Part shown: in pieces, positions 1-64,000 of the stretch
Numbering within the stretch: the stretch's first letter is position 1
Layout of the letters: the number at the start of each line of letters is the position of its first letter
From: Isoptericola cucumis
Lineage (GTDB): Bacteria; Actinomycetota; Actinomycetes; Actinomycetales; Cellulomonadaceae
NCBI RefSeq assembly: GCF_014635665.1
Contig: NZ_BMDG01000011.1
Coordinates: 62,001-126,000 of the forward strand
Direction: 5' to 3'
Length of the DNA: 64,000 nt
Notes under the pieces: model-generated
Databases searched by the model: none
Seen by the model: the letters and a program-made list of their open reading frames with translations, nothing else
Told to the model about the DNA's origin: nothing
Position numbers and translations under genes: made by a program

Positions 1-152
1 TCGGGGCGGTCCGCCACCGCGGTCGCCGACGTCTTACCGCTCCCGGACTTCTCCGACGCCGGGAAGAACACGTCGACAGGGCGGTCAGTCTCCGGACCAG
101 AGGGGATCAACGCACCCAGCCCGCGGCCGAGACCGCGCTTCTTCTGACTCAT
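1..152 (-). CDS. parB: ParB chromosome-partitioning protein, N-terminal fragment
   Basis: Only the first 50 codons are inside the window; the rest runs off the left edge. The fragment begins MSQKKRGLGRGLGALIP, the basic glycine-rich opening typical of chromosomal ParB, which contacts ParA and stimulates its ATPase. It is followed by a polar, low-complexity linker. Known role: ParB binds parS sites near the origin, spreads as a CTP-dependent clamp and loads SMC. The gene lies directly downstream of parA on the same strand, about 100 bases apart, the usual parAB order. The CTPase and DNA-binding domains cannot be checked here. Confidence 0.9.
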   Translation of the reverse strand, partial: MSQKKRGLGRGLGALIPSGPETDRPVDVFFPASEKSGSGKTSATAVADRP

Positions 153-252
153 GCTCGTGCCTCCTGCACCGTGGGGTGCTGCGACCCCGTCGTCGTCTGT
201 CCAAGCTTCCGGGCATGCGAGCGGCGATGCCGGTCCCCGCCGCTGGAGCGCA

Positions 253-1320
253 TCACTGCAGGTGAGCGCGCTTTGGTGCGCGCTCCGCCAGCTCTCGAGC
301 CGCTTCCAGGTACGCCAGTGCACCCGTCGAGCTCGGATCGTAGGTCATGACGGTCTGCGCATGGCTCGGAGCCTCCGAGATCCGCACGGACCGTGGGACC
401 GTCGTTCGGAGGGTCTGTTCCGGGAAGTGCTCACGCACCTCCGCCGCAACTTGCTGAGCGAGGTTGGTCCTGCCGTCGTACATCGTGAGGAGGATCGTCG
501 ACACGCGCAGCTCAGGGTTGAGATGTGCCTTGATGAGCTCGATCGTCTTCAGCAGCTGGCTCAGCCCTTCCAGCGCGTAGTACTCGCACTGGATCGGAAT
601 CAGCACCTCGCGGCCGACCACGAAGGCGTTGAGGGTCAGCAGTCCGAGACTCGGGGGGCAGTCCACGAGGACGTAGTCGATCTGCGGCTCACCCTGCGCG
701 ACGCGCTTCTCCAGGTACGAGTCCAGCGCCCGGCGAAGCCTCGTTTCACGTGAAACCAGCGAGACCAGCTCGACCTCGGCGCCAGACAGGTCGATGGTGG
801 CCGGCACTCCGTAGAGTCCGGGAACCTCAGGGCACTCCTGGATCGTGTTCTCCAGCGGCTCGCCCTCGATCAGCACTTCATAGATCGATGGAGTCCCCGC
901 GCGGTGCTCGATCCCCAGCGCGGTCGAGGCGTTCCCCTGTGGGTCGTTGTCGATGACGAGGACGTTCAGCCCTGACTGGGCGAGGCCGGCGGCGAGGTTC
1001 ACCGTGGTGGTCGTCTTGCCGACGCCACCCTTCTGGTTCGCCACCGTGATGACGCGAGTCTGATCAGGCTTGGGGAACTGGCGACCCTGGAGGTCGATGC
1101 GTCGGCGCGCGTCGATCGCCAGCTGTGCCGCCAACGGCGTCGAGTCGTCCGCGACCGGAACGGACGCCACGAGGGCTGCGCGGTGGGCGTCGATACCCGG
1201 GGGCAGCCCGCCGTCGGCCCACTCGAGGTGCGGCCGTGTTTCACGTGAAACAGCACGATCTGCCGACGGGAACTCGCCGCCCCGAGGGGCGTCGTCGACG
1301 TGTTCCGTGCTGGTGCTCAC
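253..1320 (-). CDS. parA: ParA chromosome-partitioning ATPase
   Basis: The predicted 355-residue protein is a deviant Walker ATPase that moves ParB-parS complexes over the nucleoid. The P-loop KGGVGKTTT sits at residues 97-105, and the conserved LVIDNDPQG and VLVDCPPSLGLLT motifs follow. The start is GTG, preceded by a good GGAGG ribosome-binding site. This leaves a polar N-terminal extension of about 85 residues before the conserved domain, longer than minimal ParA proteins; a later start is possible. Two parS sites lie inside the coding sequence. rsmG is upstream and parB downstream on the same strand, as in most Actinomycetota. Confidence 0.95.
   Translation of the reverse strand: MSTSTEHVDDAPRGGEFPSADRAVSRETRPHLEWADGGLPPGIDAHRAALVASVPVADDSTPLAAQLAIDARRRIDLQGRQFPKPDQTRVITVANQKGGVGKTTTTVNLAAGLAQSGLNVLVIDNDPQGNASTALGIEHRAGTPSIYEVLIEGEPLENTIQECPEVPGLYGVPATIDLSGAEVELVSLVSRETRLRRALDSYLEKRVAQGEPQIDYVLVDCPPSLGLLTLNAFVVGREVLIPIQCEYYALEGLSQLLKTIELIKAHLNPELRVSTILLTMYDGRTNLAQQVAAEVREHFPEQTLRTTVPRSVRISEAPSHAQTVMTYDPSSTGALAYLEAARELAERAPKRAHLQ
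742..757. promoter_or_regulatory. parS site 1 (inside parA)
   Basis: It contains the 14-base palindrome GTTTCACGTGAAAC at 743-756, the core of the near-universal ParB-binding parS site; the two outer bases of the 16-mer deviate. It is within the parA coding sequence and is read there as VSRET. Confidence 0.9.
1237..1252. promoter_or_regulatory. parS site 2 (inside parA)
   Basis: TGTTTCACGTGAAACA is an exact 16-base parS consensus. It lies near the 5' end of parA, again read as VSRET at about residues 24-28. ParB is expected to nucleate here. Confidence 0.95.
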
Positions 1321-1611
1321 GTGCCACTCCTCCGGTTCGTCACCTACTGCCGCCAGGATCCGGCGTCTCGAAGAGACGAGTCGCCTCCAGGCTCCGCGCT
1401 CACTCTACGGTGTGGCACCGACCCGGTCTGCCCGAAACTCCGTCCTGTCGGCAACCCGCCCGATCCGGGATCAGGCAGGCGTCCGAGTCGGCCGACCGAA
1501 GTGGACCTCAACGGGCCCGACGCCCTTGTCCGGCTCGCACCGCTGCAGGTCACGCCCGGCGCGCGGCGGAAACCGTCCACTCCTGGCCGTCCCTGGGAAA
1601 GCGGGCCAGGG

Positions 1612-2274
1612 TCAGCCCCGGCGAACCCGCAGGATGGTGGTGGGCTCGACCCCGTCGACCGTCACCCCGTCGAGCAGCTCTGGCTCCGAACACCGGAAGG
1701 AGCGCAGGACCTTGCGGGCCGGCTCGATCTCCTGGGCGACATTTCGTCCCTTGAGCACCACCATCTCGCCGCCGGGCCGCGCGAGGGGAAGGCTCATCCG
1801 GGCCAGCTTCGACAGCGCTGCGACTGCTCTCGACGTGACGACGTCCACCTCGAACGCGCCGTGGAACTCTTCCGCCCGGCCACGCTTGACCTGGACGTTG
1901 TCCAGCCCGAGGTCGCCGCTGACCTCGGTGAGCCACGCGGTGCGGCGCTCCATCGGCTCGATGAGATAGACCTCGGCCTCGGGACGCATGGCGGCGATGA
2001 CGATGCCCGGCAGGCCCGCGCCCGAGCCGACGTCGGCAATGCTGGTTGCCGCTGACAGGTACGGGAGGACCGCCGCGGAGTTCAGGAGGTGGCGCTCCCA
2101 CAGGCGGGGCACCTCCCGCGGGCCGATGAGCCCACGCAGCTCACCCTCAGCCTGCAGCCGATCCGCGAAGCCCGCGACGACGTCGTATCGGTCGCCGAAC
2201 AGGGCGCGCACCTGATCGCTCGCTCCCAGCTCGACGTCCGCCTGCCGGTCGGGCTCCTGCTCCTGCTCCGCCAT
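1612..2274 (-). CDS. rsmG: 16S rRNA (guanine-N7)-methyltransferase RsmG
   Basis: The predicted 220-residue protein methylates N7 of G527 in 16S rRNA using S-adenosylmethionine; loss of this activity in other bacteria gives low-level streptomycin resistance. The SAM-binding motif IADVGSGAGLPG is followed by an acidic strand (YLIEPMERR), both characteristic of the GidB family. The start chosen is ATG at 2274, preceded by GAGGAG at correct spacing; a GTG one codon upstream is equally placed. An upstream extension would run into parS site 3 and lacks family similarity. It sits between jag and parA in the standard origin-proximal order. Confidence 0.93.
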   Translation of the reverse strand: MAEQEQEPDRQADVELGASDQVRALFGDRYDVVAGFADRLQAEGELRGLIGPREVPRLWERHLLNSAAVLPYLSAATSIADVGSGAGLPGIVIAAMRPEAEVYLIEPMERRTAWLTEVSGDLGLDNVQVKRGRAEEFHGAFEVDVVTSRAVAALSKLARMSLPLARPGGEMVVLKGRNVAQEIEPARKVLRSFRCSEPELLDGVTVDGVEPTTILRVRRG

Positions 2275-2376
2275 CACTACTCTCCTCCTCGGGCCGCCGT
2301 CGCCGTCACGCCGGCGGCCGCTCGTCCTGCCGGGGCCCCCACGACACGGAGGACGCCCCGGCCTGTCCAGCACGAA

Positions 2377-2406
2377 GGCCCGTCGTTTCACGTGAAACGA
2401 CGGGCC
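2377..2406. promoter_or_regulatory. parS site 3 within a 30-base perfect palindrome
   Basis: The core GTTTCACGTGAAAC is at 2385-2398. The symmetry continues outward for eight more bases on each side (GGCCCGTC / GACGGGCC), giving a perfect 30-base palindrome between the 3' end of jag and the start of rsmG. It may serve as a ParB site and also fold as a hairpin in the jag-rsmG transcript; the second role is inference. Confidence 0.92.
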
Positions 2407-2418
2407 CTCGAGGACACG

Positions 2419-2946
2419 TCACTCAGAAGCCGTTGCCGGCTGGACCACGACGTAACGCTCCGGCTCCACGCCGCGCGAGTCGCTCACGAGACCGGCGTCC
2501 GCGACGACGTCGTGCACGACCTTGCGCTCGAACGCGTTCAGGGGGTCGAGCTCGAGCTCCTCCCCCGTCTCGCGGACCTGTGCCACCGCACGCTCTGCCA
2601 GCTCCGTGAGCTCGAGACGCCGAGCGGCCCGGAAGCCCGCCACGTCGAGCATGAGCCGGCTCCGCTCCCCCGTCCGCGTCTGGACTGCCAGGCGGGTCAG
2701 CTCCTGGAGCGCCTCCAGGACCTCGCCGTCACGACCGACCAGCGCCGCGAGCGAGTCCTGCGGCTCGGCGACCACCTCGACCGCGGCGCGGTCGTGGCGG
2801 ATGTCGAGGTCGATGTCCCCGTCGAGGTCGGCGATATCGAGAAGCTCTTCGAGGTAGTCGGCCGCGACCTCCCCCTCCTCCTCGAGGCGGCGGGTGCGGT
2901 CCGGATCCTGTTCCACAGGCGTCTGCGTGCTCATGTCCGTCGTCAT
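2419..2946 (-). CDS. jag: Jag/KhpB-like RNA-binding protein (KH and R3H domains)
   Basis: The predicted 175-residue protein is of the SpoIIIJ-associated Jag type, an RNA-binding protein linked to envelope growth control. The N-terminal 45 residues are acidic and disordered. A KH-like domain follows (about 60-120, including LVGRDGEVLEALQELTRLA), then an R3H domain at the C-terminus (LNAFERKVVHDVV, then GVEPERYVVVQ). The start is ATG at 2946; an internal ATG at 2934 is an alternative. It lies 14 bases downstream of yidC, consistent with one transcript and with the conserved yidC-jag pairing. Confidence 0.9.
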   Translation of the reverse strand: MTTDMSTQTPVEQDPDRTRRLEEEGEVAADYLEELLDIADLDGDIDLDIRHDRAAVEVVAEPQDSLAALVGRDGEVLEALQELTRLAVQTRTGERSRLMLDVAGFRAARRLELTELAERAVAQVRETGEELELDPLNAFERKVVHDVVADAGLVSDSRGVEPERYVVVQPATASE

Positions 2947-2960
2947 GGTCCTCTCGGTGC

Positions 2961-3896
2961 TCAGCGTCGCTTCTGCCGGTTCTTGCGCTTGGGCTGCTGC
3001 CGCTGGCCCTGCGGCTTCTCGGGCTCGGGCGCGGGCTCTGCCTCGATGGCACCCTTCGCCGCGGCCTTGCGCGCCTGCTTCTCCTTGAGCAGCCGCTCGG
3101 CCTCGGAGCCGGGCGCCGGCATCTTCTTGATCGTGTAGAACTGCTGCCCCATGGACCACAGGTTCGAGATGACCCAGTAGATCAGCACACCGACCGGGAA
3201 GTTCACACCCGAGATCAGGAAGATCACCGGGAGGATGTACAGCATCATCTTCTGAGTGCTGGCCATCGGCCCCTCGAGGGCGGCCTTCGGCATGTTCTTC
3301 ATCGTCAGCTGGCGCTGCGTGAAGAACATCGTGGCGCTCATGATGATGATCAGCGCGATCACGACGACCCGCGCCGTCATGTCGTCGGTGGTACGGAACA
3401 CGTCCGAGAGCTGCGCACCGAAGAGCGTCGAGGTCTCGATGTCACCGGCGATGCGCTGGTCGATCGGCCCGATGGCGTCGCGCGAGCCCTCCGCGATCGG
3501 CTGCAGGTTGTTGAGCACCCGGAACAGGGCGAAGAAGATCGGCGACTGGAGCAGGATCGGCAGGCACGACGCCATCGGGTTGGTGCCGTGCTTGCGGTAG
3601 AGCTCCATCGTCTCGCGGCCCATGGCCTCGCGGGACGCGGGATCCGTCTTGCCCTTGTACTTCTTCTGGACGGCCTGCAGCTCGGGCTGCATCATCTGCA
3701 TGCCGCGCGAGGCCTTGATCTGCTTGAAGAACAGCGGGATCAGCGCGATACGGATCACGACGGTGAGCGCCACGATCGACAGCACCCACGCGAGGCCGGC
3801 CCCGTCCTGCATGCCGAGGGTGGTGAGGACGGCGTGCGACCCGTACATGATCCAGGCCACGACCCACTCGATGGGGTAGAGGATGGTGTCGAGCAT
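2961..3896 (-). CDS. yidC: Membrane protein insertase YidC
   Basis: The predicted 311-residue insertase places membrane proteins in the bilayer alone or with SecYEG. About five transmembrane segments are visible, with the functionally important arginine (R49) in the second conserved helix (VVIRIALIPLFF). A cytoplasmic hairpin with KQIKASRGMQ and a lysine/arginine-rich C-terminal tail are also typical of the short Oxa1-like Gram-positive form. ATG at 3896 follows an AAGGAG site. No lipoprotein cysteine is present at the N-terminus, unlike Bacillus SpoIIIJ but as expected in Actinomycetota. Confidence 0.96.
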   Translation of the reverse strand: MLDTILYPIEWVVAWIMYGSHAVLTTLGMQDGAGLAWVLSIVALTVVIRIALIPLFFKQIKASRGMQMMQPELQAVQKKYKGKTDPASREAMGRETMELYRKHGTNPMASCLPILLQSPIFFALFRVLNNLQPIAEGSRDAIGPIDQRIAGDIETSTLFGAQLSDVFRTTDDMTARVVVIALIIIMSATMFFTQRQLTMKNMPKAALEGPMASTQKMMLYILPVIFLISGVNFPVGVLIYWVISNLWSMGQQFYTIKKMPAPGSEAERLLKEKQARKAAAKGAIEAEPAPEPEKPQGQRQQPKRKNRQKRR

Positions 3897-3953
3897 CCCG
3901 ATATGTCTCCTTGGTCGGAAAAGCTGATTTCCCGGCGGCGCGATCCGGGGAGG

Positions 3954-4271
3954 TCAGTGGCGAGGGGCGCCGCGGTGCTCGTGATCCGGCACGTCGTCGT
4001 GCGTGTGCTTCGGACGAGCAGGCGGCACATCGTCCACGCCACCAAGGCTCCAGGGGTTGCATCGCAGGATGCGCCACAGCGCGAGGCCGGTCCCCCGCAG
4101 CGTCCCGTGCGTACGGATCGCGATGATCGCGTACTGCGAGCAGGACGGGTAGTACTTGCAGGTGGGCCCGGTCAGCGGGGAGACGACTGCCTGATAGACA
4201 CGAAGGATCCCGATCAGGACCGTGGTGGGGAGGTTGCGCAGTGCGTCGCGCCCCAGTGCCGGTGCGCTCAT
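3954..4271 (-). CDS. yidD: Membrane protein insertion efficiency factor YidD
   Basis: The predicted 105-residue protein carries the YidD signature: an N-terminal amphipathic helix (LRVYQAVVSPLTG), then PTCKYYPSCSQYA with conserved cysteines, and RILRCNPW near the end of the domain. It sits on the inner face of the membrane and assists YidC. Its ATG overlaps the rnpA stop by four bases, so the two are translationally coupled. The last 25 residues are a His-rich polar tail with no recognised function. Confidence 0.93.
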   Translation of the reverse strand: MSAPALGRDALRNLPTTVLIGILRVYQAVVSPLTGPTCKYYPSCSQYAIIAIRTHGTLRGTGLALWRILRCNPWSLGGVDDVPPARPKHTHDDVPDHEHRGAPRH

Positions 4272-4636
4272 CGGCCGTGACCCGCGGGGGCGGTCAGGCG
4301 CCGGACCGCGCGCTCGACACAGCGGTCCAGGTCGCGATCAAGATCCGCGTACGTGGCTCCGGCGGACGGCGGGAGGGCGCGGACGACGACACGCGCCCCG
4401 GGAGGAAGCGCACCGAGGTGGCGCTGCGCGGAATGCCGCAGCCGGCGCTTCACCTTGTTCCGATGCACTGCGTTCCCCACGGCTTTGGATACGACAAGAC
4501 CGACCTGTGGTGGACCATCCTCCTCCGGATCGAGGAAGAGGTGGACCACCACGGTCGATCGTCCTGCACGCGTGCCGCGGCGCACCGCCCGTTCGAAGTC
4601 GACGGAACGGCGCAGTCGGTGCGCCGCAGGCAGCAC
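4268..4636 (-). CDS. rnpA: Ribonuclease P protein component
   Basis: The predicted 122-residue basic protein subunit of RNase P matures the 5' ends of tRNAs. It begins [21 protein letters not shown], and the family motif in the RNR region reads [17 protein letters not shown]. The start is GTG, three bases after the rpmH stop, the classical rpmH-rnpA coupling. The C-terminal region is shorter and arginine-rich. It is followed by overlapping yidD. Confidence 0.95.
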
Positions 4637-4639
4637 GCG

Positions 4640-4777
4640 TCAGGCAGAGAGCTCGACGCGACCCTTGCGACGGCGGTTCGCCAGGATGGCGCGGCCGGCG
4701 CGGGTGCGCATGCGCAGCCGGAAGCCGTGGGTCTTGGCACGACGGCGGGTGTTCGGCTGGAAGGTCCGCTTGCTCAC
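4640..4777 (-). CDS. rpmH: 50S ribosomal protein L34
   Basis: The predicted 45-residue protein begins [19 protein letters not shown] and ends in [11 protein letters not shown]. It is extremely basic and matches L34 along its whole length. The start is GTG, as is common for this gene in Actinomycetota. It is the first gene of the rpmH-rnpA-yidD-yidC-jag transcript, which diverges from dnaA. Confidence 0.97.
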
Positions 4778-4938
4778 GAGGTACTCCAAGGAAAACGTCG
4801 GGGAGGCACACCGTCAGTTCCTCGACGATGCAGGGCTACAGGTCGGTGTGCGCCAGGGCGACGCAGGATGCCGACTGACCGGCCCGAGGACCGGCAGCCC
4901 GCATAAGGGCGCGCGAAAGGACCTGGACAGGCTGTCTG

Positions 4939-4968
4939 ACGTTACGCCGCCGGGCCCCGTCAGGTCAA
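4939..4968 (-). promoter_or_regulatory. Candidate rpmH promoter
   Basis: On the minus strand, TTGACC (4968-4963) and TAACGT (4944-4939) are separated by 18 bases, a close match to the housekeeping sigma-70-type promoter, about 160 bases upstream of the rpmH start. The rpmH-dnaA intergenic region (4778-5189) also carries the DnaA boxes listed next and a weak TACGAT box at 5003 that could serve dnaA. Confidence 0.65.
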
Positions 4969-5075
4969 ACCCGGGCCCCGGGCCTGCCCGCCGCCGGTTG
5001 GCTACGATGACGAGGACCTCACGCACCTCGGCGCGACGTCGCGCTCACTGCCCGGTACGGTCGTCCCCCACAGGG

Positions 5076-5117
5076 TTATCCACACCTTCCACAGCATGTG
5101 GACAACTGTGTGGACGG
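5076..5117. promoter_or_regulatory. DnaA-box cluster upstream of dnaA
   Basis: A perfect DnaA box TTATCCACA lies at 5076-5084, a perfect reverse box TGTGGACAA at 5097-5105 and a near match TGTGGACGG at 5109-5117. They are 70-110 bases upstream of the dnaA start, where DnaA autoregulation is known in other bacteria. Autorepression here is inferred. Confidence 0.8.
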
Positions 5118-5189
5118 ACGCCGATCGTGGCAGACTCGCGGCTTCATCGCCACCCGAACGACCATCCCTATCGACAAGGACGACAGCCC

Positions 5190-6608
5190 GTGGCCCAGCC
5201 GGACGAGAACATCACCGACGTCTGGGCGCACACCCTCGCCACGCTCGAGGCCAGGCCGGACATGACGGCCCGCCAGCTCGCGTTCATCAAGCTCGCGAAG
5301 CCGATGGCGATCCTCGACGACACCGTCTTCATCGCCGTCCCGCACGAGCAGACCCGCACGTACCTGGAGACGAGCGTGCGCGACCAGCTCGTCTCGGCGA
5401 TGGCGTCGACCCTCGGCCGCGAGATCCGCTTCGGCATCACCGTCGACCCGGAGCTGAGCAGCGACAACCTCACGGGACCGTCGCAGGACTACACGGCTCC
5501 GCCGGTCGACCAGGACGTCCCGGACGAGCACGACGCGCCCGTGCTCCCCCCGAAGCCGAAGCCGTCGGCCGAGCCGACGCGGCTGAACCCGAAGTACATC
5601 TTCGAGACCTTCGTCATCGGGTCGTCGAACCGCTTCGCGCACGCGGCTGCGGTCGCCGTCGCGGAGGCTCCGGCCAAGGCCTACAACCCGCTGTTCATCT
5701 ACGGCGACTCGGGCCTCGGGAAGACCCACCTCCTGCACGCCATCGGGCACTACGCGCACAACCTGTATCCCCACGTGCGGGTGCGGTACGTGAACTCCGA
5801 GGAGTTCACCAACGACTTCATCAACAGCATCGGCGAGGGGCGCGCCGGCGCGTTCCAGCGGCGGTACCGCGACGTCGACGTGCTCCTCATCGACGACATC
5901 CAGTTCCTGCAGGGCAAGGAACAGACGATGGAGGAGTTCTTCCACACGTTCAACGCCCTGCACAACGCCAACAAGCAGGTCGTCATCACCTCCGACGTCC
6001 CGCCCAAGCAGCTCAACGGGTTCGAGGACCGCCTGCGGTCCCGGTTCGAGTGGGGCCTCATCACGGACGTCCAGCCGCCGGACCTCGAGACCCGCATCGC
6101 CATCCTGCGCAAGAAGGCGGCCAGCGAGCGGCTCGACGTCCCGGCGGACGTCCTCAGCTACATCGGCTCGCGCATCTCCACCAACATCCGCGAGCTCGAG
6201 GGCGCGCTGATCAGGGTCACGGCATTCGCGAACCTCAACCGGCAGCAGGTCGACCTCGCCCTCGCGGAGATCGTCCTCAAGGACCTGATCACCGACGACG
6301 ACACCGCGGAGATCACCCCGTCGATGGTCATCGCGCAGACGGCCGCCTACTTCGGGCTCACGATCGACGACCTGTGCGGGTCGTCCCGCTCGCGGGTGCT
6401 GGTCACGGCACGCCAGATCGCCATGTACCTGTGCCGGGAGCTCACCGACCTGTCGCTGCCCAAGATCGGCCAGCAGTTCGGCGGGCGCGACCACACGACC
6501 GTCATGCACGCGAACCGCAAGATCGCCGGCCAGATGGCCGAGCGGCGGTCCACGTACAACCAGGTGACCGAGCTCACCAGCCGGATCAAGCAGCAGCACC
6601 GCGGCTGA
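5190..6608 (+). CDS. dnaA: Chromosomal replication initiator DnaA
   Basis: The predicted 472-residue AAA+ initiator binds DnaA boxes and opens the origin. Domain I (about 1-85) is followed by a short proline-rich linker, then the ATPase domain with Walker [10 protein letters not shown] at residues 172-180 and Walker B LLIDDIQF at about 232. The C-terminal DNA-binding domain carries the signature [15 protein letters not shown]. The start is GTG ([12 protein letters not shown]), chosen because it opens domain I; the frame stays open far upstream but without family similarity. The linker is short compared with Streptomyces DnaA. Confidence 0.97.
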
Positions 6609-7283
6609 CACGCCGACGTCCAGACCGGTCCGCTGGATCCCTCCGACGCCCCGCCGGGCCGCCATGTGCGTGCCCGACGGGGCGTTCGCGCGTTGTGGAC
6701 GGGGGCGATCCACAGTTCTGCCCACAACGACGCCGGGAAGTTCCCGGCGTCCGCGCGTCGTCGTCCCCAGCCCTGTGGACCGACATGGTGGACAAATCGC
6801 TACCTGCCGCCCTCAGCGAGATGCACACCTGTGGACAACCCTGTGGACGGGTGTGGACCGACCGCCGGAAATCGTGGACGACGATCCCCAGATCGGTGGA
6901 CGGCTGTGGGTACAGATCCCGTCGCCCACAGGTACGCCCGTTTCTCCACAGCCTCGCCCCCACCCGTCTCCACAGCAACGGCAGCGTTCTGACCTGCGCA
7001 AACACCGGTTTCCCCCAGATTCCACAACCCCGATGACGATGACGAACGATGTTCTAGAAGGAAATCCACCTCACCTTCATCAGGCCACGAGTGCCGGCCA
7101 CCCGCTTTTGCGTGCCCTCCTCCACGACCCGGCTCACGAGCCCGCACCGAGCACGTGCCGAGGACGGTCCCACTCGCGTAGGGTTTGGCTCGGACGACCG
7201 CCCTGTCTCCCTGGCGCCGGCACCACGCGGCCCGGACGACAGCCGCGGCATCGTCCGTACCGACCGACAACTCGAGGAGTGGG
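6609..7283. other. Replication origin oriC (dnaA-dnaN intergenic region)
   Basis: This 675-base gap holds a dense array of DnaA-box-like 9-mers. The best is TGTGGACAA at 6830-6838. Near matches include 6694-6702, 6774-6782, 6787-6795, 6842-6850, 6852-6860, 6942-6950, 6966-6974 and 7018-7026, most with a GTGGAC or TCCACA core. The cluster spans about 6690-7030; the following stretch to about 7090 is less GC-rich and is a possible unwinding region. Location between dnaA and dnaN is the actinobacterial norm. The last 150 bases presumably hold the dnaN promoter, which I cannot place with confidence. Confidence 0.9.
6729..6751. repeat. 23-base palindrome inside oriC
   Basis: Arms of 11 bases (GACGCCGGGAA and its exact complement) flank a single G. 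It lies 120 bases after the dnaA stop, among the first DnaA boxes. It could be the dnaA terminator, although no T-run follows, or a protein-binding site. Confidence 0.7.
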
Positions 7284-8417
7284 ATGAAGTTCCGGGTTGA
7301 GCGTGACGTCCTGGCGGAGGCCGTGACCTGGACGGCGCGCACGCTTCCCACGCGACCGCCGGCACCGGTGCTGGCGGGAGTCCGCATCGAGGTGGACACG
7401 GCGGGCACGATCGGGCTGTCCAGCTTCGACTACGAGGTGTCGGCACGGTCCGAGATCCCTGCCGAGGTCTCCGAGCCCGGCACGGTGCTGGTCTCGGGGC
7501 GGCTGCTCGCCGAGATCTCCCGTGCGCTGCCGCACAAGCCGGTGGACGTGACGCTCGAGGGCACCAAGGTCGTGCTGACCTGCGGCGCCTCGCGGTTCAC
7601 GCTGCTGACGATGCCCGTCGAGGACTACCCCGCCCTGCCGGCCATGCCGGAGCTCAGCGGCACCGTCTCGGGCGACGCCCTCACGCACGCCGTGGCGCAG
7701 GTCAGCGTCGCCGCCAGCCGCGACGACACGCTGCCGCTGCTCACCGGTGTACGCATGGAGATCGAGGGCGAGCGGATCACGCTCATCGCGACCGACCGGT
7801 ACCGTCTCGCGCTGCGCGAGCTCGTCTGGACGCCGGCGACCCCGGGCTACTCCGCGGTGGCGCTGGTCCGCGCGCGCACGCTGACCGACGTCGCCAAGTC
7901 GCTGGGCAGCGGCGGCGGCCTGGTCAACATCGGCCTGTCCACCGGCCAGGGGGTCGACCTCATCGGCTTCGAGGCCGGCGGCCGGCACACGACGTCGCAG
8001 CTCGTGGACGGCGACTACCCGCCCGTCCGCCGCCTGTTCCCGGACGCCACGCCCATCCACGCCGTCGTCGCCACCGGTCCGCTCATCGAGGCCGCCAAGC
8101 GCGTGTCCCTGGTCGCGGAGCGCAACACGCCCATCCGCCTGTCGTTCACCGACGGCCAGGTGGTGCTCGACGCCGGTCAGGGCGACGACGCACAGGCGTC
8201 GGAGGCCCTCGAGGCCGTGCTCGTCGGCGAGGACATCCAGGTCGCGTTCAACCCGCAGTTCCTGCTGGACGGGCTCGGCGCGCTCGGCACGGACTTCGTC
8301 CGCCTCTCCTTCACGCACCCGAACAAGCCCGTCGAGTTCACCGGCCAGGAGTCGCTGGACGGCGAGGACTCGTCGGACTACCGCTACCTGCTCGTGCCGA
8401 TCCGCTTCGCCGGCTGA
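7284..8417 (+). CDS. dnaN: DNA polymerase III beta subunit (sliding clamp)
   Basis: The predicted 377-residue protein forms the dimeric ring clamp that tethers the replicase and repair factors to DNA. It starts MKFRVERDVLAEAV after a GAGGAG site and ends with the C-terminal strand YRYLLVPIRFAG, close to the canonical clamp ending. Three repeated clamp domains fit the length. Promoter elements are expected in oriC upstream. gnd follows after 50 bases. Confidence 0.97.
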   Translation: MKFRVERDVLAEAVTWTARTLPTRPPAPVLAGVRIEVDTAGTIGLSSFDYEVSARSEIPAEVSEPGTVLVSGRLLAEISRALPHKPVDVTLEGTKVVLTCGASRFTLLTMPVEDYPALPAMPELSGTVSGDALTHAVAQVSVAASRDDTLPLLTGVRMEIEGERITLIATDRYRLALRELVWTPATPGYSAVALVRARTLTDVAKSLGSGGGLVNIGLSTGQGVDLIGFEAGGRHTTSQLVDGDYPPVRRLFPDATPIHAVVATGPLIEAAKRVSLVAERNTPIRLSFTDGQVVLDAGQGDDAQASEALEAVLVGEDIQVAFNPQFLLDGLGALGTDFVRLSFTHPNKPVEFTGQESLDGEDSSDYRYLLVPIRFAG

Positions 8418-8467
8418 CGCCCACCGCGCCGCCGTCCGTCGTCCACAGCCACCGCTCGGGAGGAACC

Positions 8468-9400
8468 ATGGTCAGCCACATCGGTCTCGTCGGCCTGGGG
8501 AAGATGGGCCACAACATGCGCGAGCGGCTGCGCCGCGGCGGCATCGAGGTGACGGGTTACGACCCGCGCCCCGAGGTCAGCGACGTGGCGGACCTGGCCG
8601 CGCTGGTGGCGGCACTCCCCGAGGGGCGGCGCGTGGTGTGGGTCATGGTCCCGGCCGGTGACCCGACGCGTGGCGTCGTCCAGGAGCTGGGCGGCCTGCT
8701 GGCGACGGGCGACATCGTCATCGAGGGCGGCAACTCGCACTATCCCGAGGACCAGGCGCGGGCGGCGGAGCTCGCGGAGCGGGGCATCGGCTACGTCGAC
8801 GTCGGCGTCTCGGGCGGCGTGTGGGGCCTGGACAACGGCTACGGCCTCATGGTCGGCGGTGACCAGGAGCTGGTCGAGCACCTCATGCCCGTCTTCGACG
8901 CGCTGCGTCCCGAGGGTCCTCGCGAGGAGGGGTTCGTGCACGCCGGCTCGGTGGGCGCGGGCCACTTCGCCAAGATGGTGCACAACGGCATCGAGTACGG
9001 GCTGATGCAGGCGTACGCCGAGGGGTACGAGCTGCTCGCGGCGAAGGACATCGTCACCGACGTCCACGGCACGATGAAGGCCTGGACCCGCGGCACGGTG
9101 GTGCGGTCGTGGCTGCTGGACCTCATGGTCAAGGCGCTCGAGGAGGACCCGGCGCTGCACGCGATCGACGACTGGGTGGACGACTCGGGCGAGGGCCGGT
9201 GGACCGTCGACGAGGCGATCGACAACGCGGTGCCGCTCCCGGTGATCTCGGCTGCCCTGTTCGCGCGGTTCGCCTCGCGTCAGCAGGAGTCCCCGGCGAT
9301 GAAGGCGGTCGCCGCCCTGCGCCAGCAGTTCGGCGGGCACGCCGTACGGCCGGCCGGTCCGGCCTCCCCCGGCGGGAGCCCGCTCGAGCCTCCCGCCTGA
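8468..9400 (+). CDS. gnd: 6-phosphogluconate dehydrogenase, decarboxylating (short form)
   Basis: The predicted 310-residue enzyme oxidises 6-phosphogluconate to ribulose 5-phosphate and CO2 in the pentose phosphate pathway. The Rossmann motif GLVGLGKMGHNM is at the N-terminus, the substrate motif GGNSHYPED in the middle, and the catalytic region SVGAGHFAKMVHNGIEYG follows. The length (about 310 rather than 470) fits the short, often NAD-preferring GndA/YqeC-like class; cofactor use is not proven from sequence. Its place between dnaN and recF is typical of many Actinomycetota. Confidence 0.93.
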   Translation: MVSHIGLVGLGKMGHNMRERLRRGGIEVTGYDPRPEVSDVADLAALVAALPEGRRVVWVMVPAGDPTRGVVQELGGLLATGDIVIEGGNSHYPEDQARAAELAERGIGYVDVGVSGGVWGLDNGYGLMVGGDQELVEHLMPVFDALRPEGPREEGFVHAGSVGAGHFAKMVHNGIEYGLMQAYAEGYELLAAKDIVTDVHGTMKAWTRGTVVRSWLLDLMVKALEEDPALHAIDDWVDDSGEGRWTVDEAIDNAVPLPVISAALFARFASRQQESPAMKAVAALRQQFGGHAVRPAGPASPGGSPLEPPA

Positions 9401-9415
9401 CCTGCGCAGGAGCCT

Positions 9416-10618
9416 ATGTACGTCTCGCACCTGTCGCTGCTCGACTTCCGGTCCTACGCCGCGGCCGACGTCGAGCTTGAGCCCGGCCCCAACGCCTTCG
9501 TCGGCCGCAACGGCCAGGGCAAGACGAACCTCGTCGAGGCCATCGGCTACGTGGCGACCCTCGGCAGCCACCGCGTCGCCACCGACACGCCCCTGATCCG
9601 CGCCGGCGCCGAGCGCGCGGTGGTGCGCACCCGGATCGTGCGGGCCGACCGCGCGTCGACCGTCGAGCTGGAGATCACCGCCGGGAAGGCGAACCGGGCC
9701 CGCGTCAACCGCGGCCAGGCCGGCCGGGCGCGGGACGTGCTGGGCATCCTGCGCACGGTGCTCTTCGCCCCGGAGGACCTCGCGCTGGTCAAGGGCGACC
9801 CGGACGGCCGCCGCCGTTTCCTGGACCAGCTCGTCGTGCAGCTGCTGCCGCGCGCCGCGGGCCTGCTGTCGGACTACGAGCGCGTGGTGCGCCAGCGGTC
9901 GGCGCTGCTGAAGTCGCTGCGCGGCGCGCAGCGCGCGGGGAGCGCGCCCGACCTGACCACCCTCGAGGTGTGGGACGCCAAGGCCGCGCAGCTCGGCGCG
10001 CAGATCCTCACCATGCGCCTGGCTCTGGTGCGCGCCCTGCGACCCGAGGTCGCGGCGGCGTACGAGCAGGTCAGCGACGCGGACGGGGACGCCGAGCTCA
10101 CCTACCGTGCGACAGTCGCCGAGGTGGACGGCGGCACGCACGCACCGCCCCCCGAGGAGCTCGAGAAGGCGATCCTCGCCGCGATGTCCGAGGTGCGCGC
10201 GCAGGAGGTCGAGCGGGGCGTGAGCCTCGTGGGACCGCACCGTGACGACCTCGTCCTGACGCTCGGCGGCCTGCCCGCGAAGGGCTACGCGAGCCACGGC
10301 GAGTCCTGGTCGTTCGCGCTCGCGCTCCGCCTCGCGTCGTACCGCCTGCTGGGCGGGGTCGGGGCGGACGCCCCCGTGTCCGCCACGGCGCAGGACGACG
10401 TCTTCTGGGACCCCGACCACGGTACCGACGCCGACCCCGTCCTCGTCCTCGACGACGTGTTCGCCGAGCTCGACGTGCGTCGCCGGGAACGGCTCGCGGA
10501 GCTGGTCGCCCCGGCCCGCCAGGTGCTCATCACCGCTGCCGTGCCCGAGGACGTCCCGGCGCAGCTGCTGGGCGCGCGGTTCGAGGTCACGCCGGGGCAG
10601 GTGCGTCGTGCGTCGTGA
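9416..10618 (+). CDS. recF: DNA replication and repair protein RecF
   Basis: The predicted 400-residue SMC-like ATPase acts in recombinational repair of stalled forks with RecO and RecR. Walker A GRNGQGKT is at residues 30-37; the signature region and a Walker B ([13 protein letters not shown]) are near the C-terminus. ATG follows a GCAGGAG site 15 bases after gnd. Its 3' end overlaps the DUF721 gene by 11 bases within a GTGCGTC repeat that supplies both the end of RecF and the GTG start of the next gene. Confidence 0.96.
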
Positions 10619-11321
10619 CGTGCCGGACGACGGCGCGTCCCCGCGGGACGACGGGCTCGATGCCTGGGTCGATGCCTGGGTCGATGCCAGGGTCGATGCC
10701 GGGCTCGGTGTCGGCCCGGACCTCGAGCCCGACGATGAGCCCGACGACGACCCCGACGACGAGGCGCTGCCGGGCGGGCGGCGTCGCCGCGACGGCGACG
10801 TGCGACCCGTGCACCACCGCACGGAGCTCACGCCGGCCGTCGAGGTGGCGCGCGAGGCGCTGAACCGGGCCAAGGCGGCCGCCCGGGCCAAGGGCTTGCG
10901 TCCGGGATCGCCTCCGCGCCGCTCGCCGCTCGCCGAGCCGCACGCCCCTCGCAAGGGGCCGGGGGCGCGGGACCCGCAGCTCATGTCGGACGTGCTGGCC
11001 CGCCTGCTGCGCGACAAGGGCTGGACGTCGGACGTGTCCGTGGGCGGAGTCATCGGCCGGTGGCGCGAGGTGGTGGGCGACCAGGTGGCCGACCACTGCC
11101 AGCCGGAGACGTTCGAGGAGAAGGTCCTCGTCGTGCGCGCCGACTCCACGGCGTGGGCGACGCAGGTGCGCCTCCTGGTGCCGACGCTGCTGCGCCGGCT
11201 GGCGGAGGAGGTCGGCGAGGGCGTGGTGGAGCAGGTGACGGTGCTCGGGCCCGCGGGCCCGGGTTTCCGGCGCGGCCGACGGTCGGTGCGTGGCCCGGGG
11301 CCGCGCGACACCTTCGGATAG
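10608..11321 (+). CDS. DUF721 (DciA-like) protein
   Basis: A predicted 237-residue protein. The C-terminal 110 residues are the DUF721 domain ([43 protein letters not shown]). Members of this family include DciA, a helicase-loading factor in bacteria lacking DnaC/DnaI. The position right after recF is conserved in Actinomycetota. The N-terminal half is disordered and acidic, with the repeat [15 protein letters not shown] and a [11 protein letters not shown] run. Start GTG at 10608; a shorter form starting later is possible because the N-terminal region is not conserved. Confidence 0.85.
10656..10703 (+). repeat. 12-base tandem repeat, four copies
   Basis: Four units of the type GTCGATGCCTGG lie in frame in the DUF721 gene and encode four DAWV-like tetrapeptides. 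Units differ at one to three bases. The reading frame survives any gain or loss of units. Confidence 0.85.
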
Positions 11322-11337
11322 GCCGAGCACGGTCCTG

Positions 11338-11388
11338 ACGATGACGAAGGGCGCGCCCGGCGATGCCGGACGGGCCCTTCGTCATCGT
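11338..11388. terminator. Bidirectional intrinsic terminator
   Basis: Arms ACGATGACGAAGGGC (11338-11352) and its exact complement (11374-11388) form a 15-base stem around a 20-base loop that extends the pairing. It sits between the plus-strand DUF721 gene and the convergent minus-strand surface-protein gene. Like many high-GC terminators it has no clear T-run. Confidence 0.75.
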
Positions 11389-11419
11389 GCAGCGGGTGAT
11401 CGGCTCACCGTGCCGGGCC

Positions 11420-13003
11420 TCAGCCCTCGGCGTTCCGCATCCGGCGGCGCAGCCAGAAGAGCGTCGCGCCGCCGCCGAGCAGCAGCGCCGCCACGCCGGC
11501 CACGGCGCCGACCGTGGCGCCGGTCCGGGCGAGCTCGGGCCCTGCGTCGGCCACCTCGGCCGGGGCCGGCGGCGTGTCGTCCGCCTGCTCGATCACGTCG
11601 GCACCGCCCGTGCCGACCGGGTTGGCGCACTGCGTGGACGCCTCCGGGTACTCCACGATCGTCGAGTACGTCGGGTTGACCTCGAAGAGCACCTCGACGC
11701 CCTCGCGGGTCCAGGCGTAGTTCCCGTCCGTCTCGACGTACGACCCGTCCCCCAGCTGCTCCCAGCCCGGCCACTGCAGCGGCGCGGTGTCGGAGGCGCC
11801 GGGCCACAGCAGGCGGCCGTCCAGCGGGAGGTCGGTGACGACGTGGTCGTCGCCGTCAGGGTTGAGGAAGGTCACCGTCAGCGGCGTCTCCTCGTCGGTC
11901 TCGGCACCCTCCGGCAGGTTGACCTCGTAGGCGAGGTACGGGACCTCGGACTCGCAGACCGCGGCGATGTCGCCGGGGACCAGGGCGCAGTCCTCGGCGC
12001 TGGGAAGCAGGTCCTCGAGGGGGAAGACGGCGTCGCCGTTGTCGTTGACGACGTAGCCGGCGAGGTCGTCGCCGAAGGTGTGGCCGGCGGTCGGCGTGGC
12101 GATCACGCCGGCGTCCGAGGCGAGGTACGTGACCTCCTCGGTGGCGACGGGCAGCTCGATGTCGGACGAGTCGGCCCCGCAGACGGTCACCGCGGCGGGC
12201 GCGACAGGCACCACGACCTCGTCCTCCTCGACCGGAGGCTGCGTGGGCTCGCCGCACGCCTCACCTGAGGGCAGGACGACCCCGAGGTCCTCCAGCTCCT
12301 GGTGGGTGTGGTCGACGAGGTGGCCGTCCATCGAGGAACCGTCCGGGAACGTGATGTTCTGCGGCATCGTGTACTCGTCCGGGCCACCGCTCACGAGGTC
12401 CTGCTGGATGCCCCAGTCGGTGCACACGTCGGCGTCGGCCAGGAGCTCGGCGACGAGGTCAGGATTGGGCAGCTCGTCGTACCAGTAGGAGCCGTCCTTC
12501 TGGGCAGGGAGCGGCAGCGTCTTGGTGCCGAGGAGGGTCTGCAGCCCGGAGTTCTCCCAGCGTGCGTCCTTGTCCTTGCCGCTCCACTCGTTCGCAGGAT
12601 CTGCGTCGAGCTTCTCGTACAGGTAGATGCCGACCTGCGCCTCATCGACATCGGGCTCGGCGCCGGGGCAAGGGTCGGTGAGACCCGGGGCGCCCGTCTC
12701 GGGATAGGTCTTGTCATACGTGTCGTCGTCGTGGGCGTCGACGACGACCTCCCACGAGTGGGACGTCGAGCCGTCGAAGGTGAAGGTCTCGTCGAACGAG
12801 CCCTGGAAGTCCTCCGAGGCCACCTCGCGGTCGTCGATCGTGACCGTGACCGTGGCGTCGGGGTACGACTTGAGATCGACGTGCAGGCTGTCGCAGCTTG
12901 CCGTGACCGTCGGGGTGTGCGCGGAGGCGGGGGCCGCGGTCGCGACCAGCATCCCGCCGAGGGCGAGCGTCGACGCTGCGACGCCCGCCAGGGTCTTCTT
13001 CAC
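11420..13003 (-). CDS. Secreted surface protein with LARTG sortase signal
   Basis: A predicted 527-residue protein. It has an N-terminal signal peptide (MKKTLAGVAASTLALGG..., cleavage near ASA-HT) and a C-terminal sorting signal: LARTG at residues 491-495, a hydrophobic helix and the basic tail LRRRMRN. Class E sortases are known to prefer LAxTG, and a class E-like sortase is encoded at 23721. The mature part is acidic, cysteine-containing and Thr/Asp-rich, with no enzyme domain I recognise; one segment (about 100-230) has a DUF-like, possibly adhesin character. GTG start. It interrupts the conserved DUF721-gyrB spacing and faces the opposite way. Confidence 0.85.
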   Translation of the reverse strand: MKKTLAGVAASTLALGGMLVATAAPASAHTPTVTASCDSLHVDLKSYPDATVTVTIDDREVASEDFQGSFDETFTFDGSTSHSWEVVVDAHDDDTYDKTYPETGAPGLTDPCPGAEPDVDEAQVGIYLYEKLDADPANEWSGKDKDARWENSGLQTLLGTKTLPLPAQKDGSYWYDELPNPDLVAELLADADVCTDWGIQQDLVSGGPDEYTMPQNITFPDGSSMDGHLVDHTHQELEDLGVVLPSGEACGEPTQPPVEEDEVVVPVAPAAVTVCGADSSDIELPVATEEVTYLASDAGVIATPTAGHTFGDDLAGYVVNDNGDAVFPLEDLLPSAEDCALVPGDIAAVCESEVPYLAYEVNLPEGAETDEETPLTVTFLNPDGDDHVVTDLPLDGRLLWPGASDTAPLQWPGWEQLGDGSYVETDGNYAWTREGVEVLFEVNPTYSTIVEYPEASTQCANPVGTGGADVIEQADDTPPAPAEVADAGPELARTGATVGAVAGVAALLLGGGATLFWLRRRMRNAEG

Positions 13004-13191
13004 CGGGGGTGGGTCCCTTCGTGTAGTGACACCGGGCGCGCGTGGGCGCCTCGGGGTGCGAAACGGGGAATCACGGTGTATTAGACCAGCAAACGGGCGA
13101 TAAAGGGAGGCCTTGCGAAAAAGGTGCGTAGGGTATACATCGCCGTCGTTCGACCCGGGTCGGGGCGGGCGCGGACAACGCTGTCGGCGCC

Positions 13192-13212
13192 TGTGGACAA
13201 CCGTGTGGAGAA
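13192..13212. promoter_or_regulatory. DnaA-box pair upstream of gyrB
   Basis: A perfect TGTGGACAA (13192-13200) and a near match TGTGGAGAA (13204-13212) lie about 280 bases before gyrB, in the 489-base gap 13004-13492. That gap also has a less GC-rich patch (13080-13140), where the surface-protein promoter may lie, and a TAGACT -10-like box at 13294 that could serve gyrB. I see no gene in it. Confidence 0.6.
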
Positions 13213-13492
13213 CAGGGGCGTGACGTGTGCGACCAACTCGTGGAGAGATTCGCTCCAGGGCCGGTAATCCGCCGGTTCTCCGCCCTCGGCAGGTAGACTG
13301 GGACGGTCATTCCGGGTCGTGCCCCGACCGCCGGTGAGGCGCTGGACGCCAGGCTCGTCGAGCCTGGCGGACGATCGTCAGATCGTCGTTCCGCGCAGCA
13401 TGGCGGCGGCTCGTGCCCGGAACCTGTGAGCCGCGCCGTTCCTTGCCTCCGGGCACCGGTGCGTGCACGACGACCGAGGAGCAACCCCGCCC

Positions 13493-15613
13493 GTGGCAGA
13501 CCGAACCGACACCCCCCGTCCTCGTACTGCCGCCACCGACGGAGCCCCAGGACCGGGGGCCGGGTACGACGCCGGCAACATCACCGTCCTGGAAGGCCTG
13601 GAGGCGGTCCGGAAGCGACCGGGCATGTACATCGGTTCGACCGGTGAGCGCGGCCTGCACCACCTGGTGTACGAGATTGTGGACAACTCTGTGGACGAGG
13701 CCCTCGCCGGCCACGCCGACACCATCCAGGTGACCCTCATGGCCGACGGCGGGGTGCGGGTCCAGGACAACGGGCGTGGCATCCCGGTCGCGATGCACCC
13801 GACCGAGGGCAAGCCGACCCTCGAGGTCGTCATGACGATCCTGCACGCCGGCGGCAAGTTCGGCGGCGGCGGCTACGCCGTCTCGGGCGGCCTGCACGGC
13901 GTCGGCATGTCGGTGGTGAACGCGCTGTCCACGCGGTTCGTCTCCGAGGTCAAGCGCGACGGTCACCGGTGGCGCCAGGAGTACCGCGACGGGGGCGAGC
14001 CGGTCACCGAGGTGGAGCGTCTCGACGAGCTCGGCCCGGACGAGACGACCGGCACCACCCAGACCTTCTGGGCCGACGACTCGATCTTCGAGACCACGGA
14101 CTACGACTTCGAGACCCTGCGCTCCCGCTTCCAGCAGATGGCGTTCCTCAACAAGGGCCTGCGCATCACGCTGACGGACGAGCGCAGCGGGCACGCCGGG
14201 ACGGACGACGAGGTGACGGGCGCCCCCGAGACGGCCGTCGCCGACGACGCGGTGCGCGAGCCCGTGGACACCGGGGCGGACGGCACGGACCAGGCCGGCG
14301 CCCCCCGGACCCGCACGGTGACGTACAAGTACGACAACGGTCTCACCGACTACGTCGCGCACCTCAACGCCGCGAAGAAGACCGAGCTCGTGCACGCCGA
14401 GATCATCGACGTCGAGGCGGAGGACGCCGAGCGCAAGATCTCCATCGAGATCGCGATGCAGTGGACCAACGCCTACAGCGAGTCGGTGCACACCTACGCG
14501 AACACGATCGCGACCACCGAGGGCGGCACGCACGAGGAGGGCTTCCGTGCGGCGATGACGACCCTGGTCAACAGCTATGCGCGGGACAAGGGGATCCTCA
14601 AGGAGAAGGACGAGAACCTCACGGGCGACGACATCCGCGAGGGCCTCACCGCCGTCATCTCCGTCAAGCTCGGCGAGCCCCAGTTCGAGGGCCAGACCAA
14701 GACGAAGCTGGGCAACACGGAGGCCAAGACGTTCGTCCAGCGCGTCGTCCGGGAGAAGCTCACGGACTGGTTCGACGCGCACCCGAACGAGGGGCGCGAC
14801 GTGATCCGCAAGGCGATCTCGGCGTCGCAGGCCCGCATCGCCGCGCGCAAGGCGCGCGAGGCCACGCGACGCAAGGGCATCCTCAGCTCGGGCGGCATGC
14901 CTGGCAAGCTCAAGGACTGCCAGTCGAACCGCCCCGAGGACTGCGAGATCTACATCGTCGAGGGCGACTCCGCCGGCGGTTCGGCGGTACGCGGGCGCAA
15001 CCCGCACAACCAGGCGATCCTGCCGCTGCGGGGAAAGATCCTCAACGTGGAGCGCGCGCGGCTGGACCGCGCGCTGTCCAACGCCGAGGTCCAGGCCCTG
15101 ATCACGGCGTTCGGCACGGGCATCGGCGAGGACTTCGACATCGCCAAGCTGCGGTACCACAAGATCGTGCTCATGGCCGACGCCGACGTCGACGGCCAGC
15201 ACATCTGCACGCTGCTGCTCACCCTGCTGTTCCGGTACATGCGCCCGCTCATCGAGCACGGGCACGTCTTCCTGGCGCAGCCGCCGCTGTACCGGCTCAA
15301 GTGGTCGAACGCCCCGCACGACTACGTGTACTCCGACCGGGAGCGCGACGCGTTCCTGGCGGAGGGGCTCGCGGCGGGCAAGCGGATCCCCAAGGAGAAC
15401 GGGATCCAGCGGTACAAGGGCCTCGGCGAGATGGACTACACCGAGCTGTGGGACACGACGATGGACCCCGAGCACCGCACGCTGCTGCAGGTCACGATGG
15501 ACGACGCCGCCGCGGCGGACGAGATCTTCTCGGTGCTCATGGGCGAGGACGTCGAGTCCCGCCGCAGCTTCATCCAGCGCAACGCCAAGGACGTCCGCTT
15601 CCTCGACATCTAG
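13493..15613 (+). CDS. gyrB: DNA gyrase subunit B
   Basis: The predicted 706-residue ATPase subunit of gyrase introduces negative supercoils with GyrA. The GHKL ATPase domain begins [20 protein letters not shown], with [11 protein letters not shown] and the [19 protein letters not shown] lid. The TOPRIM domain has [12 protein letters not shown], and the C-terminus ends [10 protein letters not shown]. Start GTG at 13493 with GAGGAG upstream; GTG at 13463 would add ten residues. An acidic insertion of about 45 residues (around 225-270) breaks the transducer region, as in some other Actinomycetota. gyrA follows after 99 bases. Confidence 0.97.
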
Positions 15614-15712
15614 CCGGCCGTCGACGTACAGGTCATCCCTGCGTCGATGTACAGCAAGAACGAGGACGAACGGGACCCGCGCCCTGGCGGCGCAGGAAGG
15701 TAGAGGTAGACG

Positions 15713-18345
<2,633 letters not shown>

Positions 18346-18346
<1 letters not shown>

Positions 18347-19167
18347 TGAGCGAGAACAGCGCGTCGACCCGGACGTCGGGTGCGAACGCGACGCCGGTGC
18401 CGGCGCCGCCCGCCGCGGAGCCGGAGATCGACGACCAGACGCACCGCAGGAGCCCGGTGCCGTCGTCGTCCACGGGCGCCGCGCCGGGCGAGCCGGCCAG
18501 GGTGCTGGGCACGGTCTCGGCGGGCGCCGCAGCCTCCGCCGAGGCCCCCGGGTCCGCGGGCACGGGCGCGTCGCCCGTGAAGGACGGCGCCGTCAAGGCG
18601 GCCGCCGCGGCGCTGGCCGCGGCCAAGTCCGCGGCCAAGAAGGTGCAGTCCGTCATGCCGGACCCGGCGCGGCCGCAGGAGGGCGAGGCGCCCGCCGCGC
18701 CGCAGGAGCCGCGTCCGGAGATGCACTACTCGAGCGGCGACGTGCACCCGGCCGTGGCGACGGGCATCGGGACCGCGGGGGCGGCGAGCGGCGTCGTCCG
18801 CGACGCCGGCCCGCGCCGTGTGCGCCTGTCGATCTCCCGCGTCGACCCGTGGTCGGTGATGAAGCTCGCCTTCCTGCTCTCCGTGGCGATCGGCTTCATG
18901 ACCGTCGTCGCGACGATGGTCGTCTGGTACGTGCTCAACGACATGGGCACCTTCCACACGGTGCAGGACTTCCTGCAGGAGACCGTCGGCCCGCAGACGG
19001 TCAACATCGTGCAGTTCATCGAGTTCGACCGTGTGGTGTCCCTGTCGGTGCTGATCGCCATCGTCAACGTGGTGCTCCTGACGGCGATCGCCACCATCAT
19101 GGCCATCCTGTACAACATCACGGCCGCGCTGGTCGGCGGCGCGCACCTCACGCTCACCGACGAGTGA
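18346..19167 (+). CDS. DUF3566 transmembrane protein
   Basis: A predicted 273-residue protein. The first 160 residues are an Ala/Pro/Gly-rich disordered cytoplasmic region. The last 110 are the DUF3566 domain with two transmembrane helices (about 175-197 and 230-258) and the conserved segment ISRVDPWSVMKLAFLLSVA. This gene follows gyrA in nearly all Actinomycetota; its role is not established, though a membrane partner of gyrase or division proteins has been suggested by context. Overlap with gyrA implies translational coupling. Confidence 0.88.
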
Positions 19168-19296
19168 GCGCGGCGCCGCCGGAGGCCCGCCCGACCGGGA
19201 CCGACGTCACACCCGACGACGACGGTCCCGGTTTGGGGGCGGGTCCCGCGGTGCGGTAGTGTTCCGTGCTGCACGCGCTTCACGCGCAGCACCCCC

Positions 19297-19370
19297 GGGG
19301 CTATAGCTCAGACGGTTAGAGCGCTTCCCTGATAAGGAAGAGGTCGGAGGTTCAAGTCCTCCTAGCCCCA
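19297..19370 (+). tRNA. tRNA-Ile (GAU)
   Basis: A 74-base cloverleaf. The acceptor stem GGGGCTA pairs with TAGCCCC, and the anticodon loop CTGATAA gives GAU. The T-arm is GGAGGTTCAAGTCCTCC. The 3' CCA is not encoded. Confidence 0.97.
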
Positions 19371-19434
19371 CTCCAGGCCGCACGGCCCGGGCCCTGACAG
19401 GCGCGGCCACGCGGCCGCGACGAGGAGGCTGAAG

Positions 19435-19554
19435 ATGAAGAAGCTGTTCGTCCTCCTGCTCGCGCTCGGCGCGGGCTATCTCGTCTGGCGCCGGCTCAAC
19501 GAGGACGCGGCCGACCGGGACCTGTGGTCCGAGGTCACCGACACCATCGACTGA
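19435..19554 (+). CDS. DLW-39 family small membrane protein
   Basis: Predicted at exactly 39 residues, the length that gives the family its name: MKKLFVLLLALGAGYLVWRR, then a polar tail containing the DRDLW motif. It has one N-terminal transmembrane helix and a GAGGAG ribosome-binding site. Location between tRNA-Ile and tRNA-Ala near gyrA is conserved in Actinomycetota. Its function is unknown. It is too short for usual gene-calling thresholds, so it is easily missed. Confidence 0.9.
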   Translation: MKKLFVLLLALGAGYLVWRRLNEDAADRDLWSEVTDTID

Positions 19555-19600
19555 GCAGGACGCGGGTCCACGCCGACCCGAGCGGCCGCCCAGGCAGCCA

Positions 19601-19673
19601 GGGGCCATGGCGCAATTGGTAGCGCACCTGCTTTGCAAGCAGGGGGTTAGGGGTTCGAGTCCCCTTGGCTCCA
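19601..19673 (+). tRNA. tRNA-Ala (UGC)
   Basis: A 73-base cloverleaf. The acceptor stem GGGGCCA pairs with TGGCTCC with one G-U pair, and the anticodon loop TTTGCAA gives UGC. The CCA end is encoded and extends to 19676. Confidence 0.97.
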
Positions 19674-19683
19674 CCAGCTCGAC

Positions 19684-19726
19684 ACGACGACGCCCTGTCC
19701 TCCTCCGGAGGGCAGGGCGTCGTCGT
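19684..19726. terminator. Intrinsic terminator after tRNA-Ala
   Basis: A perfect 14-base stem (19684-19697 with 19713-19726, ACGACGACGCCCTG arm) has a 15-base loop, directly after the tRNA and before the convergent gene at 19771. It probably serves both directions. Confidence 0.8.
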
Positions 19727-19770
19727 TCCTGGTGTGGTCGCGGCGAGGGTGCGCCGGACGGGCCGACCGA

Positions 19771-20763
19771 TCAGCTCGTCGAGCCGGCGTCCTTGTCGGT
19801 CCCCTTCGCCGTGTCGTTCGAGGAGTCCTTGTCGGCACCGTCGTCGGCCCCGGCCTTCGTGTCGGTCGCCGACCCGTCGGCCTTCCGCGCCGTCGAGCGG
19901 GTGCGGCTGGTCGCCTTCTTTGCGGCCTCGGTGACCTTGTCGCCGACGTCCTCGCTCAGCTCGGCCGCCTTCTCGCCGGCCCGCTCGGCAGCCTCGCGCC
20001 CGCGGGCGACGGCGTGGCCCGCGGCCTCGCCGACGGCCTCGGCCGCGTCCTCGACGGCGTGCCGCGCCTCGCGGGCGGCCCCGTCGAAGTCGGGGCGGGA
20101 CGTCTGCTCCCACGGCTCGGCCCACGGGTCGTTCTGCGGCTGGGCCCGCCGCCAGAAGGCGTAGCCGGCGCCTGCGGCGCCGAGGAGCAGCAGGGTCCAC
20201 AGCAGGCCCTTGCCCTTGCGGGAGCTCTTCTCGGCCTCCTTGGCGGCCTTCTCGGCCGCGGCCTGTGCCTTGGCCGCCTCCTTCGCGGCACGCTTGGCGG
20301 CCTTCTTGCCCGCCCGGCCGGCCTTCTCGGCCGCCTCGTGCGCGGCCTCGGCAGCCACCGTGCCGGCCCGTGTGGCGGCGTCGTTGAAGGCGGCGACCAC
20401 GCGCGGGAGATAGTCGTCCACGATCCTGTCGTGCGCCGTGTCGACCATCGGGCCCGCCTTGTCGGCCGCCTTCTCGATCCGCGGCGCCGCGGCGAGCACG
20501 CTGTCGCGCCACGCCTTCTCGGCACGGGGGACGAGCCACTCGAGGAACGAGTCGACCCGCGGCTCCGCCCAGTCCTTGGCCTGTGACGCGGCGTCCTTGG
20601 CCCCGCCGGCCGCACGCGAGCCGACGTCGACCAGCACCGCGGCAGCCTCCGTCGCGGAGTCCTTGATCTTCTCGGTGTCGACCTTCTCGCCGAGCGAGGA
20701 GGCCAGCTTGGAGTTGAAGTCCTTGATGTCCTGGGCACTGTCGCCGACGCTCTTTCGCACCAT
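19771..20763 (-). CDS. Ala/Lys-rich single-pass membrane protein, function unknown
   Basis: A predicted 330-residue protein with ATG at 20763. The first 150 residues form amphipathic helices (apolipoprotein-like, rich in Ala, Asp and Lys) with no known catalytic motif. A lysine/alanine coiled-coil-like stretch (about 155-185) leads to one transmembrane helix (LLWTLLLLGAAGAGYAFWRR, about 195-214). After that come another alanine-rich helical segment and a disordered Asp/Lys/Thr tail. The pattern suits a membrane-associated structural protein. It is a common type of actinobacterial hypothetical protein in this neighbourhood. I do not recognise a function. Confidence 0.8.
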   Translation of the reverse strand: MVRKSVGDSAQDIKDFNSKLASSLGEKVDTEKIKDSATEAAAVLVDVGSRAAGGAKDAASQAKDWAEPRVDSFLEWLVPRAEKAWRDSVLAAAPRIEKAADKAGPMVDTAHDRIVDDYLPRVVAAFNDAATRAGTVAAEAAHEAAEKAGRAGKKAAKRAAKEAAKAQAAAEKAAKEAEKSSRKGKGLLWTLLLLGAAGAGYAFWRRAQPQNDPWAEPWEQTSRPDFDGAAREARHAVEDAAEAVGEAAGHAVARGREAAERAGEKAAELSEDVGDKVTEAAKKATSRTRSTARKADGSATDTKAGADDGADKDSSNDTAKGTDKDAGSTS

Positions 20764-20857
20764 GGACCCACTCTGCCACCAGGTCACGAGCCACGCAGTG
20801 GTACACGCCCCGGACGCCGGGACGATCCGGGAGAGGGAGTGGTGAGAGGATGTGCCC

Positions 20858-21397
20858 ATGTTCGCAACCCTCCACACCACGGCCGGTGACATCCGCATCG
20901 AGCTGCTGCCGAACCACGCGCCCAAGACCGTCGACAACTTCGTGGGGCTCGCCAAGGGCACGAAGACGTGGACGGACCCGCGCACCGGCGCCGAGCGCAA
21001 CGACCCGCTGTACGACGGGGTGATCTTCCACCGCGTCATCGACAGCTTCATGATCCAGGGCGGCGACCCCCTGGGCACCGGTACCGGCGGCCCCGGGTAC
21101 GCGTTCGAGGACGAGATCCACCCCGAGCTCGCGTTCACCGAGAAGTACATCCTCGCGATGGCCAACGCCGGCAAGCGCCGCAACCCGGTGACGGGCGACC
21201 TCGAGGGCACCAACGGGTCGCAGTTCTTCATCACCACCACCGAGACGCCGTGGCTGACCGGCAAGCACACCATCTTCGGCAAGGTCGCGGACGACGAGTC
21301 CCGCGCCGTCGTCGACGCCATCGGCACCACCCGCACGCGCCCCGGCGACCGTCCCGTCGAGGACATCGTCATCAACAGCGTCACCATCGAGGACTGA
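20858..21397 (+). CDS. ppiA: Peptidyl-prolyl cis-trans isomerase (cyclophilin)
   Basis: The predicted 179-residue cytoplasmic cyclophilin has no signal peptide. Signature regions are visible: VIFHRVIDSFMIQGGDP contains the catalytic arginine, and TNGSQFFITTTETPWLTGKHTIFGKV is the rest of the active site. It catalyses proline isomerisation during folding. ATG at 20858 is favoured because GAGAGGA lies at good spacing; a GTG two codons upstream is the alternative. It is conserved downstream of the gyrase region in Actinomycetota, followed by the rhomboid gene. Confidence 0.95.
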   Translation: MFATLHTTAGDIRIELLPNHAPKTVDNFVGLAKGTKTWTDPRTGAERNDPLYDGVIFHRVIDSFMIQGGDPLGTGTGGPGYAFEDEIHPELAFTEKYILAMANAGKRRNPVTGDLEGTNGSQFFITTTETPWLTGKHTIFGKVADDESRAVVDAIGTTRTRPGDRPVEDIVINSVTIED

Positions 21398-21424
21398 CCC
21401 AGCAGCACGCACGGCAGGTCGGAC

Positions 21425-21527
21425 GGCCGGGGTCGAGGATGTTTCGTCGCAGTCGCGTTCACGCGCCCCAGGGGGCGCTCCACTTCGGGAAAGATACGAC
21501 TGCGACGAAACATCCTCGACCCCGGCC
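21425..21527. repeat. Long perfect inverted repeat (31-base arms)
   Basis: The left arm 21425-21455 and right arm 21497-21527 are exact reverse complements over 31 bases (the left arm begins GGCCGGGGTCGAGG). The 41-base spacer contains a second small hairpin, GCGCCCC with GGGGCGC, at 21463-21478. It fills most of the gap between the cyclophilin stop and the rhomboid gene. The stem is far longer than needed for a terminator and is not followed by a T-run. A miniature mobile element, a structured RNA or a strong terminator are the options. Confidence 0.85.
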
Positions 21528-21574
21528 TTCTCCCCGGCCGCGCTGACGTTCCACCGCCCACGGAGGGCTGAGCC

Positions 21575-22435
21575 ATCTCCACACCCGAGCCGCAGCCGGC
21601 CGCCGGCCCGCCCGTCTGCCCCCGGCACCCCGACCGCGTGTCGTACGTGCGCTGCCAGCGCTGCGGGCGGCCCACCTGCCCGGAGTGCCAGCGCCCGGCG
21701 CCCGTGGGGATCCAGTGCGTCGACTGCGTGGCGCAGGCCGCCAAGGCCGTGCCCACCCAGCGCACCGCGTTCGGCGGTGCCGTGCGCGGCGGGCGTCCGG
21801 TCGTCACGCTGACCATCATCGGGATCTGCGTGGTGAGCTGGGTGCTGCAGCTCGTCACCGGCGGGGACTGGACCCAGCGGTGGGCGTTCGCGCCGGTCGT
21901 CGGGATCGAGGAGCCGTGGCGGTTCCTCACCGCCGCGTTCCTGCACTCCAGCAGCGTGCTGCACATCCTGTTCAACATGTACGCGCTGTGGCTCGTAGGG
22001 CCGTTCCTCGAGCAGGTCTTCGGGCGGGGGCGCTTTGCCGCCCTGTACGTGCTGTCCGCCATCGGCGGGTCCGTGGGCTACCTGGTGCTGGCGACGCCCA
22101 CGATCGACGGCGGGTGGGCGACGCCGGTGGTCGGGGCGTCGGGCGCCGTCTTCGGCCTGTTCGGCGCGATCATCCCCGTGCTGCGCCGCATGGGGCGCAA
22201 CGCCACCCAGATCGTCGTGCTCATCGCCATCAACATGGCGATCCCGTTCTTCGTGCCCGGGATCGCCTGGCAGGCCCACCTGGGCGGTCTCGTGGTGGGG
22301 CTGGCCCTGGGCGCGGGCTTCGCGGCCGCCCCGCGGGAGCGTCAGGCCCTCGTCGGCTGGCTGCTCCCGGCGGTCGTGGGCGTCGTCCTCGTCGCCGTGA
22401 CGGTCTGGCGGTACACCGCCGTCGGGTGGATCTGA
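21575..22435 (+). CDS. Rhomboid-family intramembrane serine protease with zinc-binding N-terminus
   Basis: A 286-residue protein if it starts at ATC 21575. The N-terminus carries CPRHPDR, CQRCG, CPEC and CVDC, the actinobacterial rhomboid zinc-ribbon. Six transmembrane helices follow, with the catalytic serine S189 in GASGAVFG and H235 in WQAHLGG. The first in-frame conventional start (GTG 21638) would delete the first Cys-His pair. In-frame TGA just before 21575 rules out an upstream start. An ideal GGAGGG ribosome-binding site lies seven bases before the ATC. Rare ATC initiation, or a base change in an original ATG, is the likely explanation. Confidence 0.85.
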   Translation: MSTPEPQPAAGPPVCPRHPDRVSYVRCQRCGRPTCPECQRPAPVGIQCVDCVAQAAKAVPTQRTAFGGAVRGGRPVVTLTIIGICVVSWVLQLVTGGDWTQRWAFAPVVGIEEPWRFLTAAFLHSSSVLHILFNMYALWLVGPFLEQVFGRGRFAALYVLSAIGGSVGYLVLATPTIDGGWATPVVGASGAVFGLFGAIIPVLRRMGRNATQIVVLIAINMAIPFFVPGIAWQAHLGGLVVGLALGAGFAAAPRERQALVGWLLPAVVGVVLVAVTVWRYTAVGWI

Positions 22436-22477
22436 CGGGCGCGGGCGGCGGCCGCGGAGCCGCCCTCCGTCCCGTCG

Positions 22478-22517
22478 TCCACAGGGTTGCTCACACCTGT
22501 GGAACTACACCTGTGGA
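22478..22517. repeat. Three-copy 8-base motif (inverted plus direct repeat)
   Basis: TCCACAGG at 22478-22485 is the exact complement of CCTGTGGA at 22496-22503, and CCTGTGGA recurs at 22510-22517 within the longer direct repeat ACACCTGTGGA. It lies in the 127-base gap between the convergent rhomboid and crgA genes. It could form a small terminator hairpin or bind a protein. Confidence 0.6.
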
Positions 22518-22562
22518 AGTCTCGGACGCCGCGTTCCAGGCCTTTCGGGAGTGCTCCCCGGC

Positions 22563-22826
22563 CTACTTCCAGCGCGTGGTGAGGCCGAAGCCGGCGATGA
22601 TGAACACGAAACCGACGGCGAGGTTCCAGCCCCCCAGCGCGGGGATCGGCAGGCCCATGCCGGGCGCGGTGAGGTAGTACAGGACGATCCACGCGAGGCC
22701 GATCAGCATGAGCCCGAGCATCGTCGGCACCAGCCAGCGCGGGTTGCCGCCCTGCGGCTTGGCTGCGACGGGCGGCGTCGGCTTCGACGGCACGTCCTTC
22801 TTCTTGCGAGACTTCGACTCGGGCAC
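22563..22826 (-). CDS. crgA: Cell division protein CrgA
   Basis: A predicted 87-residue protein. A basic, Lys/Pro-rich cytoplasmic N-terminus (PESKSRKKKDV...) is followed by two transmembrane helices (about 30-52 and 63-83) joined by a short loop, ending TTRWK. CrgA is an actinobacterial divisome and septation regulator that interacts with FtsZ, FtsQ and penicillin-binding proteins. It sits in the conserved neighbourhood near rhomboid, DUF881, sortase, pabA and pknB. It is transcribed away from the DUF881 gene. Confidence 0.92.
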   Translation of the reverse strand: MPESKSRKKKDVPSKPTPPVAAKPQGGNPRWLVPTMLGLMLIGLAWIVLYYLTAPGMGLPIPALGGWNLAVGFVFIIAGFGLTTRWK

Positions 22827-22898
22827 GGGAGCGGCTCCTGTCCGGGCGGGCTGGGCGGCGGCCGGGGGCTGGGCGCCCGCGACCGTCGGAGGTTGTGT

Positions 22899-22913
22899 CG
22901 ACTAGCGTAGTCG
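22899..22913. promoter_or_regulatory. Palindrome in the crgA/DUF881 divergent region
   Basis: CGACTA-GCG-TAGTCG is a perfect 6+6 inverted repeat in the 166-base divergent region. It overlaps TAGCGT-like -10 sequences that could work in either direction, so it may be an operator or two overlapping promoters. Confidence 0.45.
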
Positions 22914-22992
22914 TCGAGAGAACCGGCCCGGGACCGGACGGCCGCCGGCCGGCCGGCGCAAGGACCAGCAGACCGACCCGAGGGGGGCGCGC

Positions 22993-23724
22993 ATGAACCG
23001 TCGACTGCGCTCGGCCCTGTCCGTCGCGAGCGTCCTCGCCGCGGCAGGTCTGCTGTTCACGGCCAGCGCCCAGCTCGCCGACGCGGGTGACAGCCGCCAG
23101 CCCCAGGACCTCGCGGAGCTCGTCACGGCCGAGTCCGACCGGGTGACCGAGCTGACCGACCGCATGAACTCGCTCGAGGCGCAGATCGAGGACCTCGGCG
23201 AGGAGGCGAGCTCCGACCTGCCGCGCCGCGGCGAGAAGCTGACGTCGCGCGAGTCCGTGGTCTCCGGGTCACGACCCGTCGACGGGGCAGGCCTGCGGGT
23301 CTCGCTCGACGACGCCCCCGCCTCCAGCCAGTCCATCTCGGGCGTGCGCGCCGACGACCTGGTCGTGCACCAGCAGGACGTCCAGCACGTCATCAACGCC
23401 CTCTGGGCCGGCGGTGCCGAGGCGATGACCCTGCAGGGGGAACGGGTCACCGCGACCTCCGCGTTCCGCTGCTCCGGCAACATCCTGCTGCTGCACGGGA
23501 AGGTGTTCTCCCCGCCGTACGTCATCGAGGCGGTGGGCGACCCCGACGCGCTGCGCTCCTCGCTCGACTCCTCCCCCGGCGTCGCCGTCTACAAGCAGTA
23601 CGTGGACTGGGTCGCGCTCGGCTGGTCCGTCGAGGAGGCGGACTCCCTGAAGCTGCCCGCGTACACCGGCAGCTCGGAGCTCAAGCACGCGACCGTCCCG
23701 GACGGCACGGACGTGTTCTCGTGA
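22993..23724 (+). CDS. DUF881 family protein
   Basis: A predicted 243-residue protein. One N-terminal transmembrane anchor or signal (SALSVASVLAAAGLLFTASA) is followed by a coiled coil (VTAESDRVTELTDRMNSLEAQ) and the DUF881 domain with VVHQQDVQHVINALWAGGAEAMTLQG. DUF881 proteins are found across Actinomycetota and Bacillota near division genes; structural and genetic data on relatives point to envelope or division roles, but no defined activity. Its stop overlaps the GTG of the sortase gene, so the two are coupled. Confidence 0.9.
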   Translation: MNRRLRSALSVASVLAAAGLLFTASAQLADAGDSRQPQDLAELVTAESDRVTELTDRMNSLEAQIEDLGEEASSDLPRRGEKLTSRESVVSGSRPVDGAGLRVSLDDAPASSQSISGVRADDLVVHQQDVQHVINALWAGGAEAMTLQGERVTATSAFRCSGNILLLHGKVFSPPYVIEAVGDPDALRSSLDSSPGVAVYKQYVDWVALGWSVEEADSLKLPAYTGSSELKHATVPDGTDVFS

Positions 23725-24533
23725 CCCGGCGCGGCGGCCCGCCCGGACACGCGCGGGCGCACACCCGCCGCGGCGCGGGCAGCACGGTCGTCGGTGTCGT
23801 GGGCGAGCTGTTCATCACCGCGGGCGTGCTGCTCGGGCTCTTCGTCGTGTGGCAGCTGTGGTGGACGGACGTCCAGGCGGACCGGGTGCACCAGCAGGTG
23901 CTGGCCGACCTGGACTGGGCGGAGCCGCCCGTCCAGGACGCCGGACCCGACGTCGCCCCGGAGCGGCACGACGAGCCGCCGGTGCTGGCCGAACCCCCCG
24001 AGGGCGAGGTCTTCGCGAAGCTGTACGTGCCGCGGTTCGGCGCGGACTACGTCGAGCCGATCGCGCAGGGAGTCGACAAGGCGACGATCCTCGACCGGCT
24101 GGGCATCGGGCACTACCCCGGCACCGCCATGCCCGGAGACCTCGGCAACTTCGCCACCGCCGGGCACCGCACCACCTACGGCAAGCCGTACCACCAGGTC
24201 GCCGACCTCAAGGAGGGCGACCCGCTCGTCGTCCGCACGGAGAAGACCTGGTACGTCTACCGCGTCACGTCCCACGAGATCGTCTACCCGTGGGAGGTCG
24301 ACGTGATCTCCCCCGTGCCGGGGCTCCAGCCCGGCGACGAGATCCCCGAGCTGACCGACCGGCTGCTGACGATGACGGCCTGCCACCCCATGTACTCCGC
24401 CGCGCAGCGGTACATCATCCACGGCGAGCTGGACTACTGGGCGCCCGCGAAGAAGGGCGTCCCCGCCGAGCTGCTGGACGCGGGGATCCTCACGGACGCT
24501 TCCGGCCCGGCCGGCGACGGGAAGGTGGCCTGA
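23721..24533 (+). CDS. srtE: Class E-type sortase
   Basis: The predicted 270-residue transpeptidase cleaves a sorting signal and links surface proteins to peptidoglycan. One N-terminal transmembrane helix (about 20-45) is followed by the sortase barrel. The catalytic triad is visible: H149 in FATAGHRTTYG, C221 in TMTACHP and R230 in AAQRYI. The TACHPMYSA pattern and genomic setting fit class E, which favours LAxTG signals such as the LARTG protein at 11420-13003. It overlaps the DUF881 gene upstream and a 55-residue membrane protein downstream. Confidence 0.93.
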   Translation: MTRRGGPPGHARAHTRRGAGSTVVGVVGELFITAGVLLGLFVVWQLWWTDVQADRVHQQVLADLDWAEPPVQDAGPDVAPERHDEPPVLAEPPEGEVFAKLYVPRFGADYVEPIAQGVDKATILDRLGIGHYPGTAMPGDLGNFATAGHRTTYGKPYHQVADLKEGDPLVVRTEKTWYVYRVTSHEIVYPWEVDVISPVPGLQPGDEIPELTDRLLTMTACHPMYSAAQRYIIHGELDYWAPAKKGVPAELLDAGILTDASGPAGDGKVA

Positions 24534-24700
24534 TGTACGGCCTGCTGTGGCGCGCTCTCCCCGGCCCCGCGTGGCTCCGGGTGCTGATCCTGCTGGTGCT
24601 CGCCGCGGCCGTCGTCGCCGCGTGCTTCGAGTGGGTCTTCCCCTGGGTCTCCGAGTACGTCCCCATGAACGACAACACCGTCGAGGCGAGCACACCGTGA
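24533..24700 (+). CDS. Small single-pass membrane protein (55 residues)
   Basis: Predicted product MYGLLWRALPGPAWLRVLIL..., with one transmembrane helix and the motif FEWVFPWVSEYVP, ending in a polar tail. The ATG overlaps the sortase stop by one base and its stop overlaps the pabA ATG by one base, so it is translationally embedded in the operon. Similar short proteins with FPWV sit between sortase and pabA in related genomes as I recall. A sortase or membrane partner role is only a guess. Confidence 0.8.
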   Translation: MYGLLWRALPGPAWLRVLILLVLAAAVVAACFEWVFPWVSEYVPMNDNTVEASTP

Positions 24701-25413
24701 TGACTGACACCGACACGACCGGCACCACCACCGGCACCACCACCGGCGGGACCCCGTCCGGGCCGCGGATCCTCGTCGTGGACAACTACGACTCGTTCGT
24801 CTACACGATCGTCGGGTACCTCGACCAGCTCGGGGCGCGCACGGTCGTGGTCCGCAACGACGCCGTCCCGCAGCCCGACGACGCGGGCGTCTACCGCGAC
24901 GCCGACGGGACGCCGTTCGACGGTGTGCTCGTCTCCCCCGGCCCGGGCACGCCGAAGGAGGCGGGCGCGTCGGAGGACGTCATCCGCGCCTGCGCGCGCT
25001 CGCGCACCCCGATGCTGGGCGTGTGCCTCGGCCACCAGGCCCTGGCCGAGGTGTACGGCGCCACGGTGTCGCACGCGCCGGAGCTCATGCACGGCAAGAC
25101 GAGCCTCGTCGAGCACGACGGCACGGGCGTCCTGGCCGGGCTGGGGTCGCCGTTCACCGCGACGCGCTACCACTCGCTGGCGGTGCTGCCGGAGACCGTG
25201 CCCGACGTGCTCGAGGTGACCGGGACGACCGCGTCCGGCGTCGTGATGGCGGTGCAGCACCGCGACCTGCCGCTGCACGGCGTGCAGTTCCACCCCGAGT
25301 CGGTGCTCACCGAGGGCGGCCACCGCCTGCTGGCCAACTGGCTCGCCGTGTGCGGCGACGCCGGCGCCGTCGAGCGGTCGCGCGGCATGGCACCCCTCGT
25401 CCACCAGGGCTGA
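24700..25413 (+). CDS. pabA: Glutamine amidotransferase, PabA/TrpG type
   Basis: A predicted 237-residue class I glutamine amidotransferase that supplies ammonia for aminodeoxychorismate (folate) or anthranilate synthesis. ILVVDNYDSFVYTIVGYL opens the domain; the nucleophile elbow is MLGVCLGHQAL and the His-Glu pair is in VQFHPESVLTEGG. The first 20 residues are a Thr/Gly repeat. No synthase partner is nearby, so the assignment as PabA rests on the conserved actinobacterial position next to pknB. The 3' end is triplicated (see repeat). Confidence 0.88.
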   Translation: MTDTDTTGTTTGTTTGGTPSGPRILVVDNYDSFVYTIVGYLDQLGARTVVVRNDAVPQPDDAGVYRDADGTPFDGVLVSPGPGTPKEAGASEDVIRACARSRTPMLGVCLGHQALAEVYGATVSHAPELMHGKTSLVEHDGTGVLAGLGSPFTATRYHSLAVLPETVPDVLEVTGTTASGVVMAVQHRDLPLHGVQFHPESVLTEGGHRLLANWLAVCGDAGAVERSRGMAPLVHQG

Positions 25414-25441
25414 TCCACCAGGGCTGATCCACCAGGGCTGA
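25400..25441 (+). repeat. 14-base tandem triplication over the pabA stop codon
   Basis: Three exact copies of TCCACCAGGGCTGA stand head to tail. The first copy supplies the last codons and the stop of pabA; the other two repeat it out of frame. It looks like replication slippage. Confidence 0.9.
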
Positions 25442-25444
25442 GGA

Positions 25445-25468
25445 GGCGGCGCCCTCCGGGCGGCCGCC
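25445..25468. terminator. Possible terminator between pabA and pknB
   Basis: GGCGGC (25445-25450) pairs with GCCGCC (25463-25468) in the 65-base gap between the two convergent genes. It is short and GC-only, so the call is tentative. Confidence 0.4.
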
Positions 25469-25478
25469 CCCGCGAGGG

Positions 25479-27509
25479 CTACCCCTCGCCGCCGAGGCCC
25501 GGCAGCTCGATACCGGGGGCGGTCTCCTCGTCGGTGGGCTCGTCGGTGGGCTCCTCGCCCCCGCCGCAGCTGTCGTCGCCCGGGCCCTCGGAGACCGTGA
25601 AGCTCACGTCCGAGCCCATCTCGAGCTGCGTGTTCTCCTTCGGGTCCTGGTCGATGACCACGCCCTCGCAGACCGTGTCGGACGGGGCCGTCGACGGGAC
25701 CGGGTTGAGGCTCCAGCTGCCGATGAGGTCGGTGGCCTCCTGCTCGGTCAGGTCGACCACGTTCGGGACCGTCGTCATCTCCGGCTCGGGCTCCTCGGCG
25801 ATCACGATGGTGACGCGCGTGCCCTGGGTGACGGCCCCGGCGGACGGGCTCTGCTCGATGACCGTGCCCGGCTCGCCGTCCTCGCTCTCGCGGGTCTCGA
25901 TGCTCGAGCTGAGGTTGAGGTCGGCGAGGGTCGACTCCGCCTGGTCCTTCGTCCTGCCCCGCAGGTCCGGCAGGTCCACCTGACCGGTGGACACCACGAG
26001 GTCGACCGTCTCGCCCTCGTTGATGGCCTGGCCCGCCTCGGGGTTGGACGTGATGACGCGGCCCTCGTCGACGCTCTTGTGGTTGCGCTGCGAGACCTCG
26101 CCGACCACCAGCCCGGCGTCGGTGATCTCCTGCTCGGCCTGGTCCTGGGGCAGGCCGTTGACCTCGGGCACGCCGATGGTGTCCGGGCCGGCGGAGAACG
26201 TCACCGTGACCGTCGAGCCCTCGTCGACCATCGCGCCGCCGCTGGGGCTCTGCCCGAGGAAGGTGCCCTCCTCCTCGGTGGACTCGGCGTCGAGCTGCTC
26301 GTCGTAGAGGAGACCCGCGTCGGTGATCTCCTTCTCGGCCTCCGCCGGCGTGACCGTGGCGACCAGCGTGGGCACCTCGACCTGCGTGGGCGTGTCCGGC
26401 CGCATGATGAGGAAGGTGATGATCGCGGCGACCGCGAGCACCCCGACCGCGATGAGGGTCCACATCAGCCCCTTGCGGCTGCGCTTGCCCTCGTCCTCGC
26501 CCTCGGGCGTGCCCTCGCCGGGCGTGGCCGTGCCGGTGGTGTCCCACGGTGACGCGGGGTCCATGACCTGCGTGGCGCCGCCCGCCCCCATGACCTGGGT
26601 GGCCGCGGCGCCGGCCGCGGCCGCGCCGAGCAGTGGCGCGGTGACGTTGCCGCCGCGCAGCGCCGAGTCGAGGTCGGCGCGGAACTCCGCCGCCGTCGAG
26701 TAGCGGTCGTCGCGGTCCTTCGTGAGCGCCTTGAGGACGATGCGGTCGAGCACCTCGGGCACGTCGGACGCGAGCTCGCTGGGCCGCTGCGCCGCCTGCC
26801 CCACGTGCTGGTACGCGACCGCGACCGGCGAGTCGCCGATGAACGGCGGGCGCCCGGTGAGGAGCTCGAAGAGCACGCAGCCCGTGGAGTACAGGTCGCT
26901 GCGGGCGTCGACCTGCTCGCCGCGGGCCTGCTCGGGGGAGAGGTACTGCGCCGTGCCGATGACGGCGTGCGTCTGCGTCATCGTCGCGGCCGAGTCGGCC
27001 ATGGCACGGGCGATGCCGAAGTCCATGACCTTGACCGCGCCGGTGGGCGTGATCATCACGTTCGCGGGCTTGATGTCGCGGTGGACGATGCCGGCCTGGT
27101 GCGAGTACTCGAGCGCGCTGAGGATGCCGGCCGTGATCTCCACGGCCTCCTCGATCGGCACCGCGGCGCCGTCCTGCAGGATGTCGCGGACCGTGTGGCC
27201 CTCGACGTACTCCATGACGATGAAGGGGACGTGCGACGTCGCGCCCTGCGGGTCGGTGTGCGTGTCCTCGCCCGTGTCGTAGACCGCGACGATGGCCGGG
27301 TGGTTGAGGGCGGCGGCCGACTGCGCCTCGCGCCGGAACCGGGCCAGGAAGGACGGGTCGCGCGCCAGGTCGGACCGCAGCACCTTGATCGCGACGGTGC
27401 GACCCAGGCGCGTGTCGTGCCCGATGTGCACCTCGGCCATGCCGCCGCGGCCGATCAGCTCGCCGACCTCGTACCGGCCCGCGAGTACACGGGGCGTGTT
27501 GTCCACCAC
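25479..27509 (-). CDS. pknB: Serine/threonine kinase PknB with PASTA domains
   Basis: A predicted 676-residue receptor kinase. The kinase domain (about 10-275) has GRGGMAEVHIGHD, the lysine in VAIKVLR, HRDIKPANV and MDFGIAR. A juxtamembrane linker leads to one transmembrane helix (about 350-372), followed by four extracellular PASTA repeats that bind muropeptides or lipid II, and an acidic tail. It controls cell-wall growth and division by phosphorylating FHA proteins and others. GTG start, immediately after the pknA stop, the last gene of the fhaA-pknB operon. PstP is the expected opposing phosphatase. Confidence 0.97.
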   Translation of the reverse strand: MVDNTPRVLAGRYEVGELIGRGGMAEVHIGHDTRLGRTVAIKVLRSDLARDPSFLARFRREAQSAAALNHPAIVAVYDTGEDTHTDPQGATSHVPFIVMEYVEGHTVRDILQDGAAVPIEEAVEITAGILSALEYSHQAGIVHRDIKPANVMITPTGAVKVMDFGIARAMADSAATMTQTHAVIGTAQYLSPEQARGEQVDARSDLYSTGCVLFELLTGRPPFIGDSPVAVAYQHVGQAAQRPSELASDVPEVLDRIVLKALTKDRDDRYSTAAEFRADLDSALRGGNVTAPLLGAAAAGAAATQVMGAGGATQVMDPASPWDTTGTATPGEGTPEGEDEGKRSRKGLMWTLIAVGVLAVAAIITFLIMRPDTPTQVEVPTLVATVTPAEAEKEITDAGLLYDEQLDAESTEEEGTFLGQSPSGGAMVDEGSTVTVTFSAGPDTIGVPEVNGLPQDQAEQEITDAGLVVGEVSQRNHKSVDEGRVITSNPEAGQAINEGETVDLVVSTGQVDLPDLRGRTKDQAESTLADLNLSSSIETRESEDGEPGTVIEQSPSAGAVTQGTRVTIVIAEEPEPEMTTVPNVVDLTEQEATDLIGSWSLNPVPSTAPSDTVCEGVVIDQDPKENTQLEMGSDVSFTVSEGPGDDSCGGGEEPTDEPTDEETAPGIELPGLGGEG

Positions 27510-29150
27510 TCAGTCGTCCTTCTCGGTCGTTGTCGCGCGCGAGGCGCGCGACGAGTCTCGGTGCATCATCCCAGAGTCCGGGGAGACGCTCGCGCGAACG
27601 TTCGTCGTGCCGGGCAGCGTCGGCGCGGGGCCGCGCTCCCGCGGCGCTCCGGCGACGCCTGCCGTGGTGCGGGCCGCCGTCGGCCCGGCTGTCGCAGCAT
27701 AGGGGGTCGCGAGGGCGCCGCGGGTGAGGGCGGGCACGACGAGCAGCGCGGCCGCCGCCGCAGCCGCGTCGTCCGGGGCGGCGATCGCCTGCACGAGGGT
27801 GGCGAGGAGCAGCACGACCAGCAGCCCGACGAGGGCCAGCAGCGGCCACGAGAGCCGCCCCAGCGGTCCGAACCGCTGGCCGGTGGTCGTCGACGTGCGC
27901 TTGGGGGTCGCGGCCGACGACGCCCGGGAGGACGTCGCGGCGGGCGTCGCGCGCTGCGCGTCCGCGCCGGTGCGCCGCGTCTGCGGGCGCCGGGCCTCCT
28001 GCGCGCCCGCGCGCACGTCGCGGCGCAGCGGGTAGGCCCGCACGGCCGGCTTGTCCGGACCGAACGGGTCGGGCGCGGCGCGGTCGGCCTCCGCCTGGTG
28101 CGCGGCGCGGGCGGCGTCGACCGGGTCGTCGACCGGCGTGGCGGGGCTGCTCGACGCCGACGGTGCGGACGGCGGGACCGACCCGACGGGGGCGAAGGGT
28201 GACGGGACGCCGCCAGGGCCGGAGTCGGTGGGGGCGGCGTGAGCGGGCACGGCGCGGGCGGGCCGGCCGGCGGCGCGCGCCGACGCGGCGCGCCGGGCGG
28301 AGCGCGACCGCGCCCCGAGCGGGTCCTCGGCGATCTCGCGCGCCAGGGCGTCGAGCTCGTCCGCGAGGGCGGCGGCGGAGGCCGGGCGCTTCCCGGGGTC
28401 CTTCTCGAGCATGCGCTCGATCACCGACGCGAGGCCCGGGTGGACGTGCGACGGCAGCGGCGGCACGGTCGCGTTGACGTGCGCGACGGCGATGTCCACC
28501 GGCGTCGACCCGGTGAAGGGACGCTTGCCCGCCGTCGCCTCGTACGCCACGACGCCCAGCGCGTACAGGTCGGAGGCCGGTGTGGCGGCCTGCCCGACCG
28601 CCTGCTCCGGCGACAGGTACTGGGCGGTGCCCATGACCATGCCCGTGGCCGTCATCGGCGCCTGGTTCGCGGCCAGGGAGACGCCGAAGTCGGTGATCTT
28701 CACGCTGCCGCCGTGCTCGAGCAGGATGTTCCCGGGCTTGACGTCCCGGTGCACGACCTTCGCCAGGTGGGCGTGGTGCAGCCCGCGCGACGTCGCCGAG
28801 AGGATCGGCAGCAGCTTGCGCGGCGTCACGACCGGCTCCCGCTCCAGGAGGTCGGCGAGCGGCTCGCCCAGCACCAGCTCCATCACGAGGAAGCCGGCGC
28901 CGTCCTGCTCGCCGTAGTCGTACATCTGCGCGATGTTCGGGTGCGACAGCGCGGCGCTGTTGCGCGCCTCCGTGCGCAGGCGGCGCAGGAAGTCCTCGTT
29001 GCCGGTGTACTCCTCGCGGAGCACCTTGACGGCGATCTCCCGCCCCAGGTATGTGTCGTCCGCGACCCAGACCTCACCCATCCCGCCGACGGCGATCCGG
29101 CGGGTGAGCAGGTAGCGCTCGCCGAGCGCCAGCCCGGAGGACGGCCTCAT
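27510..29150 (-). CDS. pknA: Serine/threonine kinase PknA
   Basis: A predicted 546-residue kinase. The catalytic domain is at about 10-275 (GGMGEVWVADD, AVKVLRE, HRDVKPGNILL, TDFGVSLA). A long Ala/Pro/Arg-rich linker (about 280-425) leads to one transmembrane helix (LLALVGLLVVLLLATLVQAIA) and a 75-residue extracytoplasmic tail without PASTA domains. PknA is known in relatives to act with PknB on growth and shape. ATG overlaps the pbpA stop by four bases; its stop abuts the pknB start. The 3' tail is unusually long compared with mycobacterial PknA. Confidence 0.95.
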   Translation of the reverse strand: MRPSSGLALGERYLLTRRIAVGGMGEVWVADDTYLGREIAVKVLREEYTGNEDFLRRLRTEARNSAALSHPNIAQMYDYGEQDGAGFLVMELVLGEPLADLLEREPVVTPRKLLPILSATSRGLHHAHLAKVVHRDVKPGNILLEHGGSVKITDFGVSLAANQAPMTATGMVMGTAQYLSPEQAVGQAATPASDLYALGVVAYEATAGKRPFTGSTPVDIAVAHVNATVPPLPSHVHPGLASVIERMLEKDPGKRPASAAALADELDALAREIAEDPLGARSRSARRAASARAAGRPARAVPAHAAPTDSGPGGVPSPFAPVGSVPPSAPSASSSPATPVDDPVDAARAAHQAEADRAAPDPFGPDKPAVRAYPLRRDVRAGAQEARRPQTRRTGADAQRATPAATSSRASSAATPKRTSTTTGQRFGPLGRLSWPLLALVGLLVVLLLATLVQAIAAPDDAAAAAAALLVVPALTRGALATPYAATAGPTAARTTAGVAGAPRERGPAPTLPGTTNVRASVSPDSGMMHRDSSRASRATTTEKDD

Positions 29151-30613
29151 CCGTTGAGCACCGCCTCGATGACCGCACGCGCGATCGGCGCGGCCACGGC
29201 GCCGCCGGTGGCCTCCGACGTGCCGACCGAGCCGCCGCTCTCGACGACGACCGCGACGGCCACCTTCGGGTCCTCCGCCGGGGCGAACCCGGTGAACCAC
29301 ACGTGCGGGGGCAGGCCCTCGCCGTGCTGGGCGGTGCCGGTCTTGCCCGCGACGGTCACGCCCGGGATCTGGGCGGACGTGCCGGAGCCGTCCTCGACGA
29401 CGCCGACCATCATGTCGGTGAGCTGGTTCGCCGTCTCGCTGGACACGGAGTCCTCGAGCTTGCGCGGCGACGTCTTCTCGACGACCTCCAGCTCGGGGTC
29501 GCGGACCGTCTCGACCGAGTACGGCGCCATGAGCTCGCCGTCGTTCGCGATCGCCGCGGACGTCATCGCGACCTGCAGCGGCGTGGCCGCGACGTTCCAC
29601 TGGCCGATGGCGGCCTGGGCGACGAACGCGTCGGCCCAGCCCTCGTCGTCGGGCGGCGGGAACGCGCTCGGCGTGGTCTCGAACGGGACCTCGAACGGCG
29701 CGTTGAAGCCGAACGCCGACGCCTGGTCGTACAGGGCCTCGTTGCCGAGGTCGACGCCGAGCTCCGCGAAGGCGGTGTTGCAGGAGATCCGCAGCGCGTC
29801 GGCGAGGCTCATCTCGCCCGTGGACGAGCACGACGTGCCGCCGTAGTTGCCGATGCTGCGGTCGGTGCCGGGCGGGGTGTAGCGGTCGGGGGCGTCGAGG
29901 GACGTGCTCTCGTCGTAGTCGCCGCTCTCCAGCGCGGCCGCGGCCGTGACCAGCTTGAACGTCGACCCCGGCGGGTACCGGGTCGCGGTGGCGCGGCTCT
30001 CGAGCGGACGGTCGTCGGAGCTGGCCAGCTCCTCCATCGCCTTGTTCGCGGCCTTGGAGTCGTGGGTGGCCAGGTCGTTCGGGTCGTAGTTCGGCTTGGA
30101 CACCATCGCGAGGATCTTGCCGGTGGACGGCTCGACGGCGACGACGGCGCCGCGCTGGTCGCCCAGGGCGTCCCACGCCGCGCGCTGGGCGGCGGCGTCG
30201 ATGGTGAGCTCGACCGACGACCCCTGCGGGTCGCGGCCGGTGAGCGTGTTCCGCAGCCGGTCCATCCACAGGGCGTCGGCGCTGCCCGAGAGGAAGTCGT
30301 TCTCGGTGTCCTCGATCTTCGACGTGCCGCTGACGATGGAGAAGTAGCCCGTCAGCGGGGAGTAGAGGCGGCCGTCCGTGTACTCGCGCTGGTAGCCGAA
30401 CTGGTCGTCGATCGGCGTGGACTGCGCGATCGCCTCGCCGTCGACCACGATCGGGCCGCGGTCGGTGCCGAACTGTGCCCAGATCTTGCGGACGTTGCGG
30501 TTGTCGTCGTTGAGCTCGTCGGCGTGGAAGAACTGGATCCACGTCGTCGAGACCATGAGCGCGAGGAACATGACCATGACGACGTTCGCGAGCCGGCGCA
30601 GGGTCGTGTTCAC
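29147..30613 (-). CDS. pbpA: Penicillin-binding protein PbpA (class B transpeptidase)
   Basis: A predicted 488-residue protein. An N-terminal membrane anchor (NVVMVMFLALMVSTTW) precedes a short dimerisation region and a transpeptidase domain. The active-site motifs are YPPGSTFKL (SxxK), SCN (SxN) and AGKTGTAQ (KTG). It crosslinks peptidoglycan with the glycosyltransferase RodA. The start at 30613 overlaps the rodA stop, and the gene is coupled to pknA. This is the standard actinobacterial order. Confidence 0.96.
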   Translation of the reverse strand: MNTTLRRLANVVMVMFLALMVSTTWIQFFHADELNDDNRNVRKIWAQFGTDRGPIVVDGEAIAQSTPIDDQFGYQREYTDGRLYSPLTGYFSIVSGTSKIEDTENDFLSGSADALWMDRLRNTLTGRDPQGSSVELTIDAAAQRAAWDALGDQRGAVVAVEPSTGKILAMVSKPNYDPNDLATHDSKAANKAMEELASSDDRPLESRATATRYPPGSTFKLVTAAAALESGDYDESTSLDAPDRYTPPGTDRSIGNYGGTSCSSTGEMSLADALRISCNTAFAELGVDLGNEALYDQASAFGFNAPFEVPFETTPSAFPPPDDEGWADAFVAQAAIGQWNVAATPLQVAMTSAAIANDGELMAPYSVETVRDPELEVVEKTSPRKLEDSVSSETANQLTDMMVGVVEDGSGTSAQIPGVTVAGKTGTAQHGEGLPPHVWFTGFAPAEDPKVAVAVVVESGGSVGTSEATGGAVAAPIARAVIEAVLNG

Positions 30614-32181
30614 AGGTGCTCACCTCCGCTGCGGTGGTCGGGGTCGTGGGGCGCGCGGCCGACGATCTCGGTGGGGTGGGACGACGGCGTGGCGCCGGCG
30701 GGTGCGTCGGCCGCGGACCTTCGGACGGGGGTCCCCGCCGCCGGCGTGCCGGCGGCCGGGGTGCTGCCTCGTTCGTGGCCGCCCACGACGATCGGGTCGT
30801 GCATGGCGCCGCCGGGCGCGACCGTGCCCCGCACGGGCAGCGCCGACGGGCGCCGGGCGATGTCGGAGACGCGCAGCAGCAGGGCGATCACGATCCAGTT
30901 CGCGAGCAGGGACGACCCGCCCTGCGCCATGAAGGGCAGGGTCAGGCCGGTCAGCGGGATGATCCGCGTGATGCCGCCGATGACGGTGAACACCTGCAGC
31001 GCCATCACGAACGCCAGACCGCCGGCGAGCAGCTTGCCGAAGCCGTCGCGCACCGCGAGGGCGGTGCGCAGGCCGCGCTGCACGATGAGCACGTACGCCA
31101 GGAGGACGACGAGCAGGCCGGTCAGCCCCAGCTCCTCGCCGAGCGAGGCGTAGATGAAGTCGGAGAACGCGAAGGGCACCAGGTAGGGGTCGCCCTCGCC
31201 CCAGCCCGTGCCGAAGAGCCCGCCCGCGGCCATCGCGAACGTGCCCTGCACGATCTGGTACGACCTGCCGGAGTTGTACAGCTCGGCGTCGAACGGGTGC
31301 AGCCAGACGTCCATGCGCGCCGCGACGTGCGGGAACACGCTGGAGGCGACCAGCGCCCCGGCCGCGAACAGCACCAGGCCGATGATGATCCAGCTGAACC
31401 GCGCCGTCGCGAGGTAGAGCATCGCGACGAACAGGCCGAAGAACAGCAGCGACGTCCCGAGGTCGCGCTCGAACACCAGGACGCCCAGCGACGCCGCCCA
31501 CACGATGATGATCGGCCCGAGGTCGCGCAGGCGCGGCAGCTGCAGGCCCAGGATCTTCTTGCCCGCCAGCGCCAGGGTGTCCCGGTTGGCGACGAGGTAG
31601 CCGGCGAAGAAGATGGCGAACGCGATCTTCGCGAACTCGGCGGGCTGCACGGAGAACCCGATGTTGATCCAGATCCTCGCGCCGTTGATCTCCCGACCGA
31701 TGCCCGGCACGAGCGGCAGCACGACGAGCACCAGGCCCACGACCATCGCCGTGTAGGTGAGCCGGCGGATCCACCGGTGGTCGCGCAGGAACCAGATGAT
31801 CAGCATCGCGACGACGGCGCCGAGGCACGTGTACATCAGCTGCGACGACGCGCTCGCGCCGTTCATGTCCGCCTGCTCGAGCCGCAGGATCATCGCGAGG
31901 CCGAGCCCGTTGAGGAGCACGACCGCAGGCAGGATCACCTGGTCGGCCCACGGGGCGCGCAGCCGCAGCACGACGTGCGCGCCGAGCGAGACCAGGGCGA
32001 GCAGCCCGCTCGTCGTCCAGAAGCCGTCCGGCAGCTCGCCGGAGATGCTGCGCCCGACCATCGCGAACGCGAGGATGCCCCCGGTGAGGGCCAGGATCAG
32101 CAGGAAAAGCTCGGCCAGGCGGGTCGGACGGCGTTCGGTCGAGGAGACCGTGCGCTCGCCCGTCGTCTCGACGGTGCTCAC
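30610..32181 (-). CDS. rodA: RodA/FtsW-family peptidoglycan glycosyltransferase
   Basis: A predicted 523-residue SEDS protein with about ten to twelve transmembrane helices. It polymerises lipid II into glycan strands and pairs with the adjacent class B penicillin-binding protein. Family motifs include NGARIWINIGFSVQPAEFAKIA and FERDLGTSLLFF, and LPFMAQGGSSLLANW near the C-terminus. A Pro/Ala-rich cytoplasmic tail follows. GTG start overlapping the pstP stop. The RodA rather than FtsW role is inferred from the operon. Confidence 0.95.
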   Translation of the reverse strand: MSTVETTGERTVSSTERRPTRLAELFLLILALTGGILAFAMVGRSISGELPDGFWTTSGLLALVSLGAHVVLRLRAPWADQVILPAVVLLNGLGLAMILRLEQADMNGASASSQLMYTCLGAVVAMLIIWFLRDHRWIRRLTYTAMVVGLVLVVLPLVPGIGREINGARIWINIGFSVQPAEFAKIAFAIFFAGYLVANRDTLALAGKKILGLQLPRLRDLGPIIIVWAASLGVLVFERDLGTSLLFFGLFVAMLYLATARFSWIIIGLVLFAAGALVASSVFPHVAARMDVWLHPFDAELYNSGRSYQIVQGTFAMAAGGLFGTGWGEGDPYLVPFAFSDFIYASLGEELGLTGLLVVLLAYVLIVQRGLRTALAVRDGFGKLLAGGLAFVMALQVFTVIGGITRIIPLTGLTLPFMAQGGSSLLANWIVIALLLRVSDIARRPSALPVRGTVAPGGAMHDPIVVGGHERGSTPAAGTPAAGTPVRRSAADAPAGATPSSHPTEIVGRAPHDPDHRSGGEHL

Positions 32182-33611
32182 TCCTTCGCACCTCCGCCCG
32201 AGGCCGCGTCGGTCTTGGTGTCCGTCGTCGCAGCCGTCTTGTCGGCGGTGGTGCCGGCGGTCTTCTTGTCCGCGGGCTCGCTCTTCTTGGTCGGGGTGGG
32301 CGTGGGGGTCGGCGTCGGGGTGGGCTCCGGCTCCGGCTGCGCCTCGTCGATGAGCCGGTCGGCGCGCTCGCGCGCCTCCGCCTCGGACGAGGCCCGGATG
32401 GACCCGTCGAGCTGGCCCACCCAGTAGTCGGGCAGGTCGTCGACCGAGGTGCCGGTGAGCTGCACGGGCGTGGACAGCGTGAGCGGTCCCGCGCTGGCGG
32501 GGATGCCCTGGTACACGGCCACCTCGCCGTCGGCGACGCCGACGTAGTACTGCTCCTGCGTCCAGCCGTAGGCCCACCACAGGCCGTAGCCGACGCCGCC
32601 GAGCACGACCAGCACGACGAGCACGACCAGCCACGGGCGGCGCTTGCGGCGCGGGCGCACGTCGTCGTCGACGCCCTCCTCGTCCTCGTCGTCGGGACCG
32701 CTGGTCACGACGCCCGCCGGGTCGTCGGGGTCGGCGTCCTCGGCCGGTGCCGGGTCGTCGGCCCCCGCCGTGAGGTGCTCGGGCAGGTCGCCCATGGCGG
32801 CCGCGCCCACGATCTGCGGCGTCTGCGTGCCGTCGCCGTCGGCGTCGGGGACCTCCGCGGCGGCCGGGGCCGCGTCCGCGGCCTCGGAGTCCACGACGTC
32901 GGCCACGACGACCGTGACGTTGTCGGTGCTGCCGGCCGTCATCGCGAGCGTCACCAGCAGCTCGGCCGCCTCGTCGGGCGTCTCGCACTCGACGAGGACC
33001 TCGGTGATCTGCTCGGGCGGGACGAAGCCGGACAGGCCGTCGGAGCACAGCATCCACCGGTCGCCGCCGCGCGCCTCGCGCACCGACATGTCGGGGGTGA
33101 GGTCGACGTCGAAGTCGCCGAGGACCCGCATGACGACGTTGCGCTGCGGGTGGTGCTCGGCCTCGTCCGGGGAGATGCGCCCGGTGTCGACGAGGTGCTG
33201 GACGAAGGTGTGGTCGACCGTGACCTGCGTGAGCCGGCCCTCGCGCAGCAGGTAGGCGCGGGAGTCCCCGAGGTGCGCCATCGCGAGCGTGGTGCCCGTG
33301 TGCAGCAGCGCCGTGACCGTGGTGCCCATGCCGACCAGCTCCGGGTCGGCCTCGCTGGCGCGCACGAGGTCCTCCCGCGCCCGCTCGACGGTGTGCTCGA
33401 GGTCGGAGAGGGCCTGGTCCGGGCCGTGCGTGAGCTCGTCCAGGGGTGCCAGCGCGGCGATCGCCAGCCGCGACGCGATGTCGCCGCCCGCGTGCCCGCC
33501 CATGCCGTCGGCGACGACGAGCAGGTGCGGCCCCGCGTAGGCGGAGTCCTGGTTGGTGGAACGCACCAGGCCGACGTCGGAGCGCGCGGCGTAGCGCAGC
33601 GTGAGGGTCAT
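32178..33611 (-). CDS. pstP: PP2C-family phosphatase PstP
   Basis: A predicted 477-residue metal-dependent serine/threonine phosphatase that reverses PknA/PknB phosphorylation. The catalytic domain (about 1-240) has RSTNQDSAYAGPHLLVVADGMGGHAGG, GDSRAYLLR, and SDGLSG plus TDNVTVVV, which carry metal-binding aspartates. An acidic linker and a transmembrane helix (about 312-335) lead to an extracellular region with a Pro/Thr-rich C-terminus. ATG at 33611. It lies between fhaB and rodA. Confidence 0.96.
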   Translation of the reverse strand: MTLTLRYAARSDVGLVRSTNQDSAYAGPHLLVVADGMGGHAGGDIASRLAIAALAPLDELTHGPDQALSDLEHTVERAREDLVRASEADPELVGMGTTVTALLHTGTTLAMAHLGDSRAYLLREGRLTQVTVDHTFVQHLVDTGRISPDEAEHHPQRNVVMRVLGDFDVDLTPDMSVREARGGDRWMLCSDGLSGFVPPEQITEVLVECETPDEAAELLVTLAMTAGSTDNVTVVVADVVDSEAADAAPAAAEVPDADGDGTQTPQIVGAAAMGDLPEHLTAGADDPAPAEDADPDDPAGVVTSGPDDEDEEGVDDDVRPRRKRRPWLVVLVVLVVLGGVGYGLWWAYGWTQEQYYVGVADGEVAVYQGIPASAGPLTLSTPVQLTGTSVDDLPDYWVGQLDGSIRASSEAEARERADRLIDEAQPEPEPTPTPTPTPTPTKKSEPADKKTAGTTADKTAATTDTKTDAASGGGAKE

Positions 33612-33618
33612 GGGGCGA

Positions 33619-34110
33619 TCACCCCTGGAGCTCGACGACGGACCGGCCGATCTGCACGCCGACGCCCGGCGCGAGCGGGATCGGTCCCGAGACCTTCGTG
33701 TCACCCATGAAGGTGCCGTTGGTGGACCCGAGGTCCTCGACGAACCACTGGTCGCCCTGCGGGAAGATGCGCGCGTGCCGCGAGGAGGAGAAGTCGTCGT
33801 CGAGCACGAGGGTGCAGCCCGGGGCACGGCCGATGAGGATCGACGCCGAGGACAGCGGCAGCGTCGTGCCCGACAGCGGCCCGGCCGTCACGACCAGGCG
33901 GGTGGGGGCACCGCGCTTCGGCTTCGACGGCGCGGCCGCGGGAGCCGCGACGGCGGGGGCCTCCTGCTCGCGGCGACGCTCGGCCCGCGACGCGCGGGGC
34001 GCACCGCGGGGGGCCAGGTCGCGGCGCAGCACCGCGATGGCCGTGAGCACGAACACCCAGAGCAGCACCAGGTAGCCCAGCCGCAGCAGGGTGAACGTCA
34101 GCTCGCTCAT
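33619..34110 (-). CDS. fhaB: FHA-domain membrane protein FhaB (FipA)
   Basis: A predicted 163-residue protein. One N-terminal transmembrane helix (about 6-26) and a basic Ala/Pro linker precede a C-terminal FHA domain with IGRAPGCTLVLDDDFSSSRHARI and DLGSTNGTF, the phosphothreonine-binding signatures. FhaB is phosphorylated by PknA/PknB-type kinases and contacts division proteins in relatives. It is seven bases upstream of pstP and ten bases downstream of fhaA. Confidence 0.94.
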   Translation of the reverse strand: MSELTFTLLRLGYLVLLWVFVLTAIAVLRRDLAPRGAPRASRAERRREQEAPAVAAPAAAPSKPKRGAPTRLVVTAGPLSGTTLPLSSASILIGRAPGCTLVLDDDFSSSRHARIFPQGDQWFVEDLGSTNGTFMGDTKVSGPIPLAPGVGVQIGRSVVELQG

Positions 34111-34120
34111 CCTCGGGAGA

Positions 34121-34840
34121 TCACCAGTCCTCGGTCGGCTGGCCGGCAGAGCTGCCGGTCCAGAACATGATGCGGGTCCGGCCGATCGTCAGCGTGTTCC
34201 CGTCGAGCAGCGTGGCCGCGGGAACCTGGTGCCCCTCGACGAACAGCCCGTTCGTGGAGCCCAGGTCGGTGGCGACGACGCCCTCCGGCGTCACGCGGAT
34301 CTCCAGGTGACGTCGGGAGACGCCCGGGTCGTCGACGACGATGTCGGCCTCGGCGTCGCGGCCGATGACCGTGACGGGACCGGTGAGCAGGTAACGCTGG
34401 CCGTCGATGTCGATGAGGGGGTGACGGGTCGACGGCGCCGCGGAGGTGGCGGGCGCGACGTTGCCGCGCACCGTGGCCGAGCGGAGCTGGAAGCGGCCCC
34501 CGGCGAGGTCCTCGTGCTCCTCGAACGAGACGCTCACGGGGCCGACGAACGCATAGTGCTGCGACACCGCGTACTCGGTGAGGTTGGTGGCGAGCTCGTC
34601 GGCCAACGTCTCCGCGCCCCATGCGTCGATCTGCGAGAAGTCCGGCGTGGACAGCTCGATCGTGAACTCGTTGGGCACGACCGTGCGGTCGCGCCCCACC
34701 ACGGCGGCGCGGTCGTCGATCTCACGGCGCAACCGGCTGGCGAGCTCGACGGGCTTGAGCTCGCTGTTGCGGCCGACCTTCGCGAACGCGTTGTTCATCA
34801 TGCGCTCGACACTCTTCTCGAAGCGCTCCAGAGCGCCCAT
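34121..34840 (-). CDS. fhaA: FhaA: DUF3662 and FHA-domain protein
   Basis: A predicted 239-residue protein. The N-terminal DUF3662 domain (about 1-115, starting MGALERFEKSVERMMNNAFA) is followed by a short linker and a C-terminal FHA domain (IGRDAEADIVVDDPGVSRRHLEI, DLGSTNGLFVEG). It is a PknB substrate and binds MviN/MurJ-type partners in mycobacteria, linking kinase signalling to peptidoglycan precursor export. It is first in the operon, with a very strong AAGGAGGTGG site. The upstream 275 bases (34841-35115) hold its promoter, which I cannot place exactly. Confidence 0.94.
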   Translation of the reverse strand: MGALERFEKSVERMMNNAFAKVGRNSELKPVELASRLRREIDDRAAVVGRDRTVVPNEFTIELSTPDFSQIDAWGAETLADELATNLTEYAVSQHYAFVGPVSVSFEEHEDLAGGRFQLRSATVRGNVAPATSAAPSTRHPLIDIDGQRYLLTGPVTVIGRDAEADIVVDDPGVSRRHLEIRVTPEGVVATDLGSTNGLFVEGHQVPAATLLDGNTLTIGRTRIMFWTGSSAGQPTEDW

Positions 34841-35074
34841 GCCACCTCCTTCCGTCAGCCCGAACGTCCGCGGGCAGACTATCTAGATCGTAGGCAGCGG
34901 CGCAGCACGTCCTCCCCGCGCGGTGTGGATTTCCTGCGAACGCTCAGCGCAGAAGCGGGGCCGGCCGGTCACGGGGGGATCACGACGACCTGCGCGGCCG
35001 CCCGCCCGGAGGGTGCCCGTACGAGGGGTCGGAGCCGGGGGCCGAGGCCGCCCGTCGTGCCCCTCCCGGGGCGA

Positions 35075-35105
35075 TTGGGGAGCACCCTCCTCGCCGTGCT
35101 AATCT
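35075..35105 (+). promoter_or_regulatory. Possible tRNA-Leu promoter
   Basis: TTGGGG at 35075-35080 and TAATCT at 35100-35105, with a 19-base spacer, lie ten bases before the tRNA. The -10 box is good; the -35 box is weak. Confidence 0.4.
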
Positions 35106-35115
35106 TCTGCGGCAC

Positions 35116-35199
35116 GCGCGAGTGGCGGAATAGGCAGACGCGCACGGTTCAGGTCCGTGTGCCCGAAAGGGCGTGGGGGTTCAACTCCCCCCTCGCGCA
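35116..35199 (+). tRNA. tRNA-Leu (CAG)
   Basis: An 84-base class II tRNA. The acceptor stem GCGCGAG pairs with CTCGCGC, and the anticodon loop TTCAGGT gives CAG. The long variable arm GCCCGAAAGGGC and T-arm GGGGGTTCAACTCCCCC are typical. CCA is not encoded. Confidence 0.97.
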
Positions 35200-35205
35200 C
35201 GTGGC

Positions 35206-35240
35206 ACGAAGGCCCCGGCTCATCGAGTCGGGGCCTTCGT
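35206..35240. terminator. Intrinsic terminator after tRNA-Leu
   Basis: ACGAAGGCCCC (35206-35216) pairs perfectly with GGGGCCTTCGT (35230-35240) around a 13-base loop, seven bases after the tRNA. Confidence 0.8.
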
Positions 35241-35283
35241 CGTTGCCGGAGCAGCGGTGCGGCTGCAGGACGGAGGTGTGACG

Positions 35284-36129
35284 GTGTCGGTGCTGGCGGC
35301 CGGACGGCGGCACTCGGTCGGTCGTCGCGCGGACGGCACCGTGGTCGCGGTGGGCCACGGAGTCGCGGGCGAGTGCCGGGTGGAGGGCTGGGCCGACGTC
35401 GTCGCCGTGGCGGCGGGCAACGTCCACACCGCGCCCAACACCGGCCGGTCGCACACGGTCGGCCTCCTGGCGGACGGCGCCGTGCTCGCGACGGGGTGGA
35501 ACGGCGACGGGCAGTGCGACGTCTCCGGGTGGCGCGACGTCGTGGCGGTCGCCGCGGGCTGGCGGCGCACGCTCGGCCTGCGCGCGGACGGCACGGTGGT
35601 CGCCGCCGGGCGGACCGCCGAGGGAGCGTGCGACGTGCAGGCCTGGCGGGAGATGGTGAGCGTCTCGTGCGGCGACTGGCACTCGATCGGGGTGCAGGCG
35701 GACGGGCGCGCACTGGCGGTCGGCAGCGACCGCCGCGGGCAGTGCGCCGTCGACGGCTGGCGGGACCTCGTCGACGCGGCCGCCGGGTACCTCCACACCG
35801 TCGGCCTGCGGGCTGACGGGCGGGTCGTCGCGACGGGCGAACGCCGGACGGGTGCCTGCGCCGTGGACGGCTGGCGGGACGTCGTCGGGCTGGCCGCGGG
35901 GAGCTACCACACTGTCGCGGTGGCGGGGTCGGGGCGGGTCGTCGCGGCCGGGGACAGCTCGCTCGGTCAGTGCGACGTCGGCGGCTGGCGCGACGTCGTC
36001 GCGGTGTCCGCGGGCTCGACCCACACGCTCGGCCTGCGCGCCGACGGCACGGTCCTCGCCGCCGGCGACGACGCCGACAGGCGGTGCGACGTCGGATCCT
36101 GGACGGGGATCGGGCCTGGTCGGGGCTGA
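35284..36129 (+). CDS. RCC1-repeat beta-propeller protein
   Basis: A predicted 281-residue protein made almost wholly of seven repeats of about 39 residues. The pattern is AGxxHTxGLRADGTVVAxG, then GQCxVxGWRDVV, as in RCC1-type propellers. The second repeat has an insertion (NVHTAPNTGRSHT). No signal peptide or membrane helix is visible, so it is probably cytoplasmic. GTG at 35284 was chosen because GGAGG lies seven bases upstream; GTG at 35278 is an alternative. Bacterial RCC1-like proteins have no settled function. It stands alone between a tRNA terminator and a convergent gene. Confidence 0.85.
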   Translation: MSVLAAGRRHSVGRRADGTVVAVGHGVAGECRVEGWADVVAVAAGNVHTAPNTGRSHTVGLLADGAVLATGWNGDGQCDVSGWRDVVAVAAGWRRTLGLRADGTVVAAGRTAEGACDVQAWREMVSVSCGDWHSIGVQADGRALAVGSDRRGQCAVDGWRDLVDAAAGYLHTVGLRADGRVVATGERRTGACAVDGWRDVVGLAAGSYHTVAVAGSGRVVAAGDSSLGQCDVGGWRDVVAVSAGSTHTLGLRADGTVLAAGDDADRRCDVGSWTGIGPGRG

Positions 36130-36173
36130 CGTCGTCTTCGACCGTCCGACCCGTCGTGCCGGGCGCGGGTGGC

Positions 36174-37481
36174 TCAGGGCGGAGCGATCCCGACGGGTTT
36201 CGACCTGCGGGTCCGCAGTCGGTGGCGGACCCGGATCGACAGGGCCTCCAGGAGCTCGTGCGTCGTGTAGACGGAGGACGCGCCCTGCGCTCGCGACTGT
36301 CCGAGGTCACCGCCGGGGCCGGTGCCGTCCTGGGCGGTCGTGACCCCGCGGGCGGACCGCCGCTGCGCCTTCACGGTGCCGAGCACGGCCCCCGTGAGCG
36401 CCTCGACCGCGAGAGACGACGGCCAGCTCTCGTCCAGGCGCGCCGTCTCGTCCCGGACCGGGCGCGCGCGGTGCAGGTTCTCGAGGTCCCCCACGATCCG
36501 CACACCGGAGTTCGCGATGCGCTTGGCGTAGCGCCCGCCGTCCTCCACGGCGAGCTCGGCGGCCCACCGCGGCATCCGCACCCGTGGTTCCTCGTCGTCG
36601 GGGACCCGCTGCCCGAGCACCTGGGCGACCGCTCCCCGCACGACATACAGGTACACCGGCCACGGCACCTCGGGCATGCTGGACAGGGTCGCGTTGAGCC
36701 GCCGGAACAGCTCGGCCTCGGGGAGCGACATCGACCGGTTCGCGTCCGCGCCGTCGGCGACCACTCCGGTCAGGGTCCTCGCCGGCAGGCCGAGCAGGTC
36801 CTCGAACGCGTCGGTGAGCAGGTTCTTGTCCGCCTCGTCGGCGATGATCACCGTCACGTTCTCAGGTCCCGCGGCGTCGGCCCAGCGCTCCACCAGGCCC
36901 GCCAGGTCGAGCGTGCGGGCCAGGCGCTCCGGGATCGGCGGCCGCGTGCGGCCGTAGACACGAGCCAACCAGTCCTCGAACGTGACCGACGCCCCGCTCT
37001 TGAGCCGCTCGACCCACCTGGACGGCAGCATCGCGGCCGGCGAGCGCAGCGTGATGACGACGTGCGCTCGTCCGTCACCCAGCTGGTCGACGAACTTGCG
37101 CGCCATGGGTGCCGAGGCGGAAGCCGCCGACTCGTGGCTGACGAGGACCCGCCTGGAGGGCTCCGCCTCGATGTCGGCCATGAGGGAGGTCCACTCCGAC
37201 GCCGGCGGGACCCGGGTCGCCTCGGCCCTGCTCGCCCCCAACGACGTCCGGGCATCACCCGAGACGCTGATCAGCGGGTCCGGCATGCCCATGAACGCGC
37301 AGAACTCGATCCGATGGTTCTTCCTGGTGCCCGGATAGAGCACGCCCGCCTCCCGGAGAGCGGGCCGTGCTCGGTGCGCCGCAGCCTGCAGCGCGCTGGT
37401 GCCGGTCTTCGGCGGACCGATGTGGAGCAGCCGTGCCCCGGGCGGAAGCAGCAGTCCTCCACGTCTTTGTGGCTGAGACAT
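36174..37481 (-). CDS. Sulfotransferase-like protein
   Basis: A predicted 435-residue protein. LLHIGPPKTGTSALQ near residue 20 matches the 5'-phosphosulfate-binding loop of PAPS-dependent sulfotransferases, and VVITLRSPAAMLPSRWVERLKSG resembles the 3'-phosphate-binding region. No signal peptide is present. The substrate is unknown; cell-surface glycans are a common target of this family. The start chosen is ATG 37481 (MSQPQRRGG); an upstream extension is possible but not conserved in character. It converges on the RCC1 gene with a 44-base gap and is divergent from the sigma factor gene. Confidence 0.75.
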   Translation of the reverse strand: MSQPQRRGGLLLPPGARLLHIGPPKTGTSALQAAAHRARPALREAGVLYPGTRKNHRIEFCAFMGMPDPLISVSGDARTSLGASRAEATRVPPASEWTSLMADIEAEPSRRVLVSHESAASASAPMARKFVDQLGDGRAHVVITLRSPAAMLPSRWVERLKSGASVTFEDWLARVYGRTRPPIPERLARTLDLAGLVERWADAAGPENVTVIIADEADKNLLTDAFEDLLGLPARTLTGVVADGADANRSMSLPEAELFRRLNATLSSMPEVPWPVYLYVVRGAVAQVLGQRVPDDEEPRVRMPRWAAELAVEDGGRYAKRIANSGVRIVGDLENLHRARPVRDETARLDESWPSSLAVEALTGAVLGTVKAQRRSARGVTTAQDGTGPGGDLGQSRAQGASSVYTTHELLEALSIRVRHRLRTRRSKPVGIAPP

Positions 37482-37586
37482 GGTCAGGAGTGTAGGGGAA
37501 TGTCTCGCTCGTCCCCTCGAGGCGGGCGCGCGAGTCGTTCGGCGCGGTCGGCTGTCCGCCGGCGCACGGTGCCGGGATACTGCCGA

Positions 37587-37611
37587 CAACCTTTTGCCCC
37601 CGGCCGGCGTC
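37587..37611 (+). promoter_or_regulatory. Candidate ECF-type promoter of the sigma factor gene
   Basis: CAACC at 37587-37591 and CGTC at 37608-37611, 16 bases apart, match the general ECF promoter pattern and stand 35 bases before the sigma gene start. Autoregulation is inferred. Confidence 0.5.
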
Positions 37612-37645
37612 TGTGTTCCATGACTCCACGACGTAGGCGGTTGAC

Positions 37646-38242
37646 ATGACGAGCGACTGCGCGCCGGCGCTGCTGGGCGAGCGGGACGACGAACGGGTCC
37701 GGGTCGTCGCGGCGGGCAGCACGCCGGCGGAGCGCTTCACGGCCTTCGCGGCGGCGAGCACCCCGGCGCTGTCCCGGATCGCGTACCTCCTGTGCGGCGA
37801 CCGGCACCGCGCCGGCGACCTGGTCCAGCTCGCGCTGGAGCGGACCTATCTCGCGTGGGGGCGCGTCGGCGACGGCGACCCCTTCGCCTACGCGCGGCGC
37901 GTCATCGCGACGGCGCGCATCGACGGCTGGCGGCGCACGCGCCGCGACGTGCTGTCCGACCCGGCGGACCTGCACCCGGCACCCGTCCCCGACGGCACGC
38001 GCACGGTCGTGGACCGCGACGCGCTGGTGCGGGCGCTGCGGAGGCTGCCCGAGGCGCAGCGGCGCGTCGTCGTCCTGCGCCATCTCCTCGACCGGTCGGA
38101 GGCGCAGACCGCCGACGAGCTCGGCATCTCGGTGGGTGCCGTGAAGTCGAGCGGGTCGCGCGGGCTGGCGAGGTTGCGCCAGCTCCTGGGAGCGGACGGC
38201 ACGGGCGAGACGACACCGGCGAGGAAGGGGACGGTCCGATGA
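37646..38242 (+). CDS. SigE-family ECF RNA polymerase sigma factor
   Basis: A predicted 198-residue sigma-70 family protein with only regions 2 and 4. Region 2 (about 35-95) contains LLCGDRHRAGDLVQLALERTYLAWGRV. Region 4 (about 128-180) contains LRRLPEAQRRVVVLRHLLDRSEAQTADELGIS with its helix-turn-helix. It matches the actinobacterial SigE-type (TIGR02983-like) group. ATG start, weak ribosome-binding site. Its stop overlaps the next gene's ATG, which encodes the likely membrane regulator. A candidate own-type promoter is upstream. Confidence 0.9.
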   Translation: MTSDCAPALLGERDDERVRVVAAGSTPAERFTAFAAASTPALSRIAYLLCGDRHRAGDLVQLALERTYLAWGRVGDGDPFAYARRVIATARIDGWRRTRRDVLSDPADLHPAPVPDGTRTVVDRDALVRALRRLPEAQRRVVVLRHLLDRSEAQTADELGISVGAVKSSGSRGLARLRQLLGADGTGETTPARKGTVR

Positions 38243-39768
38243 CCATCCAGGACGATTTCGTGGCAGAGCTTCAGCACGCGGCCGGCCAGGTCGGCCCGGT
38301 CGCCGGCCTCGACGGCAGCGCGATGGGACGACGCGCCGTCCGCCGCGGTCGGGCGCGCCGGGGGGCGCTGGCAGGCGCGGCGGCGCTCGCCGCGGTGGGT
38401 GCGGTCGTGGGCGCGGGCCTCCTCACGGACGGCCCGGCGGCGATCAGCCCCGCCGCCTCCGACGTGCCGGAGGGCTGGACCCCCGTCGCCGTCGGGGGCG
38501 TCCGGCTCGCGCTGCCGCCCGGGCTCGAACCGGGCGCCGACGGCGTCTGGGAGGGCACCCAGGACGAGGGCCGGCAGGACTTCGTGCAGGTCCAGCCCGC
38601 GGACGACGGGACACCGCTCGCACCACCCGGGTCAGGGCTCACGCCTGCCGCGGTCGACGTCCCGGGCGCCGAGTCGGCGCAGTACGTCACCGAGACGTCC
38701 GACGACCCGGCCGTGGCGCAGGACTTCACCGGGACGCTGCATGTCCACCTGGGATCCGGCGCCGTGGTGCAGGTCGTCGTGGTCTGGGGCGAGGCCGACG
38801 AGGGCGAGGACACCTTCGCCGAGCTGGTCGGCACGGTCTCCGTCGACGACGACTCCCCCGCCCTGCCGGCGCCCGACGCGGTCCCGGAGCTCCAGCCGCT
38901 CGCGGGGTACGTCCGGGAGGTCCCGGACGGCTGGCGGGAGGCCGAGCTCACCGGCCTGGGCTACGCGTTCCCCGCCGGCTGGCTCGAGGACCGGTCACCG
39001 GCCGGCGTGTTCCCGGCCGGCTCCACGGTCCGCGCGACGAGCGCCGACGGCGCGTCCCGCCTGTCGGTCACCCGGGCGGCCGACTCCGCGGGCTGGCCCG
39101 CGTCGATCGCGCCGTCGAGCTCGCACCCGGCGTCCACCTTCCCCCTCGACGGCGCGGACGTGGTGCAGGTCGAGACCCGGACCGCGGACAGGGCGCGCAC
39201 CGTCACGGCGAAGGTGCGGCGCGAGGGCGGGCGCGGGTACCTCGTCACGGTCGAGACCCCGGGGACGGCCGCCGGCCGCACGCTGGCGCTGCAGGTGCTG
39301 GGCACCCTCGGGTTCGTCGCGGGGTCCGAGGAGGTGCCCGGCCCCGACGAGCTCCCGCAGCTTCCGACGGCGGCGGTCCCGCGGGACTGGACCGAGGCGC
39401 GGTCGGGCGGGCTGCGGCTCTCCGTCCCGCCCGCCTGGACGGCCGGGTCCACGGCCGGCGCCGCGGTCTGGACGTCCGGTCCGGAAGCCGGCCGTGCACA
39501 GGAGACGGTCCGGGTCTCGCGCGGGACGGTCGTGGACGGTGTCGCGCCGGCTCCGTCCGGGTACCGCCACGACGTGCCGGGCGCGGACCGGGTCGTCGTC
39601 GAGGTGGGCGAGCGCGCCGGGCGGGGGGACGCCGTGCAGTTCGTGGGCACGGTGGAGCTCTCCCGCGGCGACCAGATGGTGGTGGTCGAGTACGCGGGTC
39701 CCCAGGGCGGCGACGCGGGCGAGCGGTTCGGCATGATCGTGCGGTCGCTCGCCCTGACGGGCGGCTGA
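38239..39768 (+). CDS. Single-pass membrane protein coupled to the ECF sigma factor
   Basis: A predicted 509-residue protein. A short cytoplasmic N-terminus (about 1-42) and one transmembrane helix (GALAGAAALAAVGAVVGAGLL) lead to a 440-residue extracytoplasmic part. That part contains about three repeats of a domain opening DVPEGWTPVAVGGVRLALPPG, EVPDGWREAELTGLGYAFPAG and AVPRDWTEARSGGLRLSVPPA. The four-base overlap with the sigma gene suggests an anti-sigma or sensor role, but no zinc-binding anti-sigma motif is seen. The stop lies in an 11-base triplication. Confidence 0.75.
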   Translation: MTIQDDFVAELQHAAGQVGPVAGLDGSAMGRRAVRRGRARRGALAGAAALAAVGAVVGAGLLTDGPAAISPAASDVPEGWTPVAVGGVRLALPPGLEPGADGVWEGTQDEGRQDFVQVQPADDGTPLAPPGSGLTPAAVDVPGAESAQYVTETSDDPAVAQDFTGTLHVHLGSGAVVQVVVVWGEADEGEDTFAELVGTVSVDDDSPALPAPDAVPELQPLAGYVREVPDGWREAELTGLGYAFPAGWLEDRSPAGVFPAGSTVRATSADGASRLSVTRAADSAGWPASIAPSSSHPASTFPLDGADVVQVETRTADRARTVTAKVRREGGRGYLVTVETPGTAAGRTLALQVLGTLGFVAGSEEVPGPDELPQLPTAAVPRDWTEARSGGLRLSVPPAWTAGSTAGAAVWTSGPEAGRAQETVRVSRGTVVDGVAPAPSGYRHDVPGADRVVVEVGERAGRGDAVQFVGTVELSRGDQMVVVEYAGPQGGDAGERFGMIVRSLALTGG

Positions 39769-39795
39769 CACCCGGCTGACACCCGGCTGACACCC
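39763..39795 (+). repeat. 11-base tandem triplication over a stop codon
   Basis: Three exact copies of GGCTGACACCC. The first contains the TGA of the preceding gene. Confidence 0.9.
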
Positions 39796-39884
39796 GGCGG
39801 GCCGGTGCACCAGGTGCGCCGGCCCGCCGTCGCGTGCGAAAACGCTGGTGGGCGGAGGCGTCGCGCGTCACGATGGTGCGCACC

Positions 39885-40928
39885 ATGGACACGGTCGAGA
39901 TCGCGTGCGACGAGTCCGGCTTCTCCGGGACGAACCTCCTGGACCCGCGCTCGCCGGTGATCGCGCACGGGAGCGTCGACCTCACTCCGGCCGAGGCGGC
40001 CGAGGTGCTCGCCGTCCTGCGGTCCCGGTTCGGCCACCGCCGGACGGCGGAGCACAAGGCCCACCTGCTGCTGCGGCCGGGTCAGCTGCCCGCGCTCGAG
40101 TGGTTCCTGGCCGAGCTGGACGGGCGGGCGCACGTGCACGTCGTCGACAAGCGCGCCTTCGTGGCCGCCCGGGTGGTCGAGCTGTTCGCCCACGAGCCGT
40201 CGTACACGGACGGGACGCGGCTGGGCCGGGACCACCGCGCGGCCGTCGCCGCGCTGCGCCCGCGGACGGACCTGCTCGAGGCGTTCGTCGCGCTCACGCA
40301 CCTCAAGCACCGGCGGCTGGTGGACCCGGTCGCCGTCGACCGCTTCCTCGGGGCGGTGCCGGACGACGTGCCGGACGACGTGCCGGAGCTGCGCGCCGTG
40401 ACGAGGTCGCGCGTCGAGGCCGTGCTGGCACGGCTGGTCGACGGCGACCCGGCGATCCCGCCGCCGCTCGAACCGCTGGTGCCCGCGGTCGCGGAGACCG
40501 TGCTGGCGTGGAGCGCCGGACGCCGGTCGGTCGCCGTGGTGCACGACGAGCAGAGCGCCCTCACCCCGCAGCGCACGGCCCGGCTGGCGGCGAGCCTCGC
40601 GCAGGCGGTCGCCCCGGCGCCGCCGCCCCTGCTCGGCGTGCGGCAGGTCGACTCGCGGCACGACCCGCGCGTGCAGGTCGCCGACCTCCTGGCCGGCGCG
40701 GCCCGGCAGGACGCCACCCGGCAGGACGCCACGCGGACGGCGTCCGGAGCGACGCCGCCGGCCGTCACCGCGGGAGCGTCCCGGCGATCCGCCGACGGAG
40801 CACGGGGACCCAGTGGTCCCCGTACGCCCGCTGGAGCTCCGGCAGCCGCCAGTCGCGACCCGTCACCCGGCCCCGGCAGCGCGGCGACCCGCACCGGCAG
40901 TCCAGGACGAAGCCCGGGTCGTCCGTGA
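39885..40928 (+). CDS. DUF3800-like protein with aberrant C-terminus
   Basis: A 347-residue reading frame from ATG 39885 (MDTVEIACDESGFSGTN); ATG 39873 is an alternative. The acidic CDESG start, HVHVVDKRAF in the middle and HDEQSALTP, then VQVADLLAGA, fit the DUF3800/RNase H-like family, whose role is unknown. After VADLLAGAA the sequence turns into a low-complexity stretch (QDATRQDATRTASG...) to the end. That last part lies antisense to the SET-domain gene with a 164-base overlap. The natural C-terminus is probably lost or replaced, by repeat expansion or frameshift. Confidence 0.65.
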   Translation: MDTVEIACDESGFSGTNLLDPRSPVIAHGSVDLTPAEAAEVLAVLRSRFGHRRTAEHKAHLLLRPGQLPALEWFLAELDGRAHVHVVDKRAFVAARVVELFAHEPSYTDGTRLGRDHRAAVAALRPRTDLLEAFVALTHLKHRRLVDPVAVDRFLGAVPDDVPDDVPELRAVTRSRVEAVLARLVDGDPAIPPPLEPLVPAVAETVLAWSAGRRSVAVVHDEQSALTPQRTARLAASLAQAVAPAPPPLLGVRQVDSRHDPRVQVADLLAGAARQDATRQDATRTASGATPPAVTAGASRRSADGARGPSGPRTPAGAPAAASRDPSPGPGSAATRTGSPGRSPGRP

Positions 40929-41301
40929 TGGTGGCGTAGTCGAGGGTGAGCTCCTCCCCCGCGGCGACGTCGCGCCGGGCGACGAGCGTGTACGGGTCGG
41001 CCCACCACGTCGTGGGCTCGCAGCCGTGGTTGCCGGCGTGCAAGGGGTCGCCCTCCGGCAGGACCAGGTTCACGGCCTCGCCGACCGAGACCGTGTCGAC
41101 GTAGGTGCCCGACGTCGCCGCCGCGCGGAAGAGGTCCGCCAGGCCGGCGTCCGACACGAGCCGGCCGCCGAACCGGGCGACGAGCTCGCCCGACAGGATC
41201 TGGTCGCGGGCGAACAGGCCCTCGCCGTCGATGTCCGACCGGCCCACCAGGGCGCGCGGGCTGAGCCAGGTGTCGGGTCGTGGAGCAGGAAAGGCCGTCA
41301 C
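40765..41301 (-). CDS. SET-domain protein (putative lysine methyltransferase)
   Basis: A predicted 178-residue protein that is nearly all SET domain. SDIDGEGLFARDQILSGELVARFGG opens it. GNHGCEPTTWW corresponds to the NHxCxPN SAM/knot motif, with N replaced by T at the last position, and GEELTLDYAT matches the catalytic GEELTxDY. A post-SET zinc cluster CRCGSPRCRG is present. SET proteins are mainly eukaryotic but scattered in bacteria; the bacterial target is unknown. It is divergent from the LysR gene and overlaps the DUF3800-like gene tail to tail. Confidence 0.85.
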   Translation of the reverse strand: MTAFPAPRPDTWLSPRALVGRSDIDGEGLFARDQILSGELVARFGGRLVSDAGLADLFRAAATSGTYVDTVSVGEAVNLVLPEGDPLHAGNHGCEPTTWWADPYTLVARRDVAAGEELTLDYATITDDPGFVLDCRCGSPRCRGRVTGRDWRLPELQRAYGDHWVPVLRRRIAGTLPR

Positions 41302-41369
41302 GGTGCCGACGATGCCGCGCGTCGGCCGGCCCCGGCAAGGGCGTCCGCCCGTAGCCCTATCCTCCTCGG

Positions 41370-42287
41370 ATGGCCCTCGACCCCACCACGCTCCGGACCC
41401 TCGGAGCCGCGATCCGGCAGGGCTCGTTCGCGGCCGCGGGCCGGGAGCTCGGCTACACGGCGTCCGCGGTGTCCCAGCAGATGTCCGGGCTCGAGCGGTC
41501 GTTGGGCCTGCAGCTCTTCGAGCGGCACGCCCGCAGCGTCGTGCCGACGGAGGCGGCGCAGTACCTGTACGAGCGCTCCGAGGACCTGCTGGGGCTGGTC
41601 GACCAGCTCGAGGCCGACGTCGCGCGGCTCGCCGCGGGGCAGGCCGGCCGGCTGCGCATCGGGAGCTTCGCGTCGGCGGGCGGGCCGATCGTGGCCCAGG
41701 TGATCGCGCGGTTCCTGGTCCGTCGCCGTGACGTCGAGATCTCGCTCGACGAGGGGGAACCGCACGAGCTGTTCCCTCGCGTGCTCGACGGCGACCTCGA
41801 CGTCGCGCTCGGCTTCCGGTACGACCTGGTGCCGACGCGGTGGCCCCCGGACGTGGTGCTCACGGAGCTGATGGTCGAGGACCTGTACGTCGTCGCGCCC
41901 CGCCGCCACCGGCTGGCGCACGCACGGTCCGTCGGCTTCGGCGACCTGGCGCCCGAACGGTGGATCGCGAACCGCGAGGACACGGCCGCCAGCCGCTGCC
42001 TCGTGGCCCTCGCCGAGGAGGAGGGCTTCAGCCCGCGCATCGCCTTCCGGAGCAACAGCTTCGGGACGGTCCGCGGGTTCGTGGCCGCCGGGCTCGGCGT
42101 CGCGCTGCTCCCCGGGCTGGCGCACGAGCCGGACGACGACGAGATCGTGACGCTGCCCGTGTCGCGGCCGCTGCCGCGACGCCGGATCGTCGCCGCGACG
42201 CGCCGCGTGCACGACAACCCGCTGACGGACGCGTTCCTCGCGGCGATCCGCCAGGTGACGGCAGGGCTGTCGGCGAGCGACCGCTGA
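41370..42287 (+). CDS. LysR-type transcriptional regulator
   Basis: A predicted 305-residue regulator. The N-terminal winged helix-turn-helix (about 5-62) has GSFAAAGRELGYTASAVSQQMSGLERSLG and the LFER segment. A linker helix and a periplasmic-binding-protein-like effector domain follow (about 90-295). It lies 150 bases upstream of the solute symporter gene in the same direction, so it probably controls that gene or the catabolic locus; the effector is unknown. Confidence 0.92.
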   Translation: MALDPTTLRTLGAAIRQGSFAAAGRELGYTASAVSQQMSGLERSLGLQLFERHARSVVPTEAAQYLYERSEDLLGLVDQLEADVARLAAGQAGRLRIGSFASAGGPIVAQVIARFLVRRRDVEISLDEGEPHELFPRVLDGDLDVALGFRYDLVPTRWPPDVVLTELMVEDLYVVAPRRHRLAHARSVGFGDLAPERWIANREDTAASRCLVALAEEEGFSPRIAFRSNSFGTVRGFVAAGLGVALLPGLAHEPDDDEIVTLPVSRPLPRRRIVAATRRVHDNPLTDAFLAAIRQVTAGLSASDR

Positions 42288-42436
42288 CTGCCGCCCCGCG
42301 TCGTCCGTAAGCAGTGCTGGCGTCGAGGGCGCCCAGGTCTGGTCGAAAGCCCCTGTCGCCGGCCCGCGGCGGGTCAGCAGACTCGACCTCAATCGATGGC
42401 GATGCAGCAGCGGTGCTGCGGGACGGGGATGCTCGG

Positions 42437-43975
42437 ATGGACAGCAGCACCACACCTTCGGTCGTCGCGTTCGTGCTCTATCTGGTCGTGATGCTGGGCA
42501 TCGGCGTGTGGTTCATGCGACAGAACGACAGCGTCGCGGACTTCGCCATCGGCGGGCGCCGGCTCGGGACCTTCACGGCGACGCTCAGCGCGAAGGCGAC
42601 GGACTCGAGCTCCTGGGTGTTCCTGGGGCTGCCCGGCGCCTTCTACGTCAGCGGCATGCAGAACGTCTGGATGATCGTCGGCCTCACCGTCGGCTTCTAC
42701 GTCAGCTGGCGCCTCGTCGCCGGCCGGCTGCGCGAGCACTCCGAGCTCGGCTTCGACTGGCGCAGCGGCCGGCGGTCCGAGTCCGTGACCCTGCCCGCCT
42801 ACCTCGCCAACCGGTTCCACAGCGACTCGCTGCGCCTCGTGTCCGCCGTCTTCATCATGGTGTTCTACGTCGTGTACCTGGGGTCCGGCCTGGTCGCGAC
42901 GGGCCTGATGTTCGGCCAGGTCTTCGGCGTCTCCAACACGACCGGCATCCTCATCGGAGCCGGCGTCGTGATGGTCTACTCCTGCCTCGGCGGGTTCCTC
43001 GCCTCCAGCTACACGGACGTCGTGCAGGGGATCCTGATGTTCGTGAGCCTGGCCGTCGTCTCGGTCGTGGCGCTCGTGAACGTCGGCGGCCCGGCGGCGC
43101 TCGCCCAGGGCGTCGCCGACGCGAACCCCGACCTGGCGTCCCCGTTCGTCGAGGTCGCGCTCGAGGGCGGCGAGTGGGTGTCGGGCAGCTCCGTCGCCGT
43201 CGTCGCGATCGTCTCCGCGCTGGCGTGGGGCCTCGGCTACTTCGGGCAGCCGCACATCCTGGCGCGCTTCATGGGGCTGCGGACGTCGGAGTCGACGAAG
43301 AGCGCCCGGCGGCTCGGCGTGTTCCTGTCGGTCACGCTGCTCGGCTTCGCGGGTGTCATCGGCATGCTCGCCGTCGTCACCTTCGGCCCCGGCCTCGACA
43401 ACCCCGAGAACGCGTACGCGGCGCTCGTCGACGCGCTCCTGCCGTCGTGGATGGTCGGCATCTTCCTCGCCGGCATCCTCGCCGCGATCATGAGCACCGC
43501 CGACTCCCAGCTCGTCGTGGCCGCCACCACGCTCTCGGAGGACTTCTACCGCGCGTTCGTGAACCGCGCCGCGACGGACCGGACGCTCGTGTGGATCAGC
43601 CGGGTCACGGTGATCCTCGTGTCGGCCGTCGCCGTGGCGATCGCCCTGCGCGGGGGCACCGTCCTCGGCCTCGTGTCCTACGCCTGGGCCGGGTTCGGCG
43701 CCGCCTTCGGTCCCGTCGTCCTGGCGGCCCTGTACTCCCGGCGCACGACCTGGGTCGGGGCGCTCGCCGGGATGCTCGCCGGCGGGATCACCGTCGTCGT
43801 CTACCCGCTCGTCGACACGATCGGGCTGTACGAGCTCGTGCCCGGCTTCGCCGCCGGACTGCTCGGCGTCTGGGTCGGCAACCGGCTCGGACCGGCGCCG
43901 TCGGAGCAGGTCAGGGCGCAGTACGACGCCGTCCGGGTCCCGGCCCCGCACGCCGAGCGCGTCCCCGCCGCGTGA
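42437..43975 (+). CDS. Sodium:solute symporter (SSS family, PutP-like)
   Basis: A predicted 512-residue transporter with about 13 transmembrane helices. SSWVFLGLPGAFYVSGMQNVWM, GGFLASSYTDVVQGILM and FLAGILAAIMSTADSQLVVAATTLSED match the Na+/proline (PutP) branch, including the serine-rich sodium-binding stretch. It imports a small carboxylate or amino acid driven by sodium. ATG 42437 opens the first helix. Upstream extension is not conserved. The crotonase gene follows after 50 bases. Confidence 0.9.
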   Translation: MDSSTTPSVVAFVLYLVVMLGIGVWFMRQNDSVADFAIGGRRLGTFTATLSAKATDSSSWVFLGLPGAFYVSGMQNVWMIVGLTVGFYVSWRLVAGRLREHSELGFDWRSGRRSESVTLPAYLANRFHSDSLRLVSAVFIMVFYVVYLGSGLVATGLMFGQVFGVSNTTGILIGAGVVMVYSCLGGFLASSYTDVVQGILMFVSLAVVSVVALVNVGGPAALAQGVADANPDLASPFVEVALEGGEWVSGSSVAVVAIVSALAWGLGYFGQPHILARFMGLRTSESTKSARRLGVFLSVTLLGFAGVIGMLAVVTFGPGLDNPENAYAALVDALLPSWMVGIFLAGILAAIMSTADSQLVVAATTLSEDFYRAFVNRAATDRTLVWISRVTVILVSAVAVAIALRGGTVLGLVSYAWAGFGAAFGPVVLAALYSRRTTWVGALAGMLAGGITVVVYPLVDTIGLYELVPGFAAGLLGVWVGNRLGPAPSEQVRAQYDAVRVPAPHAERVPAA

Positions 43976-44025
43976 GCGGGACGACACACAGACAGCACAC
44001 CCACCAGCAGCACACAGGAGGATCG

Positions 44026-44805
44026 ATGGGACAGGTACGCACCGAGGTGGTCGACGGCTGCGGCATCGTCACGCTGGACAACCCGCAGGCGCTCAACGCG
44101 TGGAGCCAGGACATGCAGCGCGCGGTCGGGACGGCGGTGGCCACGTTCGCCGCGGACCCCGAGGTCCGCTCGGTCGTGCTGACCGGGGCCGGAGACCGTG
44201 CCTTCTGCTCCGGGCAGGACCTCAAGGAGCTGGCCGGCTTCGGCGTCGACGACGTCGCGACCTGGCTCGACACGTTCCAGGACGTCTACGAGACGATCCT
44301 GTCCTGCCCGAAGCCGGTCGTGGCCGCGCTCAACGGGGTGGCGGCCGGGTCCGGCTACCAGCTCTCCCTCCTGTGCGACCTGCGCGTCGCCCACGAGGGC
44401 GTCCGGATGGGACAGCCCGAGGTGAAGTCCGGCATCCCCAGCATCACCGGCATGTACCTGACGTGGCAGTCGCTCGGGCACGCGAAGACGGCGGAGCTGA
44501 TGCTCACCGGACGCCTCGTGGACGCGCAGGAGGCACGCGACCTGGGCCTGGTCACGGAGATCGTCCCGGCGTCGCAGGTGCTCGCGCGGGCCATGGAGCG
44601 GGCCGCCGAGCTCGCCGCGCAGCCGAGCCACGCCTTCCAGCTCACCAAGCAGCACCTCTTCGAGACCCTGCGCCCGGGGCTCCGGGCGGCGTTCGCGGCC
44701 GCCCTCGACATCGACAAGGCGGCCTACGCCGAGGGCGAGCCGCAGGGCACGGCCCAGAAGTTCCTGTCCCGCGGGCGGGACGCGGCCACGACCCCCGCGT
44801 CATGA
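44026..44805 (+). CDS. Crotonase-superfamily protein (enoyl-CoA hydratase-like)
   Basis: A predicted 259-residue acyl-CoA-binding protein. The CoA pocket and oxyanion hole are visible in AFCSGQDLKELAGFG and NGVAAGSGYQLSLLCDLRVA, with GQPEVKSGIPS after. In classical hydratases a catalytic Glu sits in the first helix (GGGCELAMMCD); here that position is Gln (GSGYQLSLLCD). The second Glu (GQPE) is kept. Pure hydratase activity is therefore doubtful. The enzyme may be an isomerase, hydrolase or altered lyase. It overlaps the CoA ligase gene by four bases; the two presumably act on the same acyl-CoA. Confidence 0.85.
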   Translation: MGQVRTEVVDGCGIVTLDNPQALNAWSQDMQRAVGTAVATFAADPEVRSVVLTGAGDRAFCSGQDLKELAGFGVDDVATWLDTFQDVYETILSCPKPVVAALNGVAAGSGYQLSLLCDLRVAHEGVRMGQPEVKSGIPSITGMYLTWQSLGHAKTAELMLTGRLVDAQEARDLGLVTEIVPASQVLARAMERAAELAAQPSHAFQLTKQHLFETLRPGLRAAFAAALDIDKAAYAEGEPQGTAQKFLSRGRDAATTPAS

Positions 44806-46379
44806 GCGTGACGACCACGCAGGTCATCGCCGGCCGGGACGTCGCCGAGGAGCTCGCGGCCCTCGCGGCGCACCGGCCGGACCGCCTCTACGCCGTCGCG
44901 GGCGGACGCCGCGTCACGGTCGCCGACCTCGACGCCGCGGTCGACCGGGTGTGCGAGGTGCTGGCGGACGCCGGGATCGGCCAGGACGCGCGCGTCGCCG
45001 TCGCGCTGCCGAACACGGTCGAGCACGTCGCGACGGTCTTCGCCCTCCTGCGCCGCGGTGCGCTCTGGGTGCCGCTGAACCCGCGGCTGAAGGGGGCTCC
45101 GCTCGCCCACCTGCTGCGCGACTCCGGCGCGACGCACCTGGTGGCCCAGGACGGCGCCGACGTGGTCGGCGCCGTCGCGGCGGTGTGGCAGGAGGAGCAC
45201 GGCGCGGGCCTGGACGACGGCGCGGTCCTCGCCGTCGACGACGCGTCGCCGGTGGCCGCCGAGGCCGGCGGTGCCGGCGGGCGTCCCGGCACGGTGACGC
45301 GGCTGCAGCGCCTGCCCGGCGCACCGGGCGGGGCGGTGCCCGGTACGAGCCTGCTCCTCTACACGTCGGGGACGACCGGCCCGCCCAAGGGCGTCCGGGT
45401 GAGCCAGTCGATGCTGCGGGCGGCGGCCGTCGGGGCGCTCGAGGTCACCCGAGCCCGCGCCGGCGACGTGCTGTACGTGTGGGAACCGATCTTCCACGTC
45501 GGCGGCGCGCAGACCCTGCTGATGCCGCTCTACGAGGACGTGTCGCTCGCGCTGGCGCGCCGCTTCAGCGCGTCCGGGTTCTGGGCGGACGTCGTGGCGA
45601 CGGGCGCGACGCACGTCCACTACCTCGGCGGCATCCTGCAGATCCTGCTCCAGCGCCCCGCCTCGGAGCTGGAGCGCCGGCACCGCGTCCGCGTGGCCTG
45701 GGGCGCCGGCGCGACGCCGGCCATCGGGGAGGAGGCCCGCCGCCGGTTCGGGTTCGCCGTGCACGAGTGCTACGGCATGACCGAGACGTCCAGCATCGTC
45801 ACCGTCAACCCGGACGGCCCGGACCAGGGTGTCGGGCGCCCGCTGCCGTGGTTCGAGGTCCGCGCCGGGGACGGGGCCGGCGGTCCCGGGGAGATCCTCG
45901 TGCGGGCCGCCGTCCCCGGGCTGCTCACCCCCGGCTACCTGGGCAACCCGGAGGCCTCGGCGGCGGCGCGCGACGGCGACTGGTTCCGCACGGGCGACAC
46001 GGGCCTCCTGGACGCCGACGGGAACCTGCACTTCCACGGCCGGGCGAGCGACAGCGTCCGGGTCAGGGGCGAGAACGTGTCCGCCTGGCAGGTCGAGGAC
46101 GTCTACGGTCGGCACCCCGACGTCGACCGGTGCGCCGTCGTCGGCGTGGCGGCGGACGTCGGCGAGCAGGAGATGCTGCTGCTGGTCGTCCTGCGCGACG
46201 GTGCCCGCACCGACCTCCGGTCGGTCGTCTCCTGGGGTGCCGACCAGCTCGCCCCGTTCCAGGTGCCGCGGTACGTCCGTGCGCTCGACGGCCTGCCGCT
46301 GACGCCCAGCCAGCGCGTGGCGAAGCACGAGCTCCCGCGCGGCCTCGACGGTGCCGTCGACTGCGCGGCGGGAGGCTGA
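44802..46379 (+). CDS. Acyl-CoA ligase (AMP-binding, CaiC-like)
   Basis: A predicted 525-residue ANL-superfamily enzyme that activates a carboxylic acid with ATP and CoA. The phosphate-binding loop LLYTSGTTGPPKG is at about 187-199, the adenine motif YGMTETSSIV at about 325, and the hinge/RGENVS segment (RVRGENVSAWQVEDVYGRH) near 425 resembles crotonobetaine/carnitine CoA ligases. LTPSQRVAKHELPR near the end gives the usual catalytic lysine region. It overlaps the crotonase gene by four bases. The substrate is unknown. Confidence 0.9.
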   Translation: MSVTTTQVIAGRDVAEELAALAAHRPDRLYAVAGGRRVTVADLDAAVDRVCEVLADAGIGQDARVAVALPNTVEHVATVFALLRRGALWVPLNPRLKGAPLAHLLRDSGATHLVAQDGADVVGAVAAVWQEEHGAGLDDGAVLAVDDASPVAAEAGGAGGRPGTVTRLQRLPGAPGGAVPGTSLLLYTSGTTGPPKGVRVSQSMLRAAAVGALEVTRARAGDVLYVWEPIFHVGGAQTLLMPLYEDVSLALARRFSASGFWADVVATGATHVHYLGGILQILLQRPASELERRHRVRVAWGAGATPAIGEEARRRFGFAVHECYGMTETSSIVTVNPDGPDQGVGRPLPWFEVRAGDGAGGPGEILVRAAVPGLLTPGYLGNPEASAAARDGDWFRTGDTGLLDADGNLHFHGRASDSVRVRGENVSAWQVEDVYGRHPDVDRCAVVGVAADVGEQEMLLLVVLRDGARTDLRSVVSWGADQLAPFQVPRYVRALDGLPLTPSQRVAKHELPRGLDGAVDCAAGG

Positions 46380-46454
46380 CGGCGCAGGTCGCGCTGTGTT
46401 CCCGGCGCACGTGACATCCTGGCGTCGGCGGCACCACCGAGCACAGGAGCACAG

Positions 46455-47153
46455 ATGAGCACCGGGACCCGTGGCCGGGGGTCGGCACCGATCCTCGGCA
46501 CCCTCGAGGCCCACGGCAGCATCCGGTCCCGGGTGCGGGAGACGTTGCGCGAGGCGATGGTGGCCGGCGAGCTCGAGCCCGGCGCCGTCTACTCCGCGCC
46601 GGTGCTGGCCCAGCGGCTCGGCGTGTCCGCCACGCCGGTGCGCGAGGCGATGATGGAGCTGACGCAGGAGGGCCTGGTCGAGACGATCCGGCAGCGGGGC
46701 TACCGCGTCGTCGGGCTGAGCGACCGCGCGCTGGACGAGATCCTGCAGCTCCGGGAGCTCATCGAGGTGCCGACGGTGGGCCGGGTCGCGGCCCTCGCGA
46801 CGCCCGAGCAGGTACGGGCGCTGCGCCCGCTCGCGGACCGGATCGATGAGACCGCCTCGGCGGGCGAGCTGCAGGAGTTCGTCGCGGCCGACACGGCCTT
46901 CCACACCGAGGTGCTCGCGATAGCCGGCAACGCGCGGCTGGTCGAGGAGGTGCGCCGGCTGCGCGGGATGTCGCGGCTGCTCGGCCTCCAGACGCTGCAC
47001 GAGGAAGGCCGCCTGGTCGCCACGATCCGCGACCACCACGACCTGCTCGACCTGCTCGACGCCGCGGACGTCGGCGGCGCGGAGTCGTGGATGCGCCGGC
47101 ACCTGGCTCACGTGCGCGGCATCTGGTCGGGCAGGACCGCCGGCGGCAACTGA
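46455..47153 (+). CDS. GntR-family regulator with FCD domain
   Basis: A predicted 232-residue regulator. The winged helix (about 22-88) has IRSRVRETLREAMVAGELEPGAVYSAPVLAQRLGVSATPVREAMMEL. The FadR-type all-helical FCD ligand domain follows with DTAFHTEVLAIAGNARLVEEV, containing metal-binding histidines. It stands between the ligase and MHS transporter genes. A symmetric site at 47189-47209 just downstream is its likely operator. Confidence 0.92.
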   Translation: MSTGTRGRGSAPILGTLEAHGSIRSRVRETLREAMVAGELEPGAVYSAPVLAQRLGVSATPVREAMMELTQEGLVETIRQRGYRVVGLSDRALDEILQLRELIEVPTVGRVAALATPEQVRALRPLADRIDETASAGELQEFVAADTAFHTEVLAIAGNARLVEEVRRLRGMSRLLGLQTLHEEGRLVATIRDHHDLLDLLDAADVGGAESWMRRHLAHVRGIWSGRTAGGN

Positions 47154-47188
47154 GGGATCGGTCCCCTGAAGCCCTTGCGTCCGCGATT

Positions 47189-47209
47189 GGTGCAATTGTA
47201 CGTTGCACC
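47189..47209. promoter_or_regulatory. Candidate GntR operator upstream of the MHS transporter gene
   Basis: GGTGCAA-TTGTACG-TTGCACC is a perfect 7+7 inverted repeat, 50 bases before the transporter start and 35 bases after the regulator stop. Its size and TTGTAC centre suit an FCD-type GntR dimer. Confidence 0.6.
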
Positions 47210-47258
47210 GCACAGACACCGAGGCCGGCGACGCTGCCGGCCGGATGGGAGCAGGCGC

Positions 47259-48587
47259 GTGACCTCGCAACAGTCCACGATCGGCAGGCCGGCCACGAAC
47301 CTGCGGGTCCTCGTCGGCAGCCTCTCCGGCAGCGCGATCGAATGGTTCGACTTCTTCCTGTACGCGACGGCCGCGGCCCTCATCTTCGACAAGCAGTTCT
47401 TCCCGAGCGACGACCCGGCCGTCTCGCTGATGCTGTCCTACCTGTCGCTCTCCCTGACGTTCTTCATCCGCCCGTTCGGCGGCATCGTCTTCTCGCACAT
47501 CGGCGACAAGATCGGGCGCAAGAAGACGCTGGTCATCACGCTCTCGCTGATGGGCGGCGCGACGGTCGCGATCGGCCTGCTGCCGACGTACGCCCAGGTC
47601 GGCGTCCTCGCGCCCGTCCTGCTGATCCTGTGCCGCGTCGTCCAGGGGCTCGCGATCGGCGGCGAGTGGGGCGGCGCGCTGCTGCTCGCCTACGAGTACG
47701 CGCCGGAGCACCGCCGGGGCTTCTTCGGCTCCGTGCCGCAGACCGGCGTGACGATCGGCATGCTGCTGTCCACGATCGCGTTCGGCCTCGTCAGCACCCT
47801 CCCCGCCGACGCGTTCTCGTCCTGGGGCTGGCGCCTGCCGTTCATCGCCTCGGTGGTGCTGGTCTTCGTCGGCCTGTGGATCCGCAAGGGCCTGGCCGAG
47901 ACGCCGGCCTTCCGGGAGGCGAAGGCCCGCGGCGACGTCGCGAAGCTCCCGATCAAGGACACCCTGCGCGACCACTGGCGCTCGGTGCTCGTCGCCGTCG
48001 GGGCCAAGGTCGTCGAGACCGGGCCGTTCTACATCTTCGCCACGTTCGTCGTCAGCTACGCGACCGGGACGCTCGACATCCGCCAGTCCGTCGTCCTCAA
48101 CGCCGTGAGCGCGGGCGCCCTCGTCAGCACGCTGGCGATCCTGTGGATGGGCACGGTCTCCGACCGGCTGGGCCGCCCCCGGGTCTTCCTCGCAGGGTCC
48201 GTGCTCATCGCCCTGTTCGCCGCCCCCTTCTTCCTCCTGCTCGACCTGCGGGTCGACTGGGCCGTCTACGCGGCCGTCGTCATCGGCCTCGGCGTGGTGT
48301 GGCCCCCGGTCACCGCGACGCTCGGCACCCTCATGTCCGAGACCTTCACGACCCGCGTCCGCTACACCGGCGTGACGCTCGGCTACCAGATCGGCGCGGC
48401 GCTGGCCGGCGGCACCGCCCCGCTGCTCGCGACCTGGTTGCTGGCACGGTTCGACGGCGCCTGGTGGCCGATCGCCGTGTACCTGGTGGTGCTCGCCGCC
48501 GTGGCGATCGCCGCCGTGTCGCTGTCGGGCCGGGTGGTGCGCTCCGAGCGGGCGAAGATCGAGGCGCGCGAGGGGGTGGTCGTGTGA
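47259..48587 (+). CDS. MHS-family metabolite:H+ symporter (major facilitator)
   Basis: A predicted 442-residue transporter with 12 transmembrane helices. FFIRPFGGIVFSHIGDKIGRKKTLV is the MHS/MFS loop signature and VQGLAIGGEWGGALLLAYEYAP is typical of the proline/betaine, shikimate and alpha-ketoglutarate permease group. It likely imports an organic acid or betaine. GTG at 47259 with GGGAGCAGG upstream. Its stop overlaps the start of the next gene. Confidence 0.9.
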   Translation: MTSQQSTIGRPATNLRVLVGSLSGSAIEWFDFFLYATAAALIFDKQFFPSDDPAVSLMLSYLSLSLTFFIRPFGGIVFSHIGDKIGRKKTLVITLSLMGGATVAIGLLPTYAQVGVLAPVLLILCRVVQGLAIGGEWGGALLLAYEYAPEHRRGFFGSVPQTGVTIGMLLSTIAFGLVSTLPADAFSSWGWRLPFIASVVLVFVGLWIRKGLAETPAFREAKARGDVAKLPIKDTLRDHWRSVLVAVGAKVVETGPFYIFATFVVSYATGTLDIRQSVVLNAVSAGALVSTLAILWMGTVSDRLGRPRVFLAGSVLIALFAAPFFLLLDLRVDWAVYAAVVIGLGVVWPPVTATLGTLMSETFTTRVRYTGVTLGYQIGAALAGGTAPLLATWLLARFDGAWWPIAVYLVVLAAVAIAAVSLSGRVVRSERAKIEAREGVVV

Positions 48588-49507
48588 GCGGGCTGCCCTT
48601 CGTCGACGCCGCCGAGGTCCGCCGGCGCATCTCCCCCGACCGTGCCCGGCGGCTGGTCGAGCAGGCCCTGCGGTCGGGGTTCGACCCCGCGGACGACCCG
48701 GCACGGGTGCCGGTCGACGCGGGCGCCGGGCACTTGCTGCTGATGCCGTCGGGGATCGGCGACTGGGTGGGCGTCAAGCTCGCCTCCGTCGCGCCGGGCA
48801 ACCCCGCCCGCGGGCTGCCGCGCATCCAGGCGGTCTATCTCCTCCTCGACGCGGAGACCCTCACCCCGCGGCTGCTGGTCGACGGGTCGAGCCTCACCGA
48901 GCTGCGGACCCCGGCGACGTCCGCGGTCGCCGCCGACCACCTCGCCGCACCCGACGCGCGCCGCCTGGTCGTCTTCGGGTCCGGACCGCAGGCGGTCGAG
49001 CACGCGGTCGCGATGTCCGCGGTCCGAGACCTGGACGACGTGGCGCTCGCCGGCCGGAGCCCCGACCGGCTGACGGCCGCCGTCGCCGGCCTGCAGGACC
49101 GCGGGATCGACGCGCGCGCCGTCGACGGCGCCGAGCAGGTGGCCGCCGCCGTGGCCGGCGCGGACATCGTCGTGTGCGCGACGTCGGCCGGCGAGCCGGT
49201 CTTCGACGGCACCCTGGTGCGCGACGGCGTGTGCGTCGTGGCGATCGGCTCGCACGAGCCGGACCGGCGGGAGCTGGACGAGGGCCTGATGGGCCGCTCC
49301 CTGGTGGTCGTGGAGGACCGGGCGACCGCGATGCGCGAGTGCGGCGACGTCGTGCTCGCCGTCGACGCGGGCGTGCTCACCACCGACGACCTGGTGCCGT
49401 TGGCCGACGTCGTCAACGGGCGGGCCCGCGTCACCGACAGGCCGAACGTCTTCAAGGGCTCCGGCATGTCCTGGCAGGACCTGGCCGTCGCGGTGGGCGT
49501 CGTCTGA
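48584..49507 (+). CDS. Ornithine cyclodeaminase/mu-crystallin family protein
   Basis: A predicted 307-residue NAD(P)-binding enzyme. The N-terminal alpha/beta domain with GDWVGVKLASVAPGNPARGLPRIQA is followed by the Rossmann motif VVFGSGPQAVEHA (about 125-137), then AIGSHEPDRRELDEGLMG. Family members include ornithine cyclodeaminase, ketimine reductase and pyrroline-2-carboxylate reductase. A role in imine or amino-acid metabolism is likely, fitting a nitrogenous substrate for the locus. GTG start overlaps the MHS stop, so the two are coupled. Confidence 0.87.
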   Translation: MSGLPFVDAAEVRRRISPDRARRLVEQALRSGFDPADDPARVPVDAGAGHLLLMPSGIGDWVGVKLASVAPGNPARGLPRIQAVYLLLDAETLTPRLLVDGSSLTELRTPATSAVAADHLAAPDARRLVVFGSGPQAVEHAVAMSAVRDLDDVALAGRSPDRLTAAVAGLQDRGIDARAVDGAEQVAAAVAGADIVVCATSAGEPVFDGTLVRDGVCVVAIGSHEPDRRELDEGLMGRSLVVVEDRATAMRECGDVVLAVDAGVLTTDDLVPLADVVNGRARVTDRPNVFKGSGMSWQDLAVAVGVV

Positions 49508-49512
49508 CGCCT

Positions 49513-49533
49513 GCCGGGGGTGCCGCCCCCGGC
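49513..49533 (+). terminator. Intrinsic terminator after the catabolic locus
   Basis: GCCGGGGG (49513-49520) and CCCCCGGC (49526-49533) form an 8-base GC stem with a 5-base loop, six bases after the preceding stop codon. Confidence 0.6.
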
Positions 49534-49602
49534 GCCCGGTGAGCGCGCGCGGGGGGAGGAGCGAGCGCCACCCTCTCGCGCCGCCCTCGGTCGCGCCCCA
49601 GC

Positions 49603-50412
49603 ATGGGTGCCATGGACCTCCACCTCACCTCGGGTGACGGCACGCCGCTCGTCGCGCGCCGGTCGCCCGGGACCGGCGTGCCCGTCGTCCTCGTCCACGG
49701 GTCCGGCGGCGGGCTCCACAGCTGGGACCCGGTGGTCGCGCACCTGCCCGACGACGTCGAGACGTGGACGTACGCGCGCCGCGGGTTCGCGCCGAGCGGG
49801 CCGTGCACGTCGCCGAAGACCTTCGACGACGACGCCGACGACCTCGCGGCCGTCGTGGCGGCCGCCGGCGGGCACGCGCACGTGCTCGGCGGCTCGTACG
49901 GCGCGACCGTCGCCCTGCACCACGCGCTCGCGCACCCCGGCGGCGTCGCGACGTTGTCGGTGTTCGAGCCGCCGCTCTTCGCCGCCGGCCCGCGGCTCGT
50001 CCCCGTGCTCGGCGAGTACCGGGCGCTGGCCGACGCCGACCGGCCGTCGCAGGCCGCGCTGCTGTTCGCCCGCGACGTGGCACGTCTGCCCGAGGACCTC
50101 GTCGCCGCGGCGCCCCCCGCCGCCGACGGGCCGCCGAGCGACGAGGCGCGCGCCGAGATGGTCGGCAACCTGCACGACCTGGAGGCGATGGCGGCCGACG
50201 ACGGCGACCTGGGGCGATGGGCCGGCATCGACGTCCCGGTGACGCTCCTGGAGGGCGCCGAGACGTGGTCCCCGATGCCGGAGACGATGGACGCCCTCGC
50301 GATGGTGCTGGCGCGGGTGCGGCGCGTCCGGTGGCCCGGGCAGTCGCACTTCGCGGCGTTCACCGCGCCGGAGCTCGTCGCCGCCGCACTCCTGGAGACG
50401 GTGCGGGGCTGA
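49603..50412 (+). CDS. Alpha/beta hydrolase
   Basis: A predicted 269-residue hydrolase. VVLVHGSGGGLHSWDP is the oxyanion HG region, LGGSYGATVALHH the nucleophile elbow (G-x-S-x-G type with serine), and WPGQSHFAAF carries the C-terminal histidine. The fold is used by esterases, haloperoxidase-like enzymes and C-C hydrolases; the substrate is unknown. ATG 49603 and ATG 49612 are both possible; neither has a strong ribosome-binding site. No partner gene. An 11-base triple repeat follows the stop. Confidence 0.88.
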   Translation: MGAMDLHLTSGDGTPLVARRSPGTGVPVVLVHGSGGGLHSWDPVVAHLPDDVETWTYARRGFAPSGPCTSPKTFDDDADDLAAVVAAAGGHAHVLGGSYGATVALHHALAHPGGVATLSVFEPPLFAAGPRLVPVLGEYRALADADRPSQAALLFARDVARLPEDLVAAAPPAADGPPSDEARAEMVGNLHDLEAMAADDGDLGRWAGIDVPVTLLEGAETWSPMPETMDALAMVLARVRRVRWPGQSHFAAFTAPELVAAALLETVRG

Positions 50413-50416
50413 CCGG

Positions 50417-50449
50417 CGGGCGAACGACGGGCGAACGCTGGGCGAACAT
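50417..50449 (+). repeat. 11-base imperfect tandem triplication after a stop codon
   Basis: Three units of CGGGCGAACGA type with one to three changes, starting five bases after the hydrolase stop. Confidence 0.75.
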
Positions 50450-50497
50450 CGTCCGACCCCGCCCGACCAGGGGTGCACGGGTGGCCATACTGCCGCT

Positions 50498-51460
50498 GTG
50501 TACGACGAGATCGCCTCCATGGCCAGGCACATCGCACCCCGCGGCGGCACCGGGCTCGCGGGCGTCGTCGGCGACCTGGCGCAGCCGGTGATGGTGGTCG
50601 GCTCGGCGGTGCCCGTGGGACAGCTCGAGGTGATGTTCCGGCGGCCGGACGTCGCCTGCGTGGCCGTGCAGGACGACGCGGGCTCCGACGCCGTCGGCCT
50701 CGTGACGCGGGCGGGCCTCGCCGCCGCCCTGACCGGGCGCCTCGGCTACGGGCGCGCGGTCCTGGAACGGCGTCCCGCCGCGTCCGTCACCGACTGGTCG
50801 CCGCTCGTCGTCGACCCGGGGACGCCGGTGTCGCAGGTCGCGACGCAGGCCATGGCCCGCGCGGGCGCGCGGCGCTACGACGACGTCCTCGTCCGCGGCC
50901 CGTTCTGGGGCAGCGCCACCACCGCGGACGTCATGCGCTCGCTGGTCAGCGCCCTCGCGGACCGCTCGACCCACGACCCGCACACCCGGCTGCCGACGCG
51001 GGCCGCGACCTGGCAGTCGCTGGCGCACCGGTGCGACCTGGTGCGCGGTGGCCGCACGCGCGTCGTGCTCGTGCTGCTCGACGTGCGCGGCATGACCGCG
51101 CTGAACTCCGCGCACGGTCACGACGCCGGGGACGTGGTCCTGGCGGAGCTCGCCGGACGGCTCACCGCGGCGCTGCCCCGCGGCTGCGAGGCGGGCCGGG
51201 TCGACGGCGACCGGTTCGCCGTCCTCGCCACGCTCCCCGCGCTCGACGACGTCGACGCCGCGGCCTCCGCGGACGCGCTCCGCCAGCACGTCGTGTCGCA
51301 CCTCGCGGAGCCGTCCGGGCAGGTCGCGCCGGCCGTGTGGCCGGCGCTGCACTCCGCCGTCGTGTGGTCGGTGGCGGGCGCCGCCGACGCCGACGAGCTG
51401 GTCTCCGGCGCCGAGCGGCGGCTGCGCCGCGCGGGCGCGCCGCTCGCCGCCGCCTCCTGA
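50498..51460 (+). CDS. Degenerate GGDEF-domain protein with N-terminal CBS-like region
   Basis: A predicted 320-residue protein. The first 150 residues resemble a CBS pair (VVGSAVPVGQLEVMFRRPDVACVAVQD, VGLVTRAGLAAALTG, VVDPGTPVSQVATQAM), a ligand-sensing module. The rest is a GGDEF domain: HDPHTRLPTRAAT at its start and AGRVDGDRFAVL where active enzymes have GGDEFAVL. The glycines and acidic residues of the motif are changed, so diguanylate cyclase activity is unlikely; a GTP-binding or docking role is possible. GTG start. It is a lone gene between the hydrolase and the mannoside locus. Confidence 0.8.
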   Translation: MYDEIASMARHIAPRGGTGLAGVVGDLAQPVMVVGSAVPVGQLEVMFRRPDVACVAVQDDAGSDAVGLVTRAGLAAALTGRLGYGRAVLERRPAASVTDWSPLVVDPGTPVSQVATQAMARAGARRYDDVLVRGPFWGSATTADVMRSLVSALADRSTHDPHTRLPTRAATWQSLAHRCDLVRGGRTRVVLVLLDVRGMTALNSAHGHDAGDVVLAELAGRLTAALPRGCEAGRVDGDRFAVLATLPALDDVDAAASADALRQHVVSHLAEPSGQVAPAVWPALHSAVVWSVAGAADADELVSGAERRLRRAGAPLAAAS

Positions 51461-51613
51461 CCGCCCGTTCGTCGCGCCGACGCACGTTCGTCGGCACCAC
51501 CGCTCTTCGTCCCCACCGCCCATCGGGCCCGCCGCCCGGGTCGTCGTCCGACGCCCGGGCCGTTCGCCTGCCCGGGCTCCCCAGGAGCCGGCACGCATGC
51601 TAAGTTCCCGCCA

Positions 51614-51628
51614 TTCGATATATACAAA
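51614..51628. promoter_or_regulatory. Candidate regulator site upstream of the mannoside locus
   Basis: TTCGATATATACAAA lies 18 bases before the GH125 start in a locally AT-rich patch. It resembles the AraR-type (GntR DNA-binding with LacI ligand domain) operator with TACAAA half-site; the encoded regulator at 57325-58434 has this architecture. Symmetry is imperfect. Confidence 0.4.
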
Positions 51629-51645
51629 CGATGGAGAGTGGCTGG

Positions 51646-52974
51646 ATGTTGTCGAGTGCCCCTGTGACCGTGGACGACCGCGTCCTCGCCGACGTGACCG
51701 TCGAGGTGGCGGACGCCCTCGGCGAGCAGGCCGCGGAGATCTTCGCCGAGGCGATGCGCCGCACCCTGCGCGACGCCGTGGTGCCGGACGACGACGGGAC
51801 GGTGTTCGTCCTGACCGGCGACATCCCGGCGATGTGGCTGCGGGACTCCGCCGCGCAGCTGCGCCCGTACCTCGCGCTGCTGGGCCGCGACCCCGGCCTG
51901 GGCGACACGGTGGCCGCCCTCGTGCGGCGCCAGAGCCGGCAGATCCTCGACGACCCGTACGCGAATGCCTTCAACCGCGGGCCGGACGGCGCGGGGCACC
52001 AGGGCGACGAGACCGCCATGACCCCCGGGGTCTGGGAGCGCAAGTACGAGGTCGACTCCCTCGCGTTCCCGCTGCAGCTCGCCCACCAGCTCTGGCGGGC
52101 CACCGCACGCACCGACCACCTCGACGACGCCTTCCGCGCCGCCGCGGACCTCGTCATCACGACGCTGCGGACCGAGCAGGACCACGACGCCCGCTCGACG
52201 TACCGCTTCCGGCGGAGCGACTGCCCGCCCAGCGACACCCTCGAGAACGACGGCCACGGGACGCCCGTCGCCGTCACCGGGATGACGTGGAGCGCCTTCC
52301 GCCCCAGCGACGACGCGTGCGCCTACCACTACAACGTGCCCGGCAACCTGTTCGCGGCGGCGGCCCTGCGCGACCTCGCCGACCTGGCCCGCGGACCGCT
52401 GGGTGACGAGGCCCTCGCCGCCCGGGCCGCGGAGCTCGCGGACGAGCTCGACGCCGCGACGCGACGGCACGGCGTCGTCGAGCACCCGACGCACGGCCGG
52501 ATCTACGCCTACGAGGTCGACGGCCTCGGCCGGCACCTGCTCATGGACGACTCCAACATGCCGAGCCTGCTGTCGCTGCCGCTGACGGGCGGCACCGCGC
52601 TCGACGACCCGCTGTACGCCGCGACCCGCGCCTTCGTCCTCTCCGACGACAACCCGATGTATGTGCGGGGCGCGACCGGCGACGGCCTCGGCAGCCCGCA
52701 CACGCCCCCGCGGTACGTCTGGCCGATCGCGGCCGCCGTCCGCGGCCTGACCTCGACCGACGCCGAGGAGAAGCGCGACATCGTCGCCGCGCTGTGCTCC
52801 GTGAACGCCACCCGGGGGCGGATGTGCGAGGCGTACCACGTGGACCACCCCGACCGGTTCACCCGGGAGTGGTTCAGCTGGGCGGACTCGATGTTCTGCG
52901 AGCTCGTGCTCGACCTCGTCGGGTACCACGTCCCCGGGGCACCCGGGGCTGAAGTGTCCGGGCACGCCGCATAG
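51646..52974 (+). CDS. GH125 exo-alpha-1,6-mannosidase
   Basis: A predicted 442-residue glycoside hydrolase of family 125. TGDIPAMWLRDSAAQLRPYL is the N-terminal family hallmark; YEVDSLAFPLQLAHQLW, MTWSAFRPSDDACAYHYNVPGN, LMDDSNMPSLLSLP and TREWFSWADSMFCEL are also conserved. Family members release mannose from alpha-1,6-linked mannosides. No signal peptide is present, so it works in the cytoplasm on imported sugars. ATG 51646 follows GGAGAG at seven bases; ATG 51631 has no ribosome-binding site. It is first in the transport operon. Confidence 0.93.
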   Translation: MLSSAPVTVDDRVLADVTVEVADALGEQAAEIFAEAMRRTLRDAVVPDDDGTVFVLTGDIPAMWLRDSAAQLRPYLALLGRDPGLGDTVAALVRRQSRQILDDPYANAFNRGPDGAGHQGDETAMTPGVWERKYEVDSLAFPLQLAHQLWRATARTDHLDDAFRAAADLVITTLRTEQDHDARSTYRFRRSDCPPSDTLENDGHGTPVAVTGMTWSAFRPSDDACAYHYNVPGNLFAAAALRDLADLARGPLGDEALAARAAELADELDAATRRHGVVEHPTHGRIYAYEVDGLGRHLLMDDSNMPSLLSLPLTGGTALDDPLYAATRAFVLSDDNPMYVRGATGDGLGSPHTPPRYVWPIAAAVRGLTSTDAEEKRDIVAALCSVNATRGRMCEAYHVDHPDRFTREWFSWADSMFCELVLDLVGYHVPGAPGAEVSGHAA

Positions 52975-53011
52975 GCGGACGTGCGGATCGGCAAAGGAGG
53001 CGATCTGAACC

Positions 53012-53962
53012 ATGACGGTGACGACGGCGGCAACGGCGCCGCCGGGCAGGGACGCGGCGAGCGCGCCCCCGCCCCACGAATCACGCGGACCCTCACGGCA
53101 GTGGCGGATCCAGGAGCGATGGGGCTGGCTGTTCGTGGCCCTCCCCATCGCCCTGTTCGCCGTCTTCGTCGTGATCCCGGCGGGCATGGCGCTCGTCATG
53201 AGCCTCACCAGCTACTCGGTCATCGGCGACTCGCAGTGGGTCGGGCTCGACAACTACCGGCGGCTGTTCCTCGACCCCTACTTCTTCATCGCGCTGCGGA
53301 ACACCGCGTACTACACGCTGCTGTTCGTCCCGCTGGGGATCGTCGTCGCGCTCGCGACGGCGCTGCTGCTGCACCGCAACGTGCGGGTGTCGACCCTCTT
53401 CCGCACGTTCTTCTACGTCCCGGTGGTCTCGTCGACGGTCGCGACCGCGACGATCTGGTACTGGCTGCTCAACCCCCAGTTCGGGATGTTCAACGTCGCT
53501 CTCGGCTGGTTCGGGATCGACGGCCCCGCCTGGCTGTACGACTCGAGCTGGGCCATGCCGGCGATCGTCATCATGAGCGTCTGGGCCGGCTTCGGCACCA
53601 ACATGATGATCTACCTCGGCGGCCTGCAGGGGATCCCGCCGCAGCTCTACGAGGCGGCCCGCATCGACGGCGCGGGCTGGTGGAACCAGCTGCGGTACGT
53701 CGTGCTGCCGAGCCTGTCGCGCACGACCTTCCTCGTCTCGACCCTGCTGGTGATCGGCGCCTTCCAGGTGTTCGACCAGGCCTACGTGCTCACCAAGGGC
53801 GGTCCCGGCAACTCCACGATCACCCTCGTCTACTACATCTACACGCAGGGCTTCGGGAACCTCGAGATGGGCTACGCGTCCGCCATCTCGTTCGTGCTGT
53901 TCGCGATCATCGCGGTCTTCGCGGTCATCAACGCCCGCATCACGGGGAAGGACAACACATGA
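53012..53962 (+). CDS. ABC sugar transporter permease 1
   Basis: A predicted 316-residue membrane component of a carbohydrate ABC importer (MalF-like). After a polar N-terminus there are six transmembrane helices. The EAA loop EAARIDGAGWWNQLRYVVLP contacts the ATPase. It lies 37 bases after the GH125 gene and overlaps permease 2 by four bases. Substrate is inferred from neighbours to be a manno-oligosaccharide. Confidence 0.95.
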   Translation: MTVTTAATAPPGRDAASAPPPHESRGPSRQWRIQERWGWLFVALPIALFAVFVVIPAGMALVMSLTSYSVIGDSQWVGLDNYRRLFLDPYFFIALRNTAYYTLLFVPLGIVVALATALLLHRNVRVSTLFRTFFYVPVVSSTVATATIWYWLLNPQFGMFNVALGWFGIDGPAWLYDSSWAMPAIVIMSVWAGFGTNMMIYLGGLQGIPPQLYEAARIDGAGWWNQLRYVVLPSLSRTTFLVSTLLVIGAFQVFDQAYVLTKGGPGNSTITLVYYIYTQGFGNLEMGYASAISFVLFAIIAVFAVINARITGKDNT

Positions 53963-54909
53963 GCGCCCAGACCGCCCCCGGCCTGCACCTCGCCGCCCCG
54001 GCCGGCACCGCTGTCCGCACCCGCACGCTGCACACCACGCACAAGACGCCCGCCCAGCGCGTGGGCGCCGCCGCCTGGTGGGTCGCCGTCGTGATCGTCG
54101 CGATCCTCACCGTCTTCCCGCTGTTCTGGACGCTGGTCACGTCGCTCAAGCCGGCCGGCGACATCCTGTCCGGTGCGCTGGAACTCGTCCCGCGCACCGT
54201 CACCCTCGAGAACTACGAGCGCGTGCTCACCGAGGTGCCGTTCGGGCGGTACTTCCTCAACTCCATGCTGCTCGCCGTCGCCGGCGTCGTGCTGAACCTG
54301 TTCTTCGGCTCCCTCGCCGGGTACGCGTTCGCGAAGCTGAAGTTCCGCGGCAAGCGCGCGCTCTTCGTCACCCTGCTGGGGTCGCTCATGGTGCCCGGCA
54401 TCGTGACGATGGTGCCGTCGTTCCTCGTGCTGCGCGCCATCCCCTTCGCGGGCGGGAACAACCTCGTCGGCCAGGGCGGCGTCGGCCTGCTCAACACCTG
54501 GTGGGCGATCATCCTGCCCGGGGCCGCCGGCGCGTTCGCCGTGTTCTTCATGCGGCAGTTCTTCTCCTCCATCCCGGACGAGCTGGGCGAGGCCGCCCGC
54601 ATCGACGGCGCCTCGGAGTTCCGGATCTTCGCGCAGGTCTACCTGCCGCTCGCCAAGGCAGGGGCCGCGGTGCTCGCGATCCTCACCTTCCAGGCGGGGT
54701 GGAACAGCTTCATGTGGCCGCTGATCGTGCTCAACGTCCAGGAGATGTGGACCGTGCAGGTGGGCCTCGCGTCGTTCGTCACTGACTACGCGACCGACTA
54801 CGGCCCGCTCATGGCGGGCACCGTGATCACCAGCCTGCCCGTGCTGCTGCTGTTCGTCTTCGCCCAGCGCTACATCATCGAGGGGGTCTCCCATGTCAAC
54901 TCGCGTTAG
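53959..54909 (+). CDS. ABC sugar transporter permease 2
   Basis: A predicted 316-residue MalG-like permease. It has six transmembrane helices, and the EAA loop EAARIDGASEFRIFAQVYLPLA is visible. It is coupled to permease 1 by a four-base overlap and its 3' end overlaps the binding-protein gene by 17 bases. No ATPase gene is present in the locus; many actinobacteria use a shared MsiK-type ATPase. Confidence 0.95.
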   Translation: MSAQTAPGLHLAAPAGTAVRTRTLHTTHKTPAQRVGAAAWWVAVVIVAILTVFPLFWTLVTSLKPAGDILSGALELVPRTVTLENYERVLTEVPFGRYFLNSMLLAVAGVVLNLFFGSLAGYAFAKLKFRGKRALFVTLLGSLMVPGIVTMVPSFLVLRAIPFAGGNNLVGQGGVGLLNTWWAIILPGAAGAFAVFFMRQFFSSIPDELGEAARIDGASEFRIFAQVYLPLAKAGAAVLAILTFQAGWNSFMWPLIVLNVQEMWTVQVGLASFVTDYATDYGPLMAGTVITSLPVLLLFVFAQRYIIEGVSHVNSR

Positions 54910-56158
54910 TCGTCGCGCGGTCCTGCGGGCGCTCGCGGTGGGCGCCGGTGCCGGCGCCCTGGCGTCGTGCGCGGCGCCGAACCAGCCCAGCTACACCGAC
55001 ACCGGGGCGCGGCGCCTCACCATGTGGGGCAGCTGGTCGGGCGACCAGGCCGCGCAGATCCAGACCCAGCTCGAGGCGTTCAACGCCGCCCAGCCCGACT
55101 TCGAGTTCCGCTACGTGCCGCAGGGCGCGCTCGAGGAGAAGATGCTCACCGGCATCGCGTCGGGCAACGTGCCCGACCTGGTGCTGTGGGACCGCTGGCA
55201 GACGGCCAAGTACGGCCGCCGCGGCGCGCTCCAGCAGATCGACTCGTGGGCCGCGCGCGACGGCGTCGACCTCGGCGCGTTCTACGACGAGTCCGTGCGG
55301 GAGATGAGCGTGGGCGACCAGGCGTTCGGCCTGCCGCTGATCGTGGACACCCGCGCGATCTTCTACAACAAGCAGCACCTCGAGGAGGCGGGGGTGCAGC
55401 CGCCGACCACGTGGGCGGAGCTCGCCGACGCCGCCGAGGCGCTGACGGTCCGCGAGGGCGGCCGGCTCAAGCGCGCGGGCTTCGAGATCCAGGACGTCGG
55501 GCTGTTCAGCATGTACCTGGGTCAGGCCGGCGGCCGGCTCCTCGACGACACCGAGCGCTACACGGCGTTCGACTCGCCGCAGGGCCTGGAGGTCCTCGAG
55601 TTCTGGGACGAGCTGCTGCACGAGCGCAAGGTGTACGAGCTCGGGTTCTCCGACGGCATCGACGCCTTCGCGCAGGGCGCGGTGTCCATCAAGTACGACG
55701 GCCCGTGGAACTTCCCGGTCTGGGACGCGGTCGACGGGCTCGAGTACGGCGTCGTGCCCGCAGTCACCGGCCCGCAGGGGGACGACGGCGCCTCCATGGG
55801 CGGCTTCGGCCTCGTCATCCCCACCGACGCCCCGTGCCCCGAGGGGGCCTGGGAGCTCATGAAGTGGTGGGCCGTGGACCAGGAGAACAGCCTCGCGTTC
55901 GCCGAGATCAGCAAGAACATCCCGGCGAACATCGAGGCGTCGCGTCGTGCCGTGAGCAGCGTCGACGAGCGGTTCGCCCCCATGGTCGAGACGATCGAGG
56001 TCGCCACGATCCGCCCGCCCGTGCCCGGCTACTCGGACGTCGAGGGCCTGGCACTCATCCCCGCCCTGCAGCAGGTGATGTCGGGGGCCCTGACCGGCCC
56101 GTCCGCCCTCGCCACCGCCAGCGCCCAGGGCGACCGCATCCTGGAGGCCAACCGATGA
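54893..56158 (+). CDS. ABC sugar transporter substrate-binding lipoprotein
   Basis: A predicted 421-residue extracellular binding protein. The signal has a twin-arginine-like SRRAVLRAL and a lipobox LASC, so the mature protein is anchored through C26. The family 1 solute-binding fold is evident in RRLTMWGSWSGDQAAQIQTQLEAFN, SGNVPDLVLWDRW and IKYDGPWNFPVW. It probably binds manno-oligosaccharides, inferred from flanking GH125 and GH76 genes. Start overlaps permease 2 by 17 bases; its stop overlaps the GH76 ATG. Confidence 0.93.
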   Translation: MSTRVSRRAVLRALAVGAGAGALASCAAPNQPSYTDTGARRLTMWGSWSGDQAAQIQTQLEAFNAAQPDFEFRYVPQGALEEKMLTGIASGNVPDLVLWDRWQTAKYGRRGALQQIDSWAARDGVDLGAFYDESVREMSVGDQAFGLPLIVDTRAIFYNKQHLEEAGVQPPTTWAELADAAEALTVREGGRLKRAGFEIQDVGLFSMYLGQAGGRLLDDTERYTAFDSPQGLEVLEFWDELLHERKVYELGFSDGIDAFAQGAVSIKYDGPWNFPVWDAVDGLEYGVVPAVTGPQGDDGASMGGFGLVIPTDAPCPEGAWELMKWWAVDQENSLAFAEISKNIPANIEASRRAVSSVDERFAPMVETIEVATIRPPVPGYSDVEGLALIPALQQVMSGALTGPSALATASAQGDRILEANR

Positions 56159-57306
56159 CGACCACCCTGCCCGGCGCCCGCGGCGTCCTCACCTGGGCGG
56201 ACCGCGCCGACGTGGCCCAGCACAGCCTGGACCTGCTCTACGGGGCCCCCGAGCCGCAGCTGCTCCACAACGCGCACCCCGGCACCGACGACACCACGTT
56301 CAACTACTGGTGGCTCGCGCACGTGGTCGACTGCCGCCTCGACGCCTACGGGCGCACCGGAGACCCGGCGTGGCTCGACGCCGCCCGTACGACGGCAGCG
56401 AACGTGCGCGGCCGCAACGACGGCAGCCTGTTCAACGACTACTTCGACGACATGCTCTGGTACGCCCTGGCGCTGCTGCGGCTCGCCGACGCGACGCCGG
56501 ACGACGTCGAGCGCGCGGCCGTCGAGGGGGACGTGCTGGCGCTGTGGGAGCACGTCGTCGACCACGGGTGGAACGACCACCACGGGGCGTCGCTGTCGTG
56601 GCGCAAGCAGCAGCCGTCGTACAAGAACACGCCGGCCAACGGTCCGCTCGTGATCCTCGGAGCGCGGCTCGGCCGCCGCACGGGCGAGCCGCGCTACCTC
56701 GAGCGCGCGGCGGAGGCGCTCGCCTGGCTCGAGGCGCACCTGGTCGGTCCCGACGGGTTCGTCGAGGACGGGCTCGGCCGCGAGGGCGGGGACGCCGTCG
56801 ACACGCACTGGCGGTTCACCTACAACCAGGGCTTGTACATCGGGGCGTGCGTCGAGATGTACAGGTCGACGGGCGAGCGGGACTGGCTGGACCGCGCGGA
56901 GCGCACCGCCGTGACGTCCGTCCGCGAGCTCGCGACCGGCGGGGTGTTCCGCCGTGAGGGCGAGCTTGTCGACGACGACGTCCCCGACACGGCCGGCGGC
57001 GACGTCGGTCTGTTCAAGGGCGTCTGGTACCGGTACGCCGCGCAGCTGCTCGACGAGCGGCCGGTGCCGGAGGTCGCCGACCTGGTGCGGTCCAGCACCG
57101 ACGCGCTGTGGGCGCACGGGCTCGTGCCGTTCGACGACGTCGCCCGCCCGGACGGGGCGACGCGCACCGCGGCCGACGTGCTGCGCGGGGCGGGCGTCGT
57201 GCTCCGGCCGGGCGACGACTGGGCACGACCGGCGCCCACGCAGGTGGGCTACTCCACCGTGCTGAGCGCGATCATGGCGCTCGAGGTGCGCGCGCTGCTG
57301 GACTGA
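56155..57306 (+). CDS. GH76 alpha-1,6-mannanase (cytoplasmic form)
   Basis: A predicted 383-residue glycoside hydrolase of family 76. The catalytic Asp-Asp pair is in LFNDYFDDMLWYALALLRL. WRKQQPSYKNTPANGPLVILGARL, THWRFTYNQGLYIGACVEMY and KGVWYRYAAQLLDE are other conserved parts. The family cleaves alpha-1,6-mannan backbones. Most members are secreted; this one has no signal peptide and so should act on imported oligomers. It is coupled to the binding-protein gene by four bases. The regulator gene converges with an 18-base gap. Confidence 0.92.
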   Translation: MTTTLPGARGVLTWADRADVAQHSLDLLYGAPEPQLLHNAHPGTDDTTFNYWWLAHVVDCRLDAYGRTGDPAWLDAARTTAANVRGRNDGSLFNDYFDDMLWYALALLRLADATPDDVERAAVEGDVLALWEHVVDHGWNDHHGASLSWRKQQPSYKNTPANGPLVILGARLGRRTGEPRYLERAAEALAWLEAHLVGPDGFVEDGLGREGGDAVDTHWRFTYNQGLYIGACVEMYRSTGERDWLDRAERTAVTSVRELATGGVFRREGELVDDDVPDTAGGDVGLFKGVWYRYAAQLLDERPVPEVADLVRSSTDALWAHGLVPFDDVARPDGATRTAADVLRGAGVVLRPGDDWARPAPTQVGYSTVLSAIMALEVRALLD

Positions 57307-57324
57307 GGGGACGGCGGGGCCGGG

Positions 57325-58434
57325 CTACCGCGCCGGCCCCGTCGACCCGCCCTCCACGATCCGCACCGGCACGGTCTCCTGGGCCACGTCGCCCTGCTCC
57401 CCCAGCTGACGCTCGACGAGCTCGAAGGCGCGCGTGCCCAGCGCGTGCTGGTCCTGCTCCACGTGCGTGAACGGGACCTCCGCGTCCACGAACTCGGGGG
57501 GAGCGTCGAAGCAGACGATCGACAGGTCGTCCGGCACGGCCCGACCCAGCCGGCGCGCGGCCTGCAGCACGAGGCGGGCGGAGTGGTACTCGGTGACGAC
57601 GCAGCCGGTCAGGTCCGGGTGCTCCTCGAAGAACTCGACCAGGCGGGCGACGTCCTCCTCGGGCGGCGTCCGCGAGCCCGGCACCACGGACCGCACGTCC
57701 GAGTAGACCTGCGCCTCCTTGAGCCGCACCTCGTGCGCGGCGTGCGCGGCGACGACGCCGCGCCGCCGCTCGTCGATCGTGGAGACCGTGCTCGGGGACT
57801 GCACGAGCGCGATCCGCGTGTGCCCGAGGTCGAAGAGGTACTCGGCCGCGAGCCGCCCGCCCGTGACGTTGTCCGAGGTGACGGTGCTGACCGGGGTGCC
57901 GGTCAGCGTGCGGTCGACGATGACGATGGGGAACCGGCGCCCCACCAGCGACGCCACCGTCGGGGGGATGTACCGGGAGGACGACGGCAGCAGCACGAGC
58001 CCGTCGATGCCCCGCGCGAGCTGCTCGGTGATGAGCCGCTCCTCCAGCTCCGGGTCGCCGAGGGACGTCGCGACGACCACGTGCGCACGGTGTGCCGACG
58101 CCTGCAGCAGCCCGCCGAGCAGGTGCGACCCGAACGCGTCGTCGAAACCGGGCACGATGTACCCGATCAGCGGGAGCCGCGTGCCCGGGGCGTCGTGCGC
58201 CGGTGCGTCCTGGCCGGGCGTCGTCGAGATGACGACCGTGCCGATGCGCGGGCGGCGAGACACGAAGCCCTCGTCGCGCAGCATGTCCAGCGCCCGCTTG
58301 ATGGTGATGGCGCTGACGGAGAACTCCTCGATGAGCTCCGCCTGCGAGGGCAGCCGGTCGCCGACCCCCAGCTCACCGCCGGTGATCCGCGCCCGCAACG
58401 CCTCGTGCACCTGGGAGTACAGCGCCTCCGTCAT
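57325..58434 (-). CDS. GntR/LacI-type chimeric transcriptional regulator
   Basis: A predicted 369-residue regulator of AraR architecture. The N-terminal GntR winged helix (about 5-72) has LYSQVHEALRARITGGELGVGDRLPSQAELIEEFSVSAITIKRALDML. The C-terminal sugar-binding domain (about 90-365) is LacI/GalR-like (LPLIGYIVPGFDDAFGSHLLGG, VIVDRTLTGTPVSTVTSDN). It probably represses the mannoside locus and responds to a manno-oligosaccharide; that is inference. It is convergent with GH76 and divergent from GH20. A GGTGC-GT-GCACC near-palindrome lies about 40 bases upstream. Confidence 0.9.
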   Translation of the reverse strand: MTEALYSQVHEALRARITGGELGVGDRLPSQAELIEEFSVSAITIKRALDMLRDEGFVSRRPRIGTVVISTTPGQDAPAHDAPGTRLPLIGYIVPGFDDAFGSHLLGGLLQASAHRAHVVVATSLGDPELEERLITEQLARGIDGLVLLPSSSRYIPPTVASLVGRRFPIVIVDRTLTGTPVSTVTSDNVTGGRLAAEYLFDLGHTRIALVQSPSTVSTIDERRRGVVAAHAAHEVRLKEAQVYSDVRSVVPGSRTPPEEDVARLVEFFEEHPDLTGCVVTEYHSARLVLQAARRLGRAVPDDLSIVCFDAPPEFVDAEVPFTHVEQDQHALGTRAFELVERQLGEQGDVAQETVPVRIVEGGSTGPAR

Positions 58435-58556
58435 GCCACTCCCGCCATCCGACCGAATGAATATGGTGCGTGCACCGTGTCCATTGTGGCGCACCCGTCG
58501 CGATGGTGTGAGGGTGATCCCGTTCGACGTCGCAGGTCGAGACCGATGGAGCTCTG

Positions 58557-60872
58557 ATGACCAGCAGGCCGCGCCCCCGCGCGCTACGTCCCGTGTTCGC
58601 CGTCCTCGTCGCCCTGGCGCTGGCCCTGCCGGTCGTCGGAGCCCCCGCGCCGGTGCGCGCCGAGCCGCCGGACCGGCCCCACGCGACCGGCGGCTCGGCC
58701 GCCGCCGACCCGCGGTCCGCGGTGATCCCCAAGCCGCGGTCGTGGTCCGGTGACGACGGGGAGCTCCGGCTCGGCGGGACGGTCCGCCTGGCCGTGGACC
58801 GGGCGACCGCGCGGGAGCGGTCGGCCGGCCCGGCGCCGGGCGCGGGCGCACCTGCGGGGCCGGGGACCCTGCACGACGTGGCCCGGGCCGCGGCGCGCGA
58901 CCTCGCGGACGCCACCGGCGTCCGCGCCCCCGTGAGCCTCGGGGGGACGCGCGGCGCCGACGTCGTCGTCGCGCTGGACCGCGGGCCGGGCACCGGACCG
59001 GGCACGGAATCGGGCGAGCAGCCGGGCGCGGACGAGAGCTACCGGCTGGAGATCGGCCGCCAGGTCCGCCTGACGGCGCCGACCGCGACCGGTGTCTACT
59101 ACGGCACCCGCACGCTGATCCAGCTCCTGCGCGCGAGCGCGGACGGCCGGACGCTGCCCACCGGGACCCTCGTGGACGGCCCGGACACCGAGATCCGGAT
59201 GAACACCGTCGACGTGTCGCGCGAGTACTGGGAGCCGCGCGAGATCGCCGACGTCATCCGGCAGATGGGGTACCTGAAGCAGAACTTCCTCGTCCTGCAC
59301 CTGGACGACGCCGAGGGGTTCCGGCTCGACAGCCCGCGGTACCCGGGGCTCGCCGAGCCGGGCTACAGCTACGACCGGGCCACGATCCGCAGGCTCGACC
59401 GCCTCGCGCAGCGCCACGGCGTCCAGCTGGTGCCGGGCTTCGAGTTCCCGGCCCACGTGTCGCCCAAGTCGGCCTACTTCCACGTGGGGATGGCCGACGG
59501 TCCTCGCGACGCGGAGCCCGGGTTCGGCGAGCGGGACACCGGTGCGACGCCGCAGAACTCGTGCACGGGGTACTCGTACTCCCACCTCACGGACGACTTC
59601 ACCTTCAACGTCATGAACCAGCGGGCGCTGCGCGTCTCCCAGGAGATGCTCGACGAGTTCCTGCCGTGGTTCTCCGCGCCGTGGGTCCACCTCGGGGGCG
59701 ACGAGATCCCGCCGGACCTCGCCGACTGCCCGGCGCTGCAGGCCTTCGTCGAGGAGTCGCCGCGGTATTCGACGGTGGGCGACGTGGCCATCGACTTCCT
59801 CAACACCCTGAACGAGCAGGTGACGCAGGCCGGCCGCCGGTCGATCATCTACGACGGTTCCGAGTCCGACACCGTGCAGGTCCCGCTCGACCGCGACGTC
59901 GTCATCATGGACTGGACCGGCGACGGCACGGCGCCCCACATGGCGCCGTACGACAAGATCGTCGCCAGCGGTGACCCGTTCTACCTCGTCCCGGCCCGCG
60001 ACACCCGGCCCGACGAGGAGGCGATCGCGCGGTCGTGGGCCGCGCCCACCGACCCGACGGTCCTCGGGTGGGGCATGCACGTGTGGGGCGACGACCTCGG
60101 CTGGGCGCAGGGGCAGTGGCTCGAGAGCCTCTCCCTGCGGCCGCGCGCCGTCGTCGCCGACCGGCAGTGGCACACGACGCCGCGCACCGCCGACGAGTTC
60201 GCGAGCTTCGGCGCGCGCCTCGACGCGGTGGGCGCGGCGCCCGGGTACGTGGGCGTGCGCCTGCCCGAGCCCACCCGGCACGGGCGCCCTATCCACCAGT
60301 ACGTCATGGACCCGCAGTTCCCGCCGGGCACCTACGACGCGCACACCCCCACCAGCCGCCGGGGCCTGCGCGACGTCTGCGGCCTGAGCGGCATGACCCC
60401 GCTCTTCGTCGAGACGCGGACGGTCGAGGTGCCCGGGGAGGGCTGGACCAAGGAGGTCGACGCGGACGGCTACTGGTTCGGGGCCCCCGACGTGCCCGGG
60501 CCGTGGAGCCTCACCGCGCGGGTGCGCCTGACCGGGTCGCCCGTGGTCTGGGAGGACCTCGCCGGGACGACGAGCCTGAGCCTGGGCGCGACGGGGCTCG
60601 TCGTCACGACGGCGGGCGAGAGCGCGACCGTGGCCGCCGACGTCCCGCAGGACGCGTGGGTCGACGTCGCGATGGTGAGCGACGGCAGCACGGTCCGGCT
60701 CTTCGTGGACGGCGAGGAGGCGGGCTCGGTCGACAGCACCGCTCCGCTGCCGCGCACGCGGCTGCGCGGGCCGGTCGGGCTCGCTCAGCTCGACCTGTAC
60801 GCCGAGGCGCTCGGTGCCGAGCAGGTGCAGGCGGCGCGGGAGGGCCGGCCCGAGCCGCGCTGCGCACGCTAG
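58557..60872 (+). CDS. Secreted GH20 beta-N-acetylhexosaminidase with C-terminal LamG-like domain
   Basis: A predicted 771-residue enzyme. A signal peptide (RPVFAVLVALALALPVVGAPAPVRA) and a GH20b domain (about 50-210) precede the TIM-barrel catalytic domain (about 215-560). The catalytic pair is D382-E383 in WVHLGGDEIPP, for substrate-assisted cleavage of terminal GlcNAc or GalNAc. The last 150 residues form a beta-sandwich (LamG/concanavalin-like; SLTARVRLTG, STVRLFVDGEEAGSV) that may bind glycans. It divides from the regulator gene by 122 bases. Release of hexosamine from N-glycan or chitin-like chains outside the cell is likely. Confidence 0.93.
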   Translation: MTSRPRPRALRPVFAVLVALALALPVVGAPAPVRAEPPDRPHATGGSAAADPRSAVIPKPRSWSGDDGELRLGGTVRLAVDRATARERSAGPAPGAGAPAGPGTLHDVARAAARDLADATGVRAPVSLGGTRGADVVVALDRGPGTGPGTESGEQPGADESYRLEIGRQVRLTAPTATGVYYGTRTLIQLLRASADGRTLPTGTLVDGPDTEIRMNTVDVSREYWEPREIADVIRQMGYLKQNFLVLHLDDAEGFRLDSPRYPGLAEPGYSYDRATIRRLDRLAQRHGVQLVPGFEFPAHVSPKSAYFHVGMADGPRDAEPGFGERDTGATPQNSCTGYSYSHLTDDFTFNVMNQRALRVSQEMLDEFLPWFSAPWVHLGGDEIPPDLADCPALQAFVEESPRYSTVGDVAIDFLNTLNEQVTQAGRRSIIYDGSESDTVQVPLDRDVVIMDWTGDGTAPHMAPYDKIVASGDPFYLVPARDTRPDEEAIARSWAAPTDPTVLGWGMHVWGDDLGWAQGQWLESLSLRPRAVVADRQWHTTPRTADEFASFGARLDAVGAAPGYVGVRLPEPTRHGRPIHQYVMDPQFPPGTYDAHTPTSRRGLRDVCGLSGMTPLFVETRTVEVPGEGWTKEVDADGYWFGAPDVPGPWSLTARVRLTGSPVVWEDLAGTTSLSLGATGLVVTTAGESATVAADVPQDAWVDVAMVSDGSTVRLFVDGEEAGSVDSTAPLPRTRLRGPVGLAQLDLYAEALGAEQVQAAREGRPEPRCAR

Positions 60873-60921
60873 CCGGACGGAGCAGGGCGTGGCCGGCGTC
60901 GACCGGTGGGATGGTGGGGCC

Positions 60922-61491
60922 ATGGCAGACCTCGAGAACCCGGGCGACGGCGACCACGGTGACCACGTCGTCCTCGTCGACCACGACGGGCGGCGGCTCG
61001 GCACGTGGCCGCGCTCGACCGTGCACACGGAGGAGACGCCGCTGCACCTGGCGTTCTCCTGCTACGTGCTGGACGACGCCGGCCGCCTGCTCATGACGCG
61101 GCGCGCCCTGTCCAAGCGCACCTGGCCGGGGGTGTGGACGAACTCGTTCTGCGGGCACGTGCGGTGGCAGGAGACCGCCGAGGAGGCGCTGCACCGGCAC
61201 GCCCGCCACGAGCTGGGGCTGCGGGTGGTGGACGTCGAGCTCGTGCTGCCCGACTTCCGCTACCGCGCCGTCGACGCCTCGGGCGTCGTCGAGCACGAGA
61301 TCTGCCCCGTGTACGTCGCGAGGGCGGGGGGCGACGTCGAGCCGAACCCCGACGAGGTCGTCGAGCTGGCGTGGGCACGGCCCGACGACGTGACCGCCGC
61401 CGCGGCCGCCGCGCCGTGGGGCTTCAGCCCGTGGATGGTGGAGCAGCTGCGGGCGTTCGACGCCGCCGGCCGCCCGCTCGGACGGGCCTGA
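60922..61491 (+). CDS. idi: Isopentenyl-diphosphate delta-isomerase (type I)
   Basis: A predicted 189-residue Nudix-fold enzyme that interconverts isopentenyl and dimethylallyl diphosphate for isoprenoid synthesis. TVHTEETPLHLAFSCYVLDD, TNSFCGHVRWQET with the catalytic cysteine, and HEICPVYVAR with the metal and acid residues match type I Idi. ATG 60922 gives the expected N-terminus; upstream reading has no family similarity. A structured region follows the stop. Confidence 0.93.
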   Translation: MADLENPGDGDHGDHVVLVDHDGRRLGTWPRSTVHTEETPLHLAFSCYVLDDAGRLLMTRRALSKRTWPGVWTNSFCGHVRWQETAEEALHRHARHELGLRVVDVELVLPDFRYRAVDASGVVEHEICPVYVARAGGDVEPNPDEVVELAWARPDDVTAAAAAAPWGFSPWMVEQLRAFDAAGRPLGRA

Positions 61492-61510
61492 CGGGCAGCG
61501 GGCAGCAGGA

Positions 61511-61572
61511 AGCCCGCGGGCTGGAGGTCGAACCTCCTGCCGTGCTGGACGAGGGCACGGCACCCGCGGGCT
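61511..61572. other. Three-way-junction RNA fold / possible terminator downstream of idi
   Basis: The outer stem AGCCCGCGGG (61511-61520) pairs perfectly with CCCGCGGGCT (61563-61572). Inside are two complete hairpins: GGAGGT-CGA-ACCTCC (61523-61537), and a 7-base stem GCCGTGC/GCACGGC (61539-61561) with a 9-base loop, joined by only one or two bases. It lies in the 350-base gap between idi and the NmrA-like gene and would fold from either strand. It may be a bidirectional terminator or a small RNA. Confidence 0.65.
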
Positions 61573-61686
61573 CCGGTGGTCGCGAGGAACTCGCTACCCG
61601 TCCCGCGCGCCGACCGGGCTCGACGGCTGGTCAGCAGACGTAGGCCGTCGGGTCCGGCAGCGCGAAACGCTCAAGGGCGCACGCGA

Positions 61687-61725
61687 CTAGCGCGCGACCA
61701 CCTCATGGGTCCGAAGAGTCTTCAC
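61687..61725 (-). CDS. Possible 12-residue peptide with strong Shine-Dalgarno
   Basis: On the minus strand the bases 61745-61732 read AAGGGAGGTGATCC, an extended Shine-Dalgarno sequence. GTG at 61725 follows, opening MKTLRTHEVVAR and a TAG. No downstream gene is on this strand. It could be a leader or regulatory peptide, or chance. Confidence 0.35.
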   Translation of the reverse strand: MKTLRTHEVVAR

Positions 61726-61750
61726 TGCGTCGGATCACCTCCCTTCTCAT
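61703..61750 (-). CDS. Possible near-leaderless 15-residue reading frame
   Basis: ATG at 61750 lies nine bases after a -10 box and would be nearly leaderless. It encodes MRREVIRRSEDSSDP before TGA and covers the Shine-Dalgarno of the other short frame, so the two would influence each other. Confidence 0.3.
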   Translation of the reverse strand: MRREVIRRSEDSSDP

Positions 61751-61759
61751 GTGCCGACG

Positions 61760-61788
61760 ACGCTACGCCCGCCCGCAGGAGGTGCCAA
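61760..61788 (-). promoter_or_regulatory. Candidate promoter on the minus strand
   Basis: TTGGCA (61788-61783) and TAGCGT (61765-61760), 17 bases apart, make a good housekeeping promoter pointing toward idi, downstream of the NmrA-like gene end. Confidence 0.5.
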
Positions 61789-61800
61789 GGGGTTTTCCCG

Positions 61801-61848
61801 GGGTGTTCGCCCACGGCTCAGCGCGGGTGCTCGCCCGTGGCTCAGCGC
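61801..61848. repeat. 24-base tandem duplication over the NmrA-like gene stop
   Basis: Copies 61801-61824 and 61825-61848 are identical at 21 of 24 bases. The copy at 61825 contains the stop codon; the other supplies a second in-frame stop. Confidence 0.8.
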
Positions 61849-62762
61849 CGCAGGTGCGCCCACTCCGCGGGGTAGTCGTCCAGCCACTGCGCGAGCGAGC
61901 GCGCCGGGCGGCCGACCAGCCGGCCGACGTCGTCGGACACGTGCGCGAGCTCGCCCGCCGCGATGGCCGTGTACGACGACACCCAGCCGGCGACCTCGAA
62001 CGGCTCCGCCCCGTACCCGGAACGGGAGGCGTACGCCTCCTCCTCGGTCTCCGCGTGGTAGCTGATCGCCCGGCCGGTGGCCTCGGCGAACGTCTCCGCG
62101 ACCTCGGCCAGCGTGAGCGCTCGCGGCCCGGTGACCTCGTAGGTCGCGCCGTCGTGGCGCGCCGGTTTCTCGTCGAGGATGACCGCGGTCGCGACGTCGG
62201 CCACGTCGTCGTGCGACACGGACGCCACGCGCCCGTCGCCCGCCGGGCCGCGGATCACGTCGTCCTCGCCGACGAACCCCGTCAGCGCGTGGTGGTAGAG
62301 GTTGTCGCGCAGCACCGTGACGCGCAGGCCCGTGCGCTCCGCCACGTCGTCGAGGTGCTGCTCCGTGCGCCAGTGGTCGCGCGCGAACGTGAACGTGGCG
62401 TCGGGCGCCGCCCCCGCGAACGACGTGTACACCAGCCGCTGCACGCCCGCGGCGACCGCCGCGTCGACGGTGGCGGTGTGCTGCGCGACGCGGTCGGCGG
62501 ACTCCCGCGCGCTCACCAGGAACACCGTCCGCACGCCCGCGAACGCGGCCCGCATGGCGTCGGTGTCGCGGTAGCCGTCGGCGACGGCGATCTCGCACTC
62601 GGGCAGCCGGCGGCCGTCAGCGAGGCGTGGTGCCTGGGCCGGGTCGCGCACGACCAGCCGTTGCCGCGCCCCCTCCGCGGCGAGCCGGAACGCGAGCCGG
62701 GACCCGAGCCGTCCGCTCGCGCCCGTCACCGCGACCAACCCGTCCGCCGACCACCGCACCAT
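61842..62762 (-). CDS. NmrA-like/SDR NAD(P)-binding protein
   Basis: A predicted 306-residue atypical short-chain dehydrogenase. VAVTGASGRLGSRLAFRLA is the GxxGxxG dinucleotide-binding motif. VFLVSARESADRVAQHTATVDAAVAAGVQRLVYTSF is characteristic of the NmrA and quinone-oxidoreductase-2 group. No catalytic YxxxK is clear. Members sense or reduce quinones or act as redox sensors. It is divergent from the phosphatase gene (80 bases). The start is assigned at ATG 62762. Confidence 0.87.
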   Translation of the reverse strand: MVRWSADGLVAVTGASGRLGSRLAFRLAAEGARQRLVVRDPAQAPRLADGRRLPECEIAVADGYRDTDAMRAAFAGVRTVFLVSARESADRVAQHTATVDAAVAAGVQRLVYTSFAGAAPDATFTFARDHWRTEQHLDDVAERTGLRVTVLRDNLYHHALTGFVGEDDVIRGPAGDGRVASVSHDDVADVATAVILDEKPARHDGATYEVTGPRALTLAEVAETFAEATGRAISYHAETEEEAYASRSGYGAEPFEVAGWVSSYTAIAAGELAHVSDDVGRLVGRPARSLAQWLDDYPAEWAHLRR

Positions 62763-62842
62763 GACCCACGGTAGGCACGACGACGCGCGCCGGGCCTGTC
62801 GAACGTCGGCGCCCGCGGTGGTGCCCGGGTGAGAATGGGCCG

Positions 62843-63388
62843 GTGACTGCTGAGCCGTACCGCGTGATGACCGTCTGCACCGGCAACATCTGCCGCTCCC
62901 CCATGGCGGAGGTGGTGCTGCGCGACCGGCTGGAGGCCGCCGGCCTCGGTGACCGGGTCGTGGTCGACTCCACGGGGGTGAGCGACGAGGAGCACGGCAA
63001 CCCCGTGGACCCCCGGGCGCGGCGCGTGCTCGCGGCGCACGGGTACCCGACCGGCGAGGGGCACCGGGCCCGCCAGGTCACCCCCGAGGACCTCGCCGAC
63101 CACGACCTCGTCCTGCCCATGACCGCCCAGCACGCGCGCCGGCTGCGGCGCCTCGTGACCGGCGCGGGCGACGGCGGCCGGCCGGGCGCGACCGCCGAGA
63201 TCCGGATGTACCGGTCGTTCGACCCGGCGGCGCCCGTCGTCGAGCGCGACGTCGACGAGCACCTGCTCGACGTCGACGACCCGTGGTACGGCGACCAGGA
63301 CGGCTTCGAGACAACCCTCGCGGAGGTCGAGGCCGCCGCGGACGGCGTGGTCGCGCACGTGCGGGCACGCCTCGAGGCCCGCGTGTGA
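62843..63388 (+). CDS. Low-molecular-weight protein tyrosine phosphatase
   Basis: A predicted 181-residue phosphatase. The P-loop VCTGNICRSPMAE near the N-terminus contains C12 and R18. STGVSDEEHGNPVDPRA and the general acid in DVDDPWYGDQDGFE complete the active site. It removes phosphate from tyrosine residues and in bacteria often acts on exopolysaccharide kinases. GTG start at 62843. An acetyltransferase gene follows after 76 bases. Confidence 0.93.
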   Translation: MTAEPYRVMTVCTGNICRSPMAEVVLRDRLEAAGLGDRVVVDSTGVSDEEHGNPVDPRARRVLAAHGYPTGEGHRARQVTPEDLADHDLVLPMTAQHARRLRRLVTGAGDGGRPGATAEIRMYRSFDPAAPVVERDVDEHLLDVDDPWYGDQDGFETTLAEVEAAADGVVAHVRARLEARV

Positions 63389-63464
63389 CCGTGTGCCGGC
63401 CCGCGTGCGACCGGGCGCCGATATTCGACGGCGCGACACCGCGCCCGGGTGGGACCATCCGGGG

Positions 63465-64000
63465 ATGACGACGACGACCGGGACGGTGACGGTCCGCCGG
63501 GTGCGGGCCGAGGAGTGGCGCGCGGTGAAGGAGCTCCGCCTCGCGGCGCTGCAGGACCCGATGGCCCCGGTGGCGTTCCTCGAGACGTACGAGACCGCGG
63601 CGGCGCGGCCGGACGGCTTCTGGCAGGACCGGGCGCAGGGCAACGCCACGGGCGACGCGGTGGCCGGGTTCGCCGCCGTCGCCGCGGGCCGCTGGGTGGG
63701 CACCGTCACCGCGCTGGTGGAGGAGCCGGGCCAGACCGACGTGCTCGGTGGCCCGGTGCGGCGTCGGCAGGCCCACCTCGTCGGCGTGTTCGTGCGCCCC
63801 GAGCACCGGGGCGCCGGCCTCCTGCGGCGGCTGTTCGCCGCCGCCGAGGAGTGGGCCCGGAGCCGGGGCGTCGAGGTCGCGCGGCTGTGCGTCCACGTCG
63901 ACAACCCGCGCGCACAGGCCGCCTACCGCAAGATCGGGTACACGCCGTCGGGCGAGCGGTTCATCCTGACGGCGGGCGAGGAGATCGAGATGGTGCGGCC
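63465..64000 (+). CDS. GNAT-family N-acetyltransferase, cut by the window end
   Basis: The first 178 codons are present and the frame is still open at the right edge. VTVRRVRAEEWRAVKELRLAAL opens the GNAT fold. HLVGVFVRPEHRGAGLLRRLFAAAEEWA is the acetyl-CoA-binding motif A, and VDNPRAQAAYRKIGYTPSGERF is motif B. The acceptor is unknown. It reads in the same direction as the phosphatase gene. Confidence 0.88.
   Translation, partial: MTTTTGTVTVRRVRAEEWRAVKELRLAALQDPMAPVAFLETYETAAARPDGFWQDRAQGNATGDAVAGFAAVAAGRWVGTVTALVEEPGQTDVLGGPVRRRQAHLVGVFVRPEHRGAGLLRRLFAAAEEWARSRGVEVARLCVHVDNPRAQAAYRKIGYTPSGERFILTAGEEIEMVR

What the first reader, a model, noticed from the sequence alone, without database searches (positions are those of the whole stretch)
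21425..21527. 31-base-arm perfect inverted repeat with nested hairpin
Two identical 31-base arms around a 41-base spacer that itself has a hairpin. It is too long for a standard terminator, has no T-run, and shows no flanking target duplication that I can see. Perfect arms imply recent origin or strong selection: a miniature transposable element, a REP-like element or a structured regulatory RNA affecting ppiA or the rhomboid gene.
Basis: seen in the sequence. Interest (0 to 1): 0.6.

Follow-up and report, generated by a model that had tools for sequence, protein, structure and literature searches.

The report
Capped hairpin repeat at gene ends
A perfect DNA hairpin just after a bacterial gene belongs to an apparently undescribed family of repeats that share the same tip on freely varying but matching arms; most sit at gene ends, where they may help stop transcription, and they offer a natural test of how paired DNA arms stay matched.

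Summary
The inverted repeat is real: 31/31 perfect arms, 41-nt spacer, beyond chance. What repeats is not the arm (a 23-base piece of it occurs only here) but the spacer, a conserved "cap". The own genome has 6 copies; 18 of 18 genomes of the genus, own included, have it (apparently Isoptericola), as do other Promicromonosporaceae, and one rumen "Eubacterium" MAG has 10. In 99 copies the cap sits on ~30-bp arms that differ by locus yet pair 97% Watson-Crick. Of 97 caps found by cap sequence alone, 93 have arms. Most follow stop codons, in sense, often between convergent genes, with a one-sided T-rich tail; four lie in frame inside genes, arms still matched. Orthologous arms change in pairs (105 paired, 28 one-sided), and relatives carry the cap inverted in place. 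Best reading: a dispersed, REP-like palindrome, its arms kept matched by DNA template switching, settled at gene ends and probably acting there as a terminator. Cap function and spreading mechanism are unknown. The listed paper searches found no description.

The parts
21425..21455 (+). left arm (P1, 5' side); outer ~22 bp locus-specific, inner ~9 bp semi-conserved in the family
   Evidence: inner conservation
21456..21496 (+). conserved cap (spacer), CGTTCACG-P2-CTCCACTTCGGG-..., the part that is repeated across loci
21463..21478 (+). nested hairpin P2 (6 bp, 4-nt loop); some pairs flip C-G/G-C in the family
21479..21490 (+). weak hairpin P3, TCC-ACTTCG-GGA; two inner pairs nearly invariant, the outer pair unpaired in 31 of 97 copies
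21497..21527 (+). right arm (P1, 3' side), exact reverse complement of the left arm
21528..21533 (+). tail TTCTCC; the first base after the arm is T in 72 of 99 copies
20852..21397 (+). cyclophilin-type peptidyl-prolyl isomerase (ppiA); 27 nt lie between its stop codon and the left arm
21638..22435 (+). rhomboid-family gene downstream, tandem orientation (true start may lie further upstream)

Best explanation
The feature is one copy of a dispersed palindromic DNA repeat: a conserved ~41-nt cap (plus ~9 semi-conserved bp) on ~30-bp arms whose outer ~20 bp are locus-specific. Shown by sequence: family membership, usual position after stop codons, sense bias, T-rich tail, paired changes, opposite cap orientation at the same site in relatives, and a few in-frame copies inside genes. 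Inferred: whole elements have been copied to new places by an unknown route. Inferred: DNA-polymerase template switching copies one arm onto the other, which keeps them Watson-Crick matched while they drift, and now and then inverts the cap. Inferred: at gene ends the transcribed hairpin acts as an intrinsic-type terminator or 3'-end barrier, most useful between convergent genes.
For: Family: 6 places in the own genome, 18 of 18 genomes of the genus, 9 of 41 of the family. Pairing: 99 copies, 3012 arm pairs, 2926 Watson-Crick, 22 G.T, 36 A.C, 28 other, 43 copies perfect; 1011 double-change cells against 252 in shuffles. Not an effect of searching with a paired model: 93 of 97 in-family caps found by cap sequence alone have arms of at least 20; random positions score at most 11 against an element median of 28.5; 130 cap-like hits in viral contigs score at most 8 on a slightly harsher scale. 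Place: of 99, 66 between convergent genes, 19 tandem sense, 8 tandem antisense; single convergent copies nearer the own-strand gene 37 to 1; T-tail 86 to 6; median 30.5 nt from the stop for 86 copies. 3' of crp: 14 of 18 genomes carry it; the other four show another hairpin by eye. Template switching: 105 paired changes (61 transversion type) against 28 one-sided (2 G.T) in 25 of 113 orthologous pairs; adjacent paired changes 26 against 16.2 expected, 2 of 1000 (outer part only: 23 against 16.5, 36 of 1000); cap orientation reversed at ppiA and in the hydrolase-ligase linker. Inside genes the arms still match (27 to 31 pairs, one mismatch in four copies). Mechanism precedent: PMC8604942, PMC8794818 (abstracts and passages).
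Against: No transcript data. Antisense: 8 of 27 tandem copies and the ppiA copies of G010 and G003, which lack a T-tail by eye. Four of 99 copies lie inside genes, three antisense and one sense, where termination would be pointless or harmful. In the rumen MAG no real U-run follows the arm. Arm length is 28-32 in 77 of 99 and similar in the MAG, which neither termination nor template switching explains. At the glpK-like site the arms of G000 and G001 are identical although the flank differs by 11%, so arms do not always drift fast. G.T against A.C is not significant overall (22 to 36, p 0.087). One of five measures (further pair types) equals the shuffles (241 of 500). The local gene-pair control is biased against convergence. 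The 25 orthologous pairs share genomes.
Confidence: 0.55

Rival explanations
1. A purely selfish mobile palindrome of REP/MITE kind; the cap is the recognition site of an unidentified enzyme, and gene ends and protein linkers are merely where insertions are tolerated.
For: In-frame copies in the linkers of glycine dehydrogenase and of a hydrolase/AMP-ligase; the former linker is 58 residues against 25 in PDB 4lgl. Match rows vary from 2 to 53 per genome of the genus (rows can count both strands). Copies at different loci share arms, identity up to 1.0 in G012 and 0.95 in G009. Patchy by site (ppiA 6 of 18) and lineage (1 of 392 in the order of the rumen MAG). Shared borders: C before 67, G first 78, T after 72 of 99.
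Against: No Y1 transposase in 18 genomes. No plasmid match and no phage-record match for the MAG copy. Tolerance alone does not give the sense bias (37 to 1, 17 to 6) or the one-sided T-tail.
Confidence: 0.25
2. A structured 3'-UTR RNA: the cap binds a protein or the ~30-bp duplex is cut by RNase III, setting mRNA stability.
For: Three-way-junction-like fold with covarying P2; sense bias after stop codons; cap motifs kept in two phyla.
Against: G.T pairs are rare (22 of 3012; 1 of 219), unusual for an RNA-selected helix; arms also match inside coding genes; no Rfam family at gathering score for the element; in the permissive scan all 15 hits are below threshold, 13 of them microRNA hairpins.
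Confidence: 0.12
3. A DNA-level structure (cruciform or hairpin) used by replication, repair or nucleoid proteins, with transcription incidental.
For: Nearly Watson-Crick-only arms, reversed caps, arms of about three helical turns, copies inside genes.
Against: Link to stop codons, sense bias and T-tail.
Confidence: 0.05
4. A chance or purely local palindrome.
For: The arm piece searched is unique in the genome.
Against: Cap copies at many loci and species, with their own matching arms.
Confidence: 0.01

Closest known systems
REP / BIME repetitive extragenic palindromes (GTAG and CGTC super-families, PMC3733652)
   Same: Palindromic, multi-copy, mostly downstream of and between convergent genes, often in opposed pairs; some inside genes (abstract).
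   Different: REPs are 20-40 bp; CGTC stems are 8-9 bp with 4-5 nt loops (section 6). Here the loop is conserved, the ~30-bp stem is not, the tag is absent (CGTC 2 of 99, GTAG 0 of 99) and no RAYT-type transposase is found.
Intrinsic (Rho-independent) transcription terminators
   Same: G+C-rich hairpin just after the stop codon, T-enriched right side, sense bias; 3' of crp other hairpins stand where it is missing.
   Different: Stem much longer than usual (recalled), conserved cap, weak T-tract, dispersed as a family, a few copies inside genes.
Template-switch-maintained inverted repeats (yeast coding IRs, PMC8604942; rRNA stems, PMC8794818)
   Same: Arm homogenisation, multi-base paired changes, spacer inversion.
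   Different: There unrelated, mostly short-armed loci; here one repeat family with ~30-bp arms and a conserved spacer.
Palindromic elements inserted in frame in Rickettsia genes (RPE; recalled)
   Same: Palindrome found in frame in protein-coding genes.
   Different: Relationship not tested; no sequence compared.
Integron attC sites (recalled)
   Same: Variable palindromic part next to conserved motifs, strand-asymmetric tip.
   Different: In attC the ends are conserved and the middle varies; here the reverse. Cassette arrays were not searched for.

Membership tests
REP (GTAG/CGTC) | terminal GTAG or CGTC tag | tested here: not met
   0 and 2 of 99 directly before the left arm
REP (GTAG/CGTC) | 20-40 bp palindrome with family-specific conserved stem | tested here: not met
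   ~100 nt, stem variable, loop conserved
REP (GTAG/CGTC) | downstream or convergent location, opposed pairs | tested here: met
   66 of 99 convergent; 16 of 16 two-copy loci in the list of 99 are + then -; one tandem same-strand pair seen outside it (G026)
REP (GTAG/CGTC) | associated RAYT (Y1) transposase | tested here: not met
   PF01797 in 0 of 18 genomes, found in 5 of 14 control genomes
Intrinsic terminator | stable hairpin after the stop codon, sense to the gene | tested here: met
   for most copies; not for 8 antisense tandem and 4 in-gene copies
Intrinsic terminator | U-tract directly after the hairpin | tested here: inconclusive
   T at +1 in 72 of 99 and T-enriched tail; no U-run in the rumen MAG
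Intrinsic terminator | RNA 3' ends at the site | not testable with these tools
   no transcript data
MITE | terminal inverted repeats shared between copies | tested here: not met
   arms mostly differ between loci, apart from subfamilies in G009 and G012
MITE | target-site duplication | not tested
   no close filled/empty pair was at hand; none seen by eye around the window copy
Rfam structured RNA | match to a curated family at gathering score | tested here: not met
   only below threshold

The most novel reading that the evidence does not exclude
A mobile hairpin that writes its own arms: on arrival the ~60-nt cap unit is joined to ~20 bp of local sequence and an inverted copy of it, which gives locus-specific matching arms of similar length (~31 bp in two phyla) with shared borders (C|G...C|T), afterwards kept identical by template switching. 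That would be an inverted target duplication as an insertion mode.
Probability: 0.08. Interest if true: 0.85.

Novelty: new variant of a known kind. Interest (0 to 1): 0.62.

Why it matters
Palindromic repeat families are usually recognised by conserved stems; here the stem is free and the loop is kept, so an arm-based search misses it. Dozens of copies with orthologues in many species give a natural series for asking whether paired changes arise in one step by template switching or in two steps by selection; the copies inside genes, where a terminator cannot be the reason, sharpen that test. The same cap in Actinomycetota and one Bacillota MAG, in both mostly after stop codons, hints at an unknown factor or mobility system that reads it.

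Tried and rejected
Arm search for targets elsewhere: a 23-base piece of the arm, up to 3 mismatches, matches only the two arms of this copy. Rfam: nothing at gathering score for the element; the sub-threshold hits look like long-hairpin artefacts. REP-type transposase: none. Plasmids: no match for two MAG copies and the window cap; phage records: only one MAG copy searched, no match. Outsiders in the cap scan: six of 98 loci; L150 is real, L176, L195, L227, L233, L235 lack matching arms and are treated as chance (about 3 chance hits expected by my estimate). Weak arm-region BLAST hits in other families (G036, G048, G052) were not followed. Considered and dropped: insertion of the cap into loops of ordinary terminators, because arm length varies little and inner arm bases travel with the cap. 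In G001 the hairpin 3' of crp has homologous arms without the cap; the junction fits a cap deletion, but a pre-insertion state is not excluded. MAFFT placed that gap poorly, so the comparison rests on reading. Orientation comparison: 95 ortholog pairs same, 64 opposite; most opposite ones come from sites with two facing copies, so only ppiA and the hydrolase-ligase linker are read as reversals, and L120/L133 stays open. The gene-pair control (51 of 76 element-bearing pairs convergent against 10 of 109) is biased, since neighbours of a convergent pair cannot be convergent; against a generous one third, 51 of 76 is still about 6 standard deviations off (hand calculation). A regex element finder missed copies and was replaced by the covariance model. 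The first clustering test mixed inner and outer positions and was redone. Checking the five copies not placed showed four to lie inside genes and one at a contig edge; because of this I put mobility into the best explanation and lowered the RNA rival from 0.15 to 0.12.

Full report
Observation. The arms 21425-21455 and 21497-21527 are perfect reverse complements around a 41-nt spacer with its own hairpin. The structure is outside chance: folding z -9.83, 0 of 200 shuffles as good; no perfect repeat with arms of 14 or more in three Markov shuffles. It begins 27 nt after the stop codon of a cyclophilin gene and precedes a rhomboid gene on the same strand.

What repeats. A 23-base piece of the arm occurs only here, but BLAST with the whole region hits 25 of 58 genomes (own included), and most hits cover the spacer rather than the arms. 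Reading the hits shows one conserved cap, CGTTCACG-hairpin-CTCCACTTCGGG-..., on arms that differ from place to place and pair with each other. A 22-copy alignment gives 98.3% standard pairs, 31 of 40 pairs with changes on both sides, covariation 0.705 against 0.170 in shuffles and at most 0.136 when slid. With 97 copies, on an alignment fitted to the model: 96.7% paired, 0.735 against 0.153; one of the five measures, further pair types, does not exceed the shuffles (241 of 500).

Distribution. A covariance model finds 6 places in the own genome and matches in 18 of 18 genomes of the genus, own included, with 2 to 53 rows each (rows can count both strands). In the order 7 of 297 genomes match, in the family 9 of 41, 6 of 25 genera, in the class 2 of 394, both of the genus; these larger scans used strict filters and scored few candidates per genome (13, 100 and 10), so their negatives are weak. 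A cap-only pattern scan of named genomes returned 98 stretches in Isoptericola, Krasilnikoviella, Puerhibacterium, Xylanimonas, Promicromonospora and Myceligenerans plus six outsiders. Contig lengths suggest that the genus is Isoptericola (inference). Of 97 in-family caps in that scan, 93 have arms of at least 20 positions although arms were not part of the pattern.

A second phylum. One outsider, a rumen MAG filed as Eubacterium, is real: its genome holds 10 copies with the same cap motifs, most with a longer P2 whose stem covaries (GCCC/GGGC, GACC/GGTC, GCAC/GTGC). In eight of 10 a same-strand open frame of at least 90 codons ends shortly before the element; in one (L302) it ends 180 nt before the cap and the element overlaps a long opposite frame, and in one (L306) the upstream frame is on the other strand (frames, not called genes). 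Arms start 25-32 nt before the cap and hold 203 Watson-Crick pairs, 1 G.T, 4 A.C and 11 other. Of 392 genomes of its order only this one has the exact pattern. Mis-binning cannot be ruled out; the copies lie on eight contigs, and the one locus measured has 47% G+C.

Position and polarity. Of 99 copies, 66 lie between convergent genes, 19 between tandem genes in sense, 8 in antisense, 1 divergent, 5 were not placed (simple gene caller). Single copies between convergent genes are nearer the gene on their own strand in 37 of 38 cases; single tandem copies are sense in 17 of 23. In the list of 99, all 16 loci with two copies have them facing each other; a same-strand tandem pair occurs in G026. 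The base after the right arm is T in 72 of 99, the base before the left arm C in 67. In the own genome the other copies follow a carbohydrate kinase, a Crp-type regulator, a ribosome hibernation factor, a VanY-like peptidase and a class-III aminotransferase.

Inside genes. Four of the five unplaced copies lie in frame inside genes: in G004 and G031 in the linker of glycine dehydrogenase (element codons 500-534 of 1033 in G004, between the two halves), and in G012 and G007 in the linker of a hydrolase/AMP-ligase (Pfam run for three of the four). Against PDB 4lgl the glycine dehydrogenase linker is 58 residues instead of 25. Three of the four are antisense, one sense; their arms still pair with one mismatch in all. 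In the hydrolase-ligase the cap points in opposite directions in G007 and G012. These copies cannot be terminators of their genes; they speak for insertion and for matching of arms without a termination role.

A conserved site. In the space 3' of crp 14 of 18 genomes carry one or two copies, with strands that fit crp or a facing gene (the facing gene was not called in every genome), and with different arms in most. The other four (G001, G004, G008, G010) show by eye another hairpin there (only that of G001 was folded). In G001 the arms resemble those of G014 and G015 but the cap is missing.

How arms stay matched. In 3012 arm pairs 97.1% are Watson-Crick, with 22 G.T and 36 A.C (p 0.087 for the difference). 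An RNA-selected helix should favour G.U; this one does not. In 25 orthologous pairs with arm identity of at least 0.70, of 113 compared, 105 positions changed on both sides (61 transversion type, which cannot pass through G.U alone), 28 on one side (2 G.T, 16 A.C, 10 other) and 2 on both sides without Watson-Crick pairing. Adjacent paired changes are in excess (26 against 16.2, 2 of 1000; outer part alone 23 against 16.5, 36 of 1000). The pairs share genomes and are not independent. At ppiA the cap reads forward in G000, G005 and G013 and backward in G010, G003 and a decayed copy in G015; by eye one arm of G003 resembles the G000/G005 type and the other the G010 type. Arm homogenisation and spacer inversion are the two signs of template switching described in PMC8604942 (abstract and passages) and PMC8794818 (abstract and passages). 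With perfect arms, inversion of the cap alone and of the whole element look the same.

Spread. In G012 and G009 some copies at different loci share arms (identity up to 1.0 and 0.95) and a little flank, so whole elements seem to be copied. No enzyme was identified; Y1 transposases were not found in 18 genomes.

What is not explained. The narrow range of arm length (28-32 in 77 of 99) in two phyla, the shared borders, the kept motifs of the cap, the antisense copies and the missing U-run in the MAG. Terminator function is inferred from position, polarity and tail only.

Known or not. REP families share location but not build. Paper searches for Cellulomonas, Isoptericola and Promicromonosporaceae repeats, palindromic intergenic repeats, actinobacterial terminators, conserved-loop repeats and the cap letters gave no description in the rows listed (listings only, some cut to the top 10-20 of many); the library lacks most subscription journals.

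Noticed in passing
L105, L106, L108-L111, L113 (genomes G009, G012), around and between the paired elements: Arrays of a separate ~18-20-nt repeat, GCGAGTCAGCGCA plus a few bases, mostly pointing inward from the gene ends on both sides.
   Followed up: no
L140 around 1700-1921; L015 around 1475-1626: Two caps in tandem with shared or duplicated arms, as if the palindrome had been partly re-copied.
   Followed up: no
L109, beyond the right-hand element: An arm of the element, with a few flanking bases, is repeated in tandem outside it.
   Followed up: no
window 61503-61752, - strand: Match to Rfam Ms_IGR-5 (actinobacterial sRNA), 50.9 bits against a gathering score of 45.
   Followed up: no
window 11338-11388 and 19684-19726: Two ordinary perfect hairpins (15 and 14 bp) with TCGTCATCGT / CGTCGTCGT ends, the second 10 nt after a tRNA gene; they may be host terminators, with tails like that of the element.
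   Followed up: no
L288 around 2195-2270 (G001, 3' of crp): Hairpin with arms resembling capped copies in G014 and G015 but without the cap.
   Followed up: partly
L092 1501-1602, L064 1501-1598, L131 1496-1594, L081 1501-1599: Copies of the element read in frame as part of proteins, in linkers between domains.
   Followed up: partly
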